Origin: Methanosarcina sp. MSH10X1
GTDB taxonomy: Archaea; Halobacteriota; Methanosarcinia; Methanosarcinales; Methanosarcinaceae
Length of the DNA stretch: 64,000 nt
Reading direction: 5' to 3'
NCBI RefSeq assembly: GCF_004099695.1
Contig: NZ_SCHL01000003.1
Coordinates: 124,001 to 188,000, forward strand
Shown here one piece after another: positions 1-64,000 of this stretch. Made by a program: the position numbers and the translations under genes. The first letter of the stretch is position 1. Each line of letters opens with the position of its first letter. The notes under the pieces are model-generated. The model was not told the origin of the DNA. It searched no databases and saw nothing but the letters and a program-made list of their open reading frames with translations.

Positions 1-1899
1 TATCAGGTTAACGGTATGGGTTCCCGAAGTTGTGAACTCATAAACTGGATTAGTTACGTTAGAGTCACTGATTCCATCACTGTTAAAGTCCCAGCTCAAT
101 GAGATTGCATTCTCTGAACTGTCACTAAACTGAACCGTAAGAGGAGCAGAACCTTCACTGATATTGGAGCTGAAATTTGCAACAGGAAGTACTGGTATCA
201 AAACAGTTACAGTAGCTGACGTTGAAGCTTTTCTATTTTCATTGCTTACTGTTAAGTTAACAGTGTAGTTTCCTGCTGCAAAGTAAGTATGCATTGGATT
301 CTGCTCAGTTGAGTTTGATTTGTCTCCAAAGTCCCAGTACCATTCAGTTGCGTTTTCAGAGCTGTCGTAAAACTGAACAGTCAGTGGAGCATAACCCTCT
401 ATCGGACTTGCATTAAAATTCGCTACAGGAAGAATAGGTGCTGGCGCATAAGCTTCTGATTTTGAGGCATAAACCGTATTTCCGTCCGGACCTATGTTAA
501 TTCTATTTCCGTTGGGTTCCGGTTCGTTAAAATAGTCTGAGAAAAGATATCCAGTGTCAATGCATGGGGAGTTCATGCTGTCACTTACCCAGGCACTCCC
601 GCTCCACCGCCCGGCTTTTGACTTTAACCGGTAATCATGTCTGTCTCTGTCGGCATACAGGGGATCTGCCTGTATATCCGTAGTCGATGGGTCTACATTC
701 CAATAGTCGCCGCCGGAGTTGTTATAGAAACAATTATTATCCAGAACAAAAGAGTGGGTCCCTGTAAGGAAATTGGATACCCCAGTTGCATTCATTCCAT
801 CCGATGAGCGTCGAGTGTTTGTTATAATGTTATTTCTTGCTGTAACAACATATCCCAGGCCATTCAGAGTTTCAGAATAATACACATTCTTCTGTGCAAT
901 GCCAGCCCCATAGGCTCCGTCAATCACGTTGTTTTCAACAAGGACATTAAAACCATCGGATACGATTCCTCCTATTTTGTTATTGCTGGAGTTCGTTCCG
1001 GTGTCATAAATCTGATTATGGTGGACCGACACATTTGCTGATGAAGGGGAATAAGAACCTGAACCGAAAATCCAGATTCCAGCAAGTGCAGTCCTGTATA
1101 TCGTATTATTGTGGATTTCAATATCATTCATTTCAATTGCAGGATCATTGTATTTCTGAATTTCAATTCCTGAACCCCCGAAGCCTTTCGATGTAATATC
1201 GTTGTTGTAGAAACTCACGTTGTTAGTGTTGTAAACCCTTAGCCCGCTGTTTGTCCGGCAGGTTATTTTGTTATTGTAAGCCTCTACATGCAGGCTGTTG
1301 AGTGCGTATAAAACGTCGTGTCCGAGTAAATATGCCTCGTTATCATGGAAACTTATATTAGAACAGGTTTTAGCTTTCAGACCGTTTCCGTGATTGTTAG
1401 TTAGATACATCTCATGTATATTGATATTCTTACAATTGATCAAGCTAATGAGGTCGTAGTAATCGCTTCCGCTGGTAACGTCAGTATTTCCTTCCCGGTT
1501 TCCGTCAATTGTAAAGCCCTTAATAGTAATATTCTGTCCGACGCTGTCCATCTGTGTAATTAAGGGTTTTTGCTTCGCCCAGCCAGCATGATCAGCCAGT
1601 TTGATCACAGCAGTGGAATCTCCTTCAAGAATGGTATCGTTACCGGTTAAAAGCGTATCACTAACAGTGTACGTAAATGGTCCTTTAAGGTGGACAGTCG
1701 TATAATCAGGGTTTTCAGCTACGAACTGAAGGGCTTGATTAATCTGTATTTGATCATTTATTCCACTGCAATTAAAATCACCACTACCATCTCCCGCAAT
1801 ATAGACAATTGGCGCGGGGGATGTACATAAGACAGTAGGGATGTTTATAAGTATAGAAAGACACATCAGGAAAGAGAGCATCAGCTTTCGATTTTTCAT
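1..1899 (-). CDS. Secreted beta-helix / PKD-repeat surface protein (3' end outside window)
   Basis: The frame stays open from an ATG at 1899 to the window edge (633 codons), so the C-terminus is missing. A GGAG ribosome binding site lies at 1908-1911. The first 25 residues look like a signal peptide (MKNRKLMLSFLMCLSILINI, then a small-residue region). Residues about 30-450 are rich in Asn and short beta-strand turns (HNN, YNN, NNV patterns), typical of right-handed beta-helix NosD/parallel-beta domains. From about residue 490 there are two tandem PKD domains, each with the WDF core (WYWDFGD and SLSWDF) and a VNLTV strand. Such proteins are common Methanosarcina S-layer-associated or polysaccharide-interacting proteins. 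Role at the cell surface is inferred; ligand unknown. Confidence 0.85.
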   Translation of the reverse strand, partial: MKNRKLMLSFLMCLSILINIPTVLCTSPAPIVYIAGDGSGDFNCSGINDQIQINQALQFVAENPDYTTVHLKGPFTYTVSDTLLTGNDTILEGDSTAVIKLADHAGWAKQKPLITQMDSVGQNITIKGFTIDGNREGNTDVTSGSDYYDLISLINCKNINIHEMYLTNNHGNGLKAKTCSNISFHDNEAYLLGHDVLYALNSLHVEAYNNKITCRTNSGLRVYNTNNVSFYNNDITSKGFGGSGIEIQKYNDPAIEMNDIEIHNNTIYRTALAGIWIFGSGSYSPSSANVSVHHNQIYDTGTNSSNNKIGGIVSDGFNVLVENNVIDGAYGAGIAQKNVYYSETLNGLGYVVTARNNIITNTRRSSDGMNATGVSNFLTGTHSFVLDNNCFYNNSGGDYWNVDPSTTDIQADPLYADRDRHDYRLKSKAGRWSGSAWVSDSMNSPCIDTGYLFSDYFNEPEPNGNRINIGPDGNTVYASKSEAYAPAPILPVANFNASPIEGYAPLTVQFYDSSENATEWYWDFGDKSNSTEQNPMHTYFAAGNYTVNLTVSNENRKASTSATVTVLIPVLPVANFSSNISEGSAPLTVQFSDSSENAISLSWDFNSDGISDSNVTNPVYEFTTSGTHTVNLI

Positions 1900-2746
1900 C
1901 TATTTATCTCCTTTATAAGCATATTAACCAGAAAGATACTGATGTTGGCTGGCCTACCAGGCTAGGTTTACAGTATTAACTGTTGTAATCTGTAACTTGG
2001 ATAGTATATCGTCAGATCTGCTTTTTTTACTACTAAGATTAAATCCAATCCAAAAGGTCAAAATTTTCTCCTCAAAACCTGTATTTGAAAAAGCAGCTAG
2101 ATTCATGAATATCGAAGCAACTCTGTAAGCTCTTAATAATTAAGAACAAACTTGCTTTTGGAAAGGCTCGGCCAGAGAACCCTCAGGAAATCTGCTAACA
2201 TTATAAAAAACAGATACTTTTAAACAATATAAATATTTTGTATCAGTTTGGGATGAGACAGGTAACCAGAGTTTTTCCAGTTTGCATTGCAAGGATTAGA
2301 AGGAATATAAAAATTATAAAGGGTATAAAAATTATAAAGGGTATAAAATTTATAAGGGTTATAAAGATTATAAGAATTATAAATATTATAAAGGTTATAA
2401 GAATTATAAGAATAATAACTATCCAAAATATGTATTAGCATAAAAATAATAAGAAAAATCAGAGGTCTGCCTGAAAGAAGGCAACTGCTTAAATCCGATT
2501 TAAATTTCACTGCTCAATTATCGCTGATCATACGAAGCAAAAGAAAAAAATAAAGGTTAATCTATAAAGGTTAATCTTTGTGACCTCTAAACTTTGAATA
2601 ATACTTTCCTATAAACCGTAAATTATTGAGAGAAGCCGGGTTATTCTCCCATTCAATAACCCGCACTCTTTTTTAGAGCTTCTTTTTCAATCTGCGCCTT
2701 CTATAGCTGTCAGGCCATAACAAATAATAACAGTTAAAATCCGGTT
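1900..2746. other. Intergenic region with AT-rich repeat
   Basis: This 850 bp gap between two minus-strand genes holds no ORF that looks real. The open frames on both strands at 2220-2510 are produced by the ATAAAG-type repeat described separately. The leader of the surface-protein gene, with its ribosome binding site, is at the left edge. Confidence 0.6.
2304..2420. repeat. Degenerate AT-rich short tandem repeat
   Basis: About 117 bp are built from imperfect 9-18 bp units of the form ATTATAAAGGGTATAAAA and ATTATAAGAATTATAA. Both strands stay open here and give low-complexity peptides (IIKGIKIIKG or YNSYNLYN), which is a by-product of the repeat and not evidence of a gene. Confidence 0.8.
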
Positions 2747-3349
2747 TCAATGCAAATTTTCCTCGATAACCTCGCCCTTTGGTTCTTTTTCCTTGAAAAT
2801 CTGCCCTTCGAAACAGGAAACTTCGGCTCCTTTAAGCCAGGCGTCAGGCGAAAGACCGGCTTTCAGGCAGGTATGGCCCAGAAACTCGATAGAGTCCATA
2901 TCGTGTTCGGGAGCAACCTGAGGAAGCAGCAGTCCCTGACAGTAACCCTGCCTGACGATCAGCCCATGCTTCCCGATTTCTACACGCTCAGGAAGCTCTT
3001 CCGGAGGAGCATTAATTTTCTCAGGCTGGGTAAGAATCGTTACTTCGACAACTATACTATCAATTTCGTCTTCTCCAACCGGCGGAAAGCGCGGGTCGCG
3101 AGTTGCCGCAGAAATTGCGGAATCCATAATTGCATCCTGAAGCGTGGAATCCGGAAACGGATGCCCTATACAACCCCTCAGGAGCCCATCTTTCGTAAGC
3201 GTGACAAAAACTCCCCTTTTCTCCCCGAAAACCGGCGAAAGCTCAAAATCCAGTTCCTGAGGCTCTGGAAGCCTTTCTTCGGATAGGAACGACTCGATAG
3301 TTTTCCTTGCAAGTTTTACCGCAGCCCTGCCTTCGATATCAGTAAGCAT
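2747..3349 (-). CDS. AMMECR1-domain protein
   Basis: A 200-residue protein covering the whole AMMECR1 family domain, including the conserved [21 protein letters not shown] core (split here as GVFVTL and LRGCIGH) and the [10 protein letters not shown] motif. I chose the ATG at 3349 (protein begins [11 protein letters not shown]), which matches archaeal family members and has a GAGGTG element upstream; a longer frame reaches 3409. The molecular function of the family is unknown; in many archaea it sits near radical SAM genes, but not here. Monocistronic, as both neighbours lie more than 300 bp away. Confidence 0.88.
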
Positions 3350-3680
3350 GTATGAACCAACACCTCGTCTTTTATTTTGATACAACGGCATGTAAATCTT
3401 AACCAGCATTAACCTGCAAACATTACCGGCATTACCAGTATTGCCGCAAGTGCCGGCTGTGTATCAGCTACCGGTTATTATGATAATATGTACGTGGAAG
3501 CAGTATAACAGTATGTCTGTAGGAGCTGGTCAAAGTAGACTCCTGACCCTCGCGTATAGGAACCAGAGGAGAAAGAGAAGAAATGATTTTTAAGAGTAAA
3601 GTTAAAAGATTCGACAGAAGATTACTGCCGAATAGAAGAGTTATTATTGCTGATGCGGTGACTTACAGGAAGCAGGACAA
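3350..3680. other. Intergenic region
   Basis: About 330 bp between pgk and the AMMECR1 gene, both on the minus strand. I see no gene or clear structure in it. Confidence 0.5.
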
Positions 3681-4919
3681 TTAAAGTTTCTTAGCTTCCT
3701 GATATCTTTTAGCTGCAGTCCTCAGAGCCTCAACACCCGGAAGCTTTTCCCCGGATAGATAATCAATCAATGCCCCTCCACCTGTGCTGATATGAGAGAA
3801 ACGGTGTGCAAGCCCGAGATGATCGACTTCTGCCGAAATATGCCCACCGCCAATAATCGAGAACTCAGACCTGGTGGCAGCTCTTATAATCTCGTGCGTT
3901 CCAAGGGCAAAATCATCAATTTCGGAAACCCCTGCCGGGCCGTTTAAGACAACGGTTTTTGCACTTTCGATTTCGCTTGTGAAGTTTACGATAGATTCAA
4001 GCCCGATATCATTTATAGGGAGAGAATCGGAATTAAGCTCCGATACAGGCACTTCAATCCGTTTCTTATTATCGTTCAAAGCCACATCCCTGGGAAGACC
4101 GATTTTATCATTGAATTTCTCAAGCAGACCTTTTGCTTTTTCGATCTGATCTTCATAGCCCTGGGATTTGATAAAGTCCAGGTTTACCTTCCCGATATCT
4201 ACACCGGATGCCGCAAGTGCCACATTTGCTACCACTCCGGTTAGGAGTACCCGGTCAGCTCCTCCTTTTACAAGCACATTTTCCGCCACCCGGAGCGAGT
4301 CATCCACTTTCGCTCCCCCGAGCACGAATATTGTTGGCCTTTCTCCTCCTTTGACTCCCCGGTCAAGGGATACGAGCTCCCGTTCCATGACTCTTCCGGC
4401 TCCGGTAGGAAGAACCTCAGTGAATCCGACTACGGAAAGATGGGACCTGTGAGATACGGCAAAAGCGTCATTGAGGAAAATATCCACAAAGGGTGCCAGT
4501 TTTGTAACAGGAAACGTTCTTGCCTGTTCTGCCGGAGTTCTTTCGAGGCTTTCTTCGGAATAAAACCTTACGTTTTCAAGCAGAATGACATCCCCATTTT
4601 CCATCGAAGCAATCCTGGTCTTTGCGTAAGTTCCAAAAATATCGTCCACATAAAGAACCTGTTTGCCCAGGTATTTAGACATCAACTGGGCATGAGGCTT
4701 CATTGTAGTAAAGTCCTTTTTCCCGGGCCTGCTCTGGTGCGCAAGCAAAACAACTTTTGCATCCTCGAGATCCTTCAAGGTGGCAATATGGCTTCGGATC
4801 CGCATATCATCCAGAATATTACCCTGTGGATCCATAGGAGAGTTAAGGTCAACCCTTACAAGAATTGTCTTTCCGTATGTGTCAAAATCGTCAATTGTAA
4901 GAAAGTTTCTAGAAGTCAT
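3681..4919 (-). CDS. pgk: Phosphoglycerate kinase
   Basis: 412 residues, the usual archaeal length. It interconverts 1,3-bisphosphoglycerate and 3-phosphoglycerate in gluconeogenesis/glycolysis. Visible family motifs are the N-terminal substrate site VRVDLNSPMD, the HQSRPG arginine-containing loop, LLENVRFY, the NDAFAVSHR stretch, VLGGAKVDDSL, and the C-terminal nucleotide site STGGGALIDYLSG. The ATG start at 4919 gives an N-terminus that runs straight into the first strand. It stands alone, with about 250 bp of AT-rich upstream DNA shared with the divergent uracil-DNA glycosylase gene. Confidence 0.97.
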   Translation of the reverse strand: MTSRNFLTIDDFDTYGKTILVRVDLNSPMDPQGNILDDMRIRSHIATLKDLEDAKVVLLAHQSRPGKKDFTTMKPHAQLMSKYLGKQVLYVDDIFGTYAKTRIASMENGDVILLENVRFYSEESLERTPAEQARTFPVTKLAPFVDIFLNDAFAVSHRSHLSVVGFTEVLPTGAGRVMERELVSLDRGVKGGERPTIFVLGGAKVDDSLRVAENVLVKGGADRVLLTGVVANVALAASGVDIGKVNLDFIKSQGYEDQIEKAKGLLEKFNDKIGLPRDVALNDNKKRIEVPVSELNSDSLPINDIGLESIVNFTSEIESAKTVVLNGPAGVSEIDDFALGTHEIIRAATRSEFSIIGGGHISAEVDHLGLAHRFSHISTGGGALIDYLSGEKLPGVEALRTAAKRYQEAKKL

Positions 4920-5172
4920 ACCCTCAGCGCACCTTTGTGAATAAGATTTTATATATATTGAAGAATAAAATTTAAAGATAATTTTAAAGAATTTCTTTTC
5001 ATTAAATAGTGGTTATCTTTGTCATGGGATTTTTTCCATAAATAAGTTTGTTTGTATCCAGATCTCATGAGATGGATTACGCATTCTGTATAAAAGCCAG
5101 TAGCAGAAAGGAGCTATATAATTTAAGAATCTATCGAGTTACGGAATAAAATAATTTAATGGGTAGATCCAG

Positions 5173-5766
5173 ATGTCATACGAAAAAGATAACCGTAGAG
5201 ATTTTGAGGAAAGGATCAGAATGATGGTGGAGGCAGGGTATACAACTGTTGGAAGGGAAATAATTAAATGTACACGCTGCCCGCTCCATAAAAGTGCAAT
5301 CAGGAGAGTTATAGGAAGAGGGTCATGTAACCCGAAAGTTTTCTTCATAGGGGAAGCCCCCGGAAAAAATGAAAATGAAACCGGAATCCCGTTCTACGGA
5401 AGGGCAGGAAAAAAGTTTGACAGGATGGTTGAGTATATGGGACTTTCCGCAGAGGATTGGATGGTAACAAACACGGTCAAGTGCCATCCTCCGGAAAACC
5501 GAAAGCCCAGGACAAACGAGATCGAGTGCTGCAAGCCTTTTCTCCTTTCCCAGATAATCCTGCTTAACCCGAAAATTATAATTCTTCTTGGCAATACAGC
5601 CGAAAAGTCTTTTTGTCCCGGAAGAAAACTCGAATGGGGAGTACCTGTCGAGCAAGAAGGACGAACTATCCTGAAATTCTATCATCCTGCAGCCCTCATT
5701 TACACAGCTTCGAAGAAAGAAGTTCAGCGTGCTTTCATTGACAAAAACAGAGACTTATGGAGCTAA
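5173..5766 (+). CDS. Family 4-type uracil-DNA glycosylase (Fe-S)
   Basis: A 197-residue protein with the hallmarks of family 4 uracil-DNA glycosylases. These are the GEAPG active-site motif (residues about 60-64), PFYGRAGKKFD, the TNTVKCHPP stretch and the C-terminal HPAA motif. Cysteines CTRC near residue 36, KC near 107 and CC near 123 match the spacing of the four [4Fe-4S] ligands. It removes uracil from deaminated DNA to start base-excision repair. It is transcribed divergently from pgk and appears monocistronic. Confidence 0.93.
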   Translation: MSYEKDNRRDFEERIRMMVEAGYTTVGREIIKCTRCPLHKSAIRRVIGRGSCNPKVFFIGEAPGKNENETGIPFYGRAGKKFDRMVEYMGLSAEDWMVTNTVKCHPPENRKPRTNEIECCKPFLLSQIILLNPKIIILLGNTAEKSFCPGRKLEWGVPVEQEGRTILKFYHPAALIYTASKKEVQRAFIDKNRDLWS

Positions 5767-6229
5767 AAGTTCCGGATAATAGCCACGACCCTGCAAAACA
5801 GTAATAAAAACTTACCAGACCAGGAATAACCAATTCATAATCCCTCACCTGGAAGGTCCTTGAATCAAGTTTTGTCACCCTGGCTACGTTTCTCAATTTT
5901 ACTCATGGAGTTTATGAGTAATATATCGATTCATAAATTATAAATATCGAGATCCTTACTCTATTATTGGGGTTGTATGGCGGTAAGGGATAAGGATTCA
6001 AATAAAACGATCAGAGCATCTGAAATCAAAGCATCCGGCATCGAGAAATCCGGTAGTGAAGAGCTCAATATGGATATATAATGATTGAAACATCCAGTAT
6101 CAATAGCCAGTATCATAATAAATGCCTGGAATGCAGATGCCTTAACGCCTGATGCCAGATTCCCGAATATACAAATAACATCTGATTATTCTATAATTAA
6201 CCGGAAGAAGATTCTTTGGGAGAGGTAGT
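5767..6229. other. Intergenic region with a possible 34-codon ORF
   Basis: About 460 bp upstream of the Hsp20 gene. A TATA-like stretch (AAATTATAAATATCG, about 5936-5950) precedes a small open frame, ATG 5977 to TAA 6081, encoding 34 mostly polar residues (MAVRDKDSNKTIRASE start). Its ribosome binding site is weak (GGGGTT), so I do not call it a gene. Confidence 0.35.
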
Positions 6230-6526
6230 ATGGCAATGGTAAAAATGACACCTGATATACTTTCATGTTCTGATGACAAGGGAAATATGGAGATTCAAAT
6301 TAATCTGCCTGGAGTGAAGAAAGAGAATATCGAATTAAAGATGGTCGAGGAAGGCTTTTTCATAAGAGCAAAAAGAGAAGAAACAGGGGTTGAATACGCA
6401 GGAACTTATGCATTCTGCTGCCCGGTTGTCCCTCAAAAAGCGGTCGCTAGATACTGTGAGGGGAAACTCGTAGTGATAGTGCCTTACATGGAGTCCTCAG
6501 AAACTGTAAATGTTGAAATCCAGTAA
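6230..6526 (+). CDS. Small heat-shock protein (Hsp20/alpha-crystallin family)
   Basis: A short, 98-residue member that is nearly all alpha-crystallin domain. The conserved INLPGVKKENIELKM segment is at residues 24-38, and the closing strands AVARYCEGKLVVIVP match the A-x-x-x-x-G-V-L-x-I-x-x-P signature of the family. There is no long N-terminal arm and no C-terminal IXI motif is obvious, so oligomer formation may differ from classical sHsps. It likely acts as an ATP-independent holdase. A GGGAGAGGTAGT ribosome binding region precedes the ATG. The ferredoxin gene follows 130 bp downstream in the same direction. Confidence 0.85.
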   Translation: MAMVKMTPDILSCSDDKGNMEIQINLPGVKKENIELKMVEEGFFIRAKREETGVEYAGTYAFCCPVVPQKAVARYCEGKLVVIVPYMESSETVNVEIQ

Positions 6527-6656
6527 GAAACCGGATTAACAAATCGCCATAAGTTAGTATTATTAGCAATATGGATTGAGCTTTCCAATCTGGAAAATGG
6601 ATAATATGGAAAGGAAATGGTTATATGGGAAAGTAATGGATCAGACGGAGGAAGAA

Positions 6657-6851
6657 ATGCACCCAGTAATCGATTATAAAAAATGTACCGGAGCTCTTGC
6701 CTGTTATGAAGTTTGTCCTGCAGAAGTTTTTGATGTAGAGGAAATCGACCGGGTAAAAAGGGCAGTTGTAGCCCGCCCGGAAAATTGCATAGAGTGCGAA
6801 TACTGCGTGGATGCCTGCCCGGAAGATGCTATTGAACTGATTGAAGATTAA
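6657..6851 (+). CDS. Small 2x[Fe-S] ferredoxin with incomplete first cluster motif
   Basis: 64 residues from the ATG at 6657, chosen because a strong GGAGG (6647-6651) lies 5 nt upstream; a frame extending to TTG 6576 adds residues unlike a ferredoxin. The C-terminal motif CIECEYCVDACP is a complete CxxCxxCxxxCP. The N-terminal motif CTGALACYEVCP lacks the second cysteine (Ala instead), so the first cluster may be [3Fe-4S] or need another ligand. Predicted soluble electron carrier; partner unknown. Confidence 0.85.
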   Translation: MHPVIDYKKCTGALACYEVCPAEVFDVEEIDRVKRAVVARPENCIECEYCVDACPEDAIELIED

Positions 6852-6993
6852 ATTGAGAATAAAGCTTAAGCTAAAAATAAAACTAACCAGAATTGACCGG
6901 TGGGACACCGGGTATTTTAAGGCTTTCGGAGAATAAATCGGGTAGAGAATAAGGATTTTTCCGGAAAAGGCAATTTTAAGCTGCAGGTTTGAT

Positions 6994-7743
6994 TCAGTGT
7001 TTCAAAACCAGTCTCATATCCACAGCAAGAGCACCTTTTCCTTCTTCAAAAACCATTAAGGGATTGATCTCGAATTCCTCAATCGCCGGAAAGTCGCAAA
7101 CAAATTTTGAAACCCTGAGGATTACATCAACAAGCGCGTTGATATCCGAAGGCTTTGCCCCCCTGACTCCGGCAAGAAGCGGATAGGTTTTAATTCCAGT
7201 AATAAGCTCTCGGGCTTCTCTTTCGTCAACCGGGGCGATTGCAAACCTGACGTCTTTGAGAATTTCTACATATACCCCGCCGAGCCCGAACATCAGCACA
7301 GGTCCGAAAGTGGGGTCGCGGACCATTCCGAGAATTACCTCCCTGCCCCCTGAGAGCATTGGCTGCAACTGGACGCCTTCAAGGGATGCGTCCGGCATTT
7401 TCTTTGAGATGCTTTCCATCATATCCAGGAAGGTAGCCTTCACTTCGGCAGCGTTTTGCAGGGAGAGTTTGATTCCTCCAATATCGGACTTATGGGAGAT
7501 CTGCGGAGAAACAACCTTCATTACAAGGGGATAGCCTATCTCTTCTGCGGCATTTACAGCTTCCTCTGCAGTTTTTGCAAATGCTGTCTTTACTACAGGA
7601 ATGCCGCAAGCTCTCAGAATATCAAAAGCTTCAAGGCCCAGTACATATCGGTTTTCTGCTCTGGCAGCCTCAAAGATCCTTGCTGCCGGAACCTGATCCT
7701 GTCCGGGTAGATGAGGGACGATACCTGCCTGCTCCATGATCAT
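6994..7743 (-). CDS. ADP-forming acetyl/acyl-CoA synthetase beta subunit (ATP-grasp)
   Basis: 249 residues matching the ATP-grasp beta subunit of nucleoside-diphosphate-forming acyl-CoA synthetase (ATP-grasp_5). Motifs seen: [24 protein letters not shown] (read in two parts), a [25 protein letters not shown] core, and the C-terminal EINPLMVF. The enzyme makes ATP from acyl-CoA, ADP and Pi; the beta subunit alone binds the nucleotide and needs a CoA-binding alpha subunit, which is not in this window. Two in-frame ATGs (7743 and 7737) are possible starts. It lies 270 bp downstream of ack on the same strand, with a duplicated TAAGGGTATTAAT element in the gap (about 7769 and 7799). Confidence 0.88.
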
Positions 7744-8011
7744 ATTATAGCCTGAGGACAGTTATTCCTTAAGGGTATTAATTTTGTGATAAACTCTGTA
7801 AGGGTATTAATGTGTGATGATATTGAGCCCTGAAAAACTAAGGAGATAACTCTTTAAAATACGGCAAAATAGCAGAAGACAGAAGAAAAAATAGCAGAAA
7901 TGAAATTTAATAAAAATTTTGTTTCAATAGGAAATATTATTCAGGCTTCTAAACCGAGGAGATTGTTTAAATTAAAAACAGAAAAAGGTAAAGGAGAGAT
8001 CTCCTTTACTA

Positions 8012-9238
8012 TCAGACAGGTACTGAGCTGCGCAGTTTAGCTTCGGTCTCAACAATTTCCTTTGTATCTCTTGCAATGCTAAGTTCTTCATTGGTTGGGA
8101 TAACAAGGACTTTTATCTTCGAATCCGGAGTGCTGATATCGACTTCCTGGCCTCTGATCTTGTTCTTTTCCTCATCAATCTTTATGCCAAAGCCTTCAAG
8201 ACCGGAAAGGATTCTCTTCCTGATGCTTGCGCTGTTTTCTCCAATGCCTGCGGTAAAGACTATTGCATCCACACCATCGAGCACGGCTGTGTACTCACCT
8301 ATTACCTTCTTAATCTTGTATGCAAAGATTTCAAGGGCAAGCTCTGCTTTTTCATTGCCGTGGGACGCTGCTTCGTCCAGGTCCCTGAAATCATTGCTGA
8401 TTCCGGAAACACCCAGTACACCGGACTTCTTGTTCATCAGGGTGTCAATTTCCCTGCTTGACAGGCCTTCCTTCTCCATAACGAAAGGAACGACTGCAGG
8501 ATCAATGGAACCGCATCTGGTACCCATGCAGACCCCTTCAAGCGGGGTAAAGCCCATTGTGGTTTCAACGGATTTTCCGCCTTTAACAGCCGTAATGCTT
8601 GAACCGTTTCCAAGGTGGCAGGTAATAATCTTTGTTTCTTCTAGTGGTTTTCCCAGCATGGCGGCAGCCCTTTTGGTAACGTACATGTGAGAAGTGCCGT
8701 GGAAACCATATTTCCTGACCCCGTGTTTCTCGTACAGGCTGTATGGCAGAGCATACATGAAAGCGTATTTGGGTATTGTCTGGTGGAATGCTGTGTCAAA
8801 AACAGCAACCATTGGCGTTCCAGGCATAATCTCGGCACATGCCTCGATTCCCATCATGTTTGGAGGGTTGTGGAGAGGAGCCAGTTCAAAGCAATCTTTA
8901 ATAGCCTTCTCTACACCTTCATCAATTAAAGCTGAAGCTGTGAACTTTTCGCCACCGTGGACAACCCTATGCCCGACTGCGTTGATTTCTGTCATATCCT
9001 TAATGACACCAAATTCCGAGTCAGTAAGAGCTTTGACTACCTCTTCGAGAGCGATCTTGTGGGTAGGGAGGTCAGTCTGTTTTTCCAGCTTTTTGCCATC
9101 AAACCTCTTCTGAGTAATGATGGAGTTGTCGATACCTATTCTTTCGCAAAGCCCCACTGCAAGGGGGGATTCATTGCTCATATCAATTAGCTGATATTTC
9201 AGGGACGAGCTTCCTGCATTTATTACCAATACCTTCAT
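8012..9238 (-). CDS. ack: Acetate kinase
   Basis: 408 residues from the ATG at 9238, the same length as the characterised Methanosarcina thermophila enzyme; a longer frame starts at 9256 but adds six atypical residues. It phosphorylates acetate with ATP, the first step of acetoclastic methanogenesis. ASKHA-fold motifs are visible: [13 protein letters not shown] at the N-terminus, [43 protein letters not shown], the [17 protein letters not shown] loop, and [11 protein letters not shown]. It follows pta on the same strand after 119 bp, so the two are expected to be co-transcribed as pta-ack. Confidence 0.98.
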
Positions 9239-9357
9239 ATGTAAACCCCAGTTCATACATTGCTTTTGATTTACATCTTTTTTTATGATAGAACATTTTA
9301 TGTGTGGAGTTAATAAAAAGCTTCCTAAAATGTTCGTAATTATAAAAATGTCTGAGA

Positions 9358-10362
<1,005 letters not shown>

Positions 10363-10405
10363 TCAACCAACCTCCTATATAATTAGAGTAGCTTAAGTTA
10401 GCTGG

Positions 10406-10425
10406 GTCTTGATATATAAATTTAC
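10406..10425 (-). promoter_or_regulatory. Probable pta-ack promoter (TATA box)
   Basis: On the minus strand TTTATATATC (10411-10420) lies about 50 nt upstream of the TTG start, with A/G-rich bases 5' of it as expected for a BRE. A second TATA-like run (TTATATATATTAC, about 10440-10453) lies further upstream and could be an alternative. Inferred from position and composition only. Confidence 0.45.
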
Positions 10426-10605
10426 GTAAAATGCGTAGTAATATATATAAAAATGAAAGATATATATTTAGACTACCAGCAGATTTTTAGATACAAAGTT
10501 ATTTCCATGAGATAAATAACAATCGGGATAATTTTATAGTAGACATGCAAACTTAAGACAATATTACTGAATATAAATGATAAATTAATATAAAAGAATT
10601 CCGGA

Positions 10606-11181
10606 ATGATTTCAATGAGGATACTTGGAATTTCAGGCAGCCCGCGAAAGGGCCAGAATTGTGAAAAAATGATCGAAGCAGCCCTTGAACTTGCAAGGGG
10701 AAGAGGTTTTGAGACCGAGACGGTTTTTATATCCGTTTCCGAAGTCAGCCCCTGCAAAGCTTGTGGGGCGTGCAGAGAAAATGATTCATGTATAATTGAA
10801 GATGATATGGAAGAGATTTATGAGAAGATGAGAGGTTCGGACGGTATAATCGTGGCTTCCCCGGTGTATATGGGGAATTACCCTGCCCAGCTCAAAGCCC
10901 TTTTTGACCGCAGCGTTCTCCTGCGCCGTAAAGATCTGGCACTTAAGAATAAAGTCGGAGCAGCTCTCTCAGTGGGAGGTTCAAGAAACGGAGGGCAGGA
11001 AAAGACAATTCAGTCAATCCATGACTGGATGCACATTCATGGGATGATAATTACCGGGGACAATGCCCACTTCGGCGGAATCGCCTGCAATCCTGTAGAA
11101 GAGGACAGCACTGGAATGCAGACTGTGCTTGAGACCGCAAAAAAGTTATGCGATGTCCTTGAGCTTATCGCAAAAAAATAA
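10606..11181 (+). CDS. Iron-sulfur flavoprotein (Isf family)
   Basis: 191 residues with the flavodoxin-like fold of NADPH-dependent FMN reductases. The N-terminal phosphate-binding loop is GISGSPRKGQN. The compact cysteine motif CKACGACRENDSC (residues about 50-62) is the [4Fe-4S] site that defines the Isf family. ASPVYMGNYPAQLKALFDR is the flavin-contact region. The M. thermophila homologue takes part in electron transfer and oxidant defence. It is divergent from pta-ack. The start may be ATG 10606 or ATG 10615; neither has a strong ribosome binding site. Confidence 0.9.
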   Translation: MISMRILGISGSPRKGQNCEKMIEAALELARGRGFETETVFISVSEVSPCKACGACRENDSCIIEDDMEEIYEKMRGSDGIIVASPVYMGNYPAQLKALFDRSVLLRRKDLALKNKVGAALSVGGSRNGGQEKTIQSIHDWMHIHGMIITGDNAHFGGIACNPVEEDSTGMQTVLETAKKLCDVLELIAKK

Positions 11182-11590
11182 AACATTTAAACCAAATAAA
11201 ACTAAAAAGTTGTTAACAAATTTTGTCCACAATTCAGCCCAAAAGCTGAAATTTACTTTTTTGCAGGAAAGGTGACAGCAGATCTTCGAGGTCAGTCCTA
11301 TTCCAGCCGGAATCGGGCTCCCCGGTGGGCTGTGACAGATATTTAAACTTTTAACGTTAGATGCCTGAAATCCCTTCTTTTAGCAGTAGCTTTTTTGCAG
11401 GATGCTGTAATATAATAATGGGGTCCGGCACATTGGGATTTACCAGGGGGAGAAGGTCAGAGATATTTGAATTATCGGAGACGGATACGACTCAGTGGGG
11501 AAGACAAGCCAGGATTGCATATAGGAAAACTTACCAAAGGAAAACTGACCAGAACTAATTGAAACTATCAAAAGCAAGAGGGGTTAATGG
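11182..11590. other. Intergenic region
   Basis: About 410 bp between two plus-strand genes. An open frame at 11361-11558 gives a peptide with no recognisable features and no ribosome binding site. A GAGGGG at 11579-11584 serves the next gene. Confidence 0.5.
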
Positions 11591-12097
11591 ATGGAAAACA
11601 AGGCAAAAAGTGAAACTACAACAAATGCTGAGAAACAGGAACTTGTCATTACAAGGATTTTCGACGCACCGAGAGAACGTTTATGGGAGGAATGGACTGA
11701 TCCCGAGCGCATGAAAAAATGGTTGGGACCAAAAGGTTTCACGACACCTGTATGCCAGATAGATCTCCGTGTCGGAGGCAGATATCTTTATTCCATGCGC
11801 AGTCCCGAAGGCAAAGATTTCTGGAGTACGGGTACTTATCGTGAGATTCTTATGCCGGAGCGGCTAGTTATGACCGATTCCTTCGCAGATGCAGAAGGAA
11901 ACGTGGTTCCTGCGACAGACTACGGGATGAGTCCGGATTTTCCGCTGGAGTTACTGGTGACCGTGACATTTGAGGAGTACGACAGCAGTACAAAGCTGAC
12001 TTTAAAGCATTCCGGAATGCCTGAAGGAGAGATGCGGGAGCAGGCCGAAGCCGGCTGGAACGAGTCCCTTGATAAGCTAGCCGAAAGCCTGAAGTAA
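11591..12097 (+). CDS. AHSA1/SRPBCC-family protein
   Basis: 168 residues covering a complete SRPBCC ligand-binding fold of the Activator-of-Hsp90-ATPase 1-like (AHSA1) type. Diagnostic segments are TRIFDAPRERLWEEWTDPERMKKWLGP at the N-terminus (read in two parts), DLRVGGRYLYSMRSPEG, GTYREILMPERLVMTDSF, and LTLKHSGMPEGEMREQAEAGWNESLDKL at the end. In bacteria these small proteins are often encoded beside ArsR regulators and other stress genes. The ligand is unknown. A GAGGGG ribosome binding site precedes the ATG. The DUF1579-hydrolase gene follows 121 bp downstream, and both look bacterial in style, so joint horizontal acquisition is plausible but untested. Confidence 0.87.
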   Translation: MENKAKSETTTNAEKQELVITRIFDAPRERLWEEWTDPERMKKWLGPKGFTTPVCQIDLRVGGRYLYSMRSPEGKDFWSTGTYREILMPERLVMTDSFADAEGNVVPATDYGMSPDFPLELLVTVTFEEYDSSTKLTLKHSGMPEGEMREQAEAGWNESLDKLAESLK

Positions 12098-12218
12098 GAG
12101 CTCGAAAGCGGATAAGAAGATTCGGTTAAGCGGGAAATCGAAGACAATACGGCTTCGGCTGAGAGGGTCTGTTTCAGAGCCGGAGAACCATACAATCAGA
12201 ATCAGAGGGGAAATAATC

Positions 12219-13544
12219 GTGACAGAGAGCGAGATACAACAGTCAAGGGCGCCAGATTCCGCACTCAAGCGACTGGATATTTTTGTTGGCAGATGGATTA
12301 CGGAAGGACATACCTGGGCGACCTCTTCCAGCCCGGCTCTCAGGATAACTGGAACGGATACCTACGAGTGGCTGCCAGGTCGATTTTTCCTGCTCCACCG
12401 CGCAGATGTTCAAATAGGCGATGAGGAGATAAAAACTATTGAGATAATCGGCTATGATGCCCTGAGCCAGACCTATCCCATGCACTACTTCGACAACCAG
12501 GGAAACTCAGGCACATACCAGGCAAGTGTACGCGACGGCATCTGGACATTTTTAGGGGGATCAGAACGTTCAAAAGTTACATTTAGTGATGACGGCAACA
12601 CCATAACAGCCAGTTGGGAGCATTCAGATAACGGTTTAAACTGGCTGCCCCTGATGGAGGTGAAGCTAACTAAAGTTGAAGATTTCACTGCACATCCGGG
12701 TTATACTGCCCCTGCCAACCAGGACAGAGAAATTGTGCACACTCATTCTGGAAAAAGCGCAAAGAGCAGTGCTGCACCGTTGAATGGTTTAAACATGTAC
12801 TATGAAATTCACGGCACGGGCAGACCGCTTATTTTACTCCACGGCGGCGTCGGCGCGAGTGAGATGTTCGGTCCCATCCTGCCGAAACTTGCCGAAAACA
12901 CCCGGGTTGTTACAGTTCATTTGCAGGCTCACGGACGGACTGAAGATATCGACCGGCCATTAAGCTTCGAGCTAATGGCTGATGATATCGCAGCGCTGAT
13001 TAAGTTTCTTGGAATCGGGAAAGCCGACCTCCTGGGATATTCGCTCGGCGCAGGCGTAGCACTGCAGACTGCCATCCGGCACCCTGAGACGATTCGCAAA
13101 CTTGTGGTCATCTCGGCACCCTTCAGCAGGGATGGATGGTATCCCGAAGTCCTTGAGGGTATGGCGCATATGGGTCCCGAAGCCGCACAATCTATGAAGC
13201 AGACTCCACTCTACCAGCTCTATCCCGATATTGAGTGGGAGGTGCTCTTCACTAAACTGAAGGATCTGCTCAGGCAGGACTACAACTGGTCGAGAGATGT
13301 GGCAACGATCAGGGCGCCTATAATGCTCGCCTTCGCGGATGCGGACGCTGTCCGTACGACACATATGGCGGAGTTCTTCGCACTGCTCGGGGGCGGCAAG
13401 CAGGACGCAGGTCTCGACGACTCTCTCAGGCCGACTGCGTGGTTAACCATTCTGCCGGGAACGACACACTATAACTTACTCTCCTCCCCCGAACTTGCTT
13501 CCCTGGTTACAAGATTTCTCGATGCGCCCATGCCGGATGCTTAG
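12219..13544 (+). CDS. DUF1579-like domain fused to alpha/beta hydrolase
   Basis: 441 residues from a GTG start (12219). Residues about 15-160 resemble DUF1579/THAP4-like lipocalin-type barrels (LDIFVGRWITEGHT start, then GYDALSQTYPMHYFDNQGN). Residues about 188-441 are an alpha/beta hydrolase: oxyanion loop LLHGGVG, nucleophile elbow GYSLGAG with Ser275, acid around Asp374/Asp376 (AFADADAV) and His417 (GTTHYNLL). The triad looks intact, so an esterase-like activity is expected; substrate unknown. The base composition is richer in GC, notably at 13380-13440, than in most neighbours. The fusion could reflect joining of two genes that are separate elsewhere. Confidence 0.82.
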   Translation: MTESEIQQSRAPDSALKRLDIFVGRWITEGHTWATSSSPALRITGTDTYEWLPGRFFLLHRADVQIGDEEIKTIEIIGYDALSQTYPMHYFDNQGNSGTYQASVRDGIWTFLGGSERSKVTFSDDGNTITASWEHSDNGLNWLPLMEVKLTKVEDFTAHPGYTAPANQDREIVHTHSGKSAKSSAAPLNGLNMYYEIHGTGRPLILLHGGVGASEMFGPILPKLAENTRVVTVHLQAHGRTEDIDRPLSFELMADDIAALIKFLGIGKADLLGYSLGAGVALQTAIRHPETIRKLVVISAPFSRDGWYPEVLEGMAHMGPEAAQSMKQTPLYQLYPDIEWEVLFTKLKDLLRQDYNWSRDVATIRAPIMLAFADADAVRTTHMAEFFALLGGGKQDAGLDDSLRPTAWLTILPGTTHYNLLSSPELASLVTRFLDAPMPDA

Positions 13545-13665
13545 TCTTTATTACGCTTAGCACGCATATTCTATCATCAGGAAGCTCACGGATACATGCT
13601 GAAAACAGTAAACATAAAAAAGGTCCCCTGACAAAAGAATAGAACCGGGATAGGTAATACTATTT

Positions 13666-16600
13666 ATGAATTGTGGGGGCCTTATGTCTGTACCTGTAAT
13701 TGAAAGCGGCTTAAATGGAAATCTGGAAAAGTACCTGAAAAATGTAATACTGGAAAACAGGGATAAAATCTGTAACTATGCAGAACTATCTGCCAGAGAG
13801 ATATTGCCAATCACGCGCAGGCTTTTCGAAGAAAGAGTTACCCTCGCCTACGACTTCGAAATTTCTCAAATTGTGGAAAAAGAAAGGCACCTGATAATTT
13901 ACGGGGAAGCAGGTTCGGGAAAGACAAGCACTCTTAAGTGGCTGAGTACTGTATATGCCAGGCAATACCTTGTACAAAAAGAAGGATGTGTTCCAATTTA
14001 TGTGGCACTCGATTCCTATGCTAAAGGCTCTTTTTATAATTACCTGAAAGCAAAAGTAACGGAAAAAGGCATTTCTGAGGCAGAATTTAAGAAATTGCTC
14101 GAAGGAAAAGCCCTGCTGCTGCTGGACGGGCTTGACCTGCTCACACCTTCTGATAACTTTTCCCCTTTTGATGAGGTCTCGGATTTTATTTCCGAGTATG
14201 AAGACTGCAGATACGTTGTTGCCTCGAGACCCGACCCTCTTGATGGCTTAAAAGGTACATTTGCACTTTCCGAACTTGAAAAATTGACCGATGAAAAAAT
14301 CAAACTGTTTATAGCAAAGAATGTCCCTAATAAGCGACAGGCAAAGCTTTTAACAGCCAGGTGTTTAAACGAGATTCATTTAAAACCAATCCTTCGAAAC
14401 TCTCTACTGCTCTATATCTGGATCAAAATTTCAATGGCTCACATGGGGTTGAGAGAAAAAGCTGAAGATATTCAATACTTTACCCTTGACGATTCTATCC
14501 CCTCAAGCCGGGCAGAAATCTACCAGGCATTCATTTCAGAGCTTTTTAAGGGCTGCAGGGTAAGAGAGGAATTTTTCAGGTCTCGAAGCCGACTACCTGT
14601 GAAAATAGATTATGAAAGGGCAGGCTCTGAAAGAATACCTCGCGGAAGAATAGATCCTCAGGAACTGAATACTGGAAAGACGGACATAGAAAATATTCTT
14701 ATGAACCTATCTTTCAGGCTCCAGTGCAGGAACAAGGTTTCATGTAAGTACAGTTATGCCCTTGAGGTGGCAAAAGAATACACGGAATGCAGCAGATCCG
14801 GAAAAACAAGAGCCACAAGGTTCCTTCAGGCCTGCTTGGGGCTCGGGCTCCTTATAAGAAAGAGATCTGAGGTAAGGCTTGGAATAAACCGGTCCTTTCA
14901 GGAATATTTTGCGGCTTTAAAGCTTAAAACATACTTTGAAAGCGGAATGGATATCTCAAAGGCTTTCAGGCACCCGAGATGGGAAAATGTAATAGTGCTT
15001 ACCTCGGAGTTAGTAGAATCAGGAGAAGAGTTCGTAAATTCAATCGTTTCAAGTGGGAATTTGCATTTAGCTTCAAAATGTGCTGCGAGAGCCAGCACTG
15101 AGACAAAGGGAAAATTGTGTGCCTTACTTGCCAGGAACCTTGATAGTAAATACACCGTAGAGAAAGTAAGGGCTGTCCAGAGCCTGGGGAGGCTGGGAAC
15201 CTGCGGAATCAGAGCCAATTTAGGAGCACTTGGGGATAAGGATGTAGGGGTAAAAAGAGAGACCGCAAAAGTGCTTGGAGAAACAAGGTCCGAGATGGCA
15301 CTTGCTCCTCTTGAGACCGCAGTTGGAGACGAAGACTACTCTGTGAGGATAGAGGCTGTAAAGTCTCTCGGGATAATAGGGTCCGAGAGAGCTATCGAGA
15401 TTCTCAGGAACGCATTTGCGGATAAGAACCGGGCTGTTCGTCTGGAAGCCGCCGAAGCTTTGATGCAGATAGGATCTGAGAAAGCCCTGGAAATCCTTGT
15501 TTCTGCACTTGGAGCCAGTGACGATTTCGTCCGTATTGGGGCTATAGGGGCTCTTGGCAGGACAAATTCCAGAAAAGCGGCAGAAGCTCTTATAGAAGCG
15601 TTTAAGGAAGAAGACCGGCTTGTCCGGTTAGGAGCCGCCGAAGCTCTGGGTCAGATGAAATCGGAAAAGGCTGTTGAACTGTTCATAAATGCTCTGGAGG
15701 ACGATGACGAATTTGTACGCTGGATTGCTACAAAGGCGCTCGGGGAAATAAGATCGGACAAAACGTCAGGCACATTCGTCAATATGCTCGGAGATAAAAG
15801 TCGCTTTGTTCGAAGGGAGGCCGCAAAGGGGCTGGGTATGGTAGGCTCGGAAAGAACACTTGATCCTCTGGTTTCCGCGCTCTCGGATGAAGATGAGTTT
15901 GTAAGAAAGACAGCCGCTGAATCCCTCGGAGAGATAAAGGCTGAGACAGCTGCTAAAACCCTTATAAATAAACTCCACGATCAAAGCCATTTAGTACGGC
16001 TGGAAGCTGCAAAAGCCCTGGGCGCGCTCAAGGTCCGCAAAGCCATCGTACCGCTTCTTTTTGCACTGGGGGATGAAAACCGTTTTGTCCGGAGGGAAGC
16101 TGCAAGTGCACTCGGGCAGCTCCAATCTGAGAAAGTCCTTGAACCGCTTATCCGTGTTTTTAAGTACGGAGATAGTTTTACAAGGCAGGGGGCAGTAAGA
16201 GCCCTGGGACAGATAAATCCCGATGGGGTGCCTGACTGGATATCGGATAAAGTCTTTGATTTCATTGATAACGCGCTTAAAGACGAAGATAAGCTTGTGC
16301 GGAGGGAAGCCGCAAAAGCCCTGAGAAATTTATCTGAAAGCAGGCTCGAAAGAGCATTTGAGTCCCTTATCAGCGCTCTTGATAATGAAGATGGTGAGGT
16401 CAGGAGACTTGCAGCCGAGTCCCTTGGGCTTTTTGACTGCGAAAGTGCAGTTTCCCAACTGGTTAATGCCCTCAAATCCAGAGACGCAACTGTGCGCCGG
16501 TTTGCAGCCGCAACCCTGGGCAGGATAAGATCAAAAGAAGCCCTTCAGCCCCTTATAGAAGTTCTGGTTCTGGATAACAACGGCTCCGTGAGAGAGGAAG

Positions 16601-17070
16601 CTGCAAAAGCCCTTGGAAAAATAAAGTCCCGAAAAGCTATAGAGCCCCTTATTGACGCGCTGATGGATAGAAACAATGAAGGAAGGTCGGGGGCAGCCGA
16701 AGCTCTCGGCCGGATTAAAGCCGGAAATGCAGTGGATCAACTTATTGCTGCTCTTGAGGATCCGGATGACTTCACGCGGCTGGCTGCCGCAAAAGCACTC
16801 GGAAGGATAAAAGCGAAGAGTGCCATCGAGCCTCTCATAAACACCCTTTATGACTGGAACCGCTTTGTAAAAGCCGAAGCAGCAGGAGCTCTCAAAAGAG
16901 TTTGTGCTAAAGAGGACGAAGTACGCCTGCAGGCTCTACTTGACTCAGAAAACGAATTTGTGGCAAATTTAGCTTTTGAGATCCTGGAAGGCATTGAAAT
17001 GAAGGAAATCCTGAAAACCCGACTGTGGGAATGTCCAGAGAACATTGCTTCTTACAATAGTCAATACTAA
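13666..17070 (+). CDS. NACHT-type STAND NTPase with about 20 HEAT repeats
   Basis: 1134 residues. A short N-terminus (about 75 residues, no known effector domain) leads to a NACHT NTPase: Walker A GEAGSGKT at residues 80-87, Walker B LLLLDGLD at 150-157, and an ASRPDPL sensor-like segment near 190. A helical region then runs to about residue 470. From about residue 500 to 1110 there are 19-20 HEAT repeats of about 31 residues, each with the VR-xx-AA-xx-LG signature. NACHT proteins with repeat sensors act as oligomerising switches, including antiviral STANDs; the target here is unknown. ATG 13666 (AGGT upstream) or ATG 13684 may be the start. Monocistronic. Confidence 0.9.
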   Translation: MNCGGLMSVPVIESGLNGNLEKYLKNVILENRDKICNYAELSAREILPITRRLFEERVTLAYDFEISQIVEKERHLIIYGEAGSGKTSTLKWLSTVYARQYLVQKEGCVPIYVALDSYAKGSFYNYLKAKVTEKGISEAEFKKLLEGKALLLLDGLDLLTPSDNFSPFDEVSDFISEYEDCRYVVASRPDPLDGLKGTFALSELEKLTDEKIKLFIAKNVPNKRQAKLLTARCLNEIHLKPILRNSLLLYIWIKISMAHMGLREKAEDIQYFTLDDSIPSSRAEIYQAFISELFKGCRVREEFFRSRSRLPVKIDYERAGSERIPRGRIDPQELNTGKTDIENILMNLSFRLQCRNKVSCKYSYALEVAKEYTECSRSGKTRATRFLQACLGLGLLIRKRSEVRLGINRSFQEYFAALKLKTYFESGMDISKAFRHPRWENVIVLTSELVESGEEFVNSIVSSGNLHLASKCAARASTETKGKLCALLARNLDSKYTVEKVRAVQSLGRLGTCGIRANLGALGDKDVGVKRETAKVLGETRSEMALAPLETAVGDEDYSVRIEAVKSLGIIGSERAIEILRNAFADKNRAVRLEAAEALMQIGSEKALEILVSALGASDDFVRIGAIGALGRTNSRKAAEALIEAFKEEDRLVRLGAAEALGQMKSEKAVELFINALEDDDEFVRWIATKALGEIRSDKTSGTFVNMLGDKSRFVRREAAKGLGMVGSERTLDPLVSALSDEDEFVRKTAAESLGEIKAETAAKTLINKLHDQSHLVRLEAAKALGALKVRKAIVPLLFALGDENRFVRREAASALGQLQSEKVLEPLIRVFKYGDSFTRQGAVRALGQINPDGVPDWISDKVFDFIDNALKDEDKLVRREAAKALRNLSESRLERAFESLISALDNEDGEVRRLAAESLGLFDCESAVSQLVNALKSRDATVRRFAAATLGRIRSKEALQPLIEVLVLDNNGSVREEAAKALGKIKSRKAIEPLIDALMDRNNEGRSGAAEALGRIKAGNAVDQLIAALEDPDDFTRLAAAKALGRIKAKSAIEPLINTLYDWNRFVKAEAAGALKRVCAKEDEVRLQALLDSENEFVANLAFEILEGIEMKEILKTRLWECPENIASYNSQY

Positions 17071-17155
17071 AATGGAAAAGACATTAGCTTTACGGAATAT
17101 ATATTAAAAATTAAAACGCCTGATAGAAAGCCATCGGGTTCGAAAGAGAGACTTT

Positions 17156-17770
17156 CTATTTATCATTCCTGATTTTCCACTCAAGAAATGTCAGATGTAC
17201 CCAGAAAAAACCTATAATTAAAAACAAAATCGTAGAAAAAACAGTAATGTATGGGTGCGGTTGAAAATTTCTACCCCAGGACTCGATTAAGCATAAAAGG
17301 TACAGGCTACCAAAAATGGCATCGGCGGTATACATGTGCGGTTTATAGATTTTCCTCTTTCCTTCCCTTCGCAGATAATTCTCCCAGCCAAGATCTCCAA
17401 AGACCTTATCAGTATCGCATTTGCTGAGGCGGCTGTTTTACCTGTAAATCGAATTTTCAAGCCTGCAAATATACTCACCGGCGTTCAGGATAGAAGCCGT
17501 TTCCGCCTTGTAACGATAAGCGTTTGCAGCTATGAGAAGCGGCAAGATGTAAAATAATTCATAGATCTCATACTGAAAAACAAAGCCTAAAATAACAGTG
17601 ATCCCGCCAACCCCGAGACTGAGAGTTCTAAAGTCCTTTTCCATTTTATCCAGGATCTCTCCTCTCAGGCTTTTGTATTCCTCGAGTGCAAAGCTCTCTT
17701 TGTCTGTCGCAACTTCGTTTTTCACACCTTCTTTTGTCGTATCTTCATCTATAGACGGTTTATCTATCAT
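17156..17770 (-). pseudogene. Four-helix membrane protein interrupted by an in-frame TAA
   Basis: The minus-strand frame from ATG 17770 runs 110 codons to a TAA at 17440-17438. Exactly the same frame then continues with coherent protein sequence for 93 more codons to a TAG at 17158-17156. Before the stop there is a charged N-terminus and two membrane helices (about residues 51-85). After it come a soluble stretch (DKVFGDLGWENYLRREGKRK), then two more helices (ADAIFGSLYLLCLIESW and TVFSTILFLIIGFFWVHLTF). The simplest reading is a nonsense mutation in a gene of about 204 codons. TAA is not the pyrrolysine codon (TAG), so normal recoding is not expected. It is convergent with the NACHT-HEAT gene, 85 bp away. 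Family not recognised. Confidence 0.75.
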
Positions 17771-18121
17771 GTTTACCTGAATTTATTTAACAATTGAATT
17801 AATTCAGTGGAGTAGGCGTGTTGTAAGCCTGTTTTTTATATTCGCCTCCGCTAATGGCTTAGAGAGGTAAAAGAAGTTTTGAGATAAGCCGGAATATCGC
17901 TTTATACTCTATTGCGCTTTAAAAGAATAAGATATTTGTGAACTGAGTTTATCTTTCAAATAATAGAACTAAATTATATTTTACATTCAGCCATCTTTGA
18001 GAAGTTACTGCCGTTTTCAGGTATAAAGAAGGAAGAAAAAGAAAAAACAAATGGAAAAGAAGCGATAAAAAGGAAAAAATAGAAAAGAAGAGGCAAAAGT
18101 GTAATTGTGGTGTTTTCCGCT
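17771..18121. other. Intergenic region
   Basis: About 350 bp between the broken membrane-protein gene and an orphan gene, both on the minus strand. AT-rich; I see no gene or clear signal. Confidence 0.5.
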
Positions 18122-18730
18122 TCAAAGAGAAGGAGTCGACTCGTCTTCCCGCAGAAGTTCGGAAAAGAGCATGGAACAGTCCGGGATTTCCTCAATATTT
18201 ATCATAATCAAATTAATGTAGTAAGGTCCTCCGCGTTTAATGTCCACAGGGGAAGGGTCGACGAATTCCCAGGTATCAGCAGGGTGGTTGAGATAGAAGG
18301 TCTCAAGCTCGGGATCATTCGAATGTTTCCTGGAAGGAAAGCCTATGGTATAAATTCTGGATTCTAAGAGAGATTCTGCCCCCGCATCAAGAATAAATGC
18401 AAAAAAGAAGTATTCCCCGTGAGGAAGGTCAAGCATGAACTTGACGTCCGTACGAATTTCGGATAACAGGAAGTTCTGCATTCCCTTTCTGTAGACCATA
18501 AGAAGCAGCGTCCTGTCGCTAAAAAGAAGTTCCTGGACCGTATCCGGAAGGAAAAGGTCTCCGAAGACCAGCTCAAAATGTTCATAAGTCGGAGCCGTAA
18601 AATCATTCCTTATAAACAACAGGCCTTCCTGGCTCAAAAGCGAATAACCCAGATTACCCTCGAAATCAATTATCGGATAATTTCCTGTAGAGACTTCTCC
18701 CCAGAACTCATTAAGAGCCTCGTTATCCAT
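18122..18730 (-). CDS. Hypothetical protein, acidic
   Basis: 202 residues, not recognised. Sequence is mostly amphipathic with aromatic-rich strands (GEYFFFAFILDAG, PYYINLIMINIEEIPD) and an acidic C-terminus (LLREDESTPSL). No signal peptide, membrane segment or metal-binding cluster is visible, so it is probably cytosolic. The ATG at 18730 has no clear ribosome binding site, so the start is uncertain. It is flanked by long intergenic stretches and has no obvious operon partner. Confidence 0.65.
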   Translation of the reverse strand: MDNEALNEFWGEVSTGNYPIIDFEGNLGYSLLSQEGLLFIRNDFTAPTYEHFELVFGDLFLPDTVQELLFSDRTLLLMVYRKGMQNFLLSEIRTDVKFMLDLPHGEYFFFAFILDAGAESLLESRIYTIGFPSRKHSNDPELETFYLNHPADTWEFVDPSPVDIKRGGPYYINLIMINIEEIPDCSMLFSELLREDESTPSL

Positions 18731-19268
18731 CCGGGAAAGCAGATGTACACATGTTCCGACAGAAATATCTTTCAGTACTTAAACCCCCCTCATATGCAGT
18801 AAATCACTTTAAATCAAAGGAATATGGGCAAGAACCCTTTTATCAAAACTACAGTAAAGGTAGTTATTCCACATTCAGATTCTAGATACTCCTATTCAAA
18901 TATTCAAATTACAGTTAATTTACTTAAATTCACGGTTATCATAACCGGATTTACGGGTCATTTTACTTAAATTACACAATATTATACCTAAAGTTTATAT
19001 ACAAATGCTATTATATAAATGCATGACCCGCGAAAAAAAATCTGGAATTTTCAAACTGAATTGAGTATTTCAAAAAATAAAAATGTATAATTTCAAAAGC
19101 GCTCAATCAGAAAAAGGAGTTAAAGTCCGGAGGCCTGATTGATAAGTTTTCCACAGAAACAGCCAGACTTTGCAGGAATAATTTTCCATATCAGCGTAAT
19201 GACGGACATTTCCGGAAAATATCTCCAGGATTTCAGAAATAATAATTCGTATCCGGATTTACCAGAAA
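18731..19268. other. Long intergenic region with a short palindrome
   Basis: About 540 bp with no convincing gene. CGGTTAT-C-ATAACCG at 18933-18947 is a perfect 7 bp inverted repeat with a 1 nt spacer, of the kind bound by dimeric regulators. TATA-like runs (AAGTTTATATAC, ATTATATAAATG) occur at about 18991-19020 on the plus strand but lead to no ORF longer than a dozen codons. Confidence 0.45.
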
Positions 19269-20201
19269 TTATAAATTCTTCATTTTAAGGGGCTCAGGCC
19301 CGTCCTGCTTATCCTGAACATCCGCAAGTATCTCTTCTATACTTGCCCAGATTATCCTGACCTGATTTGCAAACTCATTCTCGTTTGCGTAATCATTGTT
19401 GTCAGCATACTCTATCACGGTTTGTTTGTGAAGCATTGCTTTTGTTGCGATATCATTATACGGAAGCCTGCCAAGTACCGGAATACCAGCCTCGGTGCAG
19501 AATTTTTCAATCAGGCGGGTATTTTCTTTGTTTATATCATATTTGTTGATGCAGACAAGGGTCGGGATCATGAAATGTGCAGCGAGCTCAAGGACTCTTT
19601 TGAGATCATGGATTCCTGAGACCGTTGGTTCGACTATCACCAGAACCAGGTCTGCCCCTGTAATAGCTGCAATAGCTGAGCAGCCTGTGCCTGGAGGCCC
19701 ATCGATAATAATTAGACCCTTATGGTATTGTTCTGCAAGTTTCTTTGCATTGCTTCGGACGGCGCTTACAAGTTTTCCGCTTGCCTCTTCCCCGATACCC
19801 AGCCGTGCGTGAGCCATTGGTCCAAAACGGGTTTCAGAATAAAAAACCTGACCTGAGACTCTTTTTCCCATGTAAACCGCCCCTTCGGAACAAACAATGG
19901 TGCAGACTGCACAGCCCTCGCATCTGTAAGGATCAACTTCGAAATTTTCGTTTACTGCCCCATACCTGCAAAATTCTCTGCATTTCCCGCATCCGATACA
20001 GAGTTCCGGGTCAATCCTGGAGACCTCAAGGCCAAAATAGTCTTCTTTTTTGAGAATTCCGGGTTCCAGAATAAGGTGCATGTCAGCTGCATCCACATCG
20101 CAATCTGCAATAACTGCGTTTTCAGCAAGCGAGGCAAAAGCTGCCGTAAGGGTTGTCTTTCCAGTCCCGCCCTTCCCACTGATTACAGTAAGCTGTATCA
20201 T
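19269..20201 (-). CDS. MinD/ParA-type ATPase with inserted 2x[4Fe-4S] ferredoxin domain (second of pair)
   Basis: 310 residues. The deviant Walker A motif SGKGGTGKTT is at residues 8-17. A ferredoxin domain is inserted at about residues 60-115 with CIGCGKCREFCR and CEGCAVCTIVCS. Walker B-like IIIDGPPGTGCSAIA and VEPTVSGIHDLKR follow. The related ORP3/ORP4 proteins of sulfate reducers have the same architecture and work with NifX-like orange proteins. The ATG overlaps the stop of the upstream paralogue by 4 nt (ATGA), so the two are translationally coupled and probably form a heterodimer. Likely role: ATP-dependent handling of a metal or Fe-S cofactor (inference). Confidence 0.9.
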   Translation of the reverse strand: MIQLTVISGKGGTGKTTLTAAFASLAENAVIADCDVDAADMHLILEPGILKKEDYFGLEVSRIDPELCIGCGKCREFCRYGAVNENFEVDPYRCEGCAVCTIVCSEGAVYMGKRVSGQVFYSETRFGPMAHARLGIGEEASGKLVSAVRSNAKKLAEQYHKGLIIIDGPPGTGCSAIAAITGADLVLVIVEPTVSGIHDLKRVLELAAHFMIPTLVCINKYDINKENTRLIEKFCTEAGIPVLGRLPYNDIATKAMLHKQTVIEYADNNDYANENEFANQVRIIWASIEEILADVQDKQDGPEPLKMKNL

Positions 20202-21055
20202 ATTGTTAGTTCCTCCTTAACCGCAAGCTGGAGTTTTATTGCCTCGGACACGCCGAGAAACTTCTCTCTCCATTCCGGCATTTCTCGAACAAAGGGAATG
20301 CCCTGAGAATAGAGTTCTGCAATTTTGCGGTCGTTTGGAATCTTGAGGAGAACCGGGATCCCTTCGGCATTACAGTATTCCTCAACTCTTGAGTCACCTA
20401 ACCCATACCGGTTAATGATAACCCCAAAAGGAATCTTAATCGTCCTTACAACATCTACTGCAAGCCTGAGGTCATGGAGACCGAAAGGAGTTGATTCCGT
20501 CACAAGCACGCAGTAACTCATGCCTTCTACAGAGGCGATAACCGGACAGGCAGTCCCTGGGGGAGCATCGAGAATTGCAATTTTCCTGTCATCGATGTAT
20601 TTCTTGAGTCTTTTGATAACAGCCGATGTCATAGTTTCCCCGATATTCAAAAGCCCCCTGTAAAACTCCGGGTAACTTTCTCCTTTTGCCTTCTCTATCA
20701 CTCCAAGGGGCCTCTGAACTTCCCGAATTGCATTTTCCGGACAGAGAACTGTGCATCCCCCGCACCCGTGGCAGAGAGAAGGGAAAAATAGAATTCTGCC
20801 AGGAAGTGCAGCCAGGGCGTTATAACGGCAAAAGTCCGAACACTGCCTGCAAATGCTGCATTTTTCCTGATTGATTACAGGCACCGGGCAAACAACATCT
20901 TCTACTTTCTCAAGGTCAAAGCCAAGGAAGAGATTACAATTAGGTTCTTCCACATCACAGTCAAAAAGCTGTACATCGGAGAGGGCAAGGGCGAGATTTA
21001 AGGAAACCGTGGTCTTTCCTGTCCCCCCTTTCCCGCTTGCAATTACAATCTTCAT
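20198..21055 (-). CDS. MinD/ParA-type ATPase with inserted 2x[4Fe-4S] ferredoxin domain (first of pair)
   Basis: 285 residues from ATG 21055 (MKIVIASGKGGTGKTT), preceded by GGAG; a longer frame to 21121 would overlap the upstream gene and adds non-homologous residues. Ferredoxin inserts CSICRQCSDFCR and CHGCGGCTVLCP lie at about residues 65-115. AILDAPPGTACPVIA and TESTPFGLHDLRL are the switch regions. It is clearly paralogous to the next gene, with which it overlaps by 4 nt. It sits 13 nt downstream of the CDF transporter gene. The trio and the two NifX-like genes upstream probably make one functional locus. Confidence 0.9.
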   Translation of the reverse strand: MKIVIASGKGGTGKTTVSLNLALALSDVQLFDCDVEEPNCNLFLGFDLEKVEDVVCPVPVINQEKCSICRQCSDFCRYNALAALPGRILFFPSLCHGCGGCTVLCPENAIREVQRPLGVIEKAKGESYPEFYRGLLNIGETMTSAVIKRLKKYIDDRKIAILDAPPGTACPVIASVEGMSYCVLVTESTPFGLHDLRLAVDVVRTIKIPFGVIINRYGLGDSRVEEYCNAEGIPVLLKIPNDRKIAELYSQGIPFVREMPEWREKFLGVSEAIKLQLAVKEELTI

Positions 21056-21068
21056 ATTCGGTCTCCAT

Positions 21069-22304
21069 TTATTCCATAGGAGCTGTGATTTCTTCAAGAT
21101 CCTGAAACCTGTCAAGGACATCTCTGACAGTAGCTGCCCCTTCAGGGATTCGCAGAATTTTTATAAAATTATCCCGGAGCATGTAGAAGGGACCCTCGGC
21201 AACCGTTTTTACCGCAATAGCATTTGCCTTTTCCCTGATGACCAAGTCCACAGCTTTTACGCCTCTTTTTTTCTCGGAATTGGAAAACAGATTTTCGAGA
21301 ATTTTCCAATCTCCCGCCCTGCCTTCTTCAAGCTCTATAAGGAGAAAATAAGGGGCTTTTCCGATGTGCTCCGAAAGCTTCGCTTGAAACCCGCCTCTTT
21401 CGAGAACAGGTAGAGCTAGCTTTAAGTTCTTCCTGCGTACTGGCTTCACATTGACAACAATATGTTCCAGGTTTTCCACTTCTTTTTTAACAGCCGTTTT
21501 GATATCCTCCGAAAGCAACTCAACTCTTTGCAGGTCGGTTTCGCCTTCCACCTCAACTGTGGCTTCCCCAAAAACCACAAGTCCGGACTTTCGGAGTTTC
21601 AGGTCCTCAAGCTCTATCAAGCCAGGGATATTGTATATGTTTTTTCTGATCCTCTCGCTTTCCTCTTCATCAAGCCAGGCATCCATCAGGGTAAGCACGG
21701 CATCTCTGGCACTTTCGATCCCCATCTTGAAGATCAAAAGAGAAATTACGATAACGCCGAGGCTGTCAAGTTTCGAAAACCCCAGCATGGAGCCCAGCAC
21801 TGCCACAACCACAACAAGGGAAGAAAAAACATCCGTATAAGAATGCCTTGCGTCAGTTATCAGGGCCTGAGAGTTGATCCTGATTCCTGCATTTCGTTTG
21901 TATATTGAAAGCCCATAGATCATAAGCACGGAAAAGACGGCTGTTGCAAGGGCAAGTCCCTGAAATTCAAATTCGGAGGTGGTATCTACGCCTGTAAAGC
22001 CCTCTTTCAGCAGCTCAAAGCCAGAAAACAGGATTAATAGGGATACAAAGAGAGCTACAATGTTTTCTGCTTTGTAATAGCCGTAAGGGAAATGTTTTCC
22101 GCCGCTTTTAAGGCTTATCTTGAGTCCGACCCAGACTGCCAGAGAGGCAAAAATATCCAGTCCAGTATGGACAGCATCCGCAAGCAAAACCGTACTCCCG
22201 GAGTAAATACCCACAGCCCCTTTAAGAAAAGCAAGGAATGCAAGCGCCAGAGTCGCGTTTCTGGATGCTTTAACCCCGAGTTTTAAGTTCTCCTGTACAA
22301 TCAT
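21069..22304 (-). CDS. Cation diffusion facilitator fused to a NifX/NifB-like domain
   Basis: 411 residues. Residues about 15-205 are a CDF transporter with six predicted membrane helices. Metal-site residues are visible in helix 2 (ADAVHTGLD) and helix 5 (TDARHSYTD), an H/D-type tetrad associated with Zn/Co/Fe carriers. A cytoplasmic CDF domain follows (about 210-285, ERIRKNIYNIPGLIELEDLKLR). Residues about 290-411 form a dinitrogenase iron-molybdenum cofactor (NifX-like) domain (LSEHIGKAPYFLLIELEEG, then AEGPFYMLRDN). The extra domain is the same family as the two small proteins encoded just upstream. It suggests a carrier that exports or delivers a metal bound by NifX-type proteins. Confidence 0.88.
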   Translation of the reverse strand: MIVQENLKLGVKASRNATLALAFLAFLKGAVGIYSGSTVLLADAVHTGLDIFASLAVWVGLKISLKSGGKHFPYGYYKAENIVALFVSLLILFSGFELLKEGFTGVDTTSEFEFQGLALATAVFSVLMIYGLSIYKRNAGIRINSQALITDARHSYTDVFSSLVVVVAVLGSMLGFSKLDSLGVIVISLLIFKMGIESARDAVLTLMDAWLDEEESERIRKNIYNIPGLIELEDLKLRKSGLVVFGEATVEVEGETDLQRVELLSEDIKTAVKKEVENLEHIVVNVKPVRRKNLKLALPVLERGGFQAKLSEHIGKAPYFLLIELEEGRAGDWKILENLFSNSEKKRGVKAVDLVIREKANAIAVKTVAEGPFYMLRDNFIKILRIPEGAATVRDVLDRFQDLEEITAPME

Positions 22305-22411
22305 TTGAAGACCGTTTAAAGACGAATTCTCGGTTTATCCCGTAGTATAGAATACTGAAGTTGCAGAAAATTAAAGCATTTCCGGCACTCTCTGGAAGCC
22401 GTACTCGCATC

Positions 22412-22786
22412 TCAGTGGTGATGCTCCTCATGCCCATGCTCGGAACAGGAATTCTCATCAGTTGCATTCTGAAGCTTTCCTGTTTTCCAGGCTTCAAACG
22501 CATCCCTTACTGTGCCGCCAGCGCCTACAAAAACCTTAATTCCGTAGGATTCAAACATACAAACAGCTTTGAACCCGAGCCCGCCACAGAGCATGATATC
22601 AACTCCATTCTGGTTAAGGTATTCAGGAGGAAGTCCGGCACCTTCCATATGCTCGCTGATATTGGGAATTACTGTGACCTGATCGGTTTCCGTATCTATT
22701 ATGGTGTAGGTGGGAGCTTTTCCAAAGTGCGGCTCAACAATTCCTTCCAGACCATTTTCATCTCTTGTAGGAATACTTACTTTCAT
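22412..22786 (-). CDS. NifX/NifB-like dinitrogenase cofactor-domain protein with His-rich tail
   Basis: 124 residues from ATG 22786 (MKVSIPTRDENGLEG); a longer frame to 22819 adds 11 unlikely residues. The domain shows IVEPHFGKAPTYTIID, ENHM-type loops (SEHMEGAGLPPEYLNQ) and VDIMLCGGLGFKA, all typical of the Nif cofactor-binding fold. The tail is rich in histidine (SEHGHEEHHH), a probable metal-binding extension. Single-domain members include the Mo-Cu orange protein of Desulfovibrio, but also many proteins of unknown role. It lies about 100 bp upstream of the CDF gene in the same direction. Confidence 0.88.
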   Translation of the reverse strand: MKVSIPTRDENGLEGIVEPHFGKAPTYTIIDTETDQVTVIPNISEHMEGAGLPPEYLNQNGVDIMLCGGLGFKAVCMFESYGIKVFVGAGGTVRDAFEAWKTGKLQNATDENSCSEHGHEEHHH

Positions 22787-22965
22787 AGAATCACCTGCAT
22801 TTCTTATTATCCTTATCAATCAGTGGTGTTATTATTGCACTGTTTTTTATTCTCAATATTATACAACTATCAGATTATGAAGATGCAAAAAAATTATGCC
22901 GTTTTTCATACATGGAGGAACGTGTCTATTAGATTCGGTTTTGCTAACTTTGCCAGGACTGGCAC

Positions 22966-23397
22966 TTACATGCCTCTGCCCATTCCCCTTCCCATGCCAC
23001 CCCCCTTCATTCCTTTTCCCTTACCGTCTCCTTTTCTCATACCAAAACCCGGAGTGCTGTTGGGACTGCGGATTGATTGAAGTTCTCCAGCCTCATACTG
23101 CCTGATAGCCTCCCCAACCGTACCCTTTGCCCCAACCTGAACATCAATACCGAGTTCTGCGAAAATCGAAAAAGCGTTGGGACCTGCACCGCCTGTTAAG
23201 AGTACACCGACCCCTGCATTCGCAACAACCTCGGCTGCTTTGATACCGGCGCCGCCGGAAGCTGCTGCATTTACATTTGATATGGATTCTACAGATCCGG
23301 TCTCGGGGTCATAAATTATAAAGTAACTGCATCTCCCAAACCTGGGGTCCACTTCGGAGTCGAGACCTTCACTACTGGCTGTTACGCAAATCTTCAT
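22966..23397 (-). CDS. NifX/NifB-like dinitrogenase cofactor-domain protein with Gly-Met tail
   Basis: 143 residues from ATG 23397, chosen because GGAGGAG lies 8 nt upstream; a longer frame to 23466 covers this ribosome binding site and is unlikely. The domain (KICVTASSEGLDSEVDPRFG, AASGGAGIKAAEVVANAGVGV, LTGGAGPNAFSIF) is complete by about residue 115. The tail is a low-complexity run of Gly, Met, Lys and Arg (KGKGMKGGGMGRGM). A methionine-rich tail could bind soft metals such as copper, in contrast to the His tail of its neighbour. It is the first gene of the minus-strand set that runs to the MinD pair. Confidence 0.88.
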   Translation of the reverse strand: MKICVTASSEGLDSEVDPRFGRCSYFIIYDPETGSVESISNVNAAASGGAGIKAAEVVANAGVGVLLTGGAGPNAFSIFAELGIDVQVGAKGTVGEAIRQYEAGELQSIRSPNSTPGFGMRKGDGKGKGMKGGGMGRGMGRGM

Positions 23398-23847
23398 TCT
23401 TCTTACTCCTCCTATTTTCTTGCGACCATTTATATCCGAGAGTTCTGAAAGTCTATTTTCTCTCATATGAGTGAAAGTATTTATATATTTCCTTTTGGGC
23501 AGAAAATTATTGCATTTATTCGAGATTGCATATAATTCCCTGACAAAAAAGTAAAGAATAAGTCCGAAATCTTCGATTCTCTTTTAAAAACAGGATATTA
23601 AAAAAATAAAACTATCAAATCCAGGAACAAAACCATGAAGAGTTTCGCTACTGGAACTGGTTTTGTATCCTGCCAGCGCAGAAGCTAAAGTTCTCAGCCC
23701 TGGGTTTTAAGTTTTGATTCAAAAACAAACTCTTTCGGTAGAGATCTCAGGAAGAGTTTCCTGAAAGACCTTAAACTGCCAGGATAGAAATTATATTTAT
23801 AGACCTGTATCCAGTCCTTCATCGAATCCTTATGTTTCGGAAGCCGA
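23398..23847. other. Intergenic region
   Basis: About 450 bp between the MiaB-like gene and the NifX-like gene. The right part holds the probable promoter of the NifX/CDF/MinD set only at its left edge (AAATATATAAATAC on the minus strand, about 23477-23490). An open frame at 23694-23912 overlaps the end of the MiaB-like gene and looks spurious. Confidence 0.45.
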
Positions 23848-25158
23848 TCAATCCCCAACCAGCTTTCCGAGGAAATATCCGGGTTTTGCAGCAACGATTT
23901 CCACATCAGCATACTGACCGGGTTTTAGATTTGAGCCGCTTATCACAACAGGGCGATAGGAATCCGTACGGGTTAGAACATCCCCTATTTCCGTATATTT
24001 CGAGACAAAGGCCCGGCCTTTCCAGCCTATCATCGCCTGCTTCGACTTAAGCTTGACCTGCTCGCAAACTTTATGTAAATCGTGTGAACGTTTAACAGAA
24101 ATCCGGGAGTCAAGATTACGGAAAGAAAAAGCTTTCGTGTGCGGGCGGGGAGAGTATCTTGATATGTTAACCTTTTCGGGGCGGTATTTCTGTACCCATT
24201 CGACAGTTTCTCTGAAGTCCTCATCGGTTTCATCGCAAAAACCAACAATTATGTCGGTGAAGAGAGAGAGATCTTCGAAACGCTCACGGAATTTCCGGAT
24301 AATAGTGTCCACAGCGTCCATTTTATGCAGGCGGTTCATTTTCCTCAGAACCGGGTGGGAAGCAGACTGAATCGGGAGGTGGAGAAGTTTGAAGATCTTG
24401 TCGGAATCAAATGCATCTACAAGATCATCAAGAATAGGAAGGACAGAGAAGGGGTTCATCATTCCGATCCTCACTTTGAAGTCACCGGGAATCTCCGAAA
24501 TCATGCGCAAGAGTTCAGGAAGTTTGACACCCGTATCCATACCATACTGGCTGTCATCCTGGGAAGTCAGCCAGATTTCCCTGCACCCGTCTGCAACAGC
24601 CGCCCGGATATCCTCAACTATCTCATCCGGCGGAAAAGAGCGCAATTTACCTCTTGCATGCTTTACAATGCAGTAAGAGCAGGCAAAATTACAGCCCTGG
24701 GAAATCTGGCAGATATGAATATTCGGATTGGAGCGCTCGCGAGGAACATTGAGGAAGCCAACAGGCTCGGAAGTCCGGAACTCAAGGCGTGCCTCTCCGG
24801 ACAGACACTTTGTTTTTCTCTGCTCAAGCGAGGAAAGGAGCTCACCAAGCCGGGAAACCGCATTTACCCCCAGAATATGGGCTTCGGGATTTGCGTGAAG
24901 AATATCCTCAAGCTGCACCTCGGGCATGCACCCGGATACAATTACCTGTGCACCTCGCTCACCCATCCTGCGGAGTTTATGGAGGATCTTTTGTTCCGTG
25001 GTGTATTTTACTGTGCAGGAGTTGCAGATATAGACCTCTGCCTGGTCGGCAGCCTCCGGACCCAGCAGTTTGTGTCCGAGCCTTTCAATACTTGCCTTCA
25101 TTATCTCAGCTGATGCCTGGCTTGCCGAACAGCCAAAACTTTCAAGATAGACCTTCAT
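23848..25158 (-). CDS. tRNA N6-threonylcarbamoyladenosine 2-methylthiotransferase (archaeal MiaB-like, e-MTAb type)
   Basis: 436 residues, usual length for the family. Order of domains: N-terminal UPF0004 domain (VYLESFGCSASQASAE; cysteines also in YICNSCTV and IVSGCMPE) binding the auxiliary cluster, radical SAM core with CNFACSYC (about residues 153-160), and a C-terminal TRAM domain ending in ADVEIVAAKPGYFLGKLVG. It adds the methylthio group to t6A37 of ANN-decoding tRNAs. It pairs logically with the KEOPS subunit Cgi121 a few kilobases away, which helps make t6A. The ATG at 25158 is immediately followed by the conserved first strand. Confidence 0.93.
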   Translation of the reverse strand: MKVYLESFGCSASQASAEIMKASIERLGHKLLGPEAADQAEVYICNSCTVKYTTEQKILHKLRRMGERGAQVIVSGCMPEVQLEDILHANPEAHILGVNAVSRLGELLSSLEQRKTKCLSGEARLEFRTSEPVGFLNVPRERSNPNIHICQISQGCNFACSYCIVKHARGKLRSFPPDEIVEDIRAAVADGCREIWLTSQDDSQYGMDTGVKLPELLRMISEIPGDFKVRIGMMNPFSVLPILDDLVDAFDSDKIFKLLHLPIQSASHPVLRKMNRLHKMDAVDTIIRKFRERFEDLSLFTDIIVGFCDETDEDFRETVEWVQKYRPEKVNISRYSPRPHTKAFSFRNLDSRISVKRSHDLHKVCEQVKLKSKQAMIGWKGRAFVSKYTEIGDVLTRTDSYRPVVISGSNLKPGQYADVEIVAAKPGYFLGKLVGD

Positions 25159-25244
25159 ACTCTAACTCTAAATCCTATGTTTTTTAATTTTATATTTCTT
25201 CAAAATGTTTTTTAAAAAAGAACGAAAAAGAAAAAGATAAAGGA

Positions 25245-26342
25245 TTACATGTAAAGAGGAGTGTCCTGCTTATCCTTTATATAAATACTGTCCGTAAACC
25301 TCACAGCTCCGGACGCACCCATAGAAATCGTGTGCACCCTTGCATCTCCACTGCCGAACAGGCGGACTTCCCGCAGAAAATGACCTGGAGTTACAGCCGT
25401 TGCCGAAAAAATCACGTCATTCCCGGGTACAAGCTTGTCGGTATCAAGGATATCACTGAAGCTCTCAGGAGTAATTCCCATTTTTTCCAGCCTTGGCATT
25501 TTTTCCTCGATTTCCTTATCGATCTTATCCTGAGTTTTTCCGTTTGCAACCGTGGGAAGCACAAGCCTTGCCAGAATCTTTCCGCCAAGGATTTTGATTG
25601 CAGCAGCTGTAAGCACAGCTTCGCCTGAGCCGCCTGCACCCATTACCATATGAACGCCTGACCCGCGAATCGCGGTTGAAACTCCGGGCATGAGGTCTCC
25701 GTCGCCTATCAGCTTTACGCGGGCGCCTGCTTCCCGGATCTCGGTTATTTTCTGGGCATGCCTTGGCCGGTCAAGAATTACAACAACGAGCTCTTCAACA
25801 CTTCTTTCGAGAGCCTTGGCGACTATCTCAAGGTTGTGCCTGACAGGAGCATCCAGATCAATTCTTTCACCGGGATGTTCTTTTTCATATTGTACTACAT
25901 CAGGCCCGACAACAATTTTGTCCATGTAAATATCAGGGCCGTGGAAAATTCCCCCCCTTTCCGCCATTGCCATGACTGCAACCGATCCGGGGCTGCCGTC
26001 TGCCGTAAGGTTCGTTCCTTCGAGGGGATCTACCGCAATATCGACTTCCAGGTCTCTTTTTCCTGTGCCTACCCGCTCCCCGATGTAAAGCATGGGAGCT
26101 TCGTCCCTTTCTCCTTCCCCTATCTTGATTATACCTTTCATATCAAGCTTGTTCAGCATTCTTCGCATAGAGGCGACTGCTACCTGATCGGCAAAACTCT
26201 TATTTCCACGTCCCATCTGGTAGGCCGCGGCAATGGCAGCAGCTTCGGTTACCTGAATAAGTCTGGGCAATAACTCACACTCAATAGGCCCCGCACAATC
26301 GATCATTTCTTCTACGGTTTTCGGATGAGGTATAATAATCAA
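25245..26342 (-). CDS. glpX: GlpX-type (class II) fructose-1,6-bisphosphatase family protein
   Basis: About 365 residues. Motifs: VTEAAAIAAAYQMGRGNKSFAD, KIGEGERDEAPMLYIGE, the metal/phosphate site DIAVDPLEGTNLTADG, VILDRPRH and GAGGSGEAVLTAAAIK, all of the GlpX family (Li-sensitive sugar phosphatase fold). Probable role is fructose-1,6-bisphosphate hydrolysis in gluconeogenesis; many archaea also have the unrelated FBP aldolase/phosphatase, so the physiological substrate could differ. The start is uncertain: TTG 26342 has a GGGAG only 1 nt upstream, and the next candidate is ATG 26306. It is divergent from the amidotransferase gene. Confidence 0.87.
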   Translation of the reverse strand: MIIIPHPKTVEEMIDCAGPIECELLPRLIQVTEAAAIAAAYQMGRGNKSFADQVAVASMRRMLNKLDMKGIIKIGEGERDEAPMLYIGERVGTGKRDLEVDIAVDPLEGTNLTADGSPGSVAVMAMAERGGIFHGPDIYMDKIVVGPDVVQYEKEHPGERIDLDAPVRHNLEIVAKALERSVEELVVVILDRPRHAQKITEIREAGARVKLIGDGDLMPGVSTAIRGSGVHMVMGAGGSGEAVLTAAAIKILGGKILARLVLPTVANGKTQDKIDKEIEEKMPRLEKMGITPESFSDILDTDKLVPGNDVIFSATAVTPGHFLREVRLFGSGDARVHTISMGASGAVRFTDSIYIKDKQDTPLYM

Positions 26343-26730
26343 CTCCCATTTTCTGCTTGCGATGATCTGCTTCCTGATAACGGAATTCTTTTACGCCATC
26401 AGACTCTGTATGTTTATGTGATCTCTTAACTCAATACTATATTAAAGAATCTATTGGCCGAACCGGAATCAGGTATTTATGTTATAAGCATTCTTCAAAG
26501 AAAGTCCTGTAAGTGGAAGACCTTCACGCAGGCTTTGAAATAAAGCATACAGATAGGAAGTATAAAAAAATGGCTGAAAAATCCTGGCTTTAAAGCACAG
26601 GAAAGCCGGGTTTGAGCTGCCAAAAACCTGAGAAAATTATTAAAGAATTAATTTAACGCCTGACCTGAAAAAAAGCTTTAAACATGGTTGAAAATGGAGT
26701 CTTACTATATTATTTAAAGGGGAAAAGCAC
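26343..26730. other. Divergent intergenic region
   Basis: About 390 bp carrying the promoters of the GlpX-type gene (minus) and the amidotransferase gene (plus). TACTATATTATTTAAAGGGG at 26703-26722 combines a possible TATA element with the ribosome binding site of the plus-strand gene. No other gene is visible. Confidence 0.45.
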
Positions 26731-27450
26731 GTGAGAATTCACTGTCTTCAACACCTGAAAAACGAGACCCTCGGAAACATAGGGACGTGGATAACCAGAA
26801 AAGGCCACAGGCTTACGAAAACCCTGCCCTGCAAAGCTCCGCTTTTTCCCAATACGGAGGAGTTTGATCTGCTCCTGATAATGGGCGGCACTATGAGCGT
26901 TTACCATGAAGAGGAATACTCCTGGCTGAAGCCTGAAAAGGAATTTGTTAAAAAAGTGATAGAAACCGGCAAACCAGTGCTCGGAAGCTGTTTTGGGGCA
27001 CAGATGATTGCAGACGTGCTGGGCGGAAAAGTCAGGAAAAATCCTTATAAAGAAATAGGATGGCATACGGTACGGTCCGTGGAAGGGAAAAATCCTGGCA
27101 AGGTAAAAAACCCGAAACTTCCAGCCTGTATGTCCCAGGAATTTACCGGCTTTATGTGGCACGGGGACACTTTCGAAATTCCGGCATGCGCAATGAGACT
27201 TTTTGAAAGTGAGGCCTGCCCGAATCAGGGATTTATCTACAATGGAAACGTTCTAGGGCTGCAGTTTCATCCCGAGGCAAACAGGCAGTGGGTAGGAAAC
27301 CTTATCAGGGATTCGGGGCACGAGCTTGTTTCAGGAAAATATATCCAATCCGAGAAAGAGATATACGGACAGGAATGCTTTTTTGAAAGTTCAGGAAGCC
27401 TGGCTTTCTCCCTCATGGACTGGTTTGAAGAGAATGTAAGTGAAAAATAA
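26731..27450 (+). CDS. Class I glutamine amidotransferase-like protein
   Basis: 239 residues from a GTG start with AAGGGG upstream. It has the complete triad of class I glutaminase domains: nucleophile Cys in GKPVLGSCFGAQMIADVLGG (about residue 89), and His/Glu in GLQFHPEA (about residues 177-179). The N-terminal DLLLIMGGTMSVYHEEEYSWL matches the stand-alone GMP-synthase-like amidotransferase group (COG0518). No synthetase domain is fused, so the acceptor of the ammonia, or whether it is instead a peptidase-like hydrolase, is not known. Monocistronic and convergent with the Cgi121 gene, only 30 bp apart. Confidence 0.88.
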   Translation: MRIHCLQHLKNETLGNIGTWITRKGHRLTKTLPCKAPLFPNTEEFDLLLIMGGTMSVYHEEEYSWLKPEKEFVKKVIETGKPVLGSCFGAQMIADVLGGKVRKNPYKEIGWHTVRSVEGKNPGKVKNPKLPACMSQEFTGFMWHGDTFEIPACAMRLFESEACPNQGFIYNGNVLGLQFHPEANRQWVGNLIRDSGHELVSGKYIQSEKEIYGQECFFESSGSLAFSLMDWFEENVSEK

Positions 27451-27480
27451 GATACTGCGGACGCAGCTTGAAATAAGATT

Positions 27481-28011
27481 TTACTTTACGAAATCTGCCA
27501 GCGCCACCCTTTCAATTACGAGTTCGGGAATATGTTCTTCCCCTGAGGCTTCGATTTCGGCATCCGTAATGCCAAACAGGGAAAGGATTTCCTGCCTTTT
27601 GGAATCCGAATAAGCAAGGAGTTCGGAACAGGGCTTTTCTATAATGAGTTTTCGGATTGCAGAGAGAGCCAGAACCAGATTATCCATTTTTCCGAGCAGT
27701 ACAAAGACTGCATTATTTTCTCCTTCACGCAGCCCTATCGAGAAGCTTCTCTCAATCTGCCTTTCTCCGGAGGCATAACGCATGATCTCAATTCCGGGAT
27801 CTTTTGCTATGTTTCTGCCCGCAGCAACTGCCCGGAGAGCCTTTCCCACTGCAAAATGAAGGTGTCCTTCACCTGCGATCAGGTCTGCGTTCAAGCCCTG
27901 GATAATGACCTCATTCTCGGAAGCTACCGAATTTACTGACTTGAGAAAGTCAGAAAGGCTTGAAATATTTATATTCCCGCAGATTATCTGGATTTCCCTT
28001 TGCATTTCCAT
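27481..28011 (-). CDS. cgi121: KEOPS complex subunit Cgi121
   Basis: 176 residues. The family signature is the segment DLIAGEGHLHFAVGKALRA followed by ERQIERSF, and an EIMRYASG strand before it. Cgi121 binds tRNA and the Bud32 kinase in KEOPS, which makes threonylcarbamoyladenosine at A37 of tRNAs. Other KEOPS genes are not in this window. The start may be ATG 28011 or the ATG two codons in; both are close to the conserved beginning. It is convergent with the amidotransferase gene. Confidence 0.88.
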   Translation of the reverse strand: MEMQREIQIICGNINISSLSDFLKSVNSVASENEVIIQGLNADLIAGEGHLHFAVGKALRAVAAGRNIAKDPGIEIMRYASGERQIERSFSIGLREGENNAVFVLLGKMDNLVLALSAIRKLIIEKPCSELLAYSDSKRQEILSLFGITDAEIEASGEEHIPELVIERVALADFVK

Positions 28012-28177
28012 AGTCCTGCCATAGCGCGGGCTCTACAATAAGGATTTCGGTTGCAGGAGAAGTTCAAGAAAATAGAGACCCGTCAGACAGCAGGTTAATA
28101 AAACGAAGGCTTTCTTTCTGGATGGAAATATCTGAAAAATAGGAAATATAAGGGAATAAAAAAAGAGCCGAGAATTC

Positions 28178-28315
28178 TCAAAAAAGGCCCTCAATTACCA
28201 AACATTTGAGAACAACCTCAATCACAATTAACCATAGCACTGCTACTGAAGAAAGAATCAAGAGATTGAGGATGATCTGGCCAACTTTTGTCCGAACCGT
28301 TGCCAGTTCATACAT
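28178..28315 (-). CDS. Possible 45-residue single-span membrane protein downstream of the vhx-like operon
   Basis: ATG 28315 to TGA 28180-28178 gives 45 residues: a short polar N-terminus (MYELATVRTKVGQ), one strongly hydrophobic helix (about residues 14-36), and a short tail. GGGAATCAGG precedes the ATG as a weak ribosome binding site, and a TATA-like TTTATATATG lies just before that. It is 90 bp downstream of the cytochrome b gene on the same strand. It could be a small accessory subunit or an independent small protein; no family is recognised. Confidence 0.5.
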   Translation of the reverse strand: MYELATVRTKVGQIILNLLILSSVAVLWLIVIEVVLKCLVIEGLF

Positions 28316-28405
28316 CCTGATTCCCATATATAAATATGAATGGACAGTATATAATCATTTGTAAATCTATATACATCCAAATATTTGTACTGCTGAAGTT
28401 TAGCG

Positions 28406-29197
28406 TCAGCGTTCTCCCGTTGTTATTTTTTGATCGCCCTCTTCAATTACTTTGACAAAGTGCCTGTCTGAAAGGTCTTCATCTCCGGACCAGAAGATTG
28501 CCTTATGATACTTCCAGGCGTCCGGATCAAATTCAATGATTCCCACATGAATTATAAGCTCAAGGACAAACCAGTAGGCTGCAAGCAGATGCAGTATGCG
28601 GATTAATGCTAAAGCATTCATATTAAATGGAGATGCGATAAACCAGAATACAGACAAAATCCACTGTGAGATCGGGATTCCAAGCGGAGCCCAGGTAAGA
28701 CTGTAAAGCACAATTCCGGTAACTGCTACAAGGAGAATTGCCAGGCTTTCGAAAACGAGAAGGATTTTCATCGCAGGATGAAGTTTCGTGACATAGTGCT
28801 CCTCACGCTCGTCATAGATCGTATAAGCCGGATACCTGCCCCTTCCAAAGAAATTTTTTATTGTACCGATGAGGCGTTCTGCATCGTCTTTTCCAAACAT
28901 ATAGGATTCTTTGAAATGCTCTATACGGTGTCTGACGCTGCATTTCTCTCCTTTGCAAGAAAATATGTTATAGGGGACCAGAAGCCAGTTTGAAACCAGG
29001 AAAAAAGGTACTGCAATCATATGCCAGGCTCTGGCTGCTTCGAAGGACATAAAACCCCACATAAAATATATTTTAAATCCGGTAATAAGAAGGACAAACA
29101 TGGAGACGAGATGCACCAGATGAGTGACCCTCTCAAGCCACGTATAGCGTTCAACTATCTTTCTTCTGGAAGCAGGTCTTTCAGCCGATCGTACCAT
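28406..29197 (-). CDS. Cytochrome b subunit of membrane-bound hydrogenase, second (vhx-like) operon
   Basis: 263 residues with four to five predicted membrane helices and the di-heme cytochrome b fold of group 1 hydrogenases. Candidate heme-ligand histidines are in LERVTHLVHLVSM, ARAWHMIAVPF and RILHLLAAYWFVLELIIHVGI, all conserved with the VhtC paralogue at 35102-35881. It would pass electrons from the NiFe enzyme to methanophenazine in the membrane. It follows the large-subunit gene after 14 bp. Confidence 0.9.
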   Translation of the reverse strand: MVRSAERPASRRKIVERYTWLERVTHLVHLVSMFVLLITGFKIYFMWGFMSFEAARAWHMIAVPFFLVSNWLLVPYNIFSCKGEKCSVRHRIEHFKESYMFGKDDAERLIGTIKNFFGRGRYPAYTIYDEREEHYVTKLHPAMKILLVFESLAILLVAVTGIVLYSLTWAPLGIPISQWILSVFWFIASPFNMNALALIRILHLLAAYWFVLELIIHVGIIEFDPDAWKYHKAIFWSGDEDLSDRHFVKVIEEGDQKITTGER

Positions 29198-29211
29198 ATT
29201 CCAGCCTCCTT

Positions 29212-31002
29212 TTAAACCACCCTGAAAATACGATCCGGGTGCTTTCCGGTTTTATCAATGGTATGGATCGCACATGCAAGGCAGGGATCATAAGAACGTG
29301 CCGTATGCATGATTCCGAGAGGGTTTGAATAGTCTACTCCAAGGGCATTTTCGGCAGCCGAGATCTTTGTCCCTATAAGTGCCTGCTCAACAGGACTTGG
29401 GATTCCCTGTCCGTTCCGCGGAGCAAGATTCCAGGTGCTTGGAACTACGGCCTGGTACAGGGTTGTCATTGAATCCGAGTTTGTAGCTACCCAGTGTCCC
29501 AGAGCTCCACGCGGGGCTTCCCACAGTCCCATTCCTTCGGAATCTCTTGCCATGGAAAGTTCAGTGTGCACCGCAACCTTTCCGCCTGCTTCGAGGTCCT
29601 GTCTGAGCCACTTTAACAACTCGGGAATTACTACCAGAATCTCCTGCATCCTTGCAAGCATGCGGGTATAGTTATTTGCAGGAGAGTAGCCATTTTCTTC
29701 AAAAGCTCTCGCAAGTCCCGTAACAAGAGGTTCTCGCATAACCAGAAGACGGGCAAGGGGACCTACCTCACAGGGAATTCCGTCATAATGAGGAGCTTTT
29801 ACCCAGGTGTAGCGGCTTTCCGAACCCCTTGTATAATCAATTTCATCAGGGTCTTCCTCAGGATTTGTGACCCCATTCCAGGGAGGACGGTCTGCTTCTT
29901 CATCAATATAGAACGCGTGAGTGATATTTTCCGAGATCTTCGTGTGGTCAAAGCTTTCAAGCTGTAAACTCCCGTTCATATAGCCTGAGGGAATGACTTT
30001 TTCGTCTGCCGGGCTTGCTGGATCATACCCGTCCCCGTTCTCAGGCTTGAAAAAGACCCCGTATGAAAGAAAACCAATCTGGTCAGGATTATTATAGCCT
30101 CCCGAACGGTCCAGCTTCAGACTAACCGGTAAGCCTAACAGCGTCTCTCCAACCAGCTCAGAACCGAAAGCCGTAAAAAGAGGTACATCTCCCCAGCCTG
30201 AAGCGTGTGAAAAATCATTGCTTGTAAGAGAATCATCCAGAAGCTCTTGCAGGCGTTCAATGACAAAATTCACAGCACTTTCCGGAGAGGAAGCCCTGTA
30301 GGTATTTTCAATCCAGGTCTCGGGAGGAACCCCAAGCGTAAAGTTCTCAACGAATTTTGAAGTCTGTGAAACATACGAGATAAGTTTCTGAATATCTGCA
30401 ACAGTTGGAGAATAAACCACTCCTCCGACATGCTGCAGGACGGAATGAGGCATTTTGCCTGCAATAAGAGCAATACCTTCGTGGAGGCGGCGGAACTCCC
30501 TGAGGGCAGCAACATAAGAAGATCCGGCAGGATAACGTGTACCTCTATCCTGGTTTACAAGAGGCATAAAACGTCCGGATAACTCACCCCATACGGCATT
30601 TCCCACATCCCCGTATTGTGTGAGGATATCACGATAGGCCGGGTTTGCAAGGTCCGGACCCCAGAGTATGTAAATATGCGCTGCATGACTGGCTATGAAA
30701 TTCATTGCCTGATGTATATTCCGCATAACAAGGGCATCTTTGGGAACCTGGTCCGCGACCCCGAAAAGGTCATCCAGAGCATTTGCTGCAGCTATACTGT
30801 GGCAAACCGGACAGACCCCACAGATTCTCATGGTAAAAAGGGCTGCATCCCTGGGGTCATGGTTTTGAAGCGACCTCTCAAAACCCCTGAAAACCAGACC
30901 GCTGCTCTGGGCATCAGTGATCACACCATCCTCACTGACCTCAGTATTGACTCTGTAATGCCCTTCAATTCTTGAAAGAGGATCTACTGTTACCTCTACC
31001 AT
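29212..31002 (-). CDS. [NiFe] hydrogenase large subunit, second (vhx-like) operon
   Basis: 596 residues. Both NiFe ligand motifs are intact: L1 RICGVCPVCH (about residues 60-69) and L2 DPCLACAIH near the C-terminus. The C-terminal extension after that His (TIDKTGKHPDRIFRVV) is retained, so processing by a protease is needed, but no protease gene follows in this operon; VhtD (34526-35011) might serve both. It starts at ATG 31002, overlapping the small-subunit stop by 1 nt (TAATG). Clearly divergent from VhtA (35907-37682), though collinear with it. Confidence 0.92.
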   Translation of the reverse strand: MVEVTVDPLSRIEGHYRVNTEVSEDGVITDAQSSGLVFRGFERSLQNHDPRDAALFTMRICGVCPVCHSIAAANALDDLFGVADQVPKDALVMRNIHQAMNFIASHAAHIYILWGPDLANPAYRDILTQYGDVGNAVWGELSGRFMPLVNQDRGTRYPAGSSYVAALREFRRLHEGIALIAGKMPHSVLQHVGGVVYSPTVADIQKLISYVSQTSKFVENFTLGVPPETWIENTYRASSPESAVNFVIERLQELLDDSLTSNDFSHASGWGDVPLFTAFGSELVGETLLGLPVSLKLDRSGGYNNPDQIGFLSYGVFFKPENGDGYDPASPADEKVIPSGYMNGSLQLESFDHTKISENITHAFYIDEEADRPPWNGVTNPEEDPDEIDYTRGSESRYTWVKAPHYDGIPCEVGPLARLLVMREPLVTGLARAFEENGYSPANNYTRMLARMQEILVVIPELLKWLRQDLEAGGKVAVHTELSMARDSEGMGLWEAPRGALGHWVATNSDSMTTLYQAVVPSTWNLAPRNGQGIPSPVEQALIGTKISAAENALGVDYSNPLGIMHTARSYDPCLACAIHTIDKTGKHPDRIFRVV

Positions 31003-32228
31003 TATTTTTCACCTCCAGCTCTCTCTGATGTGCCTTCTTCAGTAATGCCTTCCTTTTCCTCCGGCTTTTTCAAAACCGTCCTTCTTAAGGCGTGGGCACC
31101 TGCAGCAATAAGCCCTCCTGCTATTGCTACTCCTGCCACGGTGTCAAGATTGGTATCTGCAAGCCCGGCATCTTCAATCTCCACATAGAAGGGTCTGGTG
31201 CTGTCCGGAAAACCTGGCTGTACGCAACCTATACAAGGAGAGCCTGCCTGCGGACAGAAGTTAACATGGCCGTTCCAGCGGCGTGTGGCACAGTCGGCAT
31301 GTGAATAAGGTCCCTTGCATCCGAGTTTCCAGAGACATTTGGGTCCGCCTACTGTCGTTTCAAACTCTCCGCGGTCGTAAAATCCACGCCGCGGACAGTT
31401 TTCATGCACGGTGTGGTCTGGGGGATAGAAAACCTTCGGACGATGCCACCTGTCCAGCACTTCAGGTAAATCGTCAGGCACTCTGATTTTTCCCAGGGCG
31501 ATCGCTCCTACAGTTAAAAATACCCAGTCTGGATGGGCAGGGCAACCGTTAACGTTAATAACGGGAGTGTCTATCCCGAGCAGGTCTACAATTCCCTTTG
31601 ATGAGTCTTCCAGGGTAAAAGCAACCCCACGGTGGTCCATAAGTTCATCTATCTCACTTTCAGCGGCATTTACTCCACTGTGAGTTGCACACTGACCTAT
31701 TGCAACAATTACTGAGGCGTTTCTCGCAGCTATCTCAAAAATATCCCTGTAAATCTTTCCTCCGAGGACCATGTATTTTCCAGAACCATGAGGCCCATTT
31801 GCGATTGCGCCTTCCGCGATAAGTACATAGCCTCTTTCATGTTCCAGAATTTCTTCCAGCAGAATTTCAGAGTTGAGGTCACTCGTATTTGCAAGTTGCC
31901 CATCTACGAAGATGCCCTGCTGCATCATCAGCACTTCGTGATAGAGCAGGTTGAGGTTAAAAAGCTGGAGAAATTCCAGTATATCGGGATTTTCTCCGTC
32001 CAGCATTGAGATGCTGCATCCCGAATCCATTACCCCGTGAAGCCAGAGTACCTTGGTCTCAGGCAGCCCGTTAACGGCTTTTGCGATATCGCTTTTGTAC
32101 GTCTGCAGAAATAGCGAAGCTCCCAGTGCCCCCACAGCCTTTATAAAAGTCCGCCGGTCCATTTTCATGAAGTCAAGATTTTTAAACTTTTCAAGTAAGC
32201 CGTCATTATTCGTTCCATTTTCCCCCAT
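31002..32228 (-). CDS. [NiFe] hydrogenase small subunit with altered proximal cluster site, vhx-like operon
   Basis: 408 residues. A Tat signal is present (MDRRTFIKAVG, residues 23-33), and a C-terminal hydrophobic helix (about 370-390) would anchor it at the outer membrane face. Ligands of the medial and distal clusters are conserved (HTVHENCPRRGFYDRG, KCLWKLGCKGPYSHADC, CPQAGSPCIGC). The proximal [4Fe-4S] site differs: where VhtG has ECTGCSES, this protein has MDSGCSIS, so the first Cys is Asp68 (codon GAT at 32027-32025) while Cys71 remains. The enzyme may therefore have altered electron transfer or be inactive. There is no ribosome binding site before ATG 32228 and a TATA element lies very close, so the mRNA may be leaderless. 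Confidence 0.9.
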   Translation of the reverse strand: MGENGTNNDGLLEKFKNLDFMKMDRRTFIKAVGALGASLFLQTYKSDIAKAVNGLPETKVLWLHGVMDSGCSISMLDGENPDILEFLQLFNLNLLYHEVLMMQQGIFVDGQLANTSDLNSEILLEEILEHERGYVLIAEGAIANGPHGSGKYMVLGGKIYRDIFEIAARNASVIVAIGQCATHSGVNAAESEIDELMDHRGVAFTLEDSSKGIVDLLGIDTPVINVNGCPAHPDWVFLTVGAIALGKIRVPDDLPEVLDRWHRPKVFYPPDHTVHENCPRRGFYDRGEFETTVGGPKCLWKLGCKGPYSHADCATRRWNGHVNFCPQAGSPCIGCVQPGFPDSTRPFYVEIEDAGLADTNLDTVAGVAIAGGLIAAGAHALRRTVLKKPEEKEGITEEGTSERAGGEK

Positions 32229-32563
32229 CGCAGATAATTTTATATAAAGACATATAAAAAAAGGAGTCCAATATATTAAAGACTATCACAACTTCAAGAA
32301 CCCACCTTGCAGGAAAGCTTTTTGTGTCTCAGCAGCAGGATTTGTTCAGATCCGGTTCCTTAAAGATTCCAGCTTTTAAAATAAAAAATGAAAATTCAGA
32401 TGAAGACCCATCAGAATACACTTAAAATAAATATAATATTTCTAAAAACTTATATATTTTAATACCACTAGTTTATTTATCGAAATTTTAAGGTTAGTAA
32501 CATTTAGTAACAATGCTGCATATTTAAGGGAAGAAATGTGCCGCAAAATATGGGGGATAGAAT
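32229..32563. promoter_or_regulatory. Divergent control region, vhx-like operon and peptidoglycan-binding-domain gene
   Basis: On the minus strand TTTTTATATG (about 32252-32262) and CTTTATATAA (about 32239-32249) sit so close to the vhx-like start that the message would have almost no leader. On the plus strand AAACTTATATATTTTAATACC (about 32446-32466) is a TATA candidate for the gene at 32564. No other gene is visible in these 335 bp. Confidence 0.45.
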
Positions 32564-33487
32564 ATGACTATTGGGGATGGTCACGACTTAAGATCGCCGA
32601 GATTTGCAGGCGATGAGATTCTGGAGGCTTGTTATGACAATGAAAGAGTTCTCCAGAGAGGGGATAGCGGCTCTGCGGTAAGGAAAATCCAGCAGGCTCT
32701 GATATTTCTGGGTATTCCTGTGCCCGGAGCTGGAGCCAGTGGTACCTTTGATGGGGAAACCGAACTGGCAGTGAGAAGCTACCAGGAAGCACGCGGACTG
32801 AAGGTTGACGGTATAGTAGGGCCAGATACAATAGGAAGTCTGGATAAAGAATTTGTCGCGGGCGCACCTGAGGTTTTACCATCAACTGAACCAGAGATAT
32901 CGGATGTTCCGAGTCCTTTATTCCCGGAATCCCCGGTTCGAACACCAAGGGCATCTCCGGTTGAGCCTGTAAGGGCACCTGAAGTCCCGCCAGTACGTGC
33001 GCCCCGGGCTCCGCGAGTAGGAGCACCACCAGTTCAAATACCTCAACCTCCTGAAGCACCGGCAGCCCCGGTAGCAGAACCTCCAATTATGGCGACGCAG
33101 GCAGTTCCGCTCGAACAAACCCCGGCTCGGGTAACCAAACCCATAACTCCACCTGTAACCCGACTACCCCATACGGTTGATAGTCTGGGACGCAAATTCC
33201 ATACTGCAGGAACCTGGCGTGGGAATAATTCTTCTTTTGAAGCGGAGGCTGGTAAATCAGTACGTCTTGAAGTGAGAAACCTCAATGCCACTGAATCAGG
33301 CGTCCGGATAAAAACAAATACAGGGGAAACTAGAGAATCCGTGCTTCTACCTGACACCCTTGTGGATTTGGAATTTTCCGCAGTAGGTGAACCATTTATC
33401 TGGAGGTTTTATATTGAAACCGATAAGGAGGACTCTTTAATCGAGTGGAAACTCTATAGCAACTGGGTGCCGGGAGAATCCGAATAA
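32564..33487 (+). CDS. Peptidoglycan-binding-domain (PG_binding_1) protein with Pro-rich linker
   Basis: 307 residues. Residues about 27-92 form a PG_binding_1 helical domain (LQRGDSGSAVRKIQQAL, GTFDGETELAVRSYQEARGLKVDGIVGPDT in two parts). Residues about 100-200 are a proline/alanine-rich linker with PVRAPRAPRVGAPP-like runs. The last 100 residues look like a small beta-rich domain (SFEAEAGKSVRLEVRNL, WRFYIETDKEDSLIEWKLYSNW). No signal peptide or membrane helix is evident. Methanosarcina has no murein, so the ligand is unclear; such domains also occur in archaeal proteins of unknown role. A GGGGGATAG ribosome binding region precedes the ATG. It lies between two hydrogenase operons on the opposite strand. 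Confidence 0.8.
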   Translation: MTIGDGHDLRSPRFAGDEILEACYDNERVLQRGDSGSAVRKIQQALIFLGIPVPGAGASGTFDGETELAVRSYQEARGLKVDGIVGPDTIGSLDKEFVAGAPEVLPSTEPEISDVPSPLFPESPVRTPRASPVEPVRAPEVPPVRAPRAPRVGAPPVQIPQPPEAPAAPVAEPPIMATQAVPLEQTPARVTKPITPPVTRLPHTVDSLGRKFHTAGTWRGNNSSFEAEAGKSVRLEVRNLNATESGVRIKTNTGETRESVLLPDTLVDLEFSAVGEPFIWRFYIETDKEDSLIEWKLYSNWVPGESE

Positions 33488-33728
33488 TCCGTAGAGGGAA
33501 GAAGAGATTGTATTAACCGATTAAACAGGAATAAGGATTGAAATCCAAAGCTGTATTGATTTAAGTAATCGGATTTTTTGGGTTCCGGACTCCCGATTAC
33601 AAAATTTTCCTTAGACTGAAGACTCTTTTGAACTTTGCCTTAAAAGACAGAAACTTAACTCGCTCCTTTTCTGGAATCATATACAGCCTTTTTTACAGAT
33701 TTCCGACCGGCAGGATATCAGAGTTAGC

Positions 33729-34256
33729 TCAACTTGCTTGCTCAACGCGTTCTTTAAGTGCCAGATTCATCAGATTGAAGCTTCGCTCAGTATCGTCAAG
33801 CAGAGGGCCCGAAAATTGCACCAGAAGACCGTTGAAGGTTTCGCTCTGAACCAGACGCACCCGACCTTCGCCAAGAGGCTCGATTACAAAACTGTGCTCA
33901 CCATCGAATATTCCGGGAATCAAAAGGTGTCCAAGCCAGCGCAGCTCTCTCTCGGGCTTAATTGCAAGAATGACCGGCCGAAATGTCATAGTACGGTTTC
34001 CTGCATGCATCTGAATCTTTAATCGCTCGCCCTCGCCGACAACCCCGGTTACCTTACGAATAAACGGATTCCATTGGGGATATGCTCTGAAATCGGTAAG
34101 CTCTTTCCATACCCTGGCGGCAGATGAGTAGATGATAACTTCAGTTTGAAGAGCCCTCCGGGTAATTGATGTACACGAAGCAATAAGTGCCGCTGCATAG
34201 AGAATTGCTATAAAAGATAGTATCCCAGGTATTATTCGATTAAAAAACTTTGAAAT
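33729..34256 (-). CDS. SRPBCC-domain protein with N-terminal membrane anchor; no standard start codon
   Basis: From ATG 34010 only a truncated 93-residue product is possible. The frame, however, stays open upstream and encodes a complete SRPBCC/polyketide-cyclase fold (VIIYSSAARVWKELTDF, then YPQWNPFIRKVTG) preceded by a hydrophobic helix (IIPGILSFIAILYAAALIAS). An in-frame TAA lies at about 34275, and between it and 34010 there is no ATG, GTG or TTG. I place the beginning provisionally at an ATT (34256-34254, ISKFFNRIIPG), just after GGTGGGAG. Either a rare start codon is used or the start has mutated and this is a young pseudogene. Function unknown; likely membrane-anchored lipid or hydrophobe binder. 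Confidence 0.6.
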   Translation of the reverse strand: MSKFFNRIIPGILSFIAILYAAALIASCTSITRRALQTEVIIYSSAARVWKELTDFRAYPQWNPFIRKVTGVVGEGERLKIQMHAGNRTMTFRPVILAIKPERELRWLGHLLIPGIFDGEHSFVIEPLGEGRVRLVQSETFNGLLVQFSGPLLDDTERSFNLMNLALKERVEQAS

Positions 34257-34525
34257 TCTCCCACCCCGAGGTATAAATTAATTTAAATATATTCTATTGA
34301 AATGGACCTTTTTTAAGATATAGCTTTCTCAAGCAAAGGCTCGAAATTGATTAATTAGCAAATCTGAGGTAAAGTGAAACTAAAAAGGGACAGGAACGAG
34401 CCAGAAATCAGGAGGAAAATAGGAATTAAAGATAGAGACAGGAAGGGAATAATAATAAGGAGACGCAGGTAAAAGCAGGGAAAAAATGGAACGAAACCGA
34501 AATCAAAGCGAATTGACAAATAGGA

Positions 34526-35011
34526 TTAGAGTGAGGAAAAAACCTCTTCCCTGATAAGCTTTATAGCCCTGTCCACGCCTTTAAGGACCTCTGGACTTAT
34601 TTCCTGTGTAACCTGATTGGCGGGAGAGCCGATTTCAATTCCTATAACCACGACTTCCGGGAGCTGCTGAATCTGTTCCCCAATTTTCAATACATCGGTA
34701 ATTGTAAGGTCATGTATCGAAGTAAGAGGGTGAAATTCAATACCTCCGAGTAAGTCTTTCCCTTCTATACGGTGTACGGAACCCGGAGGGCTGTTTGCCA
34801 GAATTGCATCCACTATAATGACCTTCCTGGCACCTTCGATCAGGTTTAAAAGATCAAGCCCGCAGACCCCTGCATCCTCGATATCGAGGTTTTTGAGGTC
34901 TTTGAGTTCGGATTTGTGAAGAGCCTCGATAATTTTGAGGCCGACACCATCGTTTCCCATTAAAGGGCTTCCGCATCCCAGGATGCGGACTGGAGCATGT
35001 AATATAGACAT
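34526..35011 (-). CDS. vhtD: Hydrogenase maturation protease VhtD
   Basis: 161 residues of the HyaD/HybD/HycI peptidase family. It cuts the C-terminal tail of the large subunit once nickel is in place. Ni-sensing residues are visible: Asp in SPLMGNDGVG, Asp in VIIVDAI, and His in SIHDLTI. It is the last gene of vhtGACD, 90 bp after vhtC. The vhx-like operon has no equivalent gene. Confidence 0.93.
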   Translation of the reverse strand: MSILHAPVRILGCGSPLMGNDGVGLKIIEALHKSELKDLKNLDIEDAGVCGLDLLNLIEGARKVIIVDAILANSPPGSVHRIEGKDLLGGIEFHPLTSIHDLTITDVLKIGEQIQQLPEVVVIGIEIGSPANQVTQEISPEVLKGVDRAIKLIREEVFSSL

Positions 35012-35101
35012 ATTCTCACTTAATTAAAAGGCGTACAGGTTTTTCGAGTATGCCTATATTACCTTTTCCAGTTTAGATTTTTACTTAGCGACTCTCAGTT
35101 T

Positions 35102-35881
35102 TCAGTGCTTGTGTTCCTTCTTATTAGCATCAAACCTTGAATATTTCTCAACAAACTCTGAATAGTGAGTGTCTGAGAGGTCTTCTTTTCCTGTCAGGAA
35201 GATAGCTTTGTAGTACTTCCAGACATGAGGATCAAACTCCAGAATACCAACATGCACCACAAGTTCAAAGACAAACCAGTAGGTCATCAGCAGGTGAAGG
35301 ATCCTGTAGAACTGGATAGCAGTCAAATCGAATAAAGGCGCAATCAAGCCTCCAATCGAGAGAATCCATGACCCTATTGGCAGGCCGAGGACTGACCAGT
35401 CAAGTTTGTACAGCACAATGCCTGAAACTGCAATCAGGAAGATAGCTGTACCTTCAAGCACAATCAGGACCTTCATTACAGGATGAAGTTTGGTCTCGTA
35501 GTGGCCTTTTTCTTCATCATAGATGGAAAATGCAGGATACCTGCCCTTCCTGAAGAAGTTTTTAATTATACCGCCCAGACGAGTTGCATCTTTTGGACCA
35601 AAAATGTAATGGTCCGTAAAGTGTGAAATTTTTCCAAAAACCCCGTGACCTTCGGAAAAAATGTTATACGGGATAAGGATCCAGTTCACTGCAAGCAGGA
35701 ACGGAACCATTATCATGTGAAGGGCACGGGCAGAATGGAAACTCATAAAGTCCCATCCGGTATAGATCTTTAGCCCGGTAACGATGAGCACTATCATCGC
35801 AACGGCATGGACAGTGTGAGCTATCCTGTCAGTTACGGTATAGCGCTCAACAACCATTGACCGGTTGTTGTTAGATTTCAT
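35102..35881 (-). CDS. vhtC: Cytochrome b subunit VhtC
   Basis: 259 residues with four to five membrane helices. Candidate heme ligands are in [23 protein letters not shown] and [21 protein letters not shown]. VhtC carries electrons from the periplasm-facing hydrogenase to methanophenazine, feeding heterodisulfide reductase HdrDE and building a proton gradient (established for Methanosarcina Vho/Vht). A His/Lys-rich tail (NKKEHKH) closes the protein. It follows vhtA after 25 bp. Confidence 0.94.
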
Positions 35882-35906
35882 TGTGGGTCATCTCCCTGTA
35901 CTATAC

Positions 35907-37682
35907 TTAGAGTATTCTTAGAGTATTTGGAGCGCGTTTCCCAGTCAGGTCAATGGTGTGGACTGCACATGAAATGCAAGGATCGTAGGACCTACCCATA
36001 TGGTAGATACCAACTGGATTGGTATAATCGACATCTCCGACCGGGTTGATTTTTGAACCAATGAGAGACTGTTCGAGCGGGCCAGGAACGCCATTGCTGT
36101 CTCTTGGGGACATTAACCAGGTACCCGGAACTACACACTGATAGTTGGTGACCTTTCCGTCGCCGCCGGCAGAGATCCAGTGACCGAGAGCTCCACGAGG
36201 TGCTTCCCATAGGCCCATTCCCTTGTTGTTCTTAGCTGCATTAAGGTCTACAGGCACGGAAATCTTACCCCCGGGCTCATAGTCAACTGTCACCCAGTTA
36301 AGCAGTTCATATGCGAGAATTGCGGTTTCCTGCATACGAGCCAGCATTCTGGTGTAAACATTAGCTGCAGAGTATCCTTTCTCATTGAAAGCCAGAGCAA
36401 GACCGGTTACCAGTGGCTCTTTAATTGCAAGCATACGTGCAAGGGGTCCGACTTCACCCGGAATTCCATCGTATCTGGGAGCTTTGTCCCAGCTGTACTG
36501 GCTATCCGAACCTCCGGTGAATACGATTTTCTCTGGGTCCGTAAACGGAACGGTTTCGCCTTCTGCTGGTGCGAAGTCATCGGCACTGTTCTTGTAGAAG
36601 GAGTGAGCAGTACTCTCCGTAATCTTGTCCGGATCAAATTTCAGATATTCGAGGTTTCCTGATACTACACCTGAGGTGAAAATACGATCTCCTTCCGGGC
36701 TCCTCGGGTCGTATCCGTCTTTGGGCTTGTAATATCCGCCGTATGCAACGAAGCAGATCTTTGAGGGATCTTTGTACCCACCGATTGTATCATGTTTAAG
36801 GCTTGCTGGAAGACCGAGCAGAGTTTCTCCTACGAGTTCGGAACCGAAAGCTGCATAGAATTCCACATCTCCCCAACCTGCTTCTTTGGAGAAATCATTT
36901 GAAGCCACTGATTTGTCGACAAGCCCCTGGAGGTGTTCAGTAACAAAGCTTACTGCTTTTTGGGGAGAGCTTGCCTTGTAGGTATTTTCGATCCAGGTAT
37001 CGAATGGAACCTTCAGAGTATGGCTGGATACGAAGTCCATGACCTCCAGATAATAAGTGGAAAGTTTGGTTATATCTGCAACATTAGCCGGGTAGGTATA
37101 TCCACCTGGATAAAGGGATGAAGGACCGGGCATTCTACCGCCAATAAGTGCAATAGCCTCCTGAAGACGCTTCTTTTCAGGAAGTGCTGCAAGGTAGGAA
37201 CTTCCCGCAGGTACAGCCGCGCCGTCCATCTTGTAGCTGATCGGGGCAAACCTTCCAACCATCTCTTTCCAGACCGAGTTTCCGGTATCTCCCAGTGTAG
37301 TAAGGACATTTCTGTACGCCGGGTTTGCAAGGTCAGGGCCAAAGAGCACATAGATATGGGTCGCATGGCTTGCAATCATGTTCAGTCCCTGAAAGATGTT
37401 CCTCATTACAAGAGCATCTTTAGGAACGTGCTCAGCGACACCGTACAGGTCGTCAAGAGCATTTGTGGCTGTCAATCCATGAGAAAGGGGACAAACACCA
37501 CAAATTCTCTGGGTTAGAAAAGCTGCATCTCTCGGGTCCTGCTTTTGCAGGATGCGCTCAAAACCCCTGAATATAAGGGACGATGACTGAGCATCGGTAA
37601 TAACACCGTTAGCATCTACTTCAGTGGATATGCGCTGGTGGCCTTCAATTCTGGTTAGGGGATCAACTGTAACGTTTACCAT
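35907..37682 (-). CDS. vhtA: F420-nonreducing [NiFe] hydrogenase large subunit VhtA
   Basis: 591 residues. NiFe ligands are in L1 [10 protein letters not shown] and L2 [11 protein letters not shown]; the C-terminal stretch after that His ([16 protein letters not shown]) is the part removed by VhtD. The N-terminus [14 protein letters not shown] is the classic large-subunit signature. Catalyses H2 oxidation (or evolution) outside the membrane. It begins 7 bp after the vhtG stop, so translation is probably coupled. Confidence 0.96.
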
Positions 37683-37689
37683 TTTTCAC

Positions 37690-38838
37690 TCACTCTCCTT
37701 TCATTCTCCTTACAGCATGTACACCTGCAGCAACTGCAGCTGCACCGACAGCAACCTTGGCTACTGTATCAATGTTTGCTCCAGCGACTCCTATATCTTC
37801 ACGTTCAACATACAGCGGTCTTGAGGTGTCTGGCCATCCGGGATCTACGCAGTTAATGCATGGTCCTCCTGCCTGAGTACACATGCTTACTGAGCCATTC
37901 CATCTGCGAATTCCACAGTCTGCGTGGGCATAAGGAGCTTTACAGCCTAGTTTCCACAGGCACTTTTCTCCGCCTACCTGTTCATCGAATTCTCCACGGT
38001 CATAGTATCCGCGGCGTGGGCAATTTTCATGCACTGTGTGGTCCGGGGGATAGAAGACCTTTGGCCTGTTATAGTCGTCAAGAAGGGCCGGAAGATCGTC
38101 AGGTACTTTGATCTTTCCGAGAATCACTGCACCCAGGGTCAGAAGAACCCAGTCAGGGTGAGCAGGGCAACCAGGGATATTAATTACTGGCTTATCGATG
38201 TTTAACTCCTGCAGCATACCTTTTGATTTGTCGGTCTTTGCGAAGGCTACTCCTCTGTAGTCCGTATCCTTGGCAACATCGCTATCTGCAGAGGTTATTC
38301 CTCCATAGCAAGCACATGTGCCGACTGCAACGATAGCAGCTGCGTTCTTTGCAGCTTCTCCAAGCGTATCCTTGAAAGTTTTGTTTCCAATCACCAGATA
38401 GCGTCCTGAACCATCAGGACCGTTCGGGATTGCGCCTTCAACGACCAGGATATACCCGCCTTCTTCGTAAATTTCTTCTTGGAGGATTTCGGAGTTAAGC
38501 TCGGAGGTGTTTACGAGCTTACCATCATTCCAGATTCCCTGCTGTGCACAAAGAGTCTCATGGAAGGCAAGGTTAACATTGAGCTTTTCGAGTGCCTGTA
38601 CAAGGTCAGGATTGCCTGCATTTAAGACAGATTCGGAACAGCCAGTGCATTCGGAGCCGTGGATCCAAAGAACCTTTGTCTCTGCAAATTCAAGCGCCTT
38701 TACAATGTCAGTCTTGTAGGTGCCGAGGAACGCAGATGCTCCCATTATACCTACTGCTTTCATGAAAGTGCGGCGGTCCATTTTTAAAAAGTCCACACCG
38801 TCCAGTGTACGGACAAGATTTTTTATTCCAGTACTCAT
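37690..38838 (-). CDS. vhtG: F420-nonreducing [NiFe] hydrogenase small subunit VhtG
   Basis: 382 residues from ATG 38838; a GTG three codons upstream (38847) has no ribosome binding site. The Tat motif DRRTFMKAVG is at residues 21-30. Proximal cluster cysteines Cys64 and Cys67 are in ECTGCSES, and the other ligands (GTCACYGG, PGCPAHPDW, VHENCPRRG, KCLWKLGCKAPYAHADC, CTQAGGPCINC) are all present. A C-terminal helix (VAKVAVGAAAVAAGVHAV) anchors the protein. First gene of vhtGACD. Confidence 0.96.
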   Translation of the reverse strand: MSTGIKNLVRTLDGVDFLKMDRRTFMKAVGIMGASAFLGTYKTDIVKALEFAETKVLWIHGSECTGCSESVLNAGNPDLVQALEKLNVNLAFHETLCAQQGIWNDGKLVNTSELNSEILQEEIYEEGGYILVVEGAIPNGPDGSGRYLVIGNKTFKDTLGEAAKNAAAIVAVGTCACYGGITSADSDVAKDTDYRGVAFAKTDKSKGMLQELNIDKPVINIPGCPAHPDWVLLTLGAVILGKIKVPDDLPALLDDYNRPKVFYPPDHTVHENCPRRGYYDRGEFDEQVGGEKCLWKLGCKAPYAHADCGIRRWNGSVSMCTQAGGPCINCVDPGWPDTSRPLYVEREDIGVAGANIDTVAKVAVGAAAVAAGVHAVRRMKGE

Positions 38839-40079
38839 CTCTACCACATCTTAATTTTACCCAAATTATACATACGAAGAAAATTTTGAATAATTATCCA
38901 CCGTAATTATATAAATATATACATAAATTTACCACTAATGTTTTCAATGTGTGAATAGTATTTAAGGTTTTTTACACGATACGATAATTATATTAATTGG
39001 CTGCATTGTAAGTTTATGATTCGGTGACAAATATATCGAGCTTTCTAAATAAATAAACAATCAAATGTACGAAGAGTGACAACATTGTACATATATGAGG
39101 AATTAAAGCATTCCGAAGAAGAAAAAGAATTAAAAAAATAAACTAAATCTCAAGAGTTAAAAGCAGCCGGTGAAGTAATAATTCATATTTAGAAATTTGC
39201 CTGTATTATAACAAAATGCATAAAAATTGAGTAAATACAGAGAATTTTGAAAAGAAAAATAGAAGTCACTTCATTCGCAGGGAACATTTCATTAATTAAG
39301 CCTTCTCAACCGGGACTGAAATTTCGTCACATTAAATCGTAGCGTCTCTAATGGTCCTGTTTTATGTTTCTGGAAACAGGATTATTCTATCCGTGATAAA
39401 GGATGGAGAGGTCATAACTCTGGACACCCCCTATAAACTTTAACTGTAATGCTCTGAAGAGAGCTGTTAAGGAAGATGGAAACCAGAAAGTACTAAAAAA
39501 TCTATTTTTTCCATGAAGCTGTAGAAGAAGTAACACTTAAGTTACAATTCTTCACACAAGTTACAGTTATTCATACAATTTAAAACTTTCAGGGTTCATA
39601 AATAGATAGAGCAATTCCGGAACCATTTCCAAAAAACCTCTAAAGCAAGTTCAAGATCGCGAAAAAAACATTATTAAATAATACAAGTGAAATAAGAAAA
39701 CAAAAAGAATATAAAATAGAACCATAGAATTTTAAAAAACAATTTTCGACAATATACTGATTCAAAACGTAGAATTCGGTTCCTGTTTATGAAACCTCTA
39801 TTCTTCTATTTGCGGCAAGTCGAGAAAAGAAGAACGAGCGATTAAAAGCAGCACAATGTAAATTAAAAACAGTAAGCGAAAAAGGTTGTTTAACCAGTTA
39901 AGAAAATAGACTGGATAGATTTTTTGCCCGGTTGAGACCTGTAGATATATATACCTTACAAATATATATCTCTTGTAAAATAATTCTTGCAAATATCTTA
40001 ATACAGGAATTTATATTAGGAAAACAAATAATTACCATTATAATTAACAGAATTTTAAAAGAAAACATTTCGAGGTAAC
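38839..40079. promoter_or_regulatory. Long divergent vht/hyp control region
   Basis: 1.24 kb of very AT-rich DNA without a convincing ORF. For vht, a minus-strand TATA run (ATATATTTATATAA, 38905-38920) implies a leader of roughly 40 nt. For hyp, plus-strand GATATATATACC (39944-39955) and AATATATATCTC (39961-39972) imply a leader near 90-110 nt. An inverted repeat CCTGTTT/AAACAGG (39356-39362 and 39374-39380) and a tandem 19-mer (39539-39576) lie between. The region is far longer than two promoters need, so it may hold an untranslated RNA or several regulator sites. Confidence 0.55.
39539..39576. repeat. Tandem 19-bp direct repeat upstream of hyp operon
   Basis: Two abutting copies, AAGTTACAATTCTTCACAC and AAGTTACAGTTATTCATAC, differ at 3 of 19 positions. 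They lie about 500 bp before hypC, between the vht and hyp promoters. A spacing of 19 bp is close to two helical turns, as expected for cooperative binding of a regulator; this is inference. Confidence 0.7.
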
Positions 40080-40340
40080 ATGTGTATAGCTATTCCTGGA
40101 AAAATAGTGTCTATCGTAAATGAAAACACTGCAACTGTAGATATGGGCGGAGTACGCAGAGACGTAAACATGGATCTTCTGGGAGGTGCCAGTGAATCCG
40201 TAATGGGAAAGCATGTCCTTGTCCATGTAGGATACGCGATTGCGGAAATCTCCGAAGAAGAAAGTGAAGAGACAATGCGCCTTCTCAAACAGATCGCAGG
40301 GCTTGAAGAGATCGACACCTTGGAAAGTGAATCCCCCTGA
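40080..40340 (+). CDS. hypC: Hydrogenase assembly chaperone HypC
   Basis: 86 residues. The essential N-terminal MCIAIPGKI is present; Cys2 binds the Fe(CN)2CO precursor together with HypD. GAGGT lies just before the ATG. It is the first gene of hypCDABE, and its product would serve both hydrogenases encoded next door. HypD follows 19 bp later. Confidence 0.95.
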   Translation: MCIAIPGKIVSIVNENTATVDMGGVRRDVNMDLLGGASESVMGKHVLVHVGYAIAEISEEESEETMRLLKQIAGLEEIDTLESESP

Positions 40341-40359
40341 AAAACGGACGCTGATAAAA

Positions 40360-41478
40360 ATGGAAAACGGGAATTCTTCTTCAAAGCCGGATATTCCTGA
40401 ATTTGAAAAAAGACTACTGGAAAAAATCAGGGGCTCCAAAATACCACTACGCATAATGCATGTCTGCGGAACGCACGAGCGGACCATAGCAAAATACGGG
40501 TTAAGGAGTGTCCTTCCAGAAAATATAGAGGTAATAAGCGGTCCCGGATGTCCTGTCTGTGTTACTCCTGAAGAGGATGTAAATCTTGCAATCGCCCTTG
40601 CGAAAAGTGGAGTGACTGTTGTCACCTTTGGGGATATGATGCGGGTTCCCGGTTCAGCCGAAAGTTTGCTGGATGCAAAGTCTGAAGGGGCAAACGTGAG
40701 AATGGTCTACAGCATTGACGATGCGATTGCCCTTGCAGAGAAAAAACCGGATCTCGAAGTAGTATTTTTCGGAATAGGTTTTGAAACCACAGTTCCTGCA
40801 AATGCGGCTGCCCTCTTAAGAAAAACGCCTGAGAACTTCAGCCTGCTGGCCTCCCAGAAACAAACCCCTCCTGCGATTGAACTCCTCGCCAGGGATTCAA
40901 ATGTTGATGCTTTTATAGCTCCAGGGCATGTGGCAACCATAATAGGCACGAAACCTTTTGAACCGCTTGCCGAAAAGGGTTTCCCTGTCGTTGTTAGCGG
41001 ATTTGAGGCGGCAGATATCCTCCTGGGTATAAGCCTTCTGCAGGCGCAGGTAGACGAAGGCAGATCAGCAGTGGATAACGGTTACCCGAGAGCCGTAAAG
41101 CCTGAAGGAAACCAGATTGCCCTGAAAATAATGGAAACGGTGTTCGAAACTTCGGATTCGGAGTGGAGAGGCATAGGAAGAATCGAAAGCTCGGGGCTTG
41201 CACTCAGGAAGGAATTTGAGGAAAAAGACGCAGCAAAGAAGCACGAAGGTCTATATGCTTCTGCCCTTGAGGAAGTCCGAAAGAAAGCAGGAAGAAAAGA
41301 TAAAAAACGCTGTATCTGTGCAGCTATCCTTACAGGAAAAGCAAAACCTTCTCAATGCCCGAACTTCGGGAAGGACTGCACCCCAAAAAGTCCTGCAGGC
41401 CCATGTATGGTCAGCCAGGAAGGCATGTGCTACAACTGGTTCAGATACTCCAGAGAAGGAGGCGGCAAGCTTGCATGA
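40360..41478 (+). CDS. hypD: Hydrogenase maturation protein HypD
   Basis: 372 residues from ATG 40360; the frame is open further upstream (to 40240) but that part overlaps hypC in another frame. Family motifs: RIMHVCGTHE, SGPGCPVCVTPEEDVN (iron-cyanide site), FFGIGFETTVPA, APGHVATIIG, and C-terminal [4Fe-4S] cysteines in RCICAAILTGKAKPSQCPNFG-type segments and CTPKSPAGPCMVSQEG. It holds the Fe(CN)2CO unit with HypC. Its end overlaps hypA by 8 nt. Confidence 0.95.
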   Translation: MENGNSSSKPDIPEFEKRLLEKIRGSKIPLRIMHVCGTHERTIAKYGLRSVLPENIEVISGPGCPVCVTPEEDVNLAIALAKSGVTVVTFGDMMRVPGSAESLLDAKSEGANVRMVYSIDDAIALAEKKPDLEVVFFGIGFETTVPANAAALLRKTPENFSLLASQKQTPPAIELLARDSNVDAFIAPGHVATIIGTKPFEPLAEKGFPVVVSGFEAADILLGISLLQAQVDEGRSAVDNGYPRAVKPEGNQIALKIMETVFETSDSEWRGIGRIESSGLALRKEFEEKDAAKKHEGLYASALEEVRKKAGRKDKKRCICAAILTGKAKPSQCPNFGKDCTPKSPAGPCMVSQEGMCYNWFRYSREGGGKLA

Positions 41479-41893
41479 ATTTTCTATAGCCTGTGAAATT
41501 TTTGATCAGGTAATTAATACTGCCAAAGCCAACAGAGCCACTGAAGTTAAGAAAGTAACGCTTCAAATGGGAAGGCTGGCTCATACAAATCCTGAACAGC
41601 TCAGCTTCTGCTTCAATACTCTTGCCGAGGGAAGCATTGCAGAAAATGCCGATTTTGTTGTAGAAATGGTAGCTCCTTCCCTTGAGTGCGAGTGCGGGTA
41701 TGAGGGAGAGATAGACGAAAAACAGATACGTGAGAGCGATACACTTACAAGTGAACTTCTTGCTTATGTGGCAGCGATGGATTGCCCTATCTGTGGAAAA
41801 CAGGCCAATATTACAGGCGGCAGAGAACTGGTAATCAAAAGTATTGAAATAGAAACGGAAGAAGATCAAACCGCAGATAGTAATAATAAGTAA
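41471..41893 (+). CDS. hypA: Hydrogenase/nickel maturation protein HypA
   Basis: 140 residues from a TTG start (41471) with GGAGG at 41458-41462; the nearby ATG (41475) is out of frame. The start gives MHEFSIACEIFD, so the Ni-binding His2 is in place. Zinc ligands are in CECGYEG and CPICGK. HypA delivers nickel with HypB. Overlap with the end of hypD and close spacing to hypB (17 nt) indicate co-translation. Confidence 0.93.
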   Translation: MHEFSIACEIFDQVINTAKANRATEVKKVTLQMGRLAHTNPEQLSFCFNTLAEGSIAENADFVVEMVAPSLECECGYEGEIDEKQIRESDTLTSELLAYVAAMDCPICGKQANITGGRELVIKSIEIETEEDQTADSNNK

Positions 41894-41910
41894 TTCCCCA
41901 AGTGATATTT

Positions 41911-42579
41911 ATGTTAATGCATGTAATCCATATGGGACACGACGTTTACAAAGCAAATGACAAAATTGCTGAAAAAAACAGAAAGAAACTTGACAAACAC
42001 AAGGTTTTTTCAGTAAACGTTATGGGAGCCATCGGCTCAGGAAAGACCACGCTTATTGAGGAGGCAATCAGGCACCTCAAAGAAAAGTATAGAATAGCTG
42101 TGGTTGCAGGGGACGTAATCGCAGAGATGGATTCTTCCCGTTTCAGGAAACTTGATGTCCCTACTATCCCTGTTAATACCGGAAAAGAGTGCCACCTGGA
42201 TGCAAGACTGGTGGAGAAAGCCCTGGATGAAATCGACCTCAATAATACGGATCTCCTGCTAATTGAGAACGTAGGCAACCTGATATGCCCTGTAGACTTC
42301 AAACTGGGAGAACATCTGAGGGTTGTAATCGTGAGCGTGACCGAGGGAGACGACATTATCCTGAAGCACCCAATGATTTTCAAGACAGCGGAACTTGCGA
42401 TAATAAACAAAGTTGACATTGCACACGCAGTCGATGTCGATGCTGAGAAAATGCGAGAAGATATCCTTTCCTTAAACCCGAAAGTACCGGTTATCCTGAC
42501 CTCGAAGCATGACTGGGAGAGCCTGGAGACCTGGATTGGCTTTATCGAGCTTGGAGTTAAAGAAGCTCAGAAGAAGTAA
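41911..42579 (+). CDS. hypB: Nickel-incorporation GTPase HypB
   Basis: About 222 residues. G1 P-loop MGAIGSGKTT is near residue 38; GKECHLDARL holds the Cys/His metal site at the dimer face; LLIENVGNLICPVDF and INKVDIA are the G3 and G4 motifs. No N-terminal CXXCGC or His-rich region is present, so nickel storage is unlikely. Start candidates are GTG 41902, ATG 41911 and ATG 41917; archaeal homologues usually begin near MHVxxMGHD, so 41911 or 41917 is likely. Confidence 0.94.
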   Translation: MLMHVIHMGHDVYKANDKIAEKNRKKLDKHKVFSVNVMGAIGSGKTTLIEEAIRHLKEKYRIAVVAGDVIAEMDSSRFRKLDVPTIPVNTGKECHLDARLVEKALDEIDLNNTDLLLIENVGNLICPVDFKLGEHLRVVIVSVTEGDDIILKHPMIFKTAELAIINKVDIAHAVDVDAEKMREDILSLNPKVPVILTSKHDWESLETWIGFIELGVKEAQKK

Positions 42580-42698
42580 GGCTGGTTAAAGAGAGTTAAG
42601 ATAAGAACCAGGCTGAAAAAAGTAAAAGTAAATTGTAAAAAGTAGCGACAGGTTGAGAAGATCCAGAGGGTTTAAAAAGAGAAAAAAAGGAGACTCAT

Positions 42699-43745
42699 AT
42701 GAAACCCAATACCATTTCTCTTGAACACGGTGCAGGCGGAGAGGTCATGCAGGCACTGATCGGAGAAATAATTCTTAAAAATTTTCACAATAAAAGCGCA
42801 GGCTCGATCGGGCTTGAGTGCCTTGATGACGGCTCCACGGTCAGGCTTGAGGGCTTTGATGCCGGATGCGAGCTCGTACTGACCACTGACAGTCATGTAA
42901 TAACGCCTGCTTTTTTCCCTAATACGAATATAGGAAGGCTTGCAGTTGCAGGCACTATTAACGACCTTACGGTTATGGGAGCAAAACCCCTTGCTCTCAC
43001 CTGTGCGGTCGTAGTTCCTGAAGGCTTTCCACTCAAGGAATTTGAGGAAATAATCAAGACAATGGACAAAACGGCTGCAGAGGTTGGCGTGCCCATAATA
43101 ACAGGCGATACAAAAACCGTGGAAAAAACTGCGCTTGATTCGATTATCCTGAACACTGCAGGCCTTGGGATTACGGATAGCCCTGTCAGGGATTCAGGGC
43201 TTCAGGCGGGAAATAAGATCCTTGTTACAGGCACTATTGGCGATCACGGAATTTCGCTTATGGCTCACAGGGAAGGTTTTGACTTTGATACCGACCTGGT
43301 CTCGGATTCAGCCCCGCTCTGGAAACTAATAGAACCGCTCCTGAGACTCAGAACCCCTGATGGGGAGCCCGTCATCACGGCAATGAAAGACCCAACACGC
43401 GGGGGGCTTGCGAACGCCCTGAATGAGATGGCAGCAAAATCCGGAACAGGCATCCTTATAGAAGAAGACTGGATTCCTTTCAAGCCAGCTGTTTCTGCAG
43501 CGTGTGAGATGCTGGGCCTTGACCCCCTTGAGGTTGCAAACGAAGGAAAGGCAGTTATCGGTGTCAGACCCGGCTTTGAAGAAGAAGTGCTTTCAATCTT
43601 AAGAGAGCATCCTTACGGCAGGGACGCAGCCGTTATAGGAGAAGTTACTTCAGATAACAAAGGAGAAGTAGTCCTGAAAAACCGCTTTGGAGGCATGCGT
43701 TATGTCGATGTGCCTGCAGGAGACCCTATTCCCAGAGTGTGTTAA
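42699..43745 (+). CDS. hypE: Carbamoyl dehydratase HypE
   Basis: 348 residues with the PurM-like ATP-binding fold. N-terminal LEHGAGGEVMQALI, central AVAGTINDLTVMGAKPLAL, KDPTRGGLANALNEMA, and the C-terminal PRVC whose cysteine is carbamoylated by HypF and dehydrated to the thiocyanate that becomes the Fe-CN ligand. GGAG precedes the ATG. It follows hypB after 120 bp. hypF, needed for the same step, is not in the window. Confidence 0.95.
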   Translation: MKPNTISLEHGAGGEVMQALIGEIILKNFHNKSAGSIGLECLDDGSTVRLEGFDAGCELVLTTDSHVITPAFFPNTNIGRLAVAGTINDLTVMGAKPLALTCAVVVPEGFPLKEFEEIIKTMDKTAAEVGVPIITGDTKTVEKTALDSIILNTAGLGITDSPVRDSGLQAGNKILVTGTIGDHGISLMAHREGFDFDTDLVSDSAPLWKLIEPLLRLRTPDGEPVITAMKDPTRGGLANALNEMAAKSGTGILIEEDWIPFKPAVSAACEMLGLDPLEVANEGKAVIGVRPGFEEEVLSILREHPYGRDAAVIGEVTSDNKGEVVLKNRFGGMRYVDVPAGDPIPRVC

Positions 43746-44027
43746 AAAAGAAATTACATTAATACTTCCTGTTGATTTTACTTTTCCTTAAACTTTCTTT
43801 TCTTTTTAATTTTTGTGCCGATTTTTATTTTTGATTTTAATCAAGTATTGTCTTATCTTTCTGGTTGTTTTAATTCTGCTCACCTTCTTACAGAGCAGGC
43901 TTTTTGGATTAAAAGGTATCAAATAACATTATACTGGTATATGAAGACCGTTAAAGCGGTATTTTGAAGACCTTACAGGACGTAATGCAGAAAGTAAATA
44001 AAAGATATGGGAAGAAGGAGAAAATTT

Positions 44028-44555
44028 ATGATAATGGACTTTAAAGGTAAAAGCCCGAAAATCTCAGAAACGGCTTTCATCGCGGATTCTGCAGACATAA
44101 TAGGGGATGTTGAGATAGGGGATTTCTCAAGTATATGGTTTAACGCCGTTCTTCGGGGAGACAGGAACAGGATAAAAATCGGGAACCGGACAAGTATTCA
44201 GGATAATGTGGTAATTCATGCAGACCCTGAAAACGGGGTTCAGATCGGGAATGAGGTAAGTGTGGGACACGGAGCTGTACTGCATGGGTGTAAAATAGAA
44301 AGCAATGTGCTTATAGGAATGAATTCTACAGTACTGAACGGGGCAGAAATAGGAAAAAATTCCATAGTAGGTGCAAATGCACTGGTCCCCGAAGGAAAGA
44401 AGTTTCCTGAAAACAGCCTGATAATTGGAATTCCAGGGAAGGTAAAGAGGGAAGTCGAGAAATCCGAAATTGAAACCATAGCGGAAAATGCTGCGGAATA
44501 TGTGGAGTTTGTCAGGGAATACAGTGAGGAAATGAAAAGCAAGAAAAAGCTCTGA
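44028..44555 (+). CDS. Gamma-class carbonic anhydrase-like hexapeptide-repeat protein
   Basis: 175 residues from ATG 44028 (GGAG upstream); an upstream ATG at 44007 lies before that ribosome binding site. A left-handed beta-helix of hexapeptide repeats (IGDVEIGDFSSIWFNAVLRGDRN in parts) carries all three metal-ligand histidines (NVVIH, VGHGAVLHG). The acidic loop of the characterised Cam enzyme is absent, so it is nearer the CamH/YrdA group, some of which show carbonic anhydrase activity. Cytosolic, since no signal peptide is present. A second, similar gene is at 56546-57160. Confidence 0.87.
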   Translation: MIMDFKGKSPKISETAFIADSADIIGDVEIGDFSSIWFNAVLRGDRNRIKIGNRTSIQDNVVIHADPENGVQIGNEVSVGHGAVLHGCKIESNVLIGMNSTVLNGAEIGKNSIVGANALVPEGKKFPENSLIIGIPGKVKREVEKSEIETIAENAAEYVEFVREYSEEMKSKKKL

Positions 44556-44888
44556 GGAAGCGAATTACTGCAGGAGCCGGAAAAATAAGCTATTATAAAA
44601 TGGAGAAAAATGGAGAAATAAGCTATTATAAAATGCTGATATTCGTAAACCGAGAACTATGACTTAAACTGCATAACTTGCCTTACAGAATGGTAAAAAG
44701 AAAGAACAGCGAAACCCAGGAAAGAATGTATGACCTCATAGAAGTGAGAAATACCGGAAACAATTTTTCCTTATTTCTGGTTCACTTATTTTTCTCTATT
44801 TCCCATGTGGAAATTCACTCCTCGTTTTGGAGGAGGTAAAACCTGAACATTCCCTGCGATTCTGCGGGCTTCATGGAGAATTAAAAAA
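44556..44888. other. Intergenic region with a 20-bp direct repeat
   Basis: About 330 bp between convergent genes. The sequence AAATAAGCTATTATAAAATG occurs exactly twice, at 44583-44602 and 44616-44635 (period 33). Nothing else is recognisable. Confidence 0.6.
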
Positions 44889-45182
44889 TTATACGTTTCC
44901 GGAAACTGCATTCCTCAGGCAGGTTTCCCAGTCTTCGGGATGATCTATATTATCGCATTGCCACTCAAATTCACGTCTTGCAAGTCTGATAGTTGCGCGT
45001 GCTTTTTTAAGCGGAACCAGCTCTTTTCCTACATCACCTATGCCGCCAACCTCCAGGCAGCTTACGATATCAATCATAAACCTTTCCAGAGTTTCCGGGG
45101 GTATCGGTTCATTCCTTGCATGGATTTCTGTACATTTTGCGAGATATTCTGCAAGCACTCTCATCAGTTTCGCATCACGCAT
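44889..45182 (-). CDS. Hypothetical small protein
   Basis: 97 residues, all-helical in appearance, with conserved-looking charged helices (KLMRVLAEYLAKCTEIHARN, ATIRLARREFEWQCDN). A good ribosome binding site (GGAGGAG) precedes the ATG, which supports a real gene. Four cysteines are scattered (CTE, SCLE, QCDN, TCLR) but show no cluster motif. No family is recognised; no operon partner. Confidence 0.7.
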   Translation of the reverse strand: MRDAKLMRVLAEYLAKCTEIHARNEPIPPETLERFMIDIVSCLEVGGIGDVGKELVPLKKARATIRLARREFEWQCDNIDHPEDWETCLRNAVSGNV

Positions 45183-46042
45183 GATTCTAACTCCTCCGTA
45201 CGATAAGTGGGAAGTTCACCTCGTTACATGGGCTTAGACTTTTCACGACTACAATAAAAGGATATTTGTAAAAATGCAGATATATCTTTCCGGACTCAGC
45301 CCAGGATACCGTTTAATCCCAATTTTTCAGGGACAGCACGTTAAACAGCAATTAAAAATATGTATCTTCGATGCTTAAAGTTTTCTAAATAATCGTATTT
45401 GAGAGAAACTATAAACTTTCGGATACCAGCCGGAAGTTTAGAAGGTCATACAGGATATCCTGTCTGCTACTGCAGCAGTTAATCATTTCACATTTCCTGC
45501 TTTTTAATCGGTTGATCTACTACAGATTTCCCCCTGTACTGCGCAGTTGCCTATGTTGTCCGGAAACCTGATTTATGTGTATGTTTAAATTCATCCGGGC
45601 ATTAACTTGTTTGAGGATTTGCTTAGATAAGTATCTGATTTAATGGAGACCGGGCGATTTAATAGAATGCTGAGACATAAAAGTCAGGTAGAAAGTAATA
45701 ATTGGTGAAGGAAATCTGAAAAGGTGCTCTCTCAGTTAAAAGCCGGAGAAACTCAAAACCTTCATAAGGCAACCCATTAAAAAAGAAACTAAGATAAAGG
45801 ACAGGTAGTTAATTAATGAACGAGACCTGAATAAATTTATCCAGATAATCTTAGAACAAACCTGTTCCCCTTCTGTATATTTTCCTTAGCTTTCTATAAT
45901 TATTAAATTTAAGGAAAATTTATTCTATTATATTTATGTATGCTCTAAAGTCTAAATATATTCTCAGTTATTAACAAATAATATCTTTGATCTGAAAATA
46001 AGAGTGTAAAATCTCTATATTTCGGCACTTGAAGGGGTTGGA
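45183..46042. other. Long intergenic region
   Basis: About 860 bp between divergent genes. I find no convincing ORF, tRNA or strong hairpin. The right end has several TATA-like runs (for example AAATTTAAGG at about 45908 and CTAAATATATTC at about 45953-45964) that could start the HD-domain gene. Confidence 0.45.
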
Positions 46043-46603
46043 ATGTTAACTGAGGGTGAAGTTTTTGCCAACGAGACCTATATTATCGAGCTTTTGAAGG
46101 AGATAGGAAGAGAAGGAATTAGAGATTATATTCAGTATCTTGAAAAGTCGGATTTCTTTGTTGCACCTGCAAGTACAAAATATCACAGGGACTATCCTGG
46201 CGGACTCGCAGAACATTGTTTAAACTTATTGGAGCCCCTGAAATTATCAAACTCCCGCCTGAAGAGGAAAGAACAGCTTCCTGAAGATTCTCTAATAATC
46301 ATTGCTTTATGTCATGACGTCTGCAAGGAAGGGTTATACATTGGGGATTATGGTAACTATAAGACGTTAGAAGGACATCCTGCGAATAATAAACACTCGA
46401 TTCTTTCCATTGAAAGAATTAAGAAATACATGAGACTTACACGCACAGAACGGGATGTAATCCTGTATCATATGGGACTTTTTTCGTGTTACGAATATGG
46501 TATGGAGTATACCCCGGAAGATTTGATGAGAGCTATAAAAAGGCACCCCCTCGTACAGATTTTTGCGGCTATTGACATGGAAGAAACTCACTGGCAAAGG
46601 TAA
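46043..46603 (+). CDS. HD-domain phosphohydrolase-like protein
   Basis: 186 residues. Metal-binding residues of an HD fold appear in order: His in HRDYPGGLAEHCLNLLE, the HD pair in IIIALCHDVCKEG (about residues 92-98), a later His in NNKHSILSIERIKKYM, and a C-terminal Asp (AAIDMEETH). These proteins hydrolyse phosphate esters or nucleotides; the substrate here is not known. The ATG has a GAAGGGG-type ribosome binding site. Monocistronic. Confidence 0.8.
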   Translation: MLTEGEVFANETYIIELLKEIGREGIRDYIQYLEKSDFFVAPASTKYHRDYPGGLAEHCLNLLEPLKLSNSRLKRKEQLPEDSLIIIALCHDVCKEGLYIGDYGNYKTLEGHPANNKHSILSIERIKKYMRLTRTERDVILYHMGLFSCYEYGMEYTPEDLMRAIKRHPLVQIFAAIDMEETHWQR

Positions 46604-46868
46604 AATACATACATCCTGGAATGCATGCACCCATTTCAGGATAACTTTTTTTAAATATTGAACTTCCTTCAAAATGCAAAATATGTGCGTCAATCCTCAG
46701 CCAGGAAGTTTTTAAACATTGATAAAATTCGAAGTTCAGCCTGAAGAGTTCTCTTTTAGTAAAGATTTGGTTTGAATTCTTTTTATTATATTAGAGTAAT
46801 AATGTATGAAGGGTGGGCAATTAAATCGGGCAAGGCGATGAGTATAAATTTAGCTTCAAAACCGGAAG

Positions 46869-47327
46869 ATGAACTTAGCAGTTCAGGAGAAAATAACACC
46901 TGATACCAGCGAGGGACACATGAGAAAACAGGATCAAACGTGGGAGAGAAAAGTTATGCAAGCAAGTGTTACCGAGGTTCAGAGTATTTTAGGAAATGTG
47001 AAATATCCTGCAACCAGGAAACAAGTAATCGGCGAAGCCAGAAGGCAAAATATTAGTGGCGACACAATGCAAACTCTTGAGAATATTCCAGACCGCGAAT
47101 ACTCCAGTTCTGACGATGTCGTCGATGAATTCGAAAGCTTTCAAAGGGCTGTAGAGGCTTTCCATACCAGGAAATATCCTGCATCGAAGCAGGAGCTTGT
47201 CAACGATGCCAGGAATCTTCACATCCGCGACGTAATAATAAGGGCTCTTGAAGCCTGTCCGGACAAAGAGTATTCCAGTCCAGATGATGTAATCAACGAA
47301 TGCAGAACCAGGCTTCAGAGCAGATAA
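46869..47327 (+). CDS. Protein with two DUF2795 domains
   Basis: 152 residues. Two tandem DUF2795 units are visible: ILGNVKYPATRKQVIGEARR ... IPDREYSSSDDVVDEF and FHTRKYPASKQELVNDARN ... PDKEYSSPDDVINEC. The repeated YPA(S/T)K and EYSS-DDV motifs make the call clear. The domain is of unknown function and is frequent in Methanosarcina and actinobacteria. The start could be ATG 46869, or ATG 46920, which has GAGGGA upstream. Confidence 0.82.
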   Translation: MNLAVQEKITPDTSEGHMRKQDQTWERKVMQASVTEVQSILGNVKYPATRKQVIGEARRQNISGDTMQTLENIPDREYSSSDDVVDEFESFQRAVEAFHTRKYPASKQELVNDARNLHIRDVIIRALEACPDKEYSSPDDVINECRTRLQSR

Positions 47328-47646
47328 TTCTTGTTTAGAGTGAAACAGTATCAAAAGAAAAAAGACAAGAAACGAAAAGATCAAAAATAAAAAGATCAGA
47401 AACAAAAAGAAAAAAACTGCGATTTCGGCCTGGATCAGCTCATATCCTGAGTTTTGAGGGGCAAATATTCCCTCGAATTTTCCCTTAAACAGTATAATAA
47501 ACAAACAGTACAACAAACAGCACATAAAATTAGAAAAAGAATAGGATTCCTGAATTTAGAACTCAAATATTGTCAGAGTCGATTTGGACTTTATTTAAGA
47601 AATATTAATTCCTTGTGCTGGTCAGGTAACTGGTTCCTCGTCCTGG
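47328..47646. other. Intergenic region with duplicated gene end
   Basis: About 320 bp between convergent genes. The 25-26 bp around the TPR gene stop are repeated immediately downstream: the segment CTGGTCAGGTAA-YTG-RTTC occurs at about 47617-47636 and again at 47643-47660. An A-rich stretch (47345-47415) precedes it. Confidence 0.55.
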
Positions 47647-48705
47647 TCAGGTAATTGATTCTTCACCTCTGTCAAGTTTGCAAAGAATAGAATCCCTGAG
47701 ATTTGAAGCATCTGTGTCTTTAGCGTTAATTCTTAAGGCATTTTCTACTACAGAAAGTGCCTGTTTGTATCTTCTGAGTTCAAAGAGAATAGACCCCTTG
47801 TTAAACCATGCCTCAAATTTATTCGGATTCTTTTGCAACACCTTATCAAATGCTTTTAATGCTTTTTCAGGCCTATCGAGCATATAAAGAGTAGAACCTC
47901 TAAAGCTCCAGACAGTTTCATTTTTAGGGTTAATTTCCAGGGACTTATCAAAAGCTTCCAGTGCTTCTTCATACCTACCAAGCATATAAAGGGCAGAGCC
48001 CCGGTATCTCCAGATCTCCGCATCTTGCGGATTAATTTCAAGACCTTTATCAAGTTCTTCCAGCGCTCTCACATACCTATCAGGATCATAAACCGGTCTA
48101 CTTTTACGCTCCCGATTGTCTGACACATTTGGATAAATATATGGAAGATTATTCAACTCTTTGATTAACCTCTCATCTTCAAGTACAGATATTATATTTT
48201 TATATTCCTGAATCTCCAGGTCATCCGGATAGACTGCCAGGATCTCGTTAAGTGCATCCAGTCCCTTTTTATATCTTCCGAGCTTGAACAGGGCAAGCGC
48301 CTTAAACTTCAACGCATATTTATAATTTATACTATCATTTTTTGTCCAGAGGGACAAGTTTCCATCAGTTTCTTCCGGTATAGTTTCCAGAGCACGGTCA
48401 AAAGCTTCTATTGCACCGTTATATTTGCCGGTTTTATAGAGGACTGTGCCTTTGATAAGCAGCGCTTCGGTAAAGTTTCGATTTTCATCGATTTCTTTGT
48501 TAAGAAAAGACAATATTTTATTAATGGTAAGGCTACTCTCATCTTCTAATGAGAATTCCTCATCCTGCATTAGAGACCCGATGATCTCAATAACTTCCAG
48601 ATTAGTTTGTCTTTCCTCATTTATCCATGATCCGGGAAATTCCTCTTCATGCAAGGGGTTTCTCTCGGACTGCATGAGTTCACGATCTTTATCTGCCTCA
48701 GCCAT
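47647..48705 (-). CDS. TPR-repeat protein
   Basis: 352 residues from ATG 48705; the frame reaches a TTG at 48735 but the ATG is more likely. After an acidic N-terminal region (about 70 residues) there are five TPR units, for example ALLIKGTVLYKTGKYNGAIE, EIWRYRGSALYMLGRYEEAL, TVWSFRGSTLYMLDRPEKAL and EAWFNKGSILFELRRYKQAL. A charged, low-conservation spacer lies between the second and third. Probably a cytosolic scaffold; partner unknown. Confidence 0.85.
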   Translation of the reverse strand: MAEADKDRELMQSERNPLHEEEFPGSWINEERQTNLEVIEIIGSLMQDEEFSLEDESSLTINKILSFLNKEIDENRNFTEALLIKGTVLYKTGKYNGAIEAFDRALETIPEETDGNLSLWTKNDSINYKYALKFKALALFKLGRYKKGLDALNEILAVYPDDLEIQEYKNIISVLEDERLIKELNNLPYIYPNVSDNRERKSRPVYDPDRYVRALEELDKGLEINPQDAEIWRYRGSALYMLGRYEEALEAFDKSLEINPKNETVWSFRGSTLYMLDRPEKALKAFDKVLQKNPNKFEAWFNKGSILFELRRYKQALSVVENALRINAKDTDASNLRDSILCKLDRGEESIT

Positions 48706-49253
48706 AACACCAGGACCCGATAATTTACTTATCAAAAATTAGTTACTTAATCCCATACCCAGCTAAATTCACTGGCTTTTAAACCTGCATTGATTTTCTT
48801 TAACCCGCGCTAATTCCTAAAACCAATATCTCCCAAGATTATATATTTGCAATGTAATACTAAAAGATACTTTTTGAAAAAAGATATTGAACGAAGTACA
48901 TTTTCTTTATCAAAGGAGAAAATCAGCCAGTTAGCGAATTTCAGTATTTTTCGTTATGCCCGGGCAATAGCCCCACTGATCATAAAAACTAATAGAGAAG
49001 CCCGGAGACGCTGCATCCGTTTACTGTATCCCCCAATACAGTCTCTTCAAATTATGCTCCCCCAAGCATATTGATCCGAAGAAGGACCAGAGACCTCCAG
49101 GCAATTCTTTATTGATAGATGATACCCCTTATTTCCTGTTCCCCAACTCCAGAATATACTAATGACATAAATTACTTTAAATTAATTATATCAAAAATTG
49201 TCTTTAAGCAAAAAAGAGTTTGACGTAAAAAATTTTAAGCCCATTACATCTCT
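48706..49253. other. Intergenic region
   Basis: About 550 bp with no clear gene. A plus-strand frame (48847-49074) has no ribosome binding site and an unusual composition; I regard it as chance. Confidence 0.4.
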
Positions 49254-49604
49254 TTATCCGGACTTCGTATTACTGAAAGCTGTTTTGATGCAACAAAGAA
49301 AAGGCTCACCGAGCTTATTGCAGAGTTTGTTCGTTTCCTCTTTCAACTCAATTATCCACACTTCCCTGCTGCCATGCGCAATTGAAGTGAGCCAACTCCA
49401 CGCTTGCTGCACGGAGTTTTTCAACACGCTTCCGGATTCATCCTCCGCACGCTTGCTCTCGGCGACATCCCACTCCAGATTAATATCAAGATCAGGGACA
49501 GCCCATCTAAAAGCTTCTCTTGCTTCCGGCGGATTTGAATGTGGCAATATGCACAGCTCGTTGTCCACCATATTTACTTTGAAAAAAGGAACTGGTAAAT
49601 CCAT
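49254..49604 (-). CDS. Orphan protein, possibly truncated gene
   Basis: 116 residues from ATG 49604. Codon use on this strand is natural and the peptide looks like a folded protein (FRWAVPDLDINLEWDVAES, AWSWLTSIAHGSREVWIIEL). No ribosome binding site precedes 49604. The frame stays open upstream for about 29 codons (SVIDFIGEPLGTDFCQFYWT) to a TGA near 49697, also with plausible protein sequence but without ATG, GTG or TTG. So the gene either starts at 49604, uses a rare start, or has lost its 5' end. No family recognised. Confidence 0.45.
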   Translation of the reverse strand: MDLPVPFFKVNMVDNELCILPHSNPPEAREAFRWAVPDLDINLEWDVAESKRAEDESGSVLKNSVQQAWSWLTSIAHGSREVWIIELKEETNKLCNKLGEPFLCCIKTAFSNTKSG

Positions 49605-50003
49605 CAAATTTGCTTTTGTCCAGTAGAATTGGCAGAAGTCTGTTCCCAGGGGCTCCCCTATAAAATCAATAACAGAGCTCCTACTTGTTACTTCTCATAC
49701 CCTTCTACCACATCTGTAAAAGTGAAAAGTTCTTGTCTTAATACTTGTGCTAAACAAGCTTGCAAATTTATTTAATATATACATATATTTATAAAACTAA
49801 TTCTATTTTTCTACTTTTATCTACTTTTAGTTATAAAAGTATCCCGATACATACTTTTTTCTGCAGCCCTTTTCTTATAATCTAAGGCTTCTAACTGAAT
49901 TGTCCAAACCGAGAGCCCCGCTTAAATTAAAAAGAGCATCCGGGAAGTTTTAAAAATAGGTATATAAGTTAAAAGTTTTAAATTGAAAGAATAGAAGATT
50001 TGA
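49605..50003. other. Intergenic region
   Basis: About 400 bp between the orphan gene and the first tRNA-Leu. It includes the open extension described for the orphan gene and an AT-rich TATA-like run (TTTAATATATACATATATTTATAAAAC, about 49769-49796, read in parts). Confidence 0.4.
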
Positions 50004-50088
50004 TGCGAGAGGTGCGATTCGAACGCACGAACTCCTACGAGACTAGGCCCTCAACCTAGCGCCTTTGACCTGGCTGGGCAACCCTCGC
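50004..50088 (-). tRNA. tRNA-Leu (GAG), copy without encoded CCA
   Basis: 85 nt on the minus strand. Acceptor GCGAGGG pairs with CTCTCGC (one G-U pair) and discriminator A. The anticodon stem CTAGG/CCTAG encloses loop TTGAGGG, anticodon GAG. The long variable arm and the T loop TTCGAAT are normal. The bases after the discriminator are TC, so CCA must be added by the enzyme. Confidence 0.93.
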
Positions 50089-50206
50089 ATAGCGACATTT
50101 ACAGATAAAGAATCGTGAAAATTCTTTACAAAAAGGACGTATAGAAATGTACGAAAATTGAAGTTTTTAAAGTCAATAGATTTTTAAGCGAACAGATTAA
50201 GAAATT

Positions 50207-50294
50207 TGGTGCGAGGGATGGGATTCGAACCCACGAACTCCTACAAGACTAGGCCCTCAACCTAGCGCCTTTGACCTGGCTGGGCAACCCTCGC
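50207..50294 (-). tRNA. tRNA-Leu (GAG), copy with encoded CCA
   Basis: Second copy of the same isoacceptor, about 120 bp away and in the same orientation. Acceptor GCGAGGG/CCCTCGC is fully paired, anticodon GAG, T stem GTGGG/CCCAT. The 3' CCA is encoded (50207-50209 on the complementary strand). It differs from the other copy only in the T stem, one variable-arm base and the 3' acceptor strand. Confidence 0.93.
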
Positions 50295-50599
50295 ATCTCG
50301 TTTTAATCCTGTTTCAGAGCGGTTTCATTTTGATAATCCGGCGCGCTTTACGCCTTGCACTCCCCCACAATATCGTGGATAATATATAAACATTTCGAGT
50401 CACATGAGTCAGGAAAAGAAAATTTTAAAAGAACGCCATTAAGACAAACAGCCCCGATGTTACTCAGCCGCAGAACATGCATAGAAAAGGTAATAAATCA
50501 GAGGTAAAAAGTCCATAGATATAACTATGTATTGAAATGTTCAGGGCTCTACGGTGCCTCAGAAAAAAATTAGGTTTGGGCCCGTGTCCGAGCTTCGGC
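50295..50599. other. Intergenic region
   Basis: About 305 bp between rpoD and the tRNA-Leu pair. A TATA-like ATTATATATTATCC on the complementary strand (about 50374-50387) lies roughly 85 bp upstream of the tRNA. No gene seen. Confidence 0.4.
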
Positions 50600-51400
50600 T
50601 CAGAACTGGTCCAGAATGCTCAAAATTTCTTCGGCTTTGCCTTTGATCACATTTGCCGCATTAATTGCAAGATCTCTGGCTGTATAAGAACCATCGGACT
50701 CCATTGTAAACACAAAAGCGTTTTCATCGAAGTCGACTTTTATCGCATGAATATCACAGACCTGCTCGCAGAGTCTGCAAAGCGAGCATTTGAGGATATC
50801 TTCCTCTGAAACTTTAGCCCCTGATTCTTCGAACCGTATAATGCCTTTAGGACATTCGGCTGCACAGTGTCCGCATGCGTCACAATTTTGAATGTTTATA
50901 ACAGGTACATTCTTGTAGCCGCAAGCGACTCCTGCCTGCCATTTAACGCTATCCCTGCCGTAACCCATATGAGCTACAGCCTCAAGCACAAGTTTCTGCC
51001 CCTTTTTCAGCTCGACAATAGGTATGGTAGGGTCAGCAGGCTGTATCTTCGGATCAGATGAGATCAGATCTCTCGAATAAACCGTGCCCGGTCCTTCTGC
51101 ACTGAGGGTTAAGGAAACCTCACAGGCAGGACAGCCTTCTCCGCCGCAGACATCGCATTCTGCCTGTGGCACATACGTCTCCGCATCCGTTACAATCGGG
51201 ATTAAGGACAGACGTAAAGCCAGCTGCTCATCATAGAGTACCGAGGTGTTGTCATAAAGGTTCACATACTCGATCGCAAGTGTTGGTACATCTGCGATCA
51301 TGGCACGCCGAATGCCGTTGGCAAAAGAGGTACTAACTTTTGATAGCACGAATTTTGCAGATCTGTCCGATAACTCCAGAATGTCTACTTCCATCGTCAT
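50600..51400 (-). CDS. rpoD: DNA-directed RNA polymerase subunit D (Rpo3)
   Basis: 266 residues. The archaeal counterpart of bacterial alpha/eukaryotic Rpb3. The N-terminal half has the dimerisation fold (SFANGIRRAMIADVPTLAIEYV), a CDVCGGEGCPAC zinc-like insertion follows, and a ferredoxin-like domain carries CDACGHCAAECP and CSLCRLCEQVCD, so two [4Fe-4S] clusters are expected. The start is ATG 51400 or ATG 51394. It follows rps11 after 73 bp in the ribosomal operon. Confidence 0.96.
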   Translation of the reverse strand: MTMEVDILELSDRSAKFVLSKVSTSFANGIRRAMIADVPTLAIEYVNLYDNTSVLYDEQLALRLSLIPIVTDAETYVPQAECDVCGGEGCPACEVSLTLSAEGPGTVYSRDLISSDPKIQPADPTIPIVELKKGQKLVLEAVAHMGYGRDSVKWQAGVACGYKNVPVINIQNCDACGHCAAECPKGIIRFEESGAKVSEEDILKCSLCRLCEQVCDIHAIKVDFDENAFVFTMESDGSYTARDLAINAANVIKGKAEEILSILDQF

Positions 51401-51473
51401 ATACCTTAATTTCCCTTATATTTTAATGCATTCAAAAAAAGAGAATTTTAAAAGAATTCCCTGAAAAATTCTC

Positions 51474-52513
<1,040 letters not shown>

Positions 52514-52536
52514 TTTCAATCACCTCAACCGGAAAA

Positions 52537-53049
<513 letters not shown>

Positions 53050-53286
53050 TTAAAGAATACGCGAAAAAGTCAGGAGCAGCTCTCTAAAGGAGCTTCTTTA
53101 CAGCATATACTGATGAGTTCATTTACATGCAATTACCAGTATATAAGGATATCTGCATCGGGTTTGTTACTGAATATGCTTCTGGCGGAGTAAAAGGAAA
53201 CCCTTGCAGGCAATGTCCGTAGAAAGTATTGAAGGATAATAAGAAAATACTTACGAACTTACGAACGTGAATTAGAAAGAGTCTGA

Positions 53287-53369
53287 CGCCGAGGGGGAGA
53301 TTCGAACTCCCGAGGGGCTAAGCCCCACAAGCTTTCCAGGCTTGCGCCCTACCACTAGACTACCTCGGC
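53287..53369 (-). tRNA. tRNA-Ser (GGA)
   Basis: 83 nt on the minus strand. Acceptor GCCGAGG/CCTCGGC with discriminator G (typical of tRNA-Ser), anticodon stem CAAGC/GCTTG with loop CTGGAAA (anticodon GGA), a long variable arm (GGGGCTTAGCCCC region) and T loop TTCGAAT. No encoded CCA. It lies between cbf5 and rps13. Confidence 0.94.
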
Positions 53370-53400
53370 ACTTATGACAGAAATTATCTGGACTTTGGTT

Positions 53401-53485
53401 AAGCACAACCGTTGTGCCGGTTGATTATGCCGTCTCAATTTTGAAGTTTTCGCTCAACCTTTTTTGAAAAGGCTTGTGGCACGAC
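53401..53485. repeat. Degenerate copy of the dispersed hairpin repeat
   Basis: ACCGTTGTGCCGGTT at 53408-53422 is followed by TTTTCGCTCAACC and GAAAAGGCTTGTGG (to 53480). Both parts match, with a few changes, the composite unit found in several copies at 56068-56411. Confidence 0.7.
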
Positions 53486-53556
53486 TTATACCATAACGGA
53501 ATAGTGATATATAAACTTTATTCTAAGCAAAGGTATTTAAAAAAGAGTTTCAGAGG

Positions 53557-54573
53557 TTAAGGTATAACATTATCCTCTTTTTTAGTCCAACCTTTGGGAT
53601 AGGTCCCGGCTTCCATCATAACCCGGATCAAGCTCGCTGCAATCCCGGAAGAAGCTTTAAGGATCTCTTCCGTATTCATTTCAGCTTTTGCAAGGGCGAT
53701 AAGTTCACCTTTAAGGGTAAACAGAGCTGTAAGATCCCCTTTCTCAAGATTTGCGTCCAGGCTTGTAATGCCCGGAACTGCCAGAGCAGCCCCGGAACAG
53801 ACTGCATCTACCGCGCTGTCCCTCAGGATAATCTTGGGAAGGTGAGCTACAGCCGTTTCCATTGGCATGATTACCCGCCTGAGTTCGGATTCATCCCCGT
53901 CTTCCTTCCAGAACACATAAGCATCTTTCACATCCTGAAGCGTGACAAGCGTTTCCTCGGTAAAAGGGCCTGCTTTCGTCCTCCTGAGTTCCTGCATGTG
54001 CCCACCGCAACCCAGGGCAAGCCCTATATCGTGGCAGAGTTTCCTGATGTAAGTACCGGCTTCACAGCCTACGCGGAAGAGTACCGAACTGCCTTCAATC
54101 TCAAGCATTTCAAGGTAATAAATCGTCCTTATCCTGATAACTCGCTTGACAGCCGATTTGATAGGAGGCATCTGGTATATAGGGCCTGTAAATTCTTCAC
54201 AGACTTGCCTTATCGATTTTTGAGGCATTTCCTTATGAAGTTTCAAAAGGCAGACATATTCCTTTCCCGAAAGGCGCAGAGCAGGGACAGCCTTTGTAGC
54301 CTTTCCGAGTAATGCTGGCAAAAGCCCCGTAACTTTGGGATCAAGAGAGCCTGCATGCCCTGCCGTACTCACGCCAAGAATACCCTTTACCCAGGCTGCA
54401 ACTTCATGGCTTGTAGGTCCCTTGGGTTTATCAATATTTACAACCCCTTTCTCAATATACTCGAGGATAGGTCGCTTTTCCGGATAAGTGCCGTAGGAGG
54501 GATTCGTCCAGGCACCAGTCTTCCGGACCAGAACCCTCTCGGCTTCGGATGGCAATTTGCCGGCAGATGACAT
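53557..54573 (-). CDS. cbf5: tRNA/rRNA pseudouridine synthase Cbf5 (TruB family)
   Basis: 338 residues. TruB-type catalytic domain: GPTSHEVAAWVKGILG and HAGSLDPKVTGLLP, whose Asp is the catalytic residue. A C-terminal PUA domain follows (about residues 250-325: KIILRDSAVDAVCSGAALAVPGI). Catalytic subunit of H/ACA RNPs; it also makes pseudouridine 55 in archaeal tRNA. It lies downstream of cmk as in many archaeal spc-type clusters. Confidence 0.95.
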   Translation of the reverse strand: MSSAGKLPSEAERVLVRKTGAWTNPSYGTYPEKRPILEYIEKGVVNIDKPKGPTSHEVAAWVKGILGVSTAGHAGSLDPKVTGLLPALLGKATKAVPALRLSGKEYVCLLKLHKEMPQKSIRQVCEEFTGPIYQMPPIKSAVKRVIRIRTIYYLEMLEIEGSSVLFRVGCEAGTYIRKLCHDIGLALGCGGHMQELRRTKAGPFTEETLVTLQDVKDAYVFWKEDGDESELRRVIMPMETAVAHLPKIILRDSAVDAVCSGAALAVPGITSLDANLEKGDLTALFTLKGELIALAKAEMNTEEILKASSGIAASLIRVMMEAGTYPKGWTKKEDNVIP

Positions 54574-54699
54574 AGTTTTTCAAAAACTCCTGAATTGGAT
54601 GTATAGATGTAATCGGGACGGTATCCTGTATATCAGGTTCCGGCAAATAAAACTCTACGCTTTGTATAAAAATCCAGCCTTTGAGATGACTTTCTGGAA

Positions 54700-55242
54700 T
54701 TATTCCGGCCCTACAAGGGAATCAATAGCGACCCTGAGAATGTCAAGAATCTGGTACTGGTTCCACTTATCCGAATCAATAACAATGTCATAAATCGAGA
54801 GGTCACCAATATCGATATTGTAGTAACTCATATAACGGAGAGCTTCGGATTTTTCCCTCTCGATTGTTTTTTCAAGCTCTTCATCAAAAGACATTGATTT
54901 CTCCCGCCTCAGGATACGTTTTACCCTGATAGGTAATGGGGCTTTTATCCAGATTTTGAGCACATTCGGGACATCTTTAGCCATATGGCCTGCAAGCCTG
55001 CTCTCAAGGATCAGATTCTCCTGACTGTTAATAACAGCCCTTTGATTCTTATCAATAGCCAGGTCAATTGAAGGGTCTTTTTCAGCCATAGCTCCGAATT
55101 CTGCCAGGCTCATTCCCTTTTCCTTTGCAATCCTTCTGAAAACCTCACCCGAGGAGATCAATTCAAGTTCATAATATTCCGCAAGTAGCCTCGAAATTGT
55201 TGTCGTTCCACTCCCCGGAAGCCCGCTAACAGCTATCCGCAT
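54700..55242 (-). CDS. cmk: Cytidylate kinase (archaeal type)
   Basis: 180 residues. P-loop SGLPGSGTTTISRLLA at residues 5-20, LISSGEVFRRIAKEKGMSLAEFG (CMP site) and an arginine-rich lid VKRILRREKS. It phosphorylates CMP/dCMP. Its ATG overlaps the stop of the DUF106 gene by 1 nt (TGATG). Confidence 0.94.
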   Translation of the reverse strand: MRIAVSGLPGSGTTTISRLLAEYYELELISSGEVFRRIAKEKGMSLAEFGAMAEKDPSIDLAIDKNQRAVINSQENLILESRLAGHMAKDVPNVLKIWIKAPLPIRVKRILRREKSMSFDEELEKTIEREKSEALRYMSYYNIDIGDLSIYDIVIDSDKWNQYQILDILRVAIDSLVGPE

Positions 55243-55862
55243 CAGACCCCACCGATATTCAGCGCCTTTCTGACAAGCTGGCTAACTCCGAGAGATGAAA
55301 TAAAGTACCAGTATATCCAGTGCTGGAAAGGCCAAAAAGCCTGAGAAGTAAGCAACTGTTCACCCCAGAAAGGAAAAACCATAGTAGCATTCCCGTGCCC
55401 GCTGATGAAAAAATAAGCCCACATAAAGAGAGGAAGCGAAATGATACTGATGTAAGCCATTGGCTTGAACTGCTGCTTGGACATCTTCATCTGGTCTTCC
55501 ATCATCTCCTTACGCTGGTCTTCAAGTTTTTTCAGCATATAGGTATTCTGAGATAGCTGCGCCTCCCTGAATTCCTTCTGGAAAACCTTCATGCGTTCCT
55601 GGGTATTCCTCATGAGTTCCCAGTCAATTGTATATTTCTGGATAAGGGATGCATAAATTGCAGTAATAGCCGCCATTACCAGAAGAATTAGATGGAAATT
55701 CTCCTGTCCGACCAGAGCAAGTACGGGATTCATTAAGGTCCCGACGGCTTCCCCTACAGCGTTCCTGAAACCCTCTCCAAGAACCATAATCCCTATCATA
55801 AGGGAAAAACCGAGAGCCAGCAGGAACCGATCTATTTGAGTTTTTAATGTCTCTGAAACCAA
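55242..55862 (-). CDS. DUF106 (EMC3/TMCO1-like) membrane insertase family protein
   Basis: About 206 residues. Three or four membrane helices: FLLALGFSLMIGIMVLG, LILLVMAAITAIYASLIQ, MAYISIISLPLFMWAYFF and HWIYWYFISSLGVSQL. A charged coiled-coil lies between helices 2 and 3 (FQKEFREAQLSQNTYMLKK). This is the layout of the archaeal Oxa1-superfamily members related to EMC3. Linked to secY and adk, which fits a role in membrane protein insertion. The TTG at 55862 is preferred (GGTGAGG upstream); another TTG at 55886 is possible but has no ribosome binding site. Confidence 0.87.
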   Translation of the reverse strand: MVSETLKTQIDRFLLALGFSLMIGIMVLGEGFRNAVGEAVGTLMNPVLALVGQENFHLILLVMAAITAIYASLIQKYTIDWELMRNTQERMKVFQKEFREAQLSQNTYMLKKLEDQRKEMMEDQMKMSKQQFKPMAYISIISLPLFMWAYFFISGHGNATMVFPFWGEQLLTSQAFWPFQHWIYWYFISSLGVSQLVRKALNIGGV

Positions 55863-56545
55863 GTCGTCCTCACCATTCAGGTTCAATAATTATTCTGAGA
55901 TTTTAGAATGTAGAAAATTCCGATAGATAAAAGCTTGATAAGCTTAGAGTATTGTAAAGTTCTGATAAATCAGCTCGACTACGGAGCTGGCATTAAATGA
56001 TAACGAAGGTTGTTCTGGTAAATAAGTGTCGATGTATATATAAGTTATACTATTCGATGAAATTCGGTTGACCCGCGACCGTTGCGCCGGTCGATCACGC
56101 TCCGGTTATGTTGGTTTAGATAAAGCATGCGTTTTTGCTCAAGCCTTTTCTGAAAAGGCTTGCGTTGAAACCGTTGACCCGAAACCGTTGCGCCGGTTTA
56201 TCACGCCGTTACGTGGGGATTTTTTCGCTCAAGCCTTTTCAAAAAAGGCTTGCGTTTCGCCGATCGATCACGCCGCTACGTTATTTTCGATAAAGCATAG
56301 TTTTTGATAAAACTTTTTTTGAAAAAGTTTTCGCTCAAGCCTTTTTTGAAAAGGCTTGCGGTCAAGGATTTTTTGTAAAAGGCTTGCGACCACCTTTTTT
56401 TTGTAAAAGGGTTGTGAAAAGTTTGTGGGTGGAAAAATGAGAAAGTATATTTAAATAGGTTCTCATAAGTTATCATAACCATACATAACGTATGTAGAGC
56501 CGGAGTTAGGGCTCATACTGCGGAGTATCAGGAGGAATTTGAAAA
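55863..56545. other. Intergenic region holding the hairpin repeat cluster
   Basis: About 680 bp between divergent genes (DUF106 minus, gamma carbonic anhydrase-like plus). Most of it is the repeat cluster. A promoter for the plus-strand gene is likely in ATATTTAAATAGG (about 56447-56459), and GGAGG precedes its ATG. Apparent ORFs inside the repeats are chance products. Confidence 0.7.
56068..56411. repeat. Cluster of composite hairpin repeats
   Basis: The composite unit has a GC-rich part, ACCGTTGCGCCGGT then ATCACGCC (56079-56100, 56185-56207, and a partial at 56258-56275), and a T/A-rich palindrome GCTCAAGCCTTTT-n-AAAAGGCTTGCG (56137-56164, 56227-56254, 56333-56360). Variant hairpins at 56309-56330 and 56393-56410 are diverged copies. 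Each part could fold as a hairpin in DNA or RNA. Confidence 0.85.
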
Positions 56546-57160
56546 ATGCAACTTCCAAACCCCGGTGGGCAGTTCCCGAAAGTAAGCAGCAAAGCCTGGA
56601 TATTCGATACTGCGCTCATAATCGGAGATGTAACTATCGAGGAAAATGTATTTGTCGGGCCAAACGCTGTAATCAGGGCAGATGAACCCGGATCTTCAAT
56701 TGTTATCCAGAGCGGCTGTAATATTCAGGACAATGTAATAATTCATTCCCTTTCCAATTCAGAAGTGAAGATAGGTAACAGAACCTCTCTTGCTCACGGA
56801 TGTATTGTACATGGGCCCTGTCAGATAGGAAAAAACTGTTTTATCGGATTCGGAGCCGTAGTATTCGACTGCAGCCTGGGAGAAGATACCGCGGTTCTTC
56901 ACAGGGCGGTCGTCCGCGGAGTCGAAATTCTTCCGCATAAGATGGTACCTGATGGAGCCGTCATCACAGACCAGAAAATAACAGGCGTACTTGATGATAT
57001 TACAACTGACCTTGCAGAGTTTAAAAAATCTGTTGTCAGAGCAAATCTTGAGCTGGTAAAAGGGTATCAAGATATACAATTTGAGGGCAAAGCCCTGCCT
57101 CGATGCCTGTTGCAGGAAAGAGGAAACGACGAGCTTCAAAGCCCTGAAAGCCCTGATTAA
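56546..57160 (+). CDS. Gamma-class carbonic anhydrase-like hexapeptide-repeat protein (second copy)
   Basis: 204 residues. Left-handed beta-helix hexapeptides (IIGDVTIEENVFVGPNAVI) with the three metal-ligand histidines in NVIIHS, SLAHGCIVHG. The tail (about residues 165-204) is longer than in the gene at 44028-44555 and partly helical (AEFKKSVVRANLELVKGYQD). No signal peptide. It lies on the plus strand inside the otherwise minus-strand ribosomal/secretion cluster, preceded by GGAGG. Catalytic activity is not assured from sequence. Confidence 0.86.
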   Translation: MQLPNPGGQFPKVSSKAWIFDTALIIGDVTIEENVFVGPNAVIRADEPGSSIVIQSGCNIQDNVIIHSLSNSEVKIGNRTSLAHGCIVHGPCQIGKNCFIGFGAVVFDCSLGEDTAVLHRAVVRGVEILPHKMVPDGAVITDQKITGVLDDITTDLAEFKKSVVRANLELVKGYQDIQFEGKALPRCLLQERGNDELQSPESPD

Positions 57161-57466
57161 AAAGTTTCCGGTTTAATTTTTTTGAGAACATTTCCGGTTA
57201 ATATTTTTATTTACAAATTCCATTCATACTTCAGATTCATTCATACTTCGGGTTAGTATTTGGTTGATAGAGTATGTTTATACTTCGAGGTAATACTTGA
57301 TTGATAGAGTAAATTTATACTTCGAGGTAATACTTGATTGACAGGATGTTCATACGTCGGTTAATATCCAGATCGAGATATTCTGCTCATTTTCGATTAA
57401 TATTCGACTATTGTTCCCAGTAATTAGGGATTCCCCAGCAATTCCCTGATTCAGGTAACCCAGGTA
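57161..57466. other. Intergenic region containing a 35-37 bp tandem repeat
   Basis: About 305 bp between convergent genes. The middle is the tandem repeat listed separately; the remainder is AT-rich and shows no gene. Confidence 0.6.
57221..57384. repeat. Tandem repeat, about 35-37 bp unit
   Basis: Units begin near 57241, 57278, 57315 and 57350. The middle two share TTATACTTCGAGGTAATACT and then TGATTGAtAGAGTAAA-type ends almost exactly; the first and last are diverged (TCATACTTCGGG and TCATACGTCGG). A partial unit (CATTCATACTTCAGATT) lies just before. It sits between two gene ends, so a role at transcript termini is possible. Confidence 0.8.
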
Positions 57467-57745
57467 TTAAAGATATTTACCTTCCAGTTTTTCCAGAACT
57501 TTTTTTCCTTCATCTGTCAGGGTATATTTTTTCCAGGTCGTTTTGTCAGGAGTTAAACACTGGATCAAGCCTCTACTCTCAAGCTCCTTTAAAGCGTGGC
57601 TGATATTCTGTGTGGATCGGCTTGCTTCATGGGCAATATCCGAAGCCCGGACAAAAGTATGCCTTTTCATGGAATCCATAAGAATCAAACGGCGGTCAAC
57701 ACTGATAACCCAGTTAACCAGTTCTTCGATTGAGTTTTCAGTCAT
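57467..57745 (-). CDS. Winged helix-turn-helix transcriptional regulator
   Basis: 92 residues from ATG 57745 (MTENSIEELVNWVIS); in-frame ATGs at 57784 and 57796 are possible but would add basic, unlike residues. The wHTH core is RHTFVRASDIAHEASRSTQ (helices 2-3), NISHALKELESRGLIQ (recognition helix) and a wing KYTLTDEGKKVLEKLEGKYL. MarR/ArsR-like; no sensor domain, so the signal is unknown. It is 130 bp downstream of adk in the same direction. Confidence 0.85.
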   Translation of the reverse strand: MTENSIEELVNWVISVDRRLILMDSMKRHTFVRASDIAHEASRSTQNISHALKELESRGLIQCLTPDKTTWKKYTLTDEGKKVLEKLEGKYL

Positions 57746-57929
57746 ATTAACCCAGCTTCTCCGTCGTATAGTTCTTGTTGACATAAACAGCCGCATATTA
57801 TTTAAATATTAATTGTTTGAATCAAATAGAAGAGAAAGAAGCAGAGGCTTTTTATTAGACAAGCTGAGTGAAAGAAAATATCGAAAATCCAGAAACTTAA
57901 TAAAATTAAAAGAAAAAATAATGAAGTTT

Positions 57930-58580
57930 TCAGGCAAACTTCGCAAGGATCGCCTTTATATCTTCGAAAACTTCATCTATGTTTTTAGTGCCGTCAAGAG
58001 ATACCAGAATACCCTGTTTTGCATAATAGTCAATAAGGGGCTGAGTCTGCCTTTTATAAACATTGAGGCGATTCTGGACAGCTTCTTCTCTGTCGTCGGC
58101 ACGCTGGAAAAGTTCACCGCCGCAAACATCACATACACCCTCCTTTTTCGGCGGGTTAAAAGTTCTGTGGTAGCTCGCACCGCAGTTATTACACATCAGG
58201 CGGCCGCTTATCCTCTCGACAAGTTCTTCGTCAGGCACTTCAAGATTGAGGACAACATCTATGGGCTTCTCGATCTCGTCAAGGATGGTTGCAAGAGCAT
58301 CAGCCTGGGGTATAGTTCTCGGATATCCGTCAAGGATAAAGCCCTTTTCACAGTCCGGTTCCTTCAGGCGGTTCTTGATAATCCCTATAAGCACCTCATC
58401 GGGAACAAGTTCTCCTTTGTCCATATATGCCTTGGCTGCAAGCCCAAGTTCGGTCCCTTCCCTGACATTCGCCCGCAGGATATCCCCTGTGGAGATCTGC
58501 GGGATTCCGTAGAAATCAACCATTTTTTTGGCCTGGGTGCCTTTTCCTGCACCTGGGGGCCCGAAGATTATTATATTCAT
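57930..58580 (-). CDS. adk: Adenylate kinase (long, zinc-containing lid)
   Basis: 216 residues, bacterial-type Adk. P-loop FGPPGAGKGTQAKKM, STGDILRANV (AMP site), LDGYPRTIPQADAL, and a lid domain with a zinc-site pair CNNCGASYH ... CDVCGGEL. It equilibrates AMP, ADP and ATP. It follows secY, as in many spc operons. Confidence 0.96.
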   Translation of the reverse strand: MNIIIFGPPGAGKGTQAKKMVDFYGIPQISTGDILRANVREGTELGLAAKAYMDKGELVPDEVLIGIIKNRLKEPDCEKGFILDGYPRTIPQADALATILDEIEKPIDVVLNLEVPDEELVERISGRLMCNNCGASYHRTFNPPKKEGVCDVCGGELFQRADDREEAVQNRLNVYKRQTQPLIDYYAKQGILVSLDGTKNIDEVFEDIKAILAKFA

Positions 58581-58713
58581 TCGAAGATCCCTGTGTCTGT
58601 ATCCTTTAGTTTGTTTACGTTGCTAGTTTATGTTACTGGATTCGATTTAAAGCCTTTTAAGCTACACTTAGATTTGATTCCTTCTTGCCCTTTTCGCAGC
58701 CCGAAATGAATCC

Positions 58714-60192
58714 TTACTGCTCCCCGAAGAAGGAACGGATCATCGGGTGCATTTCCATCATTTGTTCAGACGCGATATCCTCGTAGAGCCTGTATACAAT
58801 ACTCACAGTAAGCAGCAAACCTGTACCGCCAGCACTTCCAATGGTACCCAGCAAGCTTGCAACCAGTGTGAGAACCCCTATGAAAGCTCCACCTATAACG
58901 GTTACTTTCGGAATATAACGCTGCATGACCTTTTCAATACTGCCGATATTCCGCCTGAAACCAGGAATCTGCATTCCGGAATTATAGATCTTCTGGGCTG
59001 TAGGCTTTGCACCCATGCCTGTGGTTTCTATCCAGAAGAGAGCAAAGATAATCCCGCCTCCGATAAGCATAACCGCATCCATGAAAACATGAAGTCCAAT
59101 CTGCCAGATAGCAGGCGCGGCAACTCCATAACTTGCAAAGGACTCCCGCACGAGAGACGGAACCCAGTCGTAAGGGCTGTTTATGGGAGCAAGGTAATAC
59201 ATGATCCCGTTAAGCGGCGTTGACCCACTGAACTCACCAAGGAAATTAATCCCCCGGCTGGAGAGAATAATTCCTATCATCTGGATATTAGCCTGAAGGG
59301 CCCGGACAAGGATCATCGGCAGCACTGAGGCGTATATAAGCTTGACAGGGAATCGACCCCTTGCTCCCCTTACTGCACTGTGCGCGAGAGGGATTTCAAT
59401 CCTCGTACTCTCCACATACACCACAAGCAGGAAGATAGCAACTGTGCTCAGCAGTGCCAGAATTCCTCCTCTGATCAGGATGAACATCAAACCCTCACCT
59501 GAGAAGAGGTAGTCTGCCCCGACATTCTGGGCGATATAAACCCATTTAGGAATCAGACCTAGTGGAAGTCCTGTTTCATCAGGTTGCCAGTTGAAGATAC
59601 CTGTAACAATCTGCTGGGAGATTCCCGCAACAATGAAAAGCCCGACTCCTGAGCCTATACCCCACTTGGAAACCACTTCATCCATGAAAAGAATCAGTAC
59701 GCCTCCAATGAAGATCTGGATAAGGAGCAGGAAGGTGATTACTCCCAGGCCTACACCAAGAACAGAAGCAAGCCCTGGATCAGGCTGGATATACCCACCA
59801 AGTAGCTGCGGCAGAGCCTCGAGCAGGATCATGACAAACACAAGGAACTTTTGGGCTCCCTGGAAGAATGCCTGGTCTCTGGGGTCCGACAGGTCCAATT
59901 TAATAATATCTGCTCCAACAAGAAGCTGCAGGACAATCGAAGCCGTGACAATAGGCCCGATACCTAGAAGAATAAGAGATCCAGACGCGCCTGCAAAAAA
60001 GGCACGGTAAGATTCAAAAAGGTCAACCGAATCCTGGGACATCCCAAAAAGCGGTACATTTGCCAGAGCAAAGTACAGCATAAGGACTCCCAGAGTCCAC
60101 CAGAGCTTATCCTTAAAATGGACGTGTTTTTCCGGACTTGCTACTGCAGGTAACTTGTTAAAAAACGGTTCTAACGTATCCCTGAGAGTCAT
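58714..60192 (-). CDS. secY: Preprotein translocase subunit SecY
   Basis: 492 residues with ten predicted membrane helices. The N-terminal TLGVLMLYFALANVPLFGM and the plug region (residues about 60-75, SYRAFFAGASGSL) are followed by the conserved ISQQIVTGIFNW and cytoplasmic loops with PAIWQIGLHV. Central pore of the Sec channel. It lies directly downstream of rpl15, after about 140 bp. Confidence 0.96.
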   Translation of the reverse strand: MTLRDTLEPFFNKLPAVASPEKHVHFKDKLWWTLGVLMLYFALANVPLFGMSQDSVDLFESYRAFFAGASGSLILLGIGPIVTASIVLQLLVGADIIKLDLSDPRDQAFFQGAQKFLVFVMILLEALPQLLGGYIQPDPGLASVLGVGLGVITFLLLIQIFIGGVLILFMDEVVSKWGIGSGVGLFIVAGISQQIVTGIFNWQPDETGLPLGLIPKWVYIAQNVGADYLFSGEGLMFILIRGGILALLSTVAIFLLVVYVESTRIEIPLAHSAVRGARGRFPVKLIYASVLPMILVRALQANIQMIGIILSSRGINFLGEFSGSTPLNGIMYYLAPINSPYDWVPSLVRESFASYGVAAPAIWQIGLHVFMDAVMLIGGGIIFALFWIETTGMGAKPTAQKIYNSGMQIPGFRRNIGSIEKVMQRYIPKVTVIGGAFIGVLTLVASLLGTIGSAGGTGLLLTVSIVYRLYEDIASEQMMEMHPMIRSFFGEQ

Positions 60193-60335
60193 CGATTACA
60201 CCATTAAAATATAATTTATTTATAAATGTTTGAAATATTAGATTACATTTTACCGTAAGACATTGGTAATATAGTACATCTAATATGAAAAAGTTACCAA
60301 AAGAATTGAAATAAGTAATGTCAGAGTGACACTAC

Positions 60336-61858
<1,523 letters not shown>

Positions 61859-61867
61859 TTAATCACC

Positions 61868-63289
<1,422 letters not shown>

Positions 63290-63299
63290 CATAATCACC

Positions 63300-63830
63300 T
63301 CAGGCTTTCTGCACGATGTAGATTCCATCCTGGAAAATCCTCGGGTCGAATCTCTTGATTTTGGTCTTCTGTTCAATGTTTGCGGCAGTCTGCCCGACGT
63401 CTTCCTTGTTGATTCCGGAAATAATTACCTCATTTCCGCTTACCTTAACCTTTGTCTCACCAAGAATTTTTGCAAGTCTTGGCTTCTTTTCTCCAAGGAA
63501 GTTTCCGATTACGAAGATCTTACCATCAACTTTTACCTGCATTGGGAAGTGAGCGTACAAGATAGTCATCTTACACTCAAAGCCTTCATTTACGCCTGTG
63601 ATCAGGTTTTTGATATGGGAAGTAAAAGTCCCTACCATGGCTTTCTGTTCTTTCCTGGAGGATTCTGCATCCACCACTACTTCGCCTTCCCTGACTTCGA
63701 TCTTGATTCCGGGGTACCATAACTTTCTTTCTACAGTCCCCATAGGGCCCCTTGCTGTAAACACATCCTGAGATAAAGAGACGGAAACTCCTTCAGGAAT
63801 CTCTATTGTTCTTGCAATTTCCTTAACCAT
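63300..63830 (-). CDS. rpl6: 50S ribosomal protein L6
   Basis: 176 residues with the two repeated uL6 domains. [20 protein letters not shown] at the N-terminus and [20 protein letters not shown] in the second domain are diagnostic. It sits near the factor-binding site of the 50S subunit. It begins 17 nt after the rps8 stop. Confidence 0.97.
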
Positions 63831-63847
63831 TTCCTGTTCCCTCCAGC

Positions 63848-64000
<153 letters not shown>

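Follow-up and report, generated by a model that had tools for sequence, protein, structure and literature searches.

Several described systems come closest to the locus analyzed here. The orange-protein (ORP) complex of Desulfovibrio comprises Orp3, Orp4, Orp5, Orp8, and Orp9 (MrpORP). Orp3 and Orp4 form a MinD-ferredoxin pair, Orp8 consists of one NifX domain, and Orp9 contains a NifX domain and carries a CxHFGHCE motif; MrpORP has a polar location in D. vulgaris, and a part in cell division has been assigned to the ORP complex (PMC6345978). IssA of Pyrococcus furiosus functions in thioferrate storage, its glycine-rich cationic tail was tied to thioferrate binding by Vaccaro et al., and MTH1175 has been placed in the IssA clade (PMC5524996). 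In ANME-2a archaea, the genes C5S33_05750-05780 encode a cation diffusion facilitator (CDF), two 4Fe-4S proteins, a NifX protein, and a P-loop NTPase, and the set was called an F430 shuttle with a nickel transporter (PMC12622379). Modules of NifX and ferredoxin-bearing MinD proteins are widespread in anaerobic bacteria and archaea.

Operon layout and conservation

The window is a 64,000-nucleotide stretch of Methanosarcina sp. MSH10X1 (GCF_004099695.1 NZ_SCHL01000003.1:124001-188000), with positions counted from its first letter. Five genes lie at 19269-23397 in the order NifXa, NifXb, CDF, MinD1, and MinD2, preceded by a promoter region:

22966..23397, minus strand: NifXa, 143 aa (PF02579, E value 1.1e-23)
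22412..22786, minus strand: NifXb, 124 aa (PF02579, E value 3.7e-19)
21069..22304, minus strand: CDF-NifX fusion (PF01545, 5e-42; PF16916, 3e-11; PF02579, 5e-10)
20198..21055, minus strand: MinD1 (Pfam CbiA, 2.9e-18, and Fer4)
19269..20201, minus strand: MinD2 (Pfam CbiA, 2.6e-14, and Fer4)
23457..23476, minus strand: near-palindrome TTTCACTCATATGAGAGAAA, putative operator, 20 bp, directly downstream of the TATA box
23478..23485, minus strand: archaeal TATA box TATAAATA, read from the sequence and kept in three relatives

Coordinates, gene order, and Pfam domains thus bear out the single-strand row of five genes described in the initial annotation. Spacers of 179, 107, and 13 nt separate NifXa from NifXb, NifXb from the CDF gene, and the CDF gene from MinD1, respectively, and the MinD1 and MinD2 genes overlap by 4 nt (ATGA). 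This overlap and the 13-nt gap make translational coupling plausible, as first proposed for the two MinD-type ATPases with ferredoxin inserts. The MinD1 start was taken at 21055; a longer open reading frame begins at 21121, within the CDF gene.

Four PF02579 domains were found in the 3.56-Mb genome, and since three of these fall within 2.3 kb in the operon, their clustering is not a matter of chance. Comparison with two Methanosarcina relatives shows purifying selection on each of the five genes (dN/dS of 0.07 to 0.17). Six Methanosarcina genomes, that of MSH10X1 among them, and three sister-genus genomes share the gene order. No Rfam matches were identified between positions 18000 and 24000, and a search for a plasmid origin gave no match.

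The near-palindrome overlaps the operon start and occurs once in the genome when up to two mismatches are allowed, while the reversed control sequence gave no hits. In several Methanosarcina genomes it sits at the equivalent position ahead of nifXa despite divergence of the flanking sequences, and in a second genus the TATA box is followed by a related sequence, CTCATCTGWG. The near-palindrome is most readily interpreted as a putative operator dedicated to this operon; because the site occurs once, it pointed to no co-regulated genes.

MinD1 and MinD2

MinD1 is a MinD/ParA-type ATPase with a deviant Walker A motif (SGKGGTGKTT) and an inserted 2x[4Fe-4S] ferredoxin. Identity between MinD1 of the window and 22 relatives among the best 80 of more than 563 was 47 to 64%. 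In 23 bacterial and archaeal sequences, the eight ferredoxin cysteines and C170 were invariant, and C33 and C228 were nearly so. The predicted structure (pLDDT, 92.7) has ApbC as its nearest fold (Z score, 22.1) and is close to MinD, HypB, and BchL. MinD2, the second MinD/ParA-type ATPase with an inserted 2x[4Fe-4S] ferredoxin, shares 28% identity with MinD1. MinD2 was rejected as a NifH-type nitrogenase protein and as the F430 ATPase CfbC, since its scores lie far under the curated family cutoffs (30 of 394 bits for nifH and 26 of 402 bits for CfbC).

NifXa, NifXb, and two types of NifX domain

NifXa and NifXb each represent one of two types of NifX domain. In a tree of 224 domains, whose deep nodes are weak as expected for ~100 residues, the free domains fall on two sides. 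One (a) holds NifXa together with D. gigas ORP (DgORP), TM1290, and MTH1175 (node support, 0.89; P. furiosus IssA was not among the sequences of this tree). The other side (b) holds NifXb and TM1816, with support of 0.99 for an inner node containing both. Cysteines are found at position 23 in 73/89 and at position 4 in 58/89 of the a-type domains, while 69/79 of the b-type domains carry the histidine of the HFG motif and 26/75 have a His-rich tail. Loci with two NifX genes mostly pair one a-type domain, marked by Cys and a Gly-rich tail, with one b-type domain, marked by the His motif and a His tail.

NifXa is a single a-type NifX/orange-protein domain in which Cys4 and Cys23 are invariant across 15 module relatives. 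Its nearest solved structures are MTH1175 and D. gigas ORP (E value of 1e-20 to 2WFB). The C-terminal tail of 35 residues is rich in Gly, Lys, Arg, and Met (13 Gly, 8 Lys/Arg; predicted pI, 12) and is missing from two sister-genus orthologues. NifXb is a free-standing b-type domain with an HFG motif and a His-rich C terminus (EHGHEEHHH). It aligns with positions 263 to 358 of MrpORP, the Di-Nase part, at 50.9 bits (cutoff, 450). No Mrp gene was found in the window operon, which lacks the Mrp/NBP35-NifX fusion of the Orp9/MrpORP type.

The CDF transporter carries a C-terminal NifX domain

The transporter is itself a fusion, with the CDF part spanning residues 1 to 292 and a NifX/orange-protein domain occupying the last ~118 residues (~293 to 411). 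The match underlying this third PF02579 domain of the operon (residues 309 to 401; E value, 5e-10) was overlooked in the initial annotation. A sequence search of the PDB matched MTH1175 and TM1816 to the C-terminal part. In a structure model built from six sequences (pLDDT, 82), residues 4 to 291 matched YiiP (Z score, 25.4) and residues 293 to 411 matched the D. gigas orange protein (Z score, 18.3; rmsd, 1.6 Å over 114 residues). The PF02579 match and the orange-protein fold of the model rule out an ordinary CDF. In this one protein, then, a predicted scaffold for clusters is physically joined to an exit route for metal.

As in YiiP/FieF, MamB/MamM, and ZnT, six transmembrane helices, an A-site quartet in TM2 and TM5, and a cytosolic ZT_dimer domain are present; the extra C-terminal NifX domain sets the window CDF apart from these proteins. 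The A-site is HD-HD (H46, D50, H154, and D158; invariant across 19 relatives), whereas that of YiiP is DD-HD. The window CDF lacks the histidines found at the TM2-TM3 loop site of YiiP and contains no Cys.

At E ≤ 1e-60, relatives of the fusion, almost all of them full length, were found in 94 of the 392 genomes that represent the phylum, and the fusion also occurs at Thermoplasmata, Bathyarchaeota, Aminicenantes, and Omnitrophota loci. The CDF-fused NifX domains mostly form one group, with 48/53 on one side of the tree; nearly all are without the a-type cysteines, and the b-type histidine is kept in 47/53.

Distribution of the module and its transporter

A scan with the two ATPases covered the 80 best-scoring of more than 563 relatives, hence the closest ones; 42 of these loci are bacterial and 35 archaeal by NCBI lineage. 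Among these best 80 of more than 563 loci, the MinD1-MinD2 tandem was found in 69, a NifX gene on the same strand within 3 kb of MinD1 in 71, and at least two NifX genes nearby in 58. NifX and the MinD pair are kept together across Bacteria and Archaea. Recurrent neighbors included Mrp, DUF5320, DUF1847, a metallo-beta-lactamase fold protein, CGGC, ARMT1-like, and radical SAM proteins.

The initial annotation had also counted a transporter as part of the set. Its joining to NifX stands, and extends even to fusion, but a general role for the CDF in the system is not supported: among these best 80 of more than 563 MinD-pair loci, 7 carried a CDF within the fetched flanks. CDF-NifX lies within the module in six Methanosarcina and three sister-genus genomes and, in another genus of the same family, in most of the sampled genomes that carry it. 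It adjoins module genes, in differing gene orders, in four families (f1, f2, f6, and f7) and also at Thermoplasmata and Aminicenantes loci. Outside the family of the window, 4 of 20 CDF-NifX neighborhoods were beside module genes (L167, L172, L173, and L180), where well under 1 of 20 would be expected by chance according to our estimate from gene number; in most of those 20 phylum neighborhoods and in genome G448, CDF-NifX stands alone. The CDF is a recurrent but optional partner of the module in several distant lineages.

Neither the CDF-NifX fusion nor its recurrent joining to the module was found described in the literature searched, although domain databases may list the architecture. A transporter fused to the scaffold domain gives a direct hint at the class of metal that the module handles, and makes the metal question testable in the genetically tractable Methanosarcina. 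It also bears on iron and sulfide storage and balance in methanogens, for which IssA-like proteins have been proposed.

Comparison with described systems

The module is known in kind from the Desulfovibrio ORP system, and the ORP comparison drawn in the initial annotation holds for the core. The MinD pair with 2x[4Fe-4S] inserts corresponds by domain content to Orp3/Orp4, the a-type NifX, a single domain of orange-protein fold, to Orp8, and the b-type NifX to the domain in Orp9. These likenesses support reading the operon as the archaeal counterpart of the Desulfovibrio gene set. Four features differ: the b-type NifX is free here and Mrp-fused there, the operon adds a CDF-NifX fusion, NifXa bears a pair of cysteines and a cationic tail, and transcription would start from an archaeal TATA promoter with a palindrome rather than from a sigma54 promoter.

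With IssA of P. furiosus, and with the uncharacterized IssX clade, NifXa shares a single NifX domain, a glycine-rich cationic tail, and origin from an anaerobic archaeon. However, its tail is 35 rather than 70 residues long and Met-rich with few aromatics, whereas that of IssA is aromatic-rich; NifXa carries two Cys in the domain, while the sole Cys of IssA lies in the tail; and NifXa has operon partners. The ANME-2a set C5S33_05750-05780 likewise brings together a CDF, 4Fe-4S proteins, NifX, and a P-loop NTPase; in the available part of that account, a CDF-NifX fusion is not described and the set is assigned to F430 delivery (PMC12622379). The earlier statement that no defined function is known for this combination in methanogens is still true, and the best experimental neighbors are IssA (PMC5524996) and the IssA-like proteins of M. 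voltae (PMC8516115, PMC9431491).

Proposed function and alternatives

We tentatively propose, at somewhat less than an even chance, that the five genes form a module that scaffolds or stores metal sulfide (most likely iron-sulfur), transfers it, and is coupled to an exporter of divalent metal. We infer all functions here from domain content, fusion, conservation, and co-occurrence, by analogy with IssA (PMC5524996), MrpORP (PMC6345978), and the ApbC/NifH fold class. In the manner of IssA, NifXa would bind a cluster or polymer of metal sulfide, held by the Cys pair on one side and the cationic glycine-rich tail on the other; NifXb, through its His motif and tail, could carry divalent metal to or from this store. 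MinD1 and MinD2, with two [4Fe-4S] clusters each, may use ATP hydrolysis for cluster transfer or reduction of the store, like ApbC/NifH-type proteins. The CDF would export surplus cytosolic divalent metal, Fe(II) or Zn(II), and its cytosolic NifX domain could sense the loaded scaffold or take metal from it, which would couple the opening of the exit to the filling of the store. A dedicated repressor acting at the palindrome may switch the operon. A more specific proposal, in which the CDF would dock onto NifXa/NifXb through its NifX domain to gate or feed export and thereby couple a cytosolic metal-sulfide store to the exporter, is on balance rather doubtful. We know of no earlier description of metal homeostasis through a transporter that bears the scaffold domain of the store itself.

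Several observations were counted in favor of the proposed mechanism: the orange-protein fold of the fused domain and its b-type histidine in 47/53 fusions, the pI 12 tail of NifXa, the Fe-S carrier ApbC as nearest fold of MinD1, the linkage of NifX (mostly a+b pairs) to MinD1, CDF-NifX beside the module in several lineages, and the operon's own operator-like site, as well as the reductase gene and the M. voltae pyrite proteins described below. Counted against it were the HD-HD site of the CDF without the Asp14/Asn18 iron-clade pair, the absence of the NifXa Cys pair from the globular domain of IssA, whose tail is longer and aromatic-rich, the many module copies (most) without a CDF, and the many genomes in which CDF-NifX stands alone.

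The A-site has some bearing on the choice of metal. HD-HD is found in zinc clades of the CDF family and, together with Asp14 and Asn18, in iron clade 2, and the correlation between A-site and transported metal is weak (PMC5703985). Ser54 and Asp151 occupy the Asp14 and Asn18 positions in the window CDF, which places it outside iron clade 2, and another CDF of the same genome has both residues; zinc is therefore as plausible as iron. The quartet is of no help in telling the metals apart, because HD-HD is common to the four CDFs of this genome that were aligned. The metal transporters identified beside the module belong to divalent first-row-metal families (CDF, ZIP, and Znu/Mnt-type ABC). Between Fe and Zn, either is a plausible substrate for export.

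A system for zinc homeostasis, in which NifXb and the NifX domain of the CDF would be Zn sensors or chaperones, the CDF would export Zn(II), and the Fe-S ATPases would tie export to the redox or sulfide state, is rather unlikely. Besides the quartet shared with the Zn clades (PMC5703985), the His-rich tail of NifXb fits this reading, as do ZIP transporters beside CDF-NifX or the module in other genomes (L056, L167, and L172) and Znu/Mnt-type ABC genes near the module elsewhere (L051, L089, L155, and L198). However, the indifference of the quartet and its weak correlation with metal take away from the first of these points, and two ferredoxin-bearing ATPases with a siroheme reductase as neighbor would be odd for plain zinc export.

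The Mo-Cu cofactor of the Desulfovibrio system, to which the initial annotation compared the locus, is not favored here. The operon is the same kind of gene set as Orp3/4/8/9 (PMC6345978), and NifXa falls, with modest support, on the DgORP side of the tree. A true orange-protein system, with NifXa holding a Mo-Cu or other Mo-heterometal sulfide cluster and the CDF handling the partner metal, is nonetheless improbable: CDF proteins transport divalent cations, the neighborhoods examined yielded transporters of divalent first-row-metal families next to the module but none for Mo or Cu, and NifXa has a cationic tail and two invariant cysteines missing from DgORP. Given these cysteines, noncovalent binding of S2MoS2CuS2MoS2 by NifXa appears less likely.

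The MinD fold of the ATPases, the polar location of MrpORP in D. vulgaris, and the link of the ORP complex with cell division (PMC6345978) could instead indicate a ParA/McdA-type pair that positions metal bodies built on NifX or has a part in division. This is very improbable, as the ferredoxin insert with invariant cysteines, and the further conserved cysteines, point to electron or cluster chemistry and no MinE- or ParB-like partner was seen. Delivery of F430 or nickel has least to recommend it: the host is a methanogen and the ANME-2a cluster C5S33_05750-05780 has similar content, but the role given in that paper comes from a predicted network (PMC12622379), CDFs are typically exporters, and, among the best 80 of more than 563 MinD-pair loci, 42 are bacterial, where F430 is not expected, and 39 of these 42 keep NifX.

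Links to sulfur chemistry

For the proposed metal-sulfide module, relatives of the operon offer a tie to sulfur. A protein of ~640 aa combining an F420-reductase domain with a siroheme nitrite/sulfite reductase domain is encoded within the operon in other genomes (several genomes of one genus; Methanohalophilus profundi); this gene, which resembles F420-dependent sulfite/nitrite reductases, ties the operon to sulfur chemistry. In the genome of the window itself, no gene for the ~640-aa F420-dependent reductase was found at E ≤ 1e-100. FsrII of ANME archaea has been characterized as an F420-dependent nitrite reductase (PMC9295563), and the operon-resident reductase probably belongs to the same group; the gene neighborhood of FsrII is not described in the FsrII papers (PMC6286981, PMC9295563).

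In the searched portion of the M. barkeri pyrite proteomics text (PMC10846266), neither IssA nor nitrogenase nor MinD is mentioned. In M. voltae, two NifX proteins resembling IssA are up-expressed on pyrite (PMC8516115, PMC9431491); they are encoded outside this operon, and their behavior is consistent with the role proposed here.

An operator-like near-palindrome lies at the start of the operon, and a conserved block occupies the spacer between its first two genes, nifXa and nifXb.

Window 23457-23476: near-palindromic operator-like site, single-copy, 3′ of the TATA box
Window 22787-22965, and L037 (a locus from another genome), 6811-7258: nifXa-nifXb spacer with conserved block TTCCTCCATGTATGAAAAACGG

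The near-palindrome was kept in several Methanosarcina genomes, and an altered version was identified in another genus, adjoining a divergent DUF169 gene. In the L037 spacer, the TTCCTCCATGTATGAAAAACGG block was expanded into multiple copies of a AAAAACGGTATTATTCACC-like repeat.

In relatives, the operon also holds a reductase-like gene; in Methanohalophilus, such a gene adjoins MinD1.

L042, 8705-10630; L049, 9819-11744; L091: within the operon, a 642-aa product resembling F420-dependent sulfite/nitrite reductase
L045, 7217-9285: duplicated ferredoxin and DUF5320 gene pairs, adjoining CDF-NifX, NifX, and Mrp

The L045 set resembles the ANME-2a cluster that PMC12622379 reads as an F430 shuttle.

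Elsewhere in the window lies a gene with a PADLOC match.

Window 13666-17070, + strand: P-loop NTPase, 1134 aa, long HEAT-repeat array

Its top PADLOC match was HEAT-ARM_XIII (4e−41), and it is a candidate STAND-like protein of defence or signalling.

Follow-up and report, generated by a model that had tools for sequence, protein, structure and literature searches.

An aspartate in place of a proximal-cluster cysteine in the Vhx hydrogenase small subunit of Methanosarcina

In [NiFe]-hydrogenases, electrons leaving the NiFe site pass first to the proximal cluster, and the Glu preceding the first ligand of this cluster is a proposed proton relay in some enzymes. To our knowledge, natural ligation of the proximal cluster by Asp is known from a few enzymes only.

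The case closest to the one described here comes from M. barkeri. Table 1 of Yonemoto et al. 2014 (PMC4070099) lists the protein YP_305362 with a Cys to Asp change at position 1 of a cluster entered as 'Proximal (4Fe4S)?', the entry having several members. YP_305362 is taken to be the vhxG product of M. barkeri vhxGAC (Mbar_A1841-A1839), and on the strength of that entry the core observation is already published, and is not new. M. barkeri VhxG, by description an orthologue from another species, has Asp at proximal position 1 like the VhxG of the window, the 64,000-nucleotide stretch of Methanosarcina sp. DNA analyzed here. The M. barkeri entry gives the single ligand change only, and describes neither Glu to Met and Thr to Ser replacements nor the distribution of the change.

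The same residue has been placed at the same ligand position of A. macleodii HynSL, as an engineered C78D change on the G1 (H230C/P285C) background. According to PMC4070099, the C78D enzyme has measurable H2 evolution, no other residue replacing Cys is tolerated as well as Asp, position 78 tolerates Asp alone or nothing, and the loss of activity in Asp variants went with poor processing of the small-subunit Tat signal. The same source cites a Pyrococcus ferredoxin as having a natural Asp ligand, and PsaC as a protein in which Cys to Asp changes can give [3Fe-4S] clusters.

Asp is also described as a ligand of the proximal cluster in group 1h hydrogenases (PMC7174314), and VhxG shares with them an Asp at a proximal ligand position. 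The proximal motif of R. eutropha H16 HofK (chain in PDB 5AA5) reads CDGD, hence the second Cys is replaced there, not the first: group 1h, a different subgroup, has CxxD, Vhx has DxxC. The H16 megaplasmid protein was taken as HofK on the grounds of length (351 aa), a location next to the large subunit, and similarity; its gene (L086, 4963-6018) is annotated 'hydrogenase expression protein HypE'.

Within Methanosarcina, Vht (Vho) shares with Vhx the GAC gene order, a Tat-exported small subunit, a NiFe large subunit and a cytochrome b, but keeps ECTGC and has its own vhtD, whereas vhxGAC is without a protease gene. Vht is the active enzyme in vivo, whereas vhx has been described as incapable of yielding an active hydrogenase (PMC6030560); PMC13224831 is likewise cited against Vhx activity. 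A third, divergent small subunit is encoded beside vht in L062 (13413-14636), L064 (3067-4293), L069 (3622-4953) and L071 (3909-5093), accompanied in the first three of these by a large subunit of its own.

The vhx and vht loci and the altered ligand loop

In the window vhtGACD (38847-34526) is followed 2.3 kb downstream, on the same minus strand, by vhxGAC (32228-28406), which has small, NiFe large and cytochrome b subunit genes in GAC order. The features are:

37690..38847, minus strand: vhtG, small subunit with ECTGC, paralogue of vhxG (TIGR00391 199.1 bits, over cut-off)
35907..37682, minus strand: vhtA, large subunit, paralogue of vhxA
35102..35881, minus strand: vhtC, cytochrome b, paralogue of vhxC
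34526..35011, minus strand: vhtD, maturation protease (TIGR00072 112.2 bits)
32263..32287, minus strand: promoter-like box GATAGTCTTTAATATATTGGACTCC 5' of vhxG (orthologue upstream DNA compared by eye)
32211..32213, minus strand: candidate non-canonical vhxG start ACG, where the distal vhx group has its ATG start in the alignment
31002..32228, minus strand: vhxG, Tat-exported [NiFe]-hydrogenase small subunit, 408 aa from an in-frame ATG
32145..32156, minus strand: twin-arginine export motif RRTF of VhxG (R25-F28), read from the sequence and kept in orthologues
32016..32030, minus strand: VhxG proximal-cluster loop M67-D68-S69-G70-C71 (MDSGC in 18/18 of the subgroup)
31224..31691, minus strand: other VhxG cluster ligands C180, C229, H275, C278, C298, C304, C313, C325, C332, C335
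29212..31002, minus strand: vhxA, large subunit with intact NiFe-site motifs (PF00374 273.7 bits)
29263..29289, minus strand: vhxA DPCLACAIH, start of the C-terminal maturation cleavage region (present in 17/17 MDSGC-group VhxA examined)
28406..29197, minus strand: vhxC, cytochrome b subunit, aligning with VhtC (weak, sub-cut-off cytochrome b561 match)

An ORF with the peptidoglycan-binding domain PF01471 lies on the opposite strand between vhtD and vhxG (32564-33487, +). No maturation protease gene belongs to vhxGAC itself, vhtD of the neighbouring operon being close by.

VhxG and VhtG are about 60% identical. VhxG matches both PF14720 and PF01058 above the Pfam gathering thresholds, but scores 162.4 bits against TIGR00391 (hydA), under the curated cut-off of 179.5 which VhtG passes (199.1). 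The initial annotation had placed the protein among group 1 small subunits, in the vhx branch, and this assignment holds; its ORF (31002..32228, minus strand, 408 aa) and Asp codon proved exact. AF2 modelled VhxG poorly (mean pLDDT 60, below 50 in the cluster loop 69-73 and from residue 300 onward), and the model was set aside.

At the aligned proximal loop VhxG reads HGVMDSGCSIS, VhtG HGSECTGCSES. Asp68 (GAT, 32027-32025) stands at the first proximal-cluster ligand, Cys71 (TGC, 32018-32016) is kept, and 11 of the 12 cluster ligands are thus retained, the first proximal Cys being the exception. All ten ligands outside the loop, the cysteines among them described initially as preserved, are present; we take C180 and C229 to belong to the proximal, H275, C278, C298 and C304 to the distal, and C313, C325, C332 and C335 to the medial cluster. 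The substitution had been presented as one of a single residue. Asp68 is real, yet its neighbours change too, residues 67-69 being altered jointly from ECT to MDS, with loss also of the Glu preceding the first ligand; NiFeSe enzymes lack Glu there as well. The numbers Cys64 and Cys67 given to the VhtG ligands apply only when counting from an internal ATG, as from the GTG start at 38847 they are Cys67 and Cys70. At the medial cluster, the usual Pro position is occupied by Cys in both VhtG (37690-38847) and VhxG (31002-32228), as in NiFeSe enzymes, and a medial [4Fe-4S] cluster is predicted for both.

The partner VhxA has, as first noted, intact NiFe motifs: RIEGH, RICGVC, the PSTWNLAPR region and DPCxxCxxH, that is, the L1 and L2 motifs and the catalytic Arg region. 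Every NiFe motif is kept in 17/17 MDSGC-group VhxA sequences. The C-terminal extension past DPCxxCxxH, which serves maturation in this family, is also retained.

Distribution, history and selection

Vhx and Vht loci were gathered from whole genomes of the order plus GTDB contigs. Thirty distinct Vhx small subunits were found, 18 with MDSGC, 11 with ECTGC and 1 with GCTGC. CTGC is retained in all 44 Vht-type rows, CxxC in 30/30 further archaeal hydA-family loci, in line with the view that the proximal Cys pair is nearly invariant. The question was whether Asp is conserved in the vhx branch or, were it a local mutation, replaced by Cys in all orthologues. It is conserved in at least 18 genomes, which does away with the second case; as a mark of the entire branch it is ruled out by the 12/30 orthologues keeping Cys. 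Among the 30 orthologues Asp never occurs without the flanking Met and Ser. This all-or-none change of ECT to MDS is new here.

Beneath the constant MDSGC codons vary over the 18 genomes, Asp being encoded by GAT or GAC, Ser by TCG, TCA, AGT or AGC. Besides the motif, the MDSGC group differs from its nearest Cys relatives at VhxG positions 86 and 141, VhxA positions 35 and 170, and VhxC positions 114 and 207. In the VhxG tree, 72% of the bootstrap replicates unite the MDSGC rows. In the concatenated G+A+C tree, from which the three motif columns were removed, the Cys-bearing L052 and the L043/L056/L060 group fall among MDSGC rows, and monophyly of MDSGC is not excluded (AU p = 0.09). A single origin of MDS is favoured by the VhxG tree, but not by the motif-free concatenated tree; interspecies recombination, or more than one gain or loss of the motif, is possible.

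The pattern of distribution was compared with that of other energy-converting genes in 24 vhx-bearing whole genomes (14 MDSGC, 10 Cys). An rnfC gene scoring over the cut-off is missing in 13/14 MDSGC genomes and present in 10/10 Cys genomes (Fisher p ~6e-6, a value which ignores relatedness, so that few events in one genus could suffice). A 362-aa EchE-like ORF, called only on ORF length and a PF00374 match, is found in 13/14 MDSGC genomes and in 1/10 Cys genomes (G069). The combination of Ech with absence of Rnf is accordingly seen in 13/14 MDSGC and 0/10 Cys genomes, a phylogenetically confounded contrast. The concentration of MDSGC in Ech-positive, Rnf-negative species is new here.

For the MDSGC group the codon model gives omega values of 0.109 for VhxG, 0.119 for VhxA and 0.181 for VhxC; values for Vht of the same genomes are slightly higher (VhtG 0.154, VhtA 0.155, VhtC 0.207). 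Decay as judged by dN/dS is ruled out, omega (0.109-0.181) being at or below that of working Vht; the first impression that the gene does not look like simple decay agrees with omega values of 0.11-0.12, far from 1, for VhxG and VhxA. The VhxG reading frame is open in 18/18, free of frameshift and nonsense mutations, and neither an omega near 1 nor a broken frame marks it as a pseudogene. The total tree length is 4.98 substitutions per codon, at which neutral evolution would give roughly 11 amino-acid changes at each codon; over the three motif codons 0 changes were observed against about 34 expected under neutrality, again a rough estimate. About half of the VhxG positions (229/408) are invariant within the MDSGC group, so the motif is constrained, yet not uniquely so. 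Seven His columns are invariant across all 55 aligned VhxC and VhtC sequences.

Individual loci depart from this picture. In L036 (11022-11812) vhxC consists of two overlapping ORFs, a possible frameshift, an assembly error being conceivable in this MAG. In L057 VhxG has a long EETTH repeat tail, and the VhxA C-terminal extension a duplicated TIDKT.

The vhxG start region

In the distal Vhx group vhxG begins with ATG behind a GGAGG-like Shine-Dalgarno sequence. The near clade includes 22 loci (18 MDSGC and 4 Cys), namely the window, L034, L036, L040, L041, L043 and L046-L061. Here the aligned start codon is ACG in 18, ATG in 3 and GTG in 1, and a GGGGGA-type sequence is found upstream instead of GGAGG. 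In 9/22 near-clade loci the stretch from the upstream stop to the conserved LLEKFKNLDF block is free of ATG, GTG and TTG. The block varies almost only at third positions (minor-letter counts by codon position 2, 2 and 21), and is therefore probably translated. The alignment makes ACG a candidate conserved non-canonical start of vhxG, the alternatives being other near-cognate codons or an unrecognised initiation; the conserved ACG codon at the aligned start is itself new here. In the window an in-frame ATG (32228) lies five codons before ACG (32213-32211), which makes the start of this vhxG ambiguous. A non-canonical start conserved like this would, if ACG is really used, be unusual in an archaeon.

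No expression could be measured from the promoter-RBS of M. barkeri vhxG, and its RBS was not discernible (PMC11409679), data which fit both weak vhx expression and an ACG start. The promoter-like box at 32263-32287 (minus strand), of a form like GATAGTCTTTTAATATA, looks conserved across the near clade. The DNA upstream of vhxG in L061, on a contig shared with M. spelaei L042, is wholly different past about 30 bases, perhaps by insertion.

Maturation and possible activity of Vhx

Of the loci read as far as this gene, nearly all have vhtD directly upstream of vhxGAC, and no other protease gene was seen beside it. From this arrangement, VhtD is likely shared between Vht and Vhx; that it might process Vhx has already been suggested (PMC6913021). 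In L066 (1812-4645) vhtC is in two pieces, vhtG and vhtA are missing, and vhtD beside vhxGAC is intact; a second vhtGAC, without D, resides elsewhere in this genome (L067).

The one M. barkeri vht deletion examined here, that of PMC6030560, took out vhtGACD, the protease VhtD included, and the reported absence of Vhx activity may in part be confounded for this reason. Since no protease is encoded by vhxGAC itself, a vhtD-deleted strain could not mature VhxA if VhtD processes Vhx, and a negative result obtained without such maturation would not prove Vhx intrinsically inactive. The idea that the reported inactivity of M. barkeri Vhx may be confounded by loss of vhtD is new here.

The genes are intact, conserved and under purifying selection, and they still encode the other metal ligands, the Tat signal and a VhxA tail that can be cleaved. 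The best explanation, held at a probability of about 0.5, is that Vhx is a conserved, little-expressed Vht-like hydrogenase with a three-Cys/one-Asp proximal cluster, matured in trans by VhtD. The product of vhxGAC would be a paralogue of Vht, the hydrogenase that reduces methanophenazine, and like it would be bound to the membrane and exported by the Tat route. Asp68 would ligate one iron of the proximal [4Fe-4S] cluster, or of a labile [3Fe-4S]/[4Fe-4S] cluster, and thereby shift its potential and lability; the neighbouring VhtD would mature VhxA; and production of the complex may be weak or confined to particular conditions, with Vhx serving beside Vht as an accessory of low flux. Against this reading stand the reported inactivity of Vhx and the loss of Glu67. 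A retuned potential, a sensor or a non-hydrogenase complex had been proposed initially; the last of these is made less likely than a hydrogenase-type enzyme by the NiFe motifs, Tat signal and processing tail, together with the published activity of the C78D mutant.

The main rival, which we regard as possible but well short of probable, is that MDSGC Vhx is a conserved pseudoenzyme, made but transferring no electrons from the NiFe site, and retained in another role, as an assembly partner, in H2 sensing, or as a structural part of the Vht/Hdr membrane chain. It would account for loss of the ligand plus the adjacent Glu, for the absence of reported activity in M. barkeri, for strong purifying selection despite that absence, and for concentration of the change in species with Ech and without Rnf. 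However, the NiFe, medial and distal ligands, the cytochrome His residues, the Tat signal and the tail are all kept, although a scaffold could do with fewer of them; activity survives the same Asp in A. macleodii, and a non-systematic look at the operon revealed no sensor or kinase gene with it.

Alternatively, Asp68 is not a ligand at all: three Cys would hold a [3Fe-4S] or solvent-ligated cluster, and Asp would be a displaced proton-transfer carboxylate replacing Glu67. This is rather unlikely, and overlaps with both the preferred reading and the pseudoenzyme, so that confidences are neither additive nor exclusive. The change from ECT to MDS does shift the carboxylate by one residue while keeping the hydroxyl of residue 69 (Thr or Ser), and [3Fe-4S] clusters can result from Cys to Asp changes in PsaC (cited in PMC4070099); Pyrococcus ferredoxin and group 1h hydrogenases, on the other hand, provide natural Asp ligands.

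Slow decay, in which a poorly expressed vhx gathers slightly deleterious changes (ATG to ACG, GGAGG to GGGGG, Cys to Asp) and the selection measured is mostly historical, is more doubtful. The ACG start position and weakened Shine-Dalgarno sequence throughout the near clade would suit it, as would the M. barkeri promoter-RBS without measurable expression, but the 18 VhxG genes are unbroken, omega is at or under that of working Vht, conservation extends to the ACG start position, MDSGC and the promoter-like box, and the motif lacks the roughly 34 changes of the neutral expectation. A sequencing error or local mutation in this assembly can be dismissed, as 18 separate assemblies share the triplet while differing in its synonymous codons and the M. 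barkeri case is listed in PMC4070099, and no support for such an error was found.

A bolder form of the preferred reading, and a speculative one, is that in Ech-type, H2-cycling Methanosarcina Vhx might be a working, low-dose hydrogenase retuned by DxxC, started at ACG and matured by VhtD, judged inactive mainly because of strains lacking VhtD and expressing vhx weakly. Asp fixed in about 18 species, beside sister orthologues which keep Cys, offers a natural comparison for ligand tuning of a hydrogenase, and the belief in Vhx inactivity is reopened by the deletion of a plausible maturation protease along with vht in the strain of PMC6030560.
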